A stretch of DNA of 29,412 nt from a virus: IMG/VR virus record IMGVR_UViG_3300025121_000120, positions 1 through 29,412 of that record. One strand, written 5' to 3'. Position 1 is the first letter of the stretch. Every line of letters begins with the position of its first letter. The notes beneath the pieces were generated by a model. That model saw nothing but the letters and a program-made list of their open reading frames with translations. It was not told where the DNA came from and did not search any database. Positions 1 to 29,412 of the stretch are shown piece by piece. The translations under genes were made by a program, and so were the position numbers.

Positions 1-127
1 AAATAGAGGTTTTTATGTTGGTGAGTATACCAGAACTTTTAGAATATTTCGATATAAAACAATCCTCTGGAAATCAAGAGCAGTTGCATGTACGTGCTGA
101 AATGGGTTTACCGCAATATAGATCTAC
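1..127. repeat. Left copy of 127-bp end overlap
   Basis: These 127 bases are identical to 29286-29412. The overlap joins the 167-aa gene ending at 29284 to the 99-aa gene starting at 15 without breaking either, so the molecule closes into a circle of 29,285 bp. An overlap of exactly 127 equals a common assembler k-mer length, so it is more likely an assembly artefact of a circular or circularly permuted genome than a biological terminal repeat. Confidence 0.93.
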
Positions 128-314
128 TCAACGGGTAAATACAAATTATCTAGTACATGCTTTAGAACATATAGGGTATGAAAAAATCCCTTATATATCT
201 GAGAAATATAATAATTCTGTTGGTAAAGTATCTATACTTTTACCCGCGACCTGGATAGACGATCTCGTGAATGAATTAACTGATTTGATAACTGTAACTA
301 CTGTGGAGGAATAA
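15..314 (+). CDS. Small tail-region protein, unknown function
   Basis: This 99-aa protein begins at an ATG preceded by AGAGG with five-base spacing. I do not recognise the family. It is acidic at the C-terminus, has no signal peptide or membrane segment, and looks like a compact soluble alpha/beta protein. Around the circle it follows the 167-aa virion-type gene at 28781 and ends one base before the 179-aa putative tube gene, so it sits in the late structural operon. A role at the head-tail junction or in tail assembly is plausible from position only. The gene is whole here; its first 113 bases are repeated at the right end of the contig. Confidence 0.8.
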   Translation: MLVSIPELLEYFDIKQSSGNQEQLHVRAEMGLPQYRSTQRVNTNYLVHALEHIGYEKIPYISEKYNNSVGKVSILLPATWIDDLVNELTDLITVTTVEE

Positions 315-315
315 T

Positions 316-855
316 ATGGCTGAAATAAAACGCCCAGGTCGTCTTAACGGAATGACCTCTTTTTTTAGAGATAATGCTGGTTTACTATATCCTGGGTCAG
401 GTACTGTAGATTGTATTGTCAATGACTCATTTTTACATGATATTGTGGATACTTATAGCCACGAAGATATTTTAACTCAGCAAGGTGGAGACTTAGCTCT
501 ATATGCAAGAGTAAAAGAATTTAGTGGGTACCCTGAATATAACGCAACTTTTATATTCAGAGACCCTATAAATACAACCGATACTACTATTATACGACTT
601 TTGACCCAATTACATGCTAACAATGCTTTTGCTGCACCTTTTGCTGCATGGGCTTCTACAAACCCAACACCAGGTGGTGGAGATGTGTTAGCTGTAGACC
701 AGATCATAACTCACATAAGATTGCAAGGAGCTGCTTCTAATGCAACTTATACAGCAGCTGTTGGAGTTACTGCCTTAGGTATTTTACAGGCAGTAGGAAA
801 AGGACTAGGTTTTCAAGCCACCTTTAAGAGATTTGAGTCTTGGACGATTGCCTAA
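316..855 (+). CDS. Putative major tail tube protein
   Basis: This 179-aa protein starts with GGAGG six bases before the ATG. I assign it as tail tube by position: siphophages place the tube gene directly before the frameshifted tail assembly chaperones, which follow at 977, and a strong terminator-like palindrome follows this gene, as expected for an abundantly made virion subunit. Length fits the tube family (about 150-250 aa). The sequence is rich in Ala, Thr and Gly in its second half, has no membrane segment, and shows no signature that would prove a tube fold. Alternatives are a tail-terminator or other minor tail protein. Confidence 0.6.
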   Translation: MAEIKRPGRLNGMTSFFRDNAGLLYPGSGTVDCIVNDSFLHDIVDTYSHEDILTQQGGDLALYARVKEFSGYPEYNATFIFRDPINTTDTTIIRLLTQLHANNAFAAPFAAWASTNPTPGGGDVLAVDQIITHIRLQGAASNATYTAAVGVTALGILQAVGKGLGFQATFKRFESWTIA

Positions 856-882
856 AGTATTCTTGCTTAATCACATACCTAC

Positions 883-926
883 TATGAGTATGATTTAAAT
901 ATTTAAATCATACTCATATCTTTTTT
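883..926 (+). terminator. Perfect 36-bp palindrome with T6: intrinsic terminator
   Basis: TATGAGTATGATTTAAAT at 883-900 is followed immediately by its exact reverse complement at 901-918, then six T residues at 921-926. It lies between the putative tube gene and the tail chaperone gene and would end or thin transcription after the abundant tube message. Confidence 0.8.
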
Positions 927-976
927 ATAAAACTATTCTATAGTTAAAATATCTCAAAATTTCGAGGGGACTAAAA

Positions 977-1447
977 ATGAGAAAACGTACAGATGACTTT
1001 GAAACTTTCGCTGTTAAAACATATGTCTTAGATAGTGGTCGAACGGTTTTTGTTTATCCTTTATCTGGAGATGAGAATCTTCTCCCTATAAAACAACTCA
1101 CTAAATTTTTGAATTCTGACCTTAAAGAAATCAATGATTTGTTGGGTCTATCGTCTATTAAAGATATGGATAATATGAATTCTGCTGCCTTACAAGCGGC
1201 TGCATTAGCTTCTTATGCTTTATTAGCTTTATGTTTAGATGACCCAGAATATGTTTTTGATACAGAGATACCTGAAAATACCATAGTCCTTAATCCAGAA
1301 CAATGGTTTGAGTTTTCATCCAAGATCTCCACAGAGTGTAGATCCAGACATGGTAGAATGCTTTATACAGATTCTGATAGAAATGGAATAGTTTCTTTGG
1401 CCAGAGAAGCCATTAGGAAAACTGTCGAGGAAGAAAAAAAAACTTAA
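977..1447 (+). CDS. Tail assembly chaperone, G-like
   Basis: This 156-aa protein is the unshifted product of the tail chaperone locus (lambda gpG analogue). Such proteins coat the tape measure protein and recruit tube subunits; they are absent from the finished virion. The start has GAGGGG seven bases before the ATG. Evidence is contextual but strong: it lies between the putative tube gene and the tape measure gene, ends in a Glu/Lys-rich tail coded by an A9 run, and the next frame continues as an open reading frame in the -1 frame. The primary sequence alone would not identify it. Confidence 0.75.
   Translation: MRKRTDDFETFAVKTYVLDSGRTVFVYPLSGDENLLPIKQLTKFLNSDLKEINDLLGLSSIKDMDNMNSAALQAAALASYALLALCLDDPEYVFDTEIPENTIVLNPEQWFEFSSKISTECRSRHGRMLYTDSDRNGIVSLAREAIRKTVEEEKKT
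1435..1441 (+). promoter_or_regulatory. Slippery heptamer A AAA AAA for -1 frameshift
   Basis: A run of nine A residues (1434-1442) ends the G-like gene. In the zero frame the codons are AAA (1436) and AAA (1439), then ACT and the stop TAA at 1445. A -1 slip would place the next codon at 1441 as AAC, after which the frame stays open through 1812. This gives an N-L-S-E-D bridge into the T-like domain and a fusion of about 279 aa. Lambda-like phages conserve this arrangement. I see no strong downstream stem-loop or pseudoknot. Confidence 0.75.
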
Positions 1448-1455
1448 GTGAAGAT

Positions 1456-1815
1456 GTGTGGGCCGAATTAGATTTAGATATGACTAGGGGGTCACGTACT
1501 ATAGCATATCGAGACTTACCTTATAATGATCAAGTTAGAGAATTACTTTGGAGAGAGGAAGTATTAAAAGGTCGACCTAGTTTGAGTCCTCTAAATAGAG
1601 AGAATGTTTTTCAATTTGCTTTAGAAATATTAAGTTCTTTAAGTCCTTCAGGAGCAGAGGAACTTAATAAATACCTTCCTATATCCAATACTTTATCTAA
1701 TACGGACTCTGACATTCTTGATATAGTAAAAATACCTACCCCACAACCAAAAATGTTCAGACCACCTGGAATGCCTGATAACCATCCTGATATTTTAGCA
1801 GGTTTATATATATGA
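1456..1815 (+). CDS. Tail assembly chaperone T-domain (expressed as G-T fusion)
   Basis: This 119-aa frame begins at a GTG with no convincing SD, in the -1 frame relative to the G-like gene, and the open frame extends upstream to the A9 slip site. It is therefore best read as the C-terminal T part of a G-T fusion made by programmed -1 frameshifting. In lambda the T part binds tube subunits while the G part binds the tape measure. The protein is acidic, has no membrane segment, and ends in a Pro-rich tail. It overlaps the next gene by ATGA. Independent translation from GTG is possible but less likely. Confidence 0.72.
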   Translation: MWAELDLDMTRGSRTIAYRDLPYNDQVRELLWREEVLKGRPSLSPLNRENVFQFALEILSSLSPSGAEELNKYLPISNTLSNTDSDILDIVKIPTPQPKMFRPPGMPDNHPDILAGLYI

Positions 1816-2120
1816 TAGAAGAAAAATTAAAAGTAATAGAACAAAGATTACTAAAGAAAAAAACAGAAGCTATGAACACTGCTGCTAAAGAAGCTATAGA
1901 TTATATAATCTCAAGATGGCCTGTAGATTCCGGTAAGTCTAGAAAAGGTTGGAGATATATCATAAATGGGTCTCATATAGAGATATATAATATAGAAGAT
2001 TATGTAAAATATGTCACTTATAAAGGATCTAAGAGAGTGATACTATTAGATCTCTTAGAAGAAGTGAAACCTAGAATGACATCCCGTATAAATGAGATTA
2101 TGAAACAGAGGTTATTCTAA
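1812..2120 (+). CDS. HK97 gp10-like tail completion/connector protein (putative)
   Basis: This 102-aa basic protein starts within ATGA shared with the preceding stop, has no SD of its own, and so is probably translated by coupling. The pattern PVDSGKSRKGW followed by a short strand and YVKYVTYKG resembles the P-V-D-T-G-x-L-R and Y-x-x-Y-x-x-x-G signature of the HK97 gp10-like neck or tail-completion family. The position between the chaperones and tape measure is unusual for that family, which normally precedes the tube gene. It ends in TAATG, overlapping the tape measure start by one base. The family call is moderate; a tail chaperone accessory is the alternative. Confidence 0.55.
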   Translation: MIEEKLKVIEQRLLKKKTEAMNTAAKEAIDYIISRWPVDSGKSRKGWRYIINGSHIEIYNIEDYVKYVTYKGSKRVILLDLLEEVKPRMTSRINEIMKQRLF

Positions 2121-4366
2121 TGTCAGAAATTTTAGATTATGAAGTAGATATAGATATAGAAGCTATCCGGATGGCTGCTACTGAAGCTACTAAAAAGTTT
2201 CGCGAAATAGAAAAAGCTGCATCAGCAATGGGTGACTCTATTTCTCAAGATATAAAATCAGCTATGTCTACTTCAAAAGCTGAGGCTGTTAAATATGCCA
2301 AGGAATATAAAAAACAGTTAGATAAGATAGAAAAAGACTCCGAACGTTCAGTCAATAAACAGACAGAAGATTTAAAGAAACCTTTTGATGAAGCTAGAAA
2401 GAAGTTTGACTCGCTGGAGACCGCTGCCGGAGCTTTAGGCTTACCCTTCGCTGGTATATTCGGATCTTTACGTGACATAAACGGCTCCTTAGGGGACTCA
2501 GTAGAGGTGGGTGGTAAAGCTAGTGCTAGTTTTCTAACCTGGGGAATAGGGATAGGAGCAGCAGTAGCAGGGGTAGCTTTAATAGGTGCGGGTATAATAG
2601 GTGCCGTATCAGCTGCGGATGATTTAGCTAGAGAATTAGAAGATTATAATAAACTGCCAGGCTTCGGAGTAACCCCTGAAGAGTTAGCATCTATAGATGA
2701 TGCTAATGCAGCCTTCCAGGGCATTACTGATATAGCTTCTAACCTCGTAGTACAATTCGCTTCTTATGTAGCTCCGGCAGTAGGCGCTGTGACTGAAGGT
2801 ATTATAGGGTTATATTTTCAAGCTCAAAACGCGTTCACTTGGATTTCTTCTTATACAGAATATATAGCTGGTGTCCTTTATGATAAATTAAAACCAGCCA
2901 TTACAATTATATCTGAAGGTTTTACTGACATTAAAAATACAGTAGCTACTGTATTTGAGAGTGTGAAATCTTCTATTATGGGGGCTTTAAAAACAGTCTT
3001 TGCCTATATCTCTAAAATACCTGGGATGGGTTATTTAAAATCAGTTTTTGACGATGTTACTACTGCTTTATCTAGTGTGAAAGTAGAAACTATAGATGCA
3101 GAAAAAGCTACTGAATCTTTCATGGGAGTGGCTAAAAAAAGATCTAAAGAAAATTCAGAGTGGTATAAAAAAGAAAAAGAAGAATTAACTGATTTAAAAG
3201 AAGCTAGAGAGAAATCCTTAGAGATTGAACTTTTAGCTAAATATACTAAAAATTTAGAGGAATCAGAAACTAAACAAAAAGAATTCTTTAAAGGTATTGA
3301 GCTATATTCCGAACAAGCCATTAAAGGATATCAAAATTTATATGATATACAAAAACAATTAGATGGTATGAAACCTAAATCAATAGATTTAAAACCTATT
3401 GAATATGATATAAAAATACCAGAGTTTACCGAAGGTCCATCTTGGTTTGGTAAAGCTACTGGGGTAGCTTCCAGTATTATGGGTGGGTTTAGCTCAGCTT
3501 TTGGTATGGCAGGACAAATATATGGGGTTTTTGAATCTTTGGCACAGCAGACACCAGAGCAAATAAAAGAGATGATAAATGGGGTAGCTGATACTTTCGT
3601 GTCTGTAGCGGATAAACTACCAGAGTTAATCAATAGTCTTGTAGAGGCTTTACCAGCTGTAATACCAAAAATAGTAGACGCTTTAGTATCTGTTCTAAAT
3701 TATTTAGCCGTGGATGGAATACCTGTCTTAATGGACATGGCTTTAAGTTTTATAACAGCTATTGTAGAAGCCTTACCAGTTTTAATACCATCTTTGATTA
3801 ATGCAGCCGGTTCTTTTATAGGAGCTATTATAGGAGCTATCCCTGAGATAATATCAGTCTTGGTAACACATGCCCCTGATATTATAGTAGCCATCATATC
3901 AGGTTTGTTATCGGCGGTGATACAAATCATAGCGGGTGTTTTAGAATCTCTGGGTTTGAATTCTGCAGCGGAGTCTTTGAGAGGATTTGCTAATAGTATG
4001 TCCAGCTCTTCCTCGGGAGGGGGTTCTACTTCAGGTGGTTCAGCATCGGGTGGTACTACTTCAAATACTACAGCAAGCAATGTCTCTGGCTATAAATCAG
4101 AACAGTTAGGAGATGACAGTATAGATGTCACAGATGCTTATATATCAAATACAGACGCTAAGAGTATAAAGACTACCACAGGGGATAGTGCATTTGTTTA
4201 TCAAAAAGGGGGGGTGAATGACTTGGCATCTCTTCTAAAGGGTATTTTATTTGAATCCGTTAAAGCGAATAAACTTCGTGAAGATGGTAATAAACTATTA
4301 AATAAGATATATAATAAAGATTCAAATACATCCAGAACAGCTACTCCGGCTAAATCACAAAGATAA
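2120..4366 (+). CDS. Tape measure protein
   Basis: This 748-aa protein fills the tail tube, sets tail length and probably helps DNA cross the envelope. The first 90 or so residues are charged, Ala/Lys-rich helix suited to coiled coil. A hydrophobic Gly/Ala stretch lies near residues 135-165, and a long block near 490-610 repeats a pattern like ALPxxIPxIVxALV, typical of tape measures. A Ser/Gly/Thr linker follows, then a charged C-terminus. I see no lysozyme or peptidase domain embedded in it. It is the longest gene after the chaperones, as expected. At about 1.5 angstrom per helical residue it would span a tail of roughly 110 nm. The SD is AGAGG. Confidence 0.9.
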   Translation: MSEILDYEVDIDIEAIRMAATEATKKFREIEKAASAMGDSISQDIKSAMSTSKAEAVKYAKEYKKQLDKIEKDSERSVNKQTEDLKKPFDEARKKFDSLETAAGALGLPFAGIFGSLRDINGSLGDSVEVGGKASASFLTWGIGIGAAVAGVALIGAGIIGAVSAADDLARELEDYNKLPGFGVTPEELASIDDANAAFQGITDIASNLVVQFASYVAPAVGAVTEGIIGLYFQAQNAFTWISSYTEYIAGVLYDKLKPAITIISEGFTDIKNTVATVFESVKSSIMGALKTVFAYISKIPGMGYLKSVFDDVTTALSSVKVETIDAEKATESFMGVAKKRSKENSEWYKKEKEELTDLKEAREKSLEIELLAKYTKNLEESETKQKEFFKGIELYSEQAIKGYQNLYDIQKQLDGMKPKSIDLKPIEYDIKIPEFTEGPSWFGKATGVASSIMGGFSSAFGMAGQIYGVFESLAQQTPEQIKEMINGVADTFVSVADKLPELINSLVEALPAVIPKIVDALVSVLNYLAVDGIPVLMDMALSFITAIVEALPVLIPSLINAAGSFIGAIIGAIPEIISVLVTHAPDIIVAIISGLLSAVIQIIAGVLESLGLNSAAESLRGFANSMSSSSSGGGSTSGGSASGGTTSNTTASNVSGYKSEQLGDDSIDVTDAYISNTDAKSIKTTTGDSAFVYQKGGVNDLASLLKGILFESVKANKLREDGNKLLNKIYNKDSNTSRTATPAKSQR

Positions 4367-4379
4367 AGAGGGTTCTTAA

Positions 4380-7300
4380 ATGACTCAAACAGTACAAAAC
4401 ATCCATGGTATTTTAGGTATACCACGAGACGATATTTTCAGTTTAGATAATATCCGGCCACAAGAAGCAGCAGCTACTAATAGTACGACATATTCTTTCT
4501 TTCCAGAGAGTAACCTTGAGTGGGATGTTTCACCTAACGCAAATAATTATACAAACGCAAACGGAGAGTATTCTGGAAAATTATTGGCCTCAGGTATTCC
4601 TGCTAATAATAGAGAGAGTTTAGATGTTTCTATCGTGCAAGGAGGTTTTCCAGACCAAACAGCTACTTTTAAAACTATGTATCCGACTTATGTTTTTGAT
4701 AATATTAATGTCCCTATTGATTTTCAAATAGCAGGTCCAGGATCGTCGTCTTTAAGTACAAATATCACACTAGCAGCCTGTGTACTAAACTCAAATGAGA
4801 CCTTTGTATTCCCTCCAGGAGGCACATACTACTTTCAAACGGTAAATCAAAAAACTTGGAATTCGGACTCTACTGGTTCTTCTCATTCTACTTTTAATGT
4901 AATTAAATTACCAGATGATACATTTATACTCATAGCTCTTTCAGTCAACTCTTTTTTAATAAAAGTTTCTGAAAACGCTACCTCTTGGACCGAAGTTTCT
5001 AGGGTGGTTTTAGATGGTTCCCTATATAATAAACCTATTTTGGCATATGATCCTTTAACAAAAATACTAACGGCGGTAGTCTTGGATACTACTGCTGATC
5101 AAGCCCTATGTTACCAAAGTAGCGATATGGGAGCAAGCTGGGTACTTTTTGATCTTATTGATAATGTTAGTGACCATAGAATGGTATCCGTATCAGACAC
5201 ACTTCTATATGCTTATTTAGATCTAACTACAGATGTTTTGCATTTTAAGCAGCGTGTTGGAGGAGGGACTTTTATAGATATATTCAATACCATCACAAGT
5301 TTTAGTAGGACCTCTGGAAGTTTAGCCTTAACTGTATACCCAAACAATTGGGTTATTGCTATAGGCAGAGATACAAGTAATCAATATTTGAAGATAAATA
5401 TCTCTACCGACTTAGGTAAAACATGGGGTGATTTAACATCTACATATCCATACGTAAATGGATCTGGGACAAGTAATCGTGTTTTGGATGAAGGTGGTAC
5501 TTCTGAGATGGTAATATTATCAGCTTGTGTTGTAAACTATTCCCTCAGGTTATTTGGGTTCATACAACCGAACGGAAATTACTACGTAGGTAATATAAAT
5601 TTAGGACAAATTAGAAGCAACTCTGTAATTTTCGAGACTTCATTTGGAACTACATATATTCCGAGTAATTTACCCACAAGTAATGGATGGAGTTTGGGAG
5701 CGGGTTCGACAGCAGCAAATGGTACGATTTTAGATACCTCAGTTGGTACAGGTACTCGAATATATTCAGGTCCTCTGTTGAATATATCAACGAGTGCAAG
5801 TCATTGTTATTATACTAAAAGTAATGTTTTTTCAGTCGCAAATTCAAGTACGGTAAAATTTGCTATGAGACCTATTTCTGGAGGCTCTACAACAGCCGAC
5901 AATATTTTTATCCTTATGAATTTTTTAGGAACTGGAAGCAATTATTGCTCTTTAAAATTAAGATTTTCTACTACTCAAGTAGTGGTTATAGATGCTGTTT
6001 CGGGAGTCTCAAAAGGAACCTTTAATTTATTGAGTACTACAGAGTTATTAGAGTTTAAAATAGGAAACGGAAAAGTTAGTGCTTTAAATGTATACATACA
6101 ATCTAGAATATATGGAGACCAAAACTGGACAACTGTAACGTCAGATGACTTAACGGGTACTGCTACTGTTAAAAATAGTATTGAATTTGGTAACTTTTTA
6201 AGTTCTAATGGGTCATCTTCATCTCAATGGACTTTTTTAACCTCTGGAGTATTCGCTTCTTGGACTGGAGATGATTTACCTAATTACCCTCTTTGTACTA
6301 AAATACCTCTTTGTAGTAAACCTACTTCTATCTACACCCCATCCTCTTTAAATATAAAAATAGGTGGAAAATCCGGACCTTTTAAAGAAGGTGACGATTA
6401 TGATATAACCTATTTTAGTCGTACATCAATGCATAGAGGTATATCTTCTGTGTTGTATAACTCACCTAGACAAAGTTATATCGCTACAGTTACACCCAAT
6501 ACGCTTTATTATGCAGTATTTGATGCTGGTACTAATTATTACGGAAGATTAGGGGATACAATCGGATTAGCTTTACTAGGTTCTAATGCTGAATTAGTGA
6601 ATATAGATGGTTGGAGCGGAGCTGCTTGGGTAAACATTGCCTCTATATCCCCTTTTGAACAATCCTTGGGAACTTCTAATGCTTGGGTAAGATCTAATAC
6701 TTCAGATAAATTCTTTAGACCTAACGGTACTAATGGAAACCCTAGATATTTTAGAGAAAATCAGTTAGCCGGATGCATTATATCTATTTCAGATAATGCA
6801 GGAAATGTTGTAGTAGATACTTGTGTTTCTAATACTTCTGGACAATTCTCAAATGCTACTGGAGTAAAATCTCTTCTTTTCCAATTATCTGGAACTCCTT
6901 TATCTGGAACTTATGCTGGGTTAGCTACCTCTACTGTATCTGGATCTCCCGGAACTATAAGTGTGATGTGGCCTGATGTTTTATCTATTGGGTTAGCGAC
7001 TGCTTCTGTGAGCAGATATTATAGAATTACTTTTAGAAGTAACGATTGGGAGACCGAACTCAGAATAGGTAAAATCATACCTTTTACAGCCATGTTTATA
7101 CCTAAACAACAATCAGTAGGTGGGCAGATAACTTATCAAGCTAATGATGAAATTACTTCTCTGCCTTATGGCTTCCAAAGGGGTAGAAAATTAGCTCCTA
7201 GCTCAAGGATTGTTAGAGCGCCTTGGAGACAGCTTCTCCTAAACCAGAATAGGTATGCTGGTGGTACAGCAATAAATACAGTAGGCCCAGGGTCTTTTGC

Positions 7301-7577
7301 AAGATCAGTACAAGATGATAACCTTGATAAACTTCAATCTATGATAGAAACTACGGGTACATCTAAACCAGTTATTTGGGCTCCTGAAGTATATTTTACA
7401 GGAGATCCCGCCACTACGGGTCCTACTCAAATTTATGGTAAAGATGCATTCTTGTGGGGTAATATACAAGGGGATATAACTGCTACAATAGGACATGGTA
7501 TGCGGTACGCTACTAACTCTTCTATAAAAGGGTATCATACAGTAGATACAGAACTTGTATTTAAAGAAATAGTTTAA
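4380..7577 (+). CDS. Large distal tail protein with Asp-box and lectin-like segments
   Basis: This 1065-aa protein follows the tape measure (SD AGAGGG). Asp-box motifs (S-x-D-x-G-x-[TS]-W) occur at residues 247-254 and 342-349, with a degenerate copy ending at W203. The spacing of about 50 and 95 residues fits one and two beta-propeller blades, as in sialidase/BNR folds. Residues of about 430-630 look like a jelly-roll carbohydrate-binding domain. The part after about 880 (YYRITFRS followed by a Gly-Lys-Ile segment, then the final 150 residues) resembles the distal-tail region of siphophage proteins. I infer a tail-tip protein with inserted glycan-binding or glycan-cleaving domains. No catalytic Arg triad could be assigned, so binding is safer than hydrolysis. 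Confidence 0.7.
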   Translation: MTQTVQNIHGILGIPRDDIFSLDNIRPQEAAATNSTTYSFFPESNLEWDVSPNANNYTNANGEYSGKLLASGIPANNRESLDVSIVQGGFPDQTATFKTMYPTYVFDNINVPIDFQIAGPGSSSLSTNITLAACVLNSNETFVFPPGGTYYFQTVNQKTWNSDSTGSSHSTFNVIKLPDDTFILIALSVNSFLIKVSENATSWTEVSRVVLDGSLYNKPILAYDPLTKILTAVVLDTTADQALCYQSSDMGASWVLFDLIDNVSDHRMVSVSDTLLYAYLDLTTDVLHFKQRVGGGTFIDIFNTITSFSRTSGSLALTVYPNNWVIAIGRDTSNQYLKINISTDLGKTWGDLTSTYPYVNGSGTSNRVLDEGGTSEMVILSACVVNYSLRLFGFIQPNGNYYVGNINLGQIRSNSVIFETSFGTTYIPSNLPTSNGWSLGAGSTAANGTILDTSVGTGTRIYSGPLLNISTSASHCYYTKSNVFSVANSSTVKFAMRPISGGSTTADNIFILMNFLGTGSNYCSLKLRFSTTQVVVIDAVSGVSKGTFNLLSTTELLEFKIGNGKVSALNVYIQSRIYGDQNWTTVTSDDLTGTATVKNSIEFGNFLSSNGSSSSQWTFLTSGVFASWTGDDLPNYPLCTKIPLCSKPTSIYTPSSLNIKIGGKSGPFKEGDDYDITYFSRTSMHRGISSVLYNSPRQSYIATVTPNTLYYAVFDAGTNYYGRLGDTIGLALLGSNAELVNIDGWSGAAWVNIASISPFEQSLGTSNAWVRSNTSDKFFRPNGTNGNPRYFRENQLAGCIISISDNAGNVVVDTCVSNTSGQFSNATGVKSLLFQLSGTPLSGTYAGLATSTVSGSPGTISVMWPDVLSIGLATASVSRYYRITFRSNDWETELRIGKIIPFTAMFIPKQQSVGGQITYQANDEITSLPYGFQRGRKLAPSSRIVRAPWRQLLLNQNRYAGGTAINTVGPGSFARSVQDDNLDKLQSMIETTGTSKPVIWAPEVYFTGDPATTGPTQIYGKDAFLWGNIQGDITATIGHGMRYATNSSIKGYHTVDTELVFKEIV

Positions 7578-7593
7578 TATAAGAGGGGTTCAA

Positions 7594-9585
7594 ATGCCTT
7601 CAACTAGAGTTTTAGCACAGAGACCAGGTCATTGGTTAGTCACTGTATACCCGTCTAAAAATGATTATCTAATTAATCAGAATGCTTGGAGAGGTTCTAC
7701 TAGCTGTCTTTCTAACGGTTATTTTATCTCCATTTTAGATTCAGATGGTATTGCATATCAATATGATCCTAATATAGTTTCAGATATTGAATTGACTAGA
7801 GATTTAACTCTAAATACTCAATCAATCCAAATAAAAATGTACCCGAACATAAGTCCCAATAAAAATCTTCATGATTATGATATGTCCTCTGGTTTTGGAG
7901 AAATATGTTGGGTTGATGAAAACTCTACAGGAGATGGAATTGAACAACTATGGGGTAATAGAGATGTTTGGTTATTTGGACCTATGTCTGATTTTGAATA
8001 TGGATTAGAAACAGAACCTATCTCTTTTAAAATCCAACAGACATCTCTTACTGATAAAGGTACTATATACCCTTCTAATTCTGTTATAAATACTGGTAAA
8101 TTCTTAGATGTAGTTTATACGGGTGATGTGGAGGCTACTAAAACACCCTTAGCAAGTAATGCCTCTGGGTTATTACCACCTATACCCATTTATTCTTCTA
8201 AAAGTAATTTAAATACATCTACTACATTAAAAACACCTTTGATATGTGTTAAAAATGATGTGAATGCTGTTTCACCAGGTACTAATTATGTACCTAGAAG
8301 ATTTCTTATATCTTATGAGGATATACATACTTATCTGACTTCTGGAGGGGATGGAAGTGCAGGCTCTGTCTTTTTAAATTCAGATGGTGTGTCTACTTTT
8401 TTTGAACCCGATACGGATATGGGATCTGTATTAACTGATTTTGATGATTTAGGGAATCAGTATAGTTATTTTAATCAACAGAAACAAGCAAATTTAATTA
8501 GTGGAGTTACTTTTACCAATGGACTGACTACAGTCACAACTACAACAAGTAGGTTCAGTAAATTGCAAGTAGGGGACCAGATTAAGGCTAACTCTCACAC
8601 TGATGATATGTATGTAAAAATAGCGAGTATCGAATCAAATATATCTCTAACACTATACTCAGCATACCAAGGGGCATCTATAGGTCCTACTACTATGGAT
8701 GTTTATAAAACTGTTTCTAACATAGCCTACACAGGCTATGTAAACTCAGTAGGTATTTCTTCTACTGTAGATGGTAGTAGGACTATAGACGATTTTGTTG
8801 ATTTCCTGGTATTTTTATTAGAAAGATCCAAACTCAGTGTAAGTTTTGATAGAGGATCTTTATTATCCTTGAAAAGCAAATTGAATGGTTGGATACCTAC
8901 AGTTTTAATCAATGAAGACAGCCCCCCTTTAGATTATATTAATAACAACGTGTTACCTTTATTGCCCATAGTGCCTTATTTGAAAGCTGGGAATTTGAAA
9001 ATTTTATGGGACGGAATTTATTCTGCGGAGGAGTCTGTGACTACTATAGATTTAACAGATAAATCTATAGGGTTATATAGGACTGAAACTATTTCTTCTA
9101 CACCTATTGAACAAATATACAATAACATAAATATCTCATATGCATGGTCTGTCATAAATCAGAAATATTACAATACAATATCTGTAGGGTCTAAACAGGT
9201 ACCTTTAGATTCTTCATCTTACTCATATGATTATAAAAATAGATCACGTTATGCTAATACTAGAGCTATTACATCACAATACACTTATGAAGATATAAAT
9301 AGTTCTAATTCTCCAAATGCTCGAAACTTGTCTATAGATGCTTCTACTATTCATGAATTCAATACTGCCATGTTAGTGGCTAATAATTTGCTTTATAGAA
9401 ATGCAGAGACAAGAAAAACTATAGAACTAACTGGTTTTTCTTTCTGGAGATGGTTAGAGCCAGGAGATATAATTACTATAGAAGAAGATGAGGTATTACC
9501 CGCTAGTTTTGCTAGGGTGATGTCGATGACTAGAAATAGTTTTGGTGATGTTAAAATGACTGTAGAAACTCTTCCCGCTATTTAA
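7594..9585 (+). CDS. Tail hub/baseplate protein (putative)
   Basis: This 663-aa protein starts after AGAGGGG with five-base spacing. It is the second large tail-tip gene after the tape measure, where siphophages keep the hub (gp27/gpJ-like) protein. Its C-terminal part, with a segment like W-R-W-L-E-P-G-D-I-I-T-I-E-E-D followed by a short domain ending in V-E-T-L-P, matches the closing barrel of hub proteins, where a P-G-D-x-[IV] turn is common. The middle is beta-rich and Ser/Thr/Asn-rich. No peptidoglycan hydrolase motif is visible. The gene converges with the lipoprotein gene and their stop codons overlap. Confidence 0.62.
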   Translation: MPSTRVLAQRPGHWLVTVYPSKNDYLINQNAWRGSTSCLSNGYFISILDSDGIAYQYDPNIVSDIELTRDLTLNTQSIQIKMYPNISPNKNLHDYDMSSGFGEICWVDENSTGDGIEQLWGNRDVWLFGPMSDFEYGLETEPISFKIQQTSLTDKGTIYPSNSVINTGKFLDVVYTGDVEATKTPLASNASGLLPPIPIYSSKSNLNTSTTLKTPLICVKNDVNAVSPGTNYVPRRFLISYEDIHTYLTSGGDGSAGSVFLNSDGVSTFFEPDTDMGSVLTDFDDLGNQYSYFNQQKQANLISGVTFTNGLTTVTTTTSRFSKLQVGDQIKANSHTDDMYVKIASIESNISLTLYSAYQGASIGPTTMDVYKTVSNIAYTGYVNSVGISSTVDGSRTIDDFVDFLVFLLERSKLSVSFDRGSLLSLKSKLNGWIPTVLINEDSPPLDYINNNVLPLLPIVPYLKAGNLKILWDGIYSAEESVTTIDLTDKSIGLYRTETISSTPIEQIYNNINISYAWSVINQKYYNTISVGSKQVPLDSSSYSYDYKNRSRYANTRAITSQYTYEDINSSNSPNARNLSIDASTIHEFNTAMLVANNLLYRNAETRKTIELTGFSFWRWLEPGDIITIEEDEVLPASFARVMSMTRNSFGDVKMTVETLPAI

Positions 9586-10067
9586 TAAGCATAGACATTA
9601 TAGTTACAAGGTATAGCATATTCCGCAACCCCTTGAGGCCCACATGCCAACCATCCTATTGCTTCTTTATAGTTGTTATAGTAAGTATAGTAGTAGCTCA
9701 TATTATCCTTACTACATCCGTATTGTTGTAAATCATAAGGCATTGTTGTGTAAGAAGCTGTCTGATAAAAATTACAGTAATATAAGTTTTTAGCATCTAC
9801 CTGATCTTGATACCAATCTCTATACTCAGCATAAGAATCTTCCACGGTTACATAATAAATTTCCTCCCATGGTAAAACCCCTCCATTTTCAGGAGTATAT
9901 GGAACTGGCGTAGGAGTAAATTCTTCTGAACTTTCTGGTGTCCTAGTCTCTTCGGAATCTGGTGTCCTAGTCTCTTCGGAAGTAGGTTCAAAATCTTCCC
10001 TGGTATTTTCTACTCCACAACCAATGCTAAATGTTAACAAACCAGCAACAAAAAAGATATTCTTCAT
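9582..10067 (-). CDS. Tyr/Cys-rich lipoprotein, moron-like
   Basis: This 161-aa secreted lipoprotein starts at MKN (10067), chosen over a Met ten codons earlier because AGAGGGG lies five bases before it. A short signal sequence ends in SIGC with C17 as the lipidated residue; the -3 residue is Ser rather than Leu, so the lipobox is imperfect. A Glu/Thr/Pro linker with a duplicated SEETRTP unit follows, then a Tyr-rich domain with four cysteines (98, 118, 142, 154) that could form two disulfides. It is alone on the minus strand within the tail operon, with its own -10-like TATAAT. I infer a moron for surface alteration or superinfection exclusion; a lysis role is possible. Confidence 0.75.
   Translation of the reverse strand: MKNIFFVAGLLTFSIGCGVENTREDFEPTSEETRTPDSEETRTPESSEEFTPTPVPYTPENGGVLPWEEIYYVTVEDSYAEYRDWYQDQVDAKNLYYCNFYQTASYTTMPYDLQQYGCSKDNMSYYYTYYNNYKEAIGWLACGPQGVAEYAIPCNYNVYAY
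9934..9981. repeat. Two exact 24-bp tandem units in the lipoprotein linker
   Basis: A 24-base unit at 9934-9957 is repeated exactly at 9958-9981. It encodes two copies of an eight-residue Glu/Thr/Pro unit in the linker after the lipidated cysteine. Being in frame, expansion or contraction would lengthen or shorten the tether. Confidence 0.9.
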
Positions 10068-10103
10068 AATCCCCTCTAACAACGTTTTTATTATCACACT
10101 TTA

Positions 10104-10109
10104 ATTATA
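10104..10109 (-). promoter_or_regulatory. Putative -10 box for the lipoprotein gene
   Basis: TATAAT reads on the minus strand about 37 bases upstream of the lipoprotein start. No good -35 (TTGACA-like) sits at 16-18 bases, so this is a weak call supported mainly by the isolated, reversed position of the gene. Confidence 0.35.
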
Positions 10110-10235
10110 ACGAGTATTAACGAAAAATACTTAGAGACATTCTAAAATATTCAAACAAAAATCACTTTTTCGTCAACGTCATATATCATTTATGTCTTTT
10201 ATTTGAAGATATATCTATATTTGGAGATGACTTTT

Positions 10236-10568
10236 ATGAGTATGAAATCAACAGCCGTAATTACAGGGGCTTATCCTACAGCAGCCCCTTCTGATGCTGG
10301 GTTAAGTGGTAAAACTTTTCCGATTCTTGGAGGTTTTACCTCAATAGATTTTAAATTGCATGCAACAGCGGGTAGTGGTACATATATACCTATTGTTTGG
10401 GATAGTGTTGATTGGGTACCTCTTGGTTCTATTGCAGTAGATTCTGCCCTTTTAGGAGGATATGCTTTTGGAAGATTTTCTCCGGGGGCTTATTTTACTC
10501 ATGCTGCTTTGTGGGAACAATCCGCTGCTACTCTTAATAAGAGTGCTATTGGTTTTAATATTAGATAA
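10236..10568 (+). CDS. Small virion-type protein, unknown function
   Basis: This 110-aa protein is annotated from MSMKST (10236) because GGAG lies nine bases upstream; a frame extension to 10203 has no SD. It is Gly/Ala/Ser-rich, beta-prone, lacks charged clusters and ends in a hydrophobic FNIR segment. I do not recognise the family. It heads the fibre module, 24 bases before the fibre gene, and its base composition (AT-rich) matches the phage core and not the distal fibre. Candidate roles are a fibre-attachment or small tail-decoration protein, from position only. Confidence 0.7.
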   Translation: MSMKSTAVITGAYPTAAPSDAGLSGKTFPILGGFTSIDFKLHATAGSGTYIPIVWDSVDWVPLGSIAVDSALLGGYAFGRFSPGAYFTHAALWEQSAATLNKSAIGFNIR

Positions 10569-10592
10569 TTTTTGAATAATAGAGGTAACCCT

Positions 10593-11891
10593 ATGAGCGA
10601 TCTATATCGTGGTGAGCAAATTACTCTAGCTGATTTGCCAACTACTTTAGCTACAGATACAGAAGTAACAACTGCTATATCTACACACGTAGCTCTTCCC
10701 GATCCCCATACACAATATATTTTGGATACTGAAAAAGGGGCTGCATCAGGAGTTGCTACTCTCGCAAGCGATAGCAAACTCACCACAAGCCAAGCCCGAG
10801 TAATGTCTTTGCCTGTATTGACCGGTACAGGCTTAACACTCGGATCAAATTATGAACTCCTGAGTCAGCGAGGAGCACAGTATCTCGCCATTAAGAAGTT
10901 CAAAACGTTTGGCTTGTCCGCACGTTCGATTGCACTCGCTGATTCAGAGTATGGATGGACCTGGAGCAACAGGTCACAGCTTACTTCAGGCGATGAAAAC
11001 ACTACGACTGCTAATGCTTGCAGATGGTCTCACAATGCAACAGCTGATCTCTATACTTCGGCGACCAGAACCGCTCCTATGCGGTACCGAACAATGAACA
11101 ACATCTCAACTGGTGATTCGATGCAGGTCATTGCAAGGGTTAGTTCAGATGCAAGCCAGAACAGTCAATTTGCAGGTATCATTTTCACACCAGATTCGTC
11201 GCTGACAGCCATGCAAATAATGCAAGTCGGTTGGTCTGCTGGCGTTCCAAAGGTTGAGTCTTATAATGGTAGCTCGGTTCAGGTTGGTATCACAGCTCCT
11301 CAACTTGCGGCTGGCGTCTGGCTCATGATCGAGTTCAACAATAGAGTGCTGCAATCCTTCTATTCTGTCGCGGATCAAGCAACACCTCCAACAAGCTGGA
11401 CAGTCTTGCAAGCGAATAACTCTACCTTCTCTGGTGTCGGACCTTGGAGATTTGGTCAAGTGATGTCTACTACTGCTGCGGCTGCGTTTACTGCTGATTA
11501 CAAATGGTTTGATGCGAAAGGTAATACTGATCCAGAACTATGGGCTTCGAATCCGGTATGGGGAGCACAGGGTTATAACGCAACAGCTCCGGCAATCACA
11601 TTACTTGCTGATTATGATCTTGGTCCAGTATCCCCGACCGTCAATCAGACTCAGTTACGCAATGTATTGAGCGATTCTGTGAACATGAATGCTCATGACG
11701 CGGCTAGCTGGACATTCTCAGTTGTTAGATCCGAATCTTTAGGAGCTGTTGCAGGTACATACGCAGCTGCTGGTTCTGTAACTGTCGAGGGATCTGGACG
11801 ATATTTGAACGTATTCGCCAAGTGTTCCTCATCGGGTATACAGTCGGGTTCTTTACGACTTCCACTCTACATTCCATTGACACCAGCTTAA
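10593..11891 (+). CDS. Tail fibre with composition-shifted receptor-binding part
   Basis: This 432-aa protein starts at ATG 10593 after AGAGG; a TTG extension at 10572 is not needed. Residues 1 to about 60 carry phage-fibre attachment features: a short GEQITLADLP segment, then HVALPDPHTQYIL, a motif common before fibre shafts. The remainder is beta-rich with an inner segment near 170-310 resembling a concanavalin/LamG-like sandwich, and ends in a compact strand-rich domain. From about 10760 the DNA changes abruptly to higher G+C (line 11281-11340 is 32/60 G+C against 20/60 in hub line 9301-9360), so the tip appears acquired by recombination. It probably determines host receptor choice. Confidence 0.78.
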   Translation: MSDLYRGEQITLADLPTTLATDTEVTTAISTHVALPDPHTQYILDTEKGAASGVATLASDSKLTTSQARVMSLPVLTGTGLTLGSNYELLSQRGAQYLAIKKFKTFGLSARSIALADSEYGWTWSNRSQLTSGDENTTTANACRWSHNATADLYTSATRTAPMRYRTMNNISTGDSMQVIARVSSDASQNSQFAGIIFTPDSSLTAMQIMQVGWSAGVPKVESYNGSSVQVGITAPQLAAGVWLMIEFNNRVLQSFYSVADQATPPTSWTVLQANNSTFSGVGPWRFGQVMSTTAAAAFTADYKWFDAKGNTDPELWASNPVWGAQGYNATAPAITLLADYDLGPVSPTVNQTQLRNVLSDSVNMNAHDAASWTFSVVRSESLGAVAGTYAAAGSVTVEGSGRYLNVFAKCSSSGIQSGSLRLPLYIPLTPA

Positions 11892-11902
11892 GGAGCTATC
11901 GA

Positions 11903-12094
11903 ATGAATTGTTATATTTGTGACACACTAGAAGTATACGAGTATGTGTCTGAAACTCAGGGTAATCTTATCTACACTTTTGAAGTGTCGAATGGCGTGTT
12001 GCTCAAAGGTTCAAACGAATCAAACCAACACTTTTTGTGCAATAACTGTATGGTTTCTTTGCGTGATAAGGTCAGAGTGGACCGTGGGCTGTGA
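11903..12094 (+). CDS. Small four-cysteine zinc-binding protein
   Basis: This 63-aa protein starts at ATG 11903, with AGGAG seven bases upstream; the longer open frame from 11822 overlaps the fibre gene and lacks an SD. Cysteines 3, 6, 46 and 49 form two CxxC pairs, a typical zinc ribbon or knuckle. The sequence between them is short-stranded, and the C-terminus is basic. I do not know its function. It lies 11 bases after the fibre gene and shares its raised G+C content, so it may have travelled with the fibre tip, possibly as an assembly helper or as a passenger gene. Confidence 0.7.
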   Translation: MNCYICDTLEVYEYVSETQGNLIYTFEVSNGVLLKGSNESNQHFLCNNCMVSLRDKVRVDRGL

Positions 12095-12165
12095 TGACTT
12101 TCGATAAGAGAGACCATGTAGGATACGTTAAGGATCTAGGCCCGATTTCTTTCTGCCTAATTCAT

Positions 12166-12636
12166 TTAACTTAACATCCATTCTTCTGTATATTTTGGAT
12201 CCCATGTGATACCCCTTATGATAGCACTGACGTTTTGCTGTGTACAGCCAATCATAGCTCCTATAGCCTTCTGACTATATAAACCCGACTCATACATCTC
12301 ACGCGCCTTCTCGGCATGTTCTGGTGTCACCTTATCCCAAGGTCCTCTTTTTGCTATAACTCTATGTCTATTATTTGTTGCTCTACTACCTAATTTTAGG
12401 TGATCGGGATTTAGACATTTACGATTATCACAGCTATGACAGACTATATCATTCTTAGTAAGTGTTTTTCCATGGATTTTTGAATACATCCATCGATGTC
12501 CATATTCCCAAGGCTCACCTTTACCTGGGTATATAGCCGGATAGCCACATACTGTTCCTTTTTTCCAATTCCAACAACCCTCATTATTTATCTCGATTTT
12601 ACTTTTTATGCTTTCAGGTATGTTTGAAGCGAACAT
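12166..12636 (-). CDS. HNH endonuclease with C-terminal helix-turn-helix
   Basis: This 156-aa protein is numbered from ATG 12636, which has GGGG six bases upstream; an ATG at 12648 has no SD. An N-terminal GCWNW and GYP pattern leads to H47-R48, then C66-H-x-C69-D70-N71 and C74-L-N76-P77-x-H79-L, the zinc-bound HNH_3 core that nicks or cuts DNA. Residues of about 104-142 form a helix-turn-helix (KAIGAMIGCTQQNVSAII) for site recognition. This two-part design is typical of free-standing homing-type HNH enzymes in phages. Its start region lies in a 20-bp hairpin, a known way to restrain phage homing endonucleases. It sits at the strand switch beside the foreign-looking fibre tip. Confidence 0.88.
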   Translation of the reverse strand: MFASNIPESIKSKIEINNEGCWNWKKGTVCGYPAIYPGKGEPWEYGHRWMYSKIHGKTLTKNDIVCHSCDNRKCLNPDHLKLGSRATNNRHRVIAKRGPWDKVTPEHAEKAREMYESGLYSQKAIGAMIGCTQQNVSAIIRGITWDPKYTEEWMLS

Positions 12637-12715
12637 AAGATACCCCATATATTAAGATTAGTTCTAAGCACTCTGGACCCCCTGAGTGTTTGTTTATATG
12701 GGTGTATCTTATGTT
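12632..12715 (-). promoter_or_regulatory. Long hairpin enclosing HNH SD and start codon
   Basis: In the minus-strand message, bases 12715-12695 pair with 12651-12632: twelve perfect pairs (AACATAAGATAC with GTATCTTATGTT), one bulged A, then eight more (CCCATATA with TATATGGG). The 3' arm contains the GGGG SD and the ATG at 12636. The 43-nt loop holds a small CACTC/GAGTG stem. The fold should block translation of the endonuclease. Confidence 0.75.
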
Positions 12716-12719
12716 TTTA

Positions 12720-12760
12720 ATGTCTGTATAAAGATATTACAGACATATTGTAATATCTTT
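12720..12760. repeat. Two overlapping, mutually exclusive inverted repeats
   Basis: ATGTCTGT (12720-12727) pairs with ACAGACAT (12739-12746), while AAAGATATTA (12730-12739) pairs with TAATATCTTT (12751-12760). The stems share bases, so only one can form at a time. They lie between the RHH gene ending at 12831 and the HNH leader hairpin. No U-tract follows on the minus strand. Confidence 0.6.
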
Positions 12761-12830
12761 AGTTAGTTTTGTTTTATTTTGTGTGTTTTTGATATGTAAC
12801 TTTATAAATTCATCCGCTATAGGAGTACCT

Positions 12831-13061
12831 TTAGTTATCATCCTCATGAGAAGCATCTGATTTATGTTTTCTACGACCTGTTTCATCCTTTATCTCCCTC
12901 TCAATTTCCTGTATACCTAATGTTAGTGCGGTATTTACTAGGCTTTTCATTTTATAGTTATGTTCCAAACATATAGCTTGTAAGTATTTCAATATGTCAG
13001 TGTTTACTTCTACTGTACTTCTTTTAATAGGTTTGTTTATTTTCTTCTTCTCTATCAGCAC
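12831..13061 (-). CDS. Ribbon-helix-helix DNA-binding protein, second pair
   Basis: This 76-aa protein starts at GTG 13061, with GGAG eight bases upstream. KRSTVEVNTDILKYLQAICL followed by a turn and a second helix ending in GIQEIE matches the strand-helix-helix of the Arc/MetJ/CopG superfamily: one beta strand for DNA reading and two helices for dimerisation. A charged C-terminal tail follows. It overlaps the end of the 114-aa gene by 38 bases, so the two are probably co-translated. Relatives act as phage or plasmid repressors, partition proteins or antitoxins; nothing here chooses among these. Confidence 0.7.
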   Translation of the reverse strand: MLIEKKKINKPIKRSTVEVNTDILKYLQAICLEHNYKMKSLVNTALTLGIQEIEREIKDETGRRKHKSDASHEDDN

Positions 13062-13368
13062 TTTTATCTCTCCAAGTAGTTAATGCTTCCTTAATGTTTT
13101 TGTCTTCTATATATTCAGCCACTGTCTGTGCGTTTCTCAACATCTCTTCCTCTTGTGCCTGTGTAAGCCTTAGTTTATCCAGATGCGTTGAGAAACGCTG
13201 TAGAATGGCTTGAGGCGGGTTAAGCCTTCTACGTTTATCTTTAGGTTGTTTTGTGTATTTTTTATGTCCATGTGTAGCTAATATATCATCTAAATTTATG
13301 TCTGTATCATCATAGCTATCTAATATTGTTTGTATGTCTATTATGTCACGGGTAATACTCCTCTTCAT
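13024..13368 (-). CDS. Basic partner protein of RHH pair, paralogue of the 82-aa protein
   Basis: This 114-aa protein starts at ATG 13368 after a GGGGG tract and overlaps the preceding RHH gene by 23 bases. I do not recognise a family. Residues with LDDILATHG, a basic KDKRRR stretch and then PPQAILQRF align with LDSILSTYN, a basic stretch and PTKKFINRF in the 82-aa protein at 13635, so the two look paralogous. An additional IQTILDSYD near the N-terminus may be an internal repeat of the LDxIL motif. The C-terminus is helical and charged. Short linear motifs plus a basic patch suggest a DNA- or protein-binding adaptor that works with the RHH proteins. Confidence 0.65.
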   Translation of the reverse strand: MKRSITRDIIDIQTILDSYDDTDINLDDILATHGHKKYTKQPKDKRRRLNPPQAILQRFSTHLDKLRLTQAQEEEMLRNAQTVAEYIEDKNIKEALTTWRDKSADREEENKQTY

Positions 13369-13546
13369 GGTTTTTAACCCCCTTTATTTCTTTTGGATCA
13401 AACTCTCTTAGAGCCTTTTTTAGCAGATAGTCTATCAAATCTACTTGATAATAACCATATTGCCTACACAGCTCCCTAATCTGGTCATGTGTTTCGGCTG
13501 ACATAGTCACGGATATTACTGCTTTGTTCCTTTTCCGAATACGCAT
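13346..13546 (-). CDS. Ribbon-helix-helix DNA-binding protein, first pair
   Basis: This 66-aa protein starts at ATG 13546, with TAGGAT about six bases before it. KAVISVTMSAETHDQIRELC gives the beta strand and first helix, and VDLIDYLLKKALREF the second helix, of an RHH fold. Its LCRQYGY turn resembles ICLEHNY in the 76-aa RHH protein, and the helices align, supporting common origin. The basic N-terminus (MRIRKRNK) would contact DNA. Upstream is the perfect palindrome at 13573-13584, a likely operator for it or its relatives. Probable job: autoregulator of this part of the early operon. Confidence 0.7.
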   Translation of the reverse strand: MRIRKRNKAVISVTMSAETHDQIRELCRQYGYYQVDLIDYLLKKALREFDPKEIKGVKNHEEEYYP

Positions 13547-13572
13547 TTTTTTATCCTATGTTTTTATATATT

Positions 13573-13584
13573 GTATACGTATAC
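13573..13584. promoter_or_regulatory. 12-bp palindrome, putative RHH operator
   Basis: GTATACGTATAC is a perfect palindrome 27 bases upstream of the 66-aa RHH start, in the gap between this gene and the 82-aa gene. RHH dimers bind short palindromic or tandem sites of this size. An ACTGTATAC reading on the minus strand resembles TATACTGTA sites near 17017 and 17313. Confidence 0.5.
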
Positions 13585-13634
13585 AGTGATGTATAAAAGG
13601 ATTATGCAAAGTGTTTATTGGTAGGTAGTTTAGT

Positions 13635-13883
13635 TTAGTTCAGAAAATGTGTGGAGATATATTGTTCGAGGATTTCTTGTTCTTTGAGGTCTTGTTTTTC
13701 TAATTCTAAATCTCTAACCCAATCAGGTTTAGTATTAGTTTTGGGAAATCTATTGATAAATTTCTTGGTAGGTTTTATAGTCCTGGCTCTAGGCTTTTTA
13801 GGTTTAGTTTCTTGATTGTAAGTAGAAAGGATTGAGTCTAGGTCTTGGGTTTCTTCAGCGAGTTTAAGGTTTCGATATTTCAT
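13635..13883 (-). CDS. Basic small protein, paralogue of the 114-aa protein
   Basis: This 82-aa protein is annotated from ATG 13883; a GTG two codons earlier lies inside the leader hairpin and is less likely. It contains LDSILSTYN near the N-terminus, a Lys/Arg/Pro-rich middle, PTKKFINRF, and a charged C-terminal helix ending in an EQYISTHF segment. The same motif order occurs in the 114-aa protein at 13024, and each precedes an RHH gene. No known family is evident. The weak SD (TTAGG) is buried in a 17-bp perfect hairpin, so expression may be tightly limited. The role is unknown; a DNA-binding adaptor or regulator is the simplest guess. Confidence 0.65.
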   Translation of the reverse strand: MKYRNLKLAEETQDLDSILSTYNQETKPKKPRARTIKPTKKFINRFPKTNTKPDWVRDLELEKQDLKEQEILEQYISTHFLN

Positions 13884-13923
13884 ATACACCTAACTATATG
13901 TATTCAATATAGTTAGGTGTATA
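13883..13923 (-). promoter_or_regulatory. 17-bp perfect hairpin over SD of the 82-aa gene
   Basis: TATACACCTAACTATAT (13883-13899) and ATATAGTTAGGTGTATA (13907-13923) are exact reverse complements with a seven-base loop. In the minus-strand message the 3' arm contains TTAGG and ends on the A of the ATG at 13883. It begins 12 bases after the stop of the DCL gene. No U-tract follows, so it fits an SD-blocking hairpin better than a terminator, though a DNA operator is possible. Confidence 0.7.
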
Positions 13924-13934
13924 CAAACAGAGAA

Positions 13935-14585
13935 TTAAGATTGGTTACACTTAAAAGCTTTAGATATTCTTAATTTGGAATTTTTTCTGTGGTAGGATCT
14001 GAATTTCTTTATTAAATCTTCATCTTCCAGATTCCATCCATATTCTCCATCTTTTTTATATTTTACCTTACTAAGGTCTATCTTCTCTTCATCAATGAAC
14101 CCCCTAACTATGGAAGCTAAAGTAGTAGAGGGGTCGTGTGTTGCTCTACACTGTTCCCATGTTATGTCTTCATTAGTTATAGAACATTTCATAGTGTTAT
14201 TCACTTGATGTTTTTTGAAATAATTCTCTTTCCACCAAAAAACATTGTTCTCGACAGTTTTCTTACATGCTTTAGAGAAAGATGTATATTCTGGCAGCTC
14301 TCCAGACAAACACTTACCATATGAAAAGTCTTCTGTAGTTCCGTCTGACCTTCGGATATGAAAACATCTATTAGCAAAATAGTCAGTGTCACCTACATAA
14401 ATGCCTACTATCCCGCTACCTGCTTTAGATGTGTAGCTTGGATGAAGCACTAACAAACTCATCACATCTTCATAGTCCTGTTCATTTAAAGTCTGACCTA
14501 ACTCATAAGAGTTCAAAATACTTTTGTAGTGTTTTGTGGCATCTGATTTTGTTTTAAATACCTTATCGCCTATTGTTATTTGCAT
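13935..14585 (-). CDS. DCL/DUF3223-domain protein with HNH-like C-terminus
   Basis: This 216-aa protein starts after AAGGAG. Residues 1-95 carry the DCL (DUF3223) pattern: I-G-D-K-V-F, LLxxHP (H48-P49), K54-x-G-x-G58, R73-C-F, R79-x-D-G, D86-F-S-Y-x-K-C92. The same domain occurs in the plant DCL protein, in the tail of plant RNA polymerase V, and in bacterial and phage proteins often joined to HNH nucleases; its biochemical role is unsettled. Here C134 and C146 with H150-D-P152 resemble a partly degraded HNH core, followed by helices. It sits directly downstream of the primase-helicase, suggesting work on replicating DNA or nucleic-acid binding. Confidence 0.75.
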   Translation of the reverse strand: MQITIGDKVFKTKSDATKHYKSILNSYELGQTLNEQDYEDVMSLLVLHPSYTSKAGSGIVGIYVGDTDYFANRCFHIRRSDGTTEDFSYGKCLSGELPEYTSFSKACKKTVENNVFWWKENYFKKHQVNNTMKCSITNEDITWEQCRATHDPSTTLASIVRGFIDEEKIDLSKVKYKKDGEYGWNLEDEDLIKKFRSYHRKNSKLRISKAFKCNQS

Positions 14586-14628
14586 ATAATCTCCTTAAAA
14601 TAATCTGAGTTTTTGAATTTAGGCTATA

Positions 14629-16977
14629 TTAAAATACTTCAAAAGATATTTCTACTTCGTTTTTTTCAACAATATTGTCAGGGTAGAAACCCTCAGGAGG
14701 TGTATAAGGTGTAGCTGGCGAAGAAGTTAAAGGGTTCCAACATCTTTTACCCGCTGTCCACCCTATCTTAGTTAATCTAGAAGCTAATTGCCTCTCACTT
14801 ATCTTATAAGTGTGTAGCTCATTGAATTTTTTAGTAGCAGTAGCTAAAAAATTCACTCCGTTTATCATATGTTCTTGAGCAAAAAGTTTATACTCATCTT
14901 CTTCTATTCCTTTTGCATTCTCTTCTTGGTATATATCGGATCTACCGAATATACCATTTTTTGACATGGCCCATGTTACAAAAGCGTCTATATGGTTTTT
15001 CACAAACCATTTACCAAAATGAGGTATCGCGTCTTTTGTATCCCGGATTCGTTTGTTTATGGTCAATACTCGTACTCTATCTTCTACTGCACCCGAATAA
15101 TCACCCCCACGTCCCATCTCTTCGTTAGCAAAAAATAAAAGATTTGCCCTACTTGTAAATTTTACTGGCTCCTGTCTTATAGGCCTTGCTTGTATTTCGT
15201 CTCCTCCGGTCATTTTTTTGATAGTAGCGATAGCTCTTCTAGATGGCTTGGAAATTTCTCCTCCTACATTTAGAAGCGAATTTTTTAATTCTGCTAGGTA
15301 ATATTCTGCATTATCTGCCCCTAAATTATCCATGCCTACTGCACTTCTATGCTGAAGTGGTACAAGCCCTTGTAATATATCACTTAATTGTGACTTACCC
15401 GTCCCAGGTGCTCCATAAAGGTATAGTAGTTTCTGGTGAGATACATCCCCCAGCAAAACGGCCTTTGCAAATAAACCATACTCATCTAATTTTTGTAGAG
15501 ATTCTATTTCTGAATCACCAAACATAGGCATTATTTTTTCATACACTATGCTTGTAGATATGTTTGGGTCCCATGATACATCCAATTGATAAGTACAAAA
15601 TATACCTTCAGTATTATTTTTGGGCTCAGTCTGTTCTCCTGCTAGAACTGCTTTGCGACTTATGATACCATTTTTAAAAGATATATAATCTTGTTGCTGT
15701 TCTTCATACTCTGGTTTCCAAGTATCTTCTTTAACTATCCACAAAATGGCTTCTGTCTGTGATTTTATCTGTGAAGCAGAGGTTATTATTTTTTCAGCTC
15801 TCATCCTTTTTGCAAGTAAGGTATGTATATTCTCAAGTTCTTGAGACACATAATATTTTTTCTTATCGTCCCATTTATAAATGAGGTTACCTGGGGTAAT
15901 TACATATTTTTGATCTATAAGATAATTGATAAATGCATCCTGTACCGCAAATAGTTTATCTCCTTTAGAACCTTTACTTTTAATTCTAGACCCTGGAGTA
16001 CCTTTTGAATTCCTTTTTGCTGATTTAAGTTTAGTAATTAAATCCTTATCTTTCCAAGGGGGTGAGGCATTACTATTATTCCATTTCTTAAATATGGCTA
16101 AAGCTAAATCATCAGGAATATTAAAGTCATTTTTTATTGAACATGCTACTTTATAAGTATTTTTATCTCCACCGTCACCTGTTTGAGCATTGATCTTACT
16201 TATACTATTCCAACATTTTTCTAATATTTTCTTTCTTTCTTCCAAACCTGTTGGAAAGTCTGTAGGTATTTCCAACAGGTTTGGAGTAAATGTATTTTCC
16301 AAAGGCACTGGAAACCATTTAGCGTCAAAAACAGGTATCTCAGAATCTTCCCAGGTCTCATTTATCCATTCATATACTACTCCTGTTACATGTACACTTG
16401 GTGGAGCTACAACATAACTGTTATCTCCTTTTACATCTATATCAATTTTTTTGCCCTCTACCTCTATTTTTATTTTTGTATCAAGAGGAAATCCCGGATG
16501 TTTATAATACCTATGATACCCCTTAGCTGTTTTCACCATCATAGGAGTTTTTGGTAAAGTTTCAGAAACCCATTTCTCACCCTCAATGGAGTCAGAATCC
16601 ACAACTACATAATCACTTATTGCTCCTAAGACTATACCTATATTTCTCTCATAATATCTGCTAGAGTTTAATTCACCAAACCAATATGCGGTATTCTCTG
16701 ATGTTGGATGGGCTCTTTGGTAAGGCTCCCATGTAGAAACACCTTTTTCATCTTTCGGTAAAAGTCTACTCAATGGTTTTTTATTGTCATACTTATAGAC
16801 AAGTTTGTTATTTTCATCTAAGGTAGGCTCTAAGTCTATGCCACCATAATTGAGCGGTATGAAACTAAGCTTTAAAGCTGAGTACATATCTGCCATTTTT
16901 CGTAACCTATTTTCTGGTTTTGTATCTAAGTCTAAATCTTCAATTGATTCGGTATCGATTTCAAAATTTTTTACCAT
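14629..16977 (-). CDS. Primase-polymerase/SF3 helicase replication protein
   Basis: This 782-aa protein is the replication initiator/helicase of the phage. N-terminal archaeo-eukaryotic primase (prim-pol) residues are D127-x-D129, H155 and D179, followed by YVVAPPS and G-V-V-Y-E-W, as in bifunctional primase/polymerases. The C-terminal SF3 helicase has Walker A GAPGTGKS (522-529), Walker B-like LLNVGGE (568-574), sensor N618 and arginine-finger candidate R634, with a winged-helix-like end. It should open DNA and lay primers, relying on host polymerase because no phage polymerase is present. The SD AGGAGC precedes the ATG by seven bases but is paired in a 7-bp hairpin. The inverted-repeat region 17402-17950 upstream is its likely origin. 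Confidence 0.93.
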   Translation of the reverse strand: MVKNFEIDTESIEDLDLDTKPENRLRKMADMYSALKLSFIPLNYGGIDLEPTLDENNKLVYKYDNKKPLSRLLPKDEKGVSTWEPYQRAHPTSENTAYWFGELNSSRYYERNIGIVLGAISDYVVVDSDSIEGEKWVSETLPKTPMMVKTAKGYHRYYKHPGFPLDTKIKIEVEGKKIDIDVKGDNSYVVAPPSVHVTGVVYEWINETWEDSEIPVFDAKWFPVPLENTFTPNLLEIPTDFPTGLEERKKILEKCWNSISKINAQTGDGGDKNTYKVACSIKNDFNIPDDLALAIFKKWNNSNASPPWKDKDLITKLKSAKRNSKGTPGSRIKSKGSKGDKLFAVQDAFINYLIDQKYVITPGNLIYKWDDKKKYYVSQELENIHTLLAKRMRAEKIITSASQIKSQTEAILWIVKEDTWKPEYEEQQQDYISFKNGIISRKAVLAGEQTEPKNNTEGIFCTYQLDVSWDPNISTSIVYEKIMPMFGDSEIESLQKLDEYGLFAKAVLLGDVSHQKLLYLYGAPGTGKSQLSDILQGLVPLQHRSAVGMDNLGADNAEYYLAELKNSLLNVGGEISKPSRRAIATIKKMTGGDEIQARPIRQEPVKFTSRANLLFFANEEMGRGGDYSGAVEDRVRVLTINKRIRDTKDAIPHFGKWFVKNHIDAFVTWAMSKNGIFGRSDIYQEENAKGIEEDEYKLFAQEHMINGVNFLATATKKFNELHTYKISERQLASRLTKIGWTAGKRCWNPLTSSPATPYTPPEGFYPDNIVEKNEVEISFEVF

Positions 16978-16984
16978 TTTTGTT

Positions 16985-17005
16985 GCTCCTAAGTGTTATA
17001 GGAGC
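16985..17005 (-). promoter_or_regulatory. Hairpin hiding the SD of the primase-helicase gene
   Basis: In the minus-strand message GCTCCTA (17005-16999) pairs perfectly with TAGGAGC (16991-16985) across a seven-base loop. TAGGAG is the SD of the replication gene starting at 16977, so the stem directly covers it. The stem is short but rich enough in G+C to matter. Confidence 0.65.
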
Positions 17006-17010
17006 GAGTT

Positions 17011-17031
17011 TATAAGTATACTGTACTTATA
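17011..17031. promoter_or_regulatory. 8-bp inverted repeat, putative operator of replication operon
   Basis: TATAAGTA (17011-17018) and TACTTATA (17024-17031) are inverted around TACTG. The site is 34 bases upstream of the primase-helicase start and includes TATACTGTA, also found at 17313-17321 in front of the 56-aa RHH gene. I infer an operator for an RHH regulator. Confidence 0.45.
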
Positions 17032-17081
17032 CTTTGCTACTGTAATAGCATTGTCCCGCCCCCTGATGTTTTTGTTGCTTT

Positions 17082-17118
17082 AAGGCCTGAGGATTTGGCT
17101 GATCCTCAGGCCTTTTTA
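17082..17118 (+). terminator. 13-bp stem terminator-like hairpin with T-rich + side
   Basis: AAGGCCTGAGGAT (17082-17094) pairs with ATCCTCAGGCCTT (17102-17114) around a seven-base loop, followed on the + strand by TTT and a T-rich tail. On the minus strand no U-tract follows, yet the only nearby gene ending here is the minus-strand RHH gene (stop at 17127). It may stop leftward RHH transcripts without a U-tract, or rightward transcripts from an unseen + strand RNA. Confidence 0.65.
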
Positions 17119-17126
17119 TTTTCTAC

Positions 17127-17297
17127 TTATCTTAAGTCTAACTTGCCATCTTCAATATCTTTTAATCCTCGTTTTATAATCTCAGATGCTACTGAACTTA
17201 TTCTACGTGTGGTGCCACAATAGGCTATTAACTGTTCATATACATCTTTGTTTAGTCCTATTACCCTGCCATTCTTGCTTTTAGTCTTTGTTTCCAT
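17127..17297 (-). CDS. Short ribbon-helix-helix (CopG/Arc-type) regulator
   Basis: This 56-aa protein starts at ATG 17297 with GGAGAGCC upstream (AGGAG, seven-base spacing) and ends at 17127. Residues 10-16 (GRVIGLN) form the strand, 17-27 the first helix with YEQLIAYC, and 34-48 (SSVASEIIKRGLKDI) the second helix: a minimal RHH protein. It is the first gene of the early block, between the inverted-repeat region and the primase-helicase, where phage and plasmid copy-control repressors are often found. Likely target: the inverted repeats at 17302-17338 and 17011-17031. It is the third RHH protein in this genome. Confidence 0.75.
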   Translation of the reverse strand: METKTKSKNGRVIGLNKDVYEQLIAYCGTTRRISSVASEIIKRGLKDIEDGKLDLR

Positions 17298-17301
17298 TTC
17301 G

Positions 17302-17338
17302 GCTCTCCTTCTAGTAGTTTTTATACTGTAAGTATTTT
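17302..17338. promoter_or_regulatory. Inverted repeat in the promoter region of the 56-aa RHH gene
   Basis: TAGTAGT (17302-17308) and ACTACTA (17332-17338) flank a segment with TATACTGTAAGTAT. A minus-strand TATAAA lies inside, close to -10 position for the RHH gene. This is consistent with autoregulation; the assignment is by position and symmetry only. Confidence 0.45.
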
Positions 17339-17401
17339 TACACTACTATATTCTATAAATAGATTAGTGATTTTATCCTAAATGTGAAATAATTTTTAAT
17401 A

Positions 17402-17950
17402 GTAATGCCACATCTATGTAGCATTACCTGTATTTAAGCTGAAATCTACACTATTTCAAAAACAGGTATTTTTGTAAAATATTTTTGGTTTGCCATTAAC
17501 GGCATTCCTTGCCTTAGTAAAATAACTACTTTTTGAACAGGTGTTTTCAGCAAAAACAGTATAACCATATGATAAAAAACATTTATCTGAACCTACACAT
17601 CTTTCTTGTGGAAAGATGTGTAGGTTATATGTGTAGGCGAATTCTTTAATAAAATCATATAATAACAAAATTCCTACACATCTTTCTGAGAACTCCTCAT
17701 GTTCTATACAAATTTTAAAAAGTGTTTTTCAAGAGCCACTTAAGACATACCTAAGTGGAGTAAGCAAAAAACTAATTGCAGATAACTCCTCTTTTTGAAA
17801 GATGTGTAGGAATTAGAAGAAAGTGGCTCTAAGTATAGGTAGTCATTAGAGAATAAAATCCTACACATCTATTCTTGGCTTAAAAACAAGAATAGATGTG
17901 TAGGCATCCCTCAATTTTTGTGCCACATCTTTTTAACTTAATGTTTTCGC
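17402..17950. other. Putative replication origin: clustered inverted repeats of CCTACACATCT
   Basis: No convincing gene lies in this AT-rich stretch. CCTACACATCT occurs forward at 17592, 17673 and 17860 and reversed ending at 17624, 17810 and 17904. These form a perfect 16-bp hairpin with 5-nt loop (17590-17605/17611-17626), an 18-bp inverted pair 110 bases apart (17669-17686/17797-17814), and a perfect 18-bp hairpin with 9-nt loop (17860-17877/17887-17904). Partial copies occur near 17631 and 17922. A further palindrome lies at 17402-17427, and AGAGCCACTT (17732) is inverted at 17821. Repeats with one core next to a primase-helicase gene are the pattern of an iteron-type origin. An operator array is the alternative. 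Confidence 0.6.
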
Positions 17951-18181
17951 TAGAGAATAGTATGATTTTAAAAACCCTATAGTATCTAACATTTGTGTAC
18001 AATACTATTGAATATTTTATGTCCTCAAACACAATATAAAGTTATTAAGAATAAATGGGTAACTATAGATTTTAAGTCTAGAGATAAATATCTTAGACAG
18101 AACAAAAGAAGACAAACATGACTCACAAGCGGAGTGCCCTTGAGTCACGTTTATAAAAGGATAGGGTAGTAAGGGGTAGGA
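17951..18181. other. Gene-free stretch with stem-loops
   Basis: I find no gene here. Inverted repeats include AATAGTAT/ATACTATT (17956-17963/18002-18009), a ten-pair stem with one bulge at 18076-18086/18089-18098 (GTCTAGAGATA with TATCTTAGAC), and TGACTCA/TGAGTCA (18119-18125/18141-18147). It may extend the origin, hold the end of the lysis transcript, or encode a small RNA. No T-tract terminator is clear. Confidence 0.4.
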
Positions 18182-18481
18182 TTAGCTGACTATATCAAGG
18201 ATAACCGTGTCCGTAGATCTTGACACAGCTTTGGCATTAAAGACTTTACTATATGCTATTTTAGCATCTTTATCTACAGAATATAGATTGACCCAAAATT
18301 CAGCCTGATCAATGACTCTTGCATCAATAAAAGCACTTTGAGCTATTGCAATACCATTATATATGACTGTAACTTGAGTAGTATCCTCAGAAATAAAGTC
18401 AAGTGATTCTAAGGTATGTGCAACTTCTGGTAAAATAACATAACCAACTACTGCATTATCATATCTAGCAACGAAAGCCAT
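18182..18481 (-). CDS. Unknown protein at end of lysis operon
   Basis: This 99-aa protein starts at ATG 18481 after AGGAG. I do not recognise it. It is predicted to be beta-rich, moderately hydrophobic, with no N-terminal signal, no clear membrane helix and no peptidoglycan hydrolase motif. It follows the o-spanin gene by 18 bases and is the last gene of a four-gene minus-strand block. From position it could be a lysis accessory or an unrelated late protein; its Ser/Val/Asp-rich strands would also suit a small virion protein. Confidence is for the gene, not for a function. Confidence 0.75.
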   Translation of the reverse strand: MAFVARYDNAVVGYVILPEVAHTLESLDFISEDTTQVTVIYNGIAIAQSAFIDARVIDQAEFWVNLYSVDKDAKIAYSKVFNAKAVSRSTDTVILDIVS

Positions 18482-18499
18482 TTTAACTCCTAAATTTAA

Positions 18500-18679
18500 T
18501 TACCAAGCGCCAGCTTGATATGTATTACTCGCGAAAGTTTGACTAGAAACTCTCACCCCTAATTCGGATGCTAATGTTTCCCTGGCATCCGTACCGTATG
18601 CTATGCTACAAGCAGTGATTAAAGAGAATAGAATAGCAACTAACCAAAATAATAATGTGTTACGTGTTTTTTGGAGCAT
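18500..18679 (-). CDS. o-spanin (Rz1-like outer-membrane lipoprotein)
   Basis: This 59-aa protein starts at ATG 18679, with AAGGAT about seven bases upstream. A signal peptide of residues 1-23 (a hydrophobic run after KTRN) ends in LITAC, a classic lipobox, so C24 would be lipidated and the 36-residue remainder anchored to the outer membrane facing the periplasm. The start lies inside the end of the 105-aa gene (20-base overlap), the overlapping Rz/Rz1 arrangement known from lambda-type spanins. The mature part is short and lacks the Pro-rich stretch of lambda Rz1. It would join the i-spanin to disrupt the outer membrane in lysis. Confidence 0.8.
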   Translation of the reverse strand: MLQKTRNTLLFWLVAILFSLITACSIAYGTDARETLASELGVRVSSQTFASNTYQAGAW

Positions 18680-18977
18680 GATCAGAATCCTTTGGATCTT
18701 TAGAGGTTAATAAATGTTCTGAAGTCCTACGAAGATTTTCTAAAGCTAATCTTTGGATATCAACTTCTAATTGATCTTTTTGGGCTTCAATTAAATCATT
18801 TTGTCTCTTTTTATGTATAAAAAGATCAAGAAAATCTTTTATGAATTGTGATAACACTTTATAAATTTTAGTGACAACATAAATGATAAAGAGAATGCAG
18901 AACATGATACCAGCAGCAAACCTGCTTTGACTGTCTAACATTATATCTAACATTTTACCTAAGAACATGTCAAACAT
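18660..18977 (-). CDS. i-spanin (Rz-like inner-membrane protein)
   Basis: This 105-aa protein starts at ATG 18977 behind AGGGGG. One membrane segment spans about residues 20-42 (GIMFCILFIIYVV core). A basic stretch and a long charged helix (about 58-95, heptad-like with LEVDIQRLALENL) follow, then a polar tail. This is the layout of an i-spanin: membrane anchor plus periplasmic coiled coil. The o-spanin gene overlaps its 3' end. The N-terminal 19 residues before the membrane segment are somewhat longer than in Rz, so a holin-like protein is the alternative, but the overlapping lipoprotein gene favours spanin. Confidence 0.75.
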   Translation of the reverse strand: MFDMFLGKMLDIMLDSQSRFAAGIMFCILFIIYVVTKIYKVLSQFIKDFLDLFIHKKRQNDLIEAQKDQLEVDIQRLALENLRRTSEHLLTSKDPKDSDHAPKNT

Positions 18978-18999
18978 GACTACCCCCTATAAAAACCTA

Positions 19000-19194
19000 T
19001 TAAACAAGACAGATTGGATTAGAACCTTCCCAGCAAGCTTTCGAAGTATCCCCGTTAACGGGTAAACCTATTTCCGATACTCTTTTGAGTATCGCCGCAG
19101 CCACACGATGCCATCTATCTCTTTCATCTTGGCTAAGAACCTCCCAAGGTCTATACCTTGATGAAGCTTCATAAGCGATTTGTCCGTATGTCAT
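19000..19194 (-). CDS. Small conserved-type phage protein, first gene of lysis block
   Basis: This 64-aa protein starts at ATG 19194 after AAGGTGG. The opening MTYGQIAYEA and a later W-H/R-x-x-A-A-A-I pattern recall short phage proteins of unknown function that contain a G-Q-x-A-Y-E-A start followed by one or more Trp residues. It ends with two cysteines and a hydrophobic ICLV. There is no membrane segment, so it is not a holin. It is 22 bases upstream of the i-spanin gene and likely shares its transcript. Function unknown. Confidence 0.7.
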   Translation of the reverse strand: MTYGQIAYEASSRYRPWEVLSQDERDRWHRVAAAILKRVSEIGLPVNGDTSKACWEGSNPICLV

Positions 19195-19414
19195 GTTTCC
19201 ACCTTTAGATTTTTATATACAATATTAGTTCGTAAGCAGGTCAAAAAACCTACAAGTAGTTATATTTTATATGTTATAGACTGAGTATGCATGGCCCACG
19301 GTAAAAAAGTTTTAACCACACTGTAAAATCTAGTCATATAGAAGGAATATATCAGTATTCTATATCATAGAATATTAATAGAAAAGAATAAAAAGCTTCT
19401 AAGAAGGGGAGAAT
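19195..19414. promoter_or_regulatory. Divergent promoter region between lysis block and 77-aa gene
   Basis: This AT-rich gap separates a minus-strand operon from a single + strand gene, so it must hold two promoters. TATTCTAT (19356-19363) and ATAGAATA (19367-19374) form an inverted repeat with three-base spacer, 41 bases before the + strand gene, a plausible operator. Several TATA-like boxes occur but none with a clear -35. Confidence 0.45.
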
Positions 19415-19648
19415 ATGTTGCTGTTAAATACAATACAAAATAAAAGAGTAAGATTAAAACCAGAAATAGTATATGCCCCCATAACAGACCAAATATATCA
19501 ACAACACCCGTTATGGTATGTAGCATGGGAATTTGAAGAGGGGACTATTTTAGAACGTGACTGGTTTGATACGGTATTTAAAGGTAAGAAATTAATAGAC
19601 ATTAACAATATGTTTTTAGATTTGGAAAAAAGAGTAGGTCAGAAATAA
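19415..19648 (+). CDS. Orphan + strand small protein, unknown
   Basis: This 77-aa protein starts at ATG 19415 with AGGGGAG upstream (three- to six-base spacing). It contains a central HPLWYVAWEFEEGTILERDWF segment rich in aromatic and acidic residues and a basic N-terminus, with no membrane helix or known motif. It is the only + strand gene between two minus-strand blocks and converges with the portal gene with 14 bases between stops. Its isolation and own promoter region suggest an early or regulatory/host-interaction gene, but nothing in the sequence proves it. Confidence 0.65.
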   Translation: MLLLNTIQNKRVRLKPEIVYAPITDQIYQQHPLWYVAWEFEEGTILERDWFDTVFKGKKLIDINNMFLDLEKRVGQK

Positions 19649-19662
19649 TAGAATCTCAGAAC

Positions 19663-21129
19663 TCATTCTGTGATAGCAGGTGTAGATACTATAGTTTGAT
19701 TGACTGGGGTTAATAAACCTGCTTGGATTAAGGTTTTTCTTTCAGCTCCTCTAAGTATTAAGATACTTAGAGCCATATCTCTATTAATAGTATTATCTTC
19801 TAAGTCATTTTCAGCAAGATATAAATCAACAGGTGTTTTGATACCTTTATCTACATCAATTCTTATAGTATTTAGAAGCCTTTCTTTTTCATCAGATGTC
19901 CAACTAATAGGGTACTGTATTTCAAAATCATCTTCGGGTATATATTTCTCGGGATATAAATAATTCCAAGTGGATACAAGAATTTTTATTAACTCTTTAT
20001 CCTTTTTCTTATTCTGAGTTTCTTGTTGAGATCTATATTGCCAAAGACCACTAAGCTCAAGTTGTATAGCTACACCACTCTTAGCAGACTCAGATTTCCT
20101 AACTTGTAAACCTGTATCATATCTACCTAAAATTTCTTGTATACGATCTGAATGTTGAGACCAATATTTTTCTAAAGCTACAGAACTATCGGGTATTATC
20201 TCCATAGATTTATTGCCCTCACCAAATAAATTAATGAGTATCGAAGGCTCTAACATCGCCTCTTGTGTCCCCTGTAAAGGAGACTCAGAAAATATCACAG
20301 GTCTAGAAAAAGCCCCTACATAACTCATCCATCTTAAATGTGATCTCTCAAGTATAATCTCAAGAGTGTCTGTGACCATGTCTCCAGTAGTCGGCAATAG
20401 ACAATTCGGAGAGGAAGAACCCTGATATATGATACCACCCATAATAGGCTTACCTTTAAAGTACCACGGGTAATCATCACCGGAAAGAAATTTTATAGCT
20501 TTGTTTGTACCAGTTTTTTTAAAAACTTTATAATCAGATATATTTTTCCAAACTGAAAAAGAAGGTTCTTCAGAAAAATCCCAAACAAAAACCCCTTGAT
20601 TACTTTCTTCTATAACAATCATAGGCTTTAAAGGATTATTCGGAAATGGAATGGCCGTAACTAAATGTGGGGGCACTACTACTAAACCAGGAGGAAAACC
20701 TTCCTCAATATGAGGTCTAACCCAACAAGACCTTAAACCTATGGCATACTCTAGTTTATGTTGCAATACTACATCTAAATCAACGGTCTCTTTGCACTCT
20801 TGCCAGTTTATATTTTCTGACAAACTACCAGTAATACGAACCCCTTTGCGATGTATCATGGCTAATTGATCTACAACTCTATGTTGCAAATGCCAAGAGA
20901 CATCTAAAGAATTAATTAAATGAGCATGTTTTAGACCAACCCCACTGTCATTTACAGGTCCAGAAGACACAGTCTCATCTAAATATCTTTGTAAAAGGAC
21001 CCCAAAAGAACCATATAGACGGTTATCTGTTTTCCCACGATACCAATCTGATTCCCAGCTAATAAGTGCATCTAAATGTTTTCTTTTTCTTTTTGTTTCA
21101 AAAAAATCATACTGACTAAGATCAAACAT
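19663..21129 (-). CDS. Portal protein
   Basis: This 488-aa protein forms the dodecameric ring through which DNA enters and leaves the head. The start is ATG 21129, where AAGGAG lies six bases upstream; a frame extension to 21168 is within TerL and has no SD. It overlaps TerL by eight bases, the usual TerL-portal order. Supporting features: a mid-region with LERSHLRWMSYVG and a later KSGVAIQLELSG segment before long polar helices, as in portal crown/stem architecture. Length fits (about 450-530 aa). The neighbouring TerL and I-like protease resemble Mu gp28 and gpI, so a Mu gp29 (DUF935) relative is plausible, but I cannot fix the subfamily. Confidence 0.78.
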   Translation of the reverse strand: MFDLSQYDFFETKRKRKHLDALISWESDWYRGKTDNRLYGSFGVLLQRYLDETVSSGPVNDSGVGLKHAHLINSLDVSWHLQHRVVDQLAMIHRKGVRITGSLSENINWQECKETVDLDVVLQHKLEYAIGLRSCWVRPHIEEGFPPGLVVVPPHLVTAIPFPNNPLKPMIVIEESNQGVFVWDFSEEPSFSVWKNISDYKVFKKTGTNKAIKFLSGDDYPWYFKGKPIMGGIIYQGSSSPNCLLPTTGDMVTDTLEIILERSHLRWMSYVGAFSRPVIFSESPLQGTQEAMLEPSILINLFGEGNKSMEIIPDSSVALEKYWSQHSDRIQEILGRYDTGLQVRKSESAKSGVAIQLELSGLWQYRSQQETQNKKKDKELIKILVSTWNYLYPEKYIPEDDFEIQYPISWTSDEKERLLNTIRIDVDKGIKTPVDLYLAENDLEDNTINRDMALSILILRGAERKTLIQAGLLTPVNQTIVSTPAITE

Positions 21130-22573
21130 ATACAACTCCTTCTTTAAATATGTCAGAAGCAAACGCATAAGCCAAACTATCCGCCCTATCTGGTGATGAA
21201 ATGCCTCTTTTTTGCATATCTATTTTAGATTGGACTTTTATCTTTCCATCATTCCGCTCTTCTATAATAATAGACAATAACTGTTCTATGAGCTTTCCAT
21301 CATTAGGGATAGCAATACATTTGTCTAAGCTGAGTCCCTTTGAGGTAGCTTCAAAGCGCTCGTGTAAGGCCCAATATAATCTGGCCCTACGGTTAACGAA
21401 TCTAGCGGACTCAGAAGAGCCACCACCTCTAATACCAAAGGCTTTTTTAAAATCTTTTTGTTTTAAATAACTGGAGAAATTCTCTCCCCAACCACCATCC
21501 GCATCATAATATAATTTATCACAATCTTTGACTAGTTCAAAAGCCTTTTCTGATGATTGAAGACTATCCTCTAATCTCCAAGATGTAATACCAAGAACTT
21601 TAATACCTTGTCTAAGTATAACTACAGACTCACAAACTCCACCCCCCGATGGATCGTACCCAGCATGAATAGGTATTGAAGTATTATTGATTTTCAACTT
21701 GTTCCAAAGATCTACAGAAGCTTGGATCCACTCTTTTTTAAATAAAGTACCAGATAGAGAAGCAAAAGGGTCACAATCTATCTCTCGTGAGACATAGATA
21801 GCATCTTTTTCTGAGACCATTTTGTCATACCAACTTTGAGTCTTCCTTAAATCATCAGTCCATTTAAAATCAAACCTGGCAATTTTACCATTAGTAGCTA
21901 GCTTATAGAATAAATTACCCGGACTTGTGAAGGTAGAAAGATATATAGCCGACCCTCCGTCTTGAATATTACCTGTGACAGCATGGTCTATAGACTCTTG
22001 ATGCTCACATCCAGCAAACTCATCTAAAAAATACATCTTAGATCTACCACCACGACCTACACCATCTCCACCTTCTCCTTTTAAAGTTGAACCATTTTCT
22101 AAATTTAAGATTAATCCTACTTTCTCATCATGAGCAGGTGTAAGAAAATTAGGTAACATCTCAATAGCTAATCTGATTTTACCAAATATACTATCTAGGT
22201 TCCCTTTTTCATCTACATATTTAAGTTTCCGACTACTAAAACCTATTGAAGTTTCTCTTTTAAATAACCAACACCAAATACCAAAAGAGGCACTAACCCA
22301 GGTAGCACCTATATCACGAGGCTTTACTACTACACCAGAAGTACCTGTAATATATCTTTCATAGAGCCAGAGAATATATTTTTTTTGAGCAGGATATAAT
22401 TTAAAAGGTATTCTAGATGGGTTTTTTCTAGGGTCATAAGTCCAAATCCAATTATCTATAAAATATATTGGATCTTGATTACATCTAACTAATTCATCTA
22501 AAAGAAAATCCTTTTCAGTTTCACATCTTATCTTAAGCTTGGTACGTCGTAGTATTTCAGATTTGAGATCCAT
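21122..22573 (-). CDS. terL: Terminase large subunit
   Basis: This 483-aa ATPase-nuclease packages DNA. Walker A is the variant KPRDIGATW (84-92) typical of Mu gp28-like terminases; Walker B is YFLDE (181-185). The RNase H-like nuclease carries acidic residues D307 (GYDPSGGG), D357/D359 (YYDADGG) and D465 (PDRADSLAYA). Length matches the family. The gene overlaps the end of TerS by 17 bases and the start of portal by eight. It is divergent from the capsid operon. A headful or cos mode cannot be decided from the sequence; the circular assembly favours circularly permuted ends. Confidence 0.93.
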   Translation of the reverse strand: MDLKSEILRRTKLKIRCETEKDFLLDELVRCNQDPIYFIDNWIWTYDPRKNPSRIPFKLYPAQKKYILWLYERYITGTSGVVVKPRDIGATWVSASFGIWCWLFKRETSIGFSSRKLKYVDEKGNLDSIFGKIRLAIEMLPNFLTPAHDEKVGLILNLENGSTLKGEGGDGVGRGGRSKMYFLDEFAGCEHQESIDHAVTGNIQDGGSAIYLSTFTSPGNLFYKLATNGKIARFDFKWTDDLRKTQSWYDKMVSEKDAIYVSREIDCDPFASLSGTLFKKEWIQASVDLWNKLKINNTSIPIHAGYDPSGGGVCESVVILRQGIKVLGITSWRLEDSLQSSEKAFELVKDCDKLYYDADGGWGENFSSYLKQKDFKKAFGIRGGGSSESARFVNRRARLYWALHERFEATSKGLSLDKCIAIPNDGKLIEQLLSIIIEERNDGKIKVQSKIDMQKRGISSPDRADSLAYAFASDIFKEGVVYV

Positions 22574-22997
22574 AACGCTCCATTAATTGCTCTACAGATA
22601 ATTCTTCTAATTTCTTAGAAGCTATTTCTGGAATAGCAGATATAGATTTGTTAACTTTCTCAATCTCGGTAGGAATATAGAATGCTCTTCTTTCCATAAT
22701 CTTGAGAGCTGTATTAATAGATTGGACATCACCATTTTTTATCTTCCCTTCTAGTGACTTTAACATTAGGTCTAATCTAAGTAACTCTTGCTCCCTAACC
22801 AGCTCAGCCAACTCACGATATTTATCTTTTTGCTCTAGAAGAGCAGACTCAACATGTTTATATGCAGTTTGTTTGGACACACACATCGTATCCGCTATCT
22901 CTTGATATGTATACCCTTTAACTCTTAAATCTAGAGCTTCATATTTTCTGATAGCCCCCTTAGCAATCGGTACTGACATTTTAGATTGTCTTGGCAT
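22557..22997 (-). CDS. terS: Terminase small subunit
   Basis: This 146-aa DNA-binding protein recognises the packaging start. ATG 22997 follows AGAGGGG. Residues of about 28-52 form a helix-turn-helix (GYTYQEIADTMCVSKQTAYK), a charged coiled-coil-like helix spans about 60-90, and a C-terminal segment ends in EELSVEQLMERYG, likely contacting TerL. Length and order (TerS-TerL-portal) are standard. It is the first gene of the minus-strand packaging operon, which begins next to the perfect inverted repeat at 23053-23090, a candidate packaging or control site. Confidence 0.85.
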   Translation of the reverse strand: MPRQSKMSVPIAKGAIRKYEALDLRVKGYTYQEIADTMCVSKQTAYKHVESALLEQKDKYRELAELVREQELLRLDLMLKSLEGKIKNGDVQSINTALKIMERRAFYIPTEIEKVNKSISAIPEIASKKLEELSVEQLMERYGSQI

Positions 22998-23052
22998 GTT
23001 TATACCCCTCTCTTTACTTACAAGTTTGATTTCATTAGCAATATTCTTTTTA

Positions 23053-23090
23053 TATAACTTATGAACTAAACATTTAGTTCATAAGTTATA
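23053..23090. promoter_or_regulatory. 18-bp perfect inverted repeat between divergent packaging and capsid operons
   Basis: TATAACTTATGAACTAAA (23053-23070) and its exact reverse complement (23073-23090) are separated by CA only. The site lies between the TerS start and the capsid protease start, with a further AGTTCAT half-site near 23126 and TATTCAT/ATGAATA at 23101-23107/23134-23140. It could be an operator for both late operons or a TerS recognition site. No T-tract, so not a simple terminator. Confidence 0.6.
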
Positions 23091-23176
23091 GTCTCAACAT
23101 TATTCATTTATATCAACTTACTTTGAGTTCATGATGAATAAAAGGATTAGTAGATACTAACCTAAGGGTATAATTC

Positions 23177-24217
23177 GTGGGTATGCAAAACAAATCTAAA
23201 GTAAATGCTTTATCACAAGAGTTAGTAATAGAGGCAGAAGTTTCTTTACCTACTGAGTTTTGTTTATTTAAATTCGGAGAGACCTGTACTTCTAAAGGTA
23301 CAGTATATCTAGAACAAAAAACTGCTGAGTTATGTTTGTTAGCTTGGAAAGACCAAGGAAATGATTTACCTCTAGATTATGAACATCAGGCTATTAAGAC
23401 GAGTAATGGACCTGTTCCGGCGGCTGGATGGTTCAAACTAGAGATAAAAACTGATGGTTTGTATGCTGTAAACGTAGAGTGGACTGAAAAAGCTAGAGAA
23501 TTACTCAGTAGTAGAGAATATAGGTATTATAGTCCTGCTTTTTATACTGACCCTGACAATAGAGTAATAGAAATAATAAACTGTGCTTTAACCAATATCC
23601 CCGCAATTAAGGACTTGAAACCTTTAATAGCCTCCAAATTAGAATTACAAGGAGAAGATATGACTGCTGAAGAGTTAAAAGCATTCTTAGATGAATGCAA
23701 AATTATGATTAATGAATGTTTAGCTGCTGTACCTCAGCTTGTAGGACAAGCTTTGCAAGATCATATGGCTCAAATGGAAAAAGAAAAAGAACTACAAGAA
23801 GAAGTAGAGGTAGAATTAGCTGAAATTACTCAAGAAGTACCACTACCTGAAGAGTGTAAGAAAGATGAAGAGATTAAAAAACTTTCAGCTCAAGTAGAAG
23901 ATCTTGAAAATCAGACCTTAATAGCGGCTTTGATGTCCCATGGAGCAGATACTACAAACTCAAAGAGATTTGAGGATCTAAAAGTTCTTTCTAAACTCCA
24001 TATGACCGAAGGACAGAGTATAGTAGAAGCAGTAGCATCTTTTGCTAAAGAAAATGCAGATCTTTTTACCGCCCCAAAAGCTACTACAAAGACAGTAGAT
24101 CGTAAAGCTTTGAATGTACTTTCTAAGCCTGTTGAAACACAAACTAAATTAAGTAAATTTGAACAATGGAAGAAAGCTACCCCTTCTTCCGCATCAAAAT
24201 TCATTGGAGGTAAGTAA
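23177..24217 (+). CDS. Mu I-like capsid maturation protease with scaffold tail
   Basis: This 346-aa protein starts at GTG 23177 with AAGGG eight bases upstream; ATG two codons later is possible. The N-terminal domain matches Mu-like prophage I proteins: LPLDYEHQ with H70, then AAGWFKLEI, SREYRYYSPAF, and ALTNIPAIKDLKPL. Such proteases trim the procapsid. From about residue 160 the protein becomes acidic coiled coil, fit for scaffolding, then a Ser/Thr/Lys tail. An internal start at codon 162 has an ideal SD, as in Mu I/Z and lambda C/Nu3. It ends three bases before the major capsid gene. Confidence 0.88.
   Translation: MGMQNKSKVNALSQELVIEAEVSLPTEFCLFKFGETCTSKGTVYLEQKTAELCLLAWKDQGNDLPLDYEHQAIKTSNGPVPAAGWFKLEIKTDGLYAVNVEWTEKARELLSSREYRYYSPAFYTDPDNRVIEIINCALTNIPAIKDLKPLIASKLELQGEDMTAEELKAFLDECKIMINECLAAVPQLVGQALQDHMAQMEKEKELQEEVEVELAEITQEVPLPEECKKDEEIKKLSAQVEDLENQTLIAALMSHGADTTNSKRFEDLKVLSKLHMTEGQSIVEAVASFAKENADLFTAPKATTKTVDRKALNVLSKPVETQTKLSKFEQWKKATPSSASKFIGGK
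23660..24217 (+). CDS. Nested in-frame scaffold protein (Z/Nu3-like)
   Basis: An ATG at 23660, in frame with the I-like gene (codon 162), follows AAGGAG with five-base spacing, one of the best SD contexts in the genome. The resulting 185-aa protein would be the acidic, coiled-coil scaffold without the protease domain. Overlapping protease/scaffold genes with a shared C-terminus are known from Mu and lambda. Such a protein shapes the procapsid and is then cleaved out. Confidence 0.75.
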   Translation: MTAEELKAFLDECKIMINECLAAVPQLVGQALQDHMAQMEKEKELQEEVEVELAEITQEVPLPEECKKDEEIKKLSAQVEDLENQTLIAALMSHGADTTNSKRFEDLKVLSKLHMTEGQSIVEAVASFAKENADLFTAPKATTKTVDRKALNVLSKPVETQTKLSKFEQWKKATPSSASKFIGGK

Positions 24218-24219
24218 TT

Positions 24220-25254
24220 ATGGCTATTTCAGGATTAACTACTAACGGAACTTCTGTAGCAGTTTCTGGTATTACCGCTCTAGGTAACGGTACTCGCTCC
24301 CGAAGATTTTATTATACCACAGGAAGAGCTCTTCCTATACACGCTAACTTTGTTGAAAAAGACACTGTAGATAAAGGCTCCGCCTCTACTACTTTCAGCC
24401 GTGTAGGAGCCGCTATATCGGCCGCAGCTTTTGCAGAAGGCGCTTCTGCAATGACCCCTACAAGCATCCCTACCGTAAACAGCGTGGCTTTGACAGCTGC
24501 TGGTTTCGGTGCTTCTATGGCTATTACCGATGATCTTGATTATCGTGTAACTGATGAAAATGACGTCAATGCTTTTATTGACGAAGAGATTGCATTTGCC
24601 TTAATGCGTTATCCTCAAATAGATAGCTCAACCGGTATTGCATATCAATATACTCAAGTTACTGCCGATAATGGTAATACTGGATTACCTTTGGTCAGAG
24701 CTGCTATTATGGCTGGAGCAAACGATGTTTGGGCAGCTACAAAACAATATAGCACCCAGCTTGTTTGTGTTATCGAAGGTAAAGGCGCACAAGATTTAGA
24801 AGATGAAGCATTAGCCTCTGGTGGTTCGGTATACGCTGGAGATTTAATGCAAGCAGAAGTAGAAGCTCTTGTTGCAAAGAATCCATTCCTCAATGATAAG
24901 AATTACCTATTTACCATTGGTAAGGGTAGAGTACATATCTTTGTTGAAAATGACCCAGATGCATTGATTACCTCTGGTGGAGATAAAGTAGGATGTATTT
25001 ACGTCCCTGCTCAGGATTTTGTAGGAGACCAAAAAGTAGCCCCTGCTTTTGCTCTTGTCTATAAGAGTGACCCTGCATCGGTATCTCGAAGAGGAGCTGT
25101 TGAAGTAAATGATGTAGCTTCTTTGACTGGACCTCTAGTAATGATGACTAGAGCATATGTTGGTTCCAAAGACTTGACTCGTGACGGTTTTGGAGCAGCT
25201 AGCTCTGGTATTATTTCTCAAAGCTCGGCTTCAAAAATTCTATATGTAGCTTAA
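24220..25254 (+). CDS. Major capsid protein
   Basis: This 344-aa protein starts at ATG 24220; the SD GGAGG lies in the end of the protease/scaffold gene. Position directly after protease/scaffold and before a strong terminator identifies it as the HK97-fold shell subunit. The sequence supports this: Ala/Gly/Ser-rich, an N-terminal extended arm, a long helix near 115-135 (VNAFIDEEIAFAL), a mid helix near 160-180, and an LVMMTRAYVGSKDLT-type strand near the C-terminus. Its codon choice is more G+C-rich at third positions than its neighbours, as expected for a highly expressed gene. The exact family cannot be fixed by eye. Confidence 0.85.
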   Translation: MAISGLTTNGTSVAVSGITALGNGTRSRRFYYTTGRALPIHANFVEKDTVDKGSASTTFSRVGAAISAAAFAEGASAMTPTSIPTVNSVALTAAGFGASMAITDDLDYRVTDENDVNAFIDEEIAFALMRYPQIDSSTGIAYQYTQVTADNGNTGLPLVRAAIMAGANDVWAATKQYSTQLVCVIEGKGAQDLEDEALASGGSVYAGDLMQAEVEALVAKNPFLNDKNYLFTIGKGRVHIFVENDPDALITSGGDKVGCIYVPAQDFVGDQKVAPAFALVYKSDPASVSRRGAVEVNDVASLTGPLVMMTRAYVGSKDLTRDGFGAASSGIISQSSASKILYVA

Positions 25255-25273
25255 TAACTAATTTATAGAATTT

Positions 25274-25313
25274 AAAAGGGAGATGTGACATAAAAAGCAC
25301 ATCTCCCTTTTTT
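25274..25313 (+). terminator. Rho-independent terminator after the major capsid gene
   Basis: AAAAGGGAGATGTG (25274-25287) pairs with CACATCTCCCTTTT (25298-25311) over a ten-base loop, ending in six T residues (25308-25313). It lies 20 bases after the capsid stop codon. Confidence 0.92.
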
Positions 25314-25335
25314 ACATGTACTTTTTGAGGGGATT

Positions 25336-25944
25336 ATGTCAATGGTAACGGATTATATAATTGATGGGTCAGACCCACAAGCCACAATGGTTTCTGATGG
25401 GTCTAAAGGGGACAATATAAAGGGGCATATACAAATATACTCTACAGAAAATGCTCCTACATATGAATTTACATATTGGTCAGGTAGATTGATAAATGAC
25501 TTAGAAGGTAACGTTTATCCTGTATTAGTTAGATCTTATGCCACTATAGGATCTGAAGGAGTAAAATGGTCTTCTGTACCTGATAAGAATGGTAATAGAC
25601 AACTAGACCTAACAGATTTTCTTCTTATTAGACAATCCGAAGGAAAAATCAGAGTAGATTCTTTAATAGGTTTGTTACCGTCTGAGGCCGATACATCACA
25701 CGAAGCGTATGTGGAATTTGCTCAGAAACTTTGCGACATAGATATATTAAGAAAAATAAAACAAATGGGATGTAAGATTACATCCCCGTTTAAATTTAAA
25801 TTGACAAAGGCTTTGTTGCTGAAAAGATCTAAAGCTATAAATGCTATAGAGAAAAAAGACTTTGAAGAAGCTATAAAAAAAGCTGAAAAACAATATCAAA
25901 AATGGGCTACTATTTTTGATAAACTAAACACTGAAGGAGAATAA
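25336..25944 (+). CDS. Unknown head-region protein
   Basis: This 202-aa protein starts at ATG 25336, with GAGGGG three bases upstream. I do not recognise the family. The N-terminal 120 residues look beta-rich with several aromatic residues, and the last 70 form basic, Lys-rich helices (KKDFEEAIKKAEKQYQKW) likely to be amphipathic or coiled. It lies between the capsid terminator and a fibre-like protein, starting 23 bases after the terminator, and ends two bases before the next gene, so it is in the head operon. A head-tail connector or DNA-contacting head protein is plausible from the basic helical end; this is inference. Confidence 0.75.
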   Translation: MSMVTDYIIDGSDPQATMVSDGSKGDNIKGHIQIYSTENAPTYEFTYWSGRLINDLEGNVYPVLVRSYATIGSEGVKWSSVPDKNGNRQLDLTDFLLIRQSEGKIRVDSLIGLLPSEADTSHEAYVEFAQKLCDIDILRKIKQMGCKITSPFKFKLTKALLLKRSKAINAIEKKDFEEAIKKAEKQYQKWATIFDKLNTEGE

Positions 25945-25946
25945 AA

Positions 25947-27395
25947 ATGGCCTCATGGAATTTCCCCTCCCTTAATGGGATTATTCGCACCTCGAAGAAT
26001 CTTCTTGGTGGCCGAGCTAAGTTTGATTACTCTGCTTGTTCGGCAGAACGTACAATTACTTTTCCAGATGCATCTATTACAGTAGCATCCGCTGCCACCT
26101 TATCCGGACATTTGGACGGAGGAGCATCTAAACATGATGCTACAGAAATAGATTTTGAACTTGCAGATGGTAGCAAAGTTATGATACAAGCAGCTTCTGA
26201 TACAGTAGAAGCTGCCCTTATAGACTTAGACGCTAGATCCTTACCAAAAGCTGGTGGTCAGATCTCAGGTAATATAACTTGTGCTGCTGCTGAAACATTT
26301 GATGGTAGAGACTTATCTGTAGATGGTTCTAAACTTGATGGAATAGAAGCACTTGCAGATGTTACCGACGCTACTAACGTAGCAGCAGCTGGCGCAGTAA
26401 TGGAAGCTGATACTACTACAGCAGCTATGTCTTTCGTAATAGACGAAGACAACATGGTTTCTAATTTGGATACTAAAGTTCCTACTCAACAGAGCGTTAA
26501 GGCTTATGTAGATGCTGCTGTTGTTGGATTATTGGACTTTAAAGGTGGTTATGACGCCAATACGAATACTCCAGATTTAGACACTGCTCCATCCGGAGTA
26601 TTAAAAAGTGATGTGTATGTTGTTACAGCGGCTGGTACGTTCTTCACGGTAGCGGTTGAGGTGGGTGATCAATTAATAGCAAAAGTAGACGCAGCAACTC
26701 TTGAAACTGATTGGACTATTGTTCAGGCAAATTTAACAGCAACTACAATCAAAACTCAATACGAAAGCAATGCGGATACAAACGCATTTACAGATGCAGA
26801 GCAAACAAAGCTAGGTGGTATTGAAGCTTTAGCTGATGTGACTGACTTTACTAATGTTAATGCTGCTTTAGCCGCAGCATCTGCTCAAGTATTGCTCAAT
26901 GGACAGAATTTAGGGAATATTGGAACAGCTACAGTAACAAACTTAACTGTATCAGGAGCTGCGTCTCAGGTAAATCTAGACCCAGGGTTAGGTGGAGATT
27001 TTATAATTATTCGTGTAGATAGTGGTGTTGTACCTTTATCTACAATTGCGGATAATACTGACTTAGGATTGAGTATACCAGTTGGAGCTATAATCTTAGG
27101 TGCATCTTCTAAGATAGTAGATGCTGTAACGGGTGTTTCTGCTGCGGGTGTGACTGTTTCTTTGGATTTTGCTGCGGGTAGCACTATGTCTGTAGCGGAT
27201 TATATTTCTGGAGGAGATGGAAACGTAGTGGCCAATGCTAAAGTAAAAGCGCTTTATAGTTATGCAGATTCTAACGTTGTTTCTGCAATACCGGCTGACT
27301 TGAAATTGACTTTTTCTGGAGGTGTAGATAATACCCCTACAGCAGGATCTATTAGAGCAGTTGTACATTACATTACCTTAGCGGATCTTGATTAA
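25947..27395 (+). CDS. Fibre-like head/decoration protein with fibre-shaft repeats
   Basis: This 482-aa protein starts at ATG 25947 after AAGGAG. It contains the phrase LDGIEALADVTD followed by TNV near residue 132, and LGGIEALADVTD followed by TNV near residue 289, plus TKVPTQQSVKAYVDAA near 180 and a YDANTNTPDLD segment with GDQLIAKVDAATLETDW. These phrases are frequent in phage fibre and virion-surface proteins. The C-terminal 120 residues are strand-rich and compact. It lies among head genes, not tail-tip genes, so a head fibre or decoration role is my preferred reading; a tail-attached fibre is the alternative. A hairpin follows the stop codon, fitting abundant expression. Confidence 0.7.
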   Translation: MASWNFPSLNGIIRTSKNLLGGRAKFDYSACSAERTITFPDASITVASAATLSGHLDGGASKHDATEIDFELADGSKVMIQAASDTVEAALIDLDARSLPKAGGQISGNITCAAAETFDGRDLSVDGSKLDGIEALADVTDATNVAAAGAVMEADTTTAAMSFVIDEDNMVSNLDTKVPTQQSVKAYVDAAVVGLLDFKGGYDANTNTPDLDTAPSGVLKSDVYVVTAAGTFFTVAVEVGDQLIAKVDAATLETDWTIVQANLTATTIKTQYESNADTNAFTDAEQTKLGGIEALADVTDFTNVNAALAAASAQVLLNGQNLGNIGTATVTNLTVSGAASQVNLDPGLGGDFIIIRVDSGVVPLSTIADNTDLGLSIPVGAIILGASSKIVDAVTGVSAAGVTVSLDFAAGSTMSVADYISGGDGNVVANAKVKALYSYADSNVVSAIPADLKLTFSGGVDNTPTAGSIRAVVHYITLADLD

Positions 27396-27400
27396 TATAT

Positions 27401-27435
27401 TTTTAGGGATGAGGTGAGATTCCTCATCCCTAAAA
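27401..27435 (+). terminator. 14-bp perfect hairpin after the fibre-like gene
   Basis: TTTTAGGGATGAGG (27401-27414) pairs exactly with CCTCATCCCTAAAA (27422-27435) across a seven-base loop. There is no T-tract on the + side, so it may be a weak terminator, a 3'-end stabiliser, or an attenuator. Confidence 0.6.
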
Positions 27436-27457
27436 TAAACTTTGTTAGAGGGCAAAA

Positions 27458-28231
27458 ATGGCTACATATTCTTTAGGCACACAAGATGGGTTAGCAACAA
27501 GAGAAGTTATTTTTGATTCTTCTACTCTTTTAGATTTGAGAGTTCAGAAAGATGGTAGTAATGACACTCCTGTGTCCTCTTCTTTGATTATATCTAAAGA
27601 TGTTGTAACACAAGCGCCTCTTACAACTAATAGTAATGGGTTAATAACAGCTACCGTTAGTAGTACTCATCTTACTAATTTAGGTTTATCCATATGGGAT
27701 TCTTTTGAAGCTCATTGGACTGTGACTTTTTCTGATAATGTTGTTAGAAGATTTTCAGAAGTTTTATTTGTGGCTGAAGCTATTATAGAACCTTCTTTGC
27801 AAGTGACGGATATAACCAACTATTATTATGAATTAACCCTAGCCAATTCTTTACCACAAGGACAGACTAACTGGTGGTTTATGGCAGAAATAGCCTTTAA
27901 TGAAATGAGAAATTGGATAGATACTCAGACGACTGATAGAAGGATTTGGAAAACACGGAACGCACAAGCATATAGAGATTTACATAAGGAAATGTCTTTA
28001 GAGAAAATCTCTAGATATATGGATTCTAAATTAAATGGATCTAGAACATGGGAATCTAGAGCAGAGTTTCATACAAAACAAGTAGAGAAACAACAAGCCT
28101 CGGTGTTAGCTTATTATGCCAAAAGCAAAACTAATAATTGGGGAGATCAAGTTAATACAGATCTCATGACTATAAAATCTCCTAGTTTTTGGACAGGTAG
28201 AAATAGTCAATCTGATTGGGGTAAAAGATGA
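27458..28231 (+). CDS. Putative head-tail connector with N-terminal Ig-like domain
   Basis: This 257-aa protein starts at ATG 27458 after AGAGGG. The first 115 residues form a beta-sandwich-like region (VIFDSSTLLDLRV, then strands ending in SEVLFVAEAI), and the second half is helical, with ISRYMDSKLNGSRTW and a long amphipathic helix EFHTKQVEKQQASVLAYYA. Helical connector proteins (gp6-like/DUF1320-like) often sit at this place between head and tail genes, and the next gene overlaps by ATGA. I infer a neck/connector protein; I do not recognise the specific family, and the added Ig-like domain is unusual. Confidence 0.6.
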   Translation: MATYSLGTQDGLATREVIFDSSTLLDLRVQKDGSNDTPVSSSLIISKDVVTQAPLTTNSNGLITATVSSTHLTNLGLSIWDSFEAHWTVTFSDNVVRRFSEVLFVAEAIIEPSLQVTDITNYYYELTLANSLPQGQTNWWFMAEIAFNEMRNWIDTQTTDRRIWKTRNAQAYRDLHKEMSLEKISRYMDSKLNGSRTWESRAEFHTKQVEKQQASVLAYYAKSKTNNWGDQVNTDLMTIKSPSFWTGRNSQSDWGKR

Positions 28232-28707
28232 TACCTTCTACCTATAGTGATGAAATTTATACTACTTTTAGAGATACCTTATTAGATAATACGGATCTAA
28301 CAGAAGCTTTTGATGTTATCGATATAAAATCAGGAGGCTCTACTAGCTTAGATAAATCCTTTATTATTAATATCGTCAGAGAACGGTATCCTGAAGCTTC
28401 TATAGTTAATGAAAACGATAATTATTACATTTGGGATATAATAGTAAACGTAGTGATAGCCAGAGGTAATATAACAGCCACCGGAGGGTATTCTACAGAT
28501 AAGAATACTATATTAGCATATGATAAACAGGTAGAAAATGCTTTTTATAAAGCTTTGGATATATTAACTGGGATTGAGAGTCTTAACATAGTTTCTTCAA
28601 ATTATGTTAGATCAACAAACCCTAAAAGACTATCCACAGACAGTAATGATTATATAACCATAGATGTTTTTTTTAGACTTGAAGGATACGGACAAAAACT
28701 TTTTTAA
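28228..28707 (+). CDS. Putative tail terminator/minor tail protein
   Basis: This 159-aa protein begins within the ATGA shared with the connector stop and is probably translated by coupling. The fold suggested is alpha/beta: N-terminal helix, then strands, a helix with YDKQVENAFYKAL, and a C-terminal strand with IDVFFRLEGYG. This order resembles tail terminator (gpU-like) proteins, which have a conserved I-x-V-x-F-R strand near the end. Position between connector and tube favours this. A terminator-like hairpin with T6 follows. The assignment is moderate. Confidence 0.58.
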   Translation: MIPSTYSDEIYTTFRDTLLDNTDLTEAFDVIDIKSGGSTSLDKSFIINIVRERYPEASIVNENDNYYIWDIIVNVVIARGNITATGGYSTDKNTILAYDKQVENAFYKALDILTGIESLNIVSSNYVRSTNPKRLSTDSNDYITIDVFFRLEGYGQKLF

Positions 28708-28714
28708 CACTTAT

Positions 28715-28770
28715 GTATATCACAGCTTTCCCCTCAAGTGGCTTTAGCCTTAAATGTGATATACTTTTTT
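28715..28770 (+). terminator. Terminator-like stem with T6 before the 167-aa gene
   Basis: GTATATCACA (28715-28724) pairs with TGTGATATAC (28755-28764), and T6 follows (28765-28770). The 30-nt loop contains an inner GGCTTTAGCC hairpin. The SD of the next gene (AGGAG) starts right after the T-tract. The large loop makes it an imperfect terminator, perhaps allowing read-through. Confidence 0.65.
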
Positions 28771-28780
28771 AGGAGTAAGT

Positions 28781-29284
28781 ATGGCAACAACACTTGTAAA
28801 TGCTTCTTTACAAGCCTCTCTAGGTTTAGTAGCCGCTTGGGGTACACCCCCAGCCTCTAATAGGTCTGAGCCTGTACCTTTTTTCTTGAACCAACAATTA
28901 TCGAATGGTACAGGAGCAAATCAAGCTGATAGATGGTATGCTAAAGTAATTCAATTAGGTTCGGGAGCTAATACTACTTTAGACATTAGATCTTTTGCTG
29001 ACGAGGACGGCACTACAGTTACTATTGCAGAGGTCATAGCCTTTGCCTTTGATAATAGTGCTTCTACTACAGTCGTTACTGTAGGGGCTTCTGGGGCTAA
29101 CCAATTGAATGCCTTTTTAACAGATGATACCAGTGCAATACAACTTAGGGCAGGTACAAAACAACTTATATATATAAGTGATAATGGCTATGCGACAGGA
29201 GCTAATGATAAAGATTTGAAATTTACAAATGCTGCTGGGGCTACTGCTAATGTTTCTGTATGGATTTTAGGTAGATCTTCTTAA
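28781..29284 (+). CDS. Small virion-type protein, unknown
   Basis: This 167-aa protein starts at ATG 28781, seven bases after AGGAG begins. It is Ala/Thr/Ser/Gly-rich and beta-prone, with alternating strands and a KQLIYISDNGYATG loop near residue 130; it has no membrane helix. The composition is that of a virion decoration or tail-surface protein. Around the circle it is followed by the 99-aa gene at 15. I do not recognise the family; candidates are a capsid-stabilising protein, a tube-decorating protein, or even the tube protein itself. Confidence 0.7.
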   Translation: MATTLVNASLQASLGLVAAWGTPPASNRSEPVPFFLNQQLSNGTGANQADRWYAKVIQLGSGANTTLDIRSFADEDGTTVTIAEVIAFAFDNSASTTVVTVGASGANQLNAFLTDDTSAIQLRAGTKQLIYISDNGYATGANDKDLKFTNAAGATANVSVWILGRSS

Positions 29285-29285
29285 T

Positions 29286-29412
29286 AAATAGAGGTTTTTA
29301 TGTTGGTGAGTATACCAGAACTTTTAGAATATTTCGATATAAAACAATCCTCTGGAAATCAAGAGCAGTTGCATGTACGTGCTGAAATGGGTTTACCGCA
29401 ATATAGATCTAC
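29286..29412. repeat. Right copy of 127-bp end overlap
   Basis: Exact copy of 1-127. It contains a truncated second copy of the start of the 99-aa gene (ATG at 29300). It marks closure of the circle and should be trimmed once when counting genes. Confidence 0.93.

Follow-up and report, generated by a model that had tools for sequence, protein, structure and literature searches.

Results

The window analysed here is an entire viral record (IMGVR_UViG_3300025121_000120; 29,412 bases), and because an exact 127-bp direct repeat stands at its two ends (1-127 and 29286-29412), it probably represents the complete genome of a small tailed phage. The phage is unclassified and unrelated to T4. A DNA search of a phage collection returned no related phage, and no relatives were found in a viral collection with the primase, 82-aa, terminase, capsid-position, portal-position and protease proteins, nor in bacterial genomes with the primase protein. 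On the minus strand, a block from 12166 to 22997 holds an HNH gene, small ribbon-helix-helix-like (RHH-like) genes, a primase-helicase gene, and the gene for the terminase large subunit with its neighbours. A sequence-only reading of this DNA had called the block early; that timing is unproven, because the terminase large subunit shares the same strand block. Beside the block, third-position GC in 10572-12165 is above that of the rest of the genome (0.37 in a 439-aa ORF, about 0.22 elsewhere), which suggests a different ancestry for this segment.

The same reading had placed SD-covering stems at three genes of the block, and all three are present with the SDs inside them: 7 bp at the primase gene, a perfect 17 bp at the gene for an 82-aa basic protein, and 20 pairs with one bulge at the HNH gene (Table 1).

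Table 1. Genes and leader features of the minus-strand block, with positions in the window
Feature	Positions	Strand	Basis or detail
HNH_3 endonuclease gene, C-terminal HTH-like region	12166..12648	-	Pfam HNH_3 3e-7, phrog_1872 2e-20, codon use
HNH leader stem, 20 pairs (12+8)	12632..12715	-	arms 12695-12715 / 12632-12651; one bulged base, 12703
Candidate uORF in HNH hairpin, 21 codons	12606..12671	-	GTG 12671; out of frame, overlaps HNH start
Overlapping 13-bp and 9-bp hairpins, mutually exclusive	12720..12761	-	upstream of HNH stem
82-aa basic protein gene	13635..13883	-	no family; codon use of a real gene
Perfect 17-bp hairpin, loop 7	13883..13923	-	arms 13907-13923 / 13883-13899; most of a 51-nt gap
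Prim-Pol / DUF5906 primase-helicase gene	14629..16977	-	Pfam 2e-19 and 2e-12; phrog_1156 8e-31
Primase SD stem GCUCCUA/UAGGAGC, 7 bp, loop 7	16985..17005	-	arms 16999-17005 / 16985-16991
Three-way junction competing with primase SD stem	17000..17063	-	P1 17055-17063/17000-17008; P2 17045-17050/17035-17040; P3 17024-17031/17011-17018
Candidate uORF ATG CTA TTA CAG TAG (MLLQ), 4 codons	17037..17051	-	SD AGGGGGC 17058-17064, mostly inside P1
Orphan intrinsic-terminator-like hairpin	17082..17124	+	antisense to primase leader; follows immediately on the stop of gene 17127-17297
56-aa gene, probable ribbon-helix-helix (RHH)	17127..17297	-	upstream of primase; phrog Arc-like E 0.09

The HNH gene probably starts at ATG 12636, with another in-frame ATG at 12648. 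Its leader stem covers the SD-like GGGG at 12643-12646 and, as had been claimed, the start codon too, ATG 12636 lying inside the 3' arm. The stem is strong against shuffled sequences (z = -6.1), and opening the stretch from SD to AUG is calculated to cost 23.6 kcal/mol, a value that none of 300 shuffles reached; the corresponding cost in the other genes runs from 0.3 to 9.7 kcal/mol. The SD of the candidate uORF in this hairpin (AGGGGGT, 12677-12683) lies in the loop. A TATAAA at 12698 falls within the 5' arm/loop region, where promoter scans performed no better than the null, and the scans gave no demonstrable late promoter in the 5' arm or the loop. TATAAA was rejected as a promoter element of the phage, since its excess upstream of genes (10 against 2.3 expected from genome density) is confounded by AT-rich gaps. 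Predicted sigma-70 promoters were likewise dropped as evidence of transcript starts inside the loops, the predictions being no better than null. Upstream of the stem, the 13-bp member of the two exclusive hairpins is followed on its plus-strand side by a T-rich run and is perhaps the terminator of a converging plus-strand operon.

Close relatives of the HNH gene that could show compensating changes were not found; distant homologues carry different stems in the same place. We surveyed 27 HNH homologues from other uncultured viruses and 51 neighbouring genes for SD-covering structure at p<=0.05 by shuffling. Such structure was present in 6 of the 27 HNH leaders and in 1 of the 51 neighbours (Fisher P=0.006), the most striking being L021 (17 pairs), L014 and L016, the last with a start chosen by hand. 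When raw opening energies were compared at the same loci there was no HNH enrichment (P=0.58), the enrichment appearing only after shuffle normalisation. Thus, the survey provides moderate evidence that HNH homologues elsewhere carry SD-covering structure more often than their neighbours do.

Long hairpins are abundant throughout this genome. It contains 15 perfect stems of at least 12 bp, overlapping pairs in the iteron region being counted more than once, compared with 0-1 per shuffled genome. The majority are intergenic, with many in gaps on both strands, some at the iteron cluster and some within genes. A 17-bp perfect inverted repeat at 16241-16285, for instance, sits inside the coding sequence of the primase, in the stretch that separates the Prim-Pol part from the helicase part. 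Perfect palindromic hairpins of 16 and 17 bp occur at 883-918 and 23053-23090, about 55 nt before SDs, one of them between divergent operons.

It had been argued that three such placements on SDs would be improbable by chance. That argument fails against the genome's own hairpins: sliding each of the eleven intergenic long stems along its own gap gave an expectation of 1.84 SD hits, and 2 were observed (P=0.59). The 7-bp primase stem, taken separately, gave p=0.0045 for one gene, or about 12% across 29 genes. We conclude that the long hairpins are real and non-random, and that their placement on SDs, as a set, is at chance level; the placement of a hairpin needs to be judged against the hairpin background of the genome in which it is found.

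The hairpin of the 82-aa gene covers the SD (AGGTG, 13887-13891), its arm extends to the A of ATG 13883, and its existence, like that of the HNH stem, lies well outside chance expectation (z = -6.9; SD-AUG opening cost 24.9 kcal/mol, 0 of 300 shuffles). In the sliding test its probability of covering the SD was 0.65, so its position there is nearly forced, because the hairpin takes up 41 nt of a 51-nt gap. The protein had no match in Pfam or phrog family searches. It is a distant paralogue of the 114-aa protein encoded at 13024-13368, with an alignment score reached by 0 of 1000 shuffles, and both paralogues are without an assigned function.

The primase leader presents a different picture. 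The SD (AGGAG, 16986-16990) lies in the 3' arm of the 7-bp stem, ahead of ATG 16977, and the predicted cost of freeing it depends on where the transcript begins: 11-12 kcal/mol for starts at 17010-17020, and about 0.8-2 kcal/mol for starts at 17067 or further upstream. The SD stem dominates only in transcripts that begin nearby. The stem over the SD that had been described is thus present, but it is no plain block, since from 17067 upstream the cost is only about 1-2 kcal/mol and a competing, SD-free fold is available. In that fold the 5' arm of the SD stem, CUCGCUCCU, pairs with GGGGGCGGG (17055-17063), two hairpins are enclosed in a three-way junction, and the SD is left free. The junction is the predicted MFE structure as the chain grows and would form first. 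It has a z of -5.2, and when the upstream part was shuffled 1000 times, only 4 shuffles gave one as competitive. At equilibrium, about 0.7 of the ensemble is predicted to be closed and 0.3 open, and the leader is predicted to be bistable. An Rfam search with this leader gave no match at the gathering threshold and nothing at E up to 5.

The strong antisense terminator-like hairpin upstream of this leader is beyond chance and has no plus-strand gene to serve; it was recognised by sequence match, and termination is a prediction. The scan for an antisense promoter at the primase leader found only weak promoter-like sites, not above the null. For the adjacent 56-aa protein, a low-confidence structure model with a beta-alpha-alpha arrangement points weakly to a ribbon-helix-helix fold; Foldseek returned no PDB match and was uninformative. 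Further upstream, CCTACACATCT / AGATGTGTAGG occurs about seven times in 17590-17904, in either orientation and with perfect hairpins of 16 and 18 bp among the copies, and this iteron-like cluster upstream of the RHH-like gene and the primase gene is a candidate replication origin.

An alignment of the three leaders gave nothing beyond chance, and the long arms of the HNH and 82-aa stems have no other copy in the genome within 3 mismatches; an operator common to the three leaders was rejected on these grounds. The only word noticed in two leaders is TCAGGGGG, which the HNH loop shares with the primase leader; each copy holds the SD of a short ORF (MLLQ at 17051 and GTG 12671). As a shared element of the two leaders it was also discarded, as the contexts do not align beyond chance. 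Two uORF SDs were found in the leaders, compared with a mean of 0.035 in shuffles (0 of 200 reaching two), at an SD threshold that was fixed after the leaders had been seen.

Discussion

The three stems lie on one strand within 4.4 kb, all over SDs, and had been read as a coordinated translational switch, in which a single factor or timing event would open them together. We regard such a switch as very improbable: the SD placement is at chance level, the leaders have no sequence in common, the stems differ in sequence, length and strength (about 24, about 24 and 1-12 kcal/mol), and the primase has its own competing fold. Probable in our judgement, if only just, is a reading in which a hairpin-rich phage genome carries three leader structures independent of one another: RBS sequestration at the HNH gene, a gap hairpin at the 82-aa gene and a bistable leader at the primase gene. 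What was found directly for them are sequences, predicted folds and statistics, from which we infer every regulatory step.

Sequestration at the HNH gene has a precedent. In T4 and its relatives, SD-sequestering stems are described on I-TevI, I-TevII, I-TevIII, segB and mobE of Aeh1, the last of which is an HNH enzyme (PMC3014915, PMC2988022). In these endonuclease leaders a late promoter is so placed that late transcripts are made without the 5' arm (PMC3014915, PMC2988022). As in those five genes, a stable stem lies over the SD, here that of an HNH gene standing free on a strand with several genes, and in this case it lies over the start codon too. Unlike the T4-type hairpins, ours belongs to a phage unrelated to T4, a uORF overlaps the stem, and no late promoter is demonstrable in the 5' arm or loop. 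The comparison that had been drawn with T4 for this stem is backed by I-TevI, segB and Aeh1 mobE together with the homologue survey. By analogy, the 20-pair stem would hide the SD and the start codon in any transcript begun upstream, and the homing endonuclease would be kept nearly silent, as are I-TevI, segB and mobE. Relief could come in two ways: transcription could start within the 5' arm or the loop, or ribosomes translating the overlapping uORF could open the 3' arm. Overall, fit of the HNH stem to RBS sequestration of the T4/mobE type is supported, with repression as a prediction and the homing type assigned by family match. This finding extends the set of phage genomes with SD-hidden homing endonucleases by an unrelated phage and by several distant HNH homologues, and suggests that such stems are widespread beyond T4-like phages.

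An SD stem on a phage gene that does not encode an endonuclease, as at the other two genes, resembles the leaders of T4 gene e and soc. In gene e a late promoter lies within the DNA that encodes the 5' strand of the stem, whereas no such promoter is demonstrable here. The 82-aa hairpin is one of the many long perfect intergenic hairpins of this phage, almost necessarily over the SD in a 51-nt gap, and its position there probably follows from the length of the hairpin and the small size of the gap. Transcribed whole, it should strongly block translation.

The primase leader is the most interesting lead, as a compact candidate for RNA control of phage replication. In its two predicted folds, CGCUCCU would pair either with the primase SD (closed) or with the upstream G-run that serves as the uORF SD (open, the three-way junction). 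Its likeliest role, in view of an antisense terminator without a gene of its own and a probable RHH gene just upstream, would be plasmid-like tuning of the translation of a replication gene. In pMV158, where the order is copG-RNAII-repB, rep is blocked at the level of translation by an antisense RNA that carries a terminator hairpin (PMC4485353). The phage locus is like it in its order: a small putative RHH gene is followed by a leader with an antisense terminator hairpin and then by a replication gene; unlike it, the phage has a primase-helicase in place of a rolling-circle Rep, a longer leader and a putative antisense RNA, and by protein family the locus is not a member of the pMV158 type. 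Control of the plasmid type, in which a short antisense RNA ending at 17114-17124 would bind the leader and, jointly with the uORF, determine how much primase is translated, is favoured by the gene order, by the orphan plus-strand terminator right after the RHH-like gene, by the strong SD of the uORF and by the iteron cluster upstream. We nevertheless consider it fairly unlikely, given a best antisense promoter score of 5.6, which is common by chance, and a Prim-Pol helicase rather than a rolling-circle Rep.

Translation of rep in plasmids R1 and ColIb-P9 is coupled to a leader peptide. The phage leader is similar in that a replication gene with its SD in a stem is preceded by a short ORF with a strong SD; it differs in that the uORF is 4 codons long, stops about 60 nt upstream and would compete with the rep start rather than overlap it. 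A bolder proposal, to which we give quite a low probability, is that the leader acts as an RNA switch with two states: a single anti-SD strand would pair either with the SD of the 4-codon leader peptide, in the three-way junction, or with that of the primase, the choice being set by an antisense RNA or a ligand. This would amount to copy-number control of the plasmid type in the replication gene of a small tailed phage.

Two further explanations deny the RNA structures a central role, and both appear unlikely to us. The palindromes may be DNA-level operators or promoter elements for the small RHH-like repressors of the phage, with RNA pairing incidental. In favour, the minus-strand block contains two to three RHH-like genes, the P3 element of the primase leader forms a palindrome, and perfect palindromes occupy other promoter-type gaps (883-918, 13572-13585 and 23053-23090). 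However, no second copy of the 17-nt arm is found at up to 3 mismatches, TACnGTA sites lie chiefly within coding sequence, and the HNH and primase stems hold an exact SD complement, all of which weigh against DNA sites. Alternatively, the hairpins could be largely products of template switching at quasi-palindromes with little regulatory role, as the long perfect inverted repeats found genome-wide, coding sequence included (for example the 17 bp at 16241-16285), would suggest. Against this stand the intergenic location of most long stems and the more frequent SD-covering structure of HNH homologues compared with their neighbours; furthermore, a fully transcribed SD stem of 24 kcal/mol would probably not be neutral.

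One candidate operator was seen at another gene of the block: the perfect 14-bp palindrome TGTATACGTATACA at 13572-13585, directly before the second RHH-like gene, is likely to be such a site.
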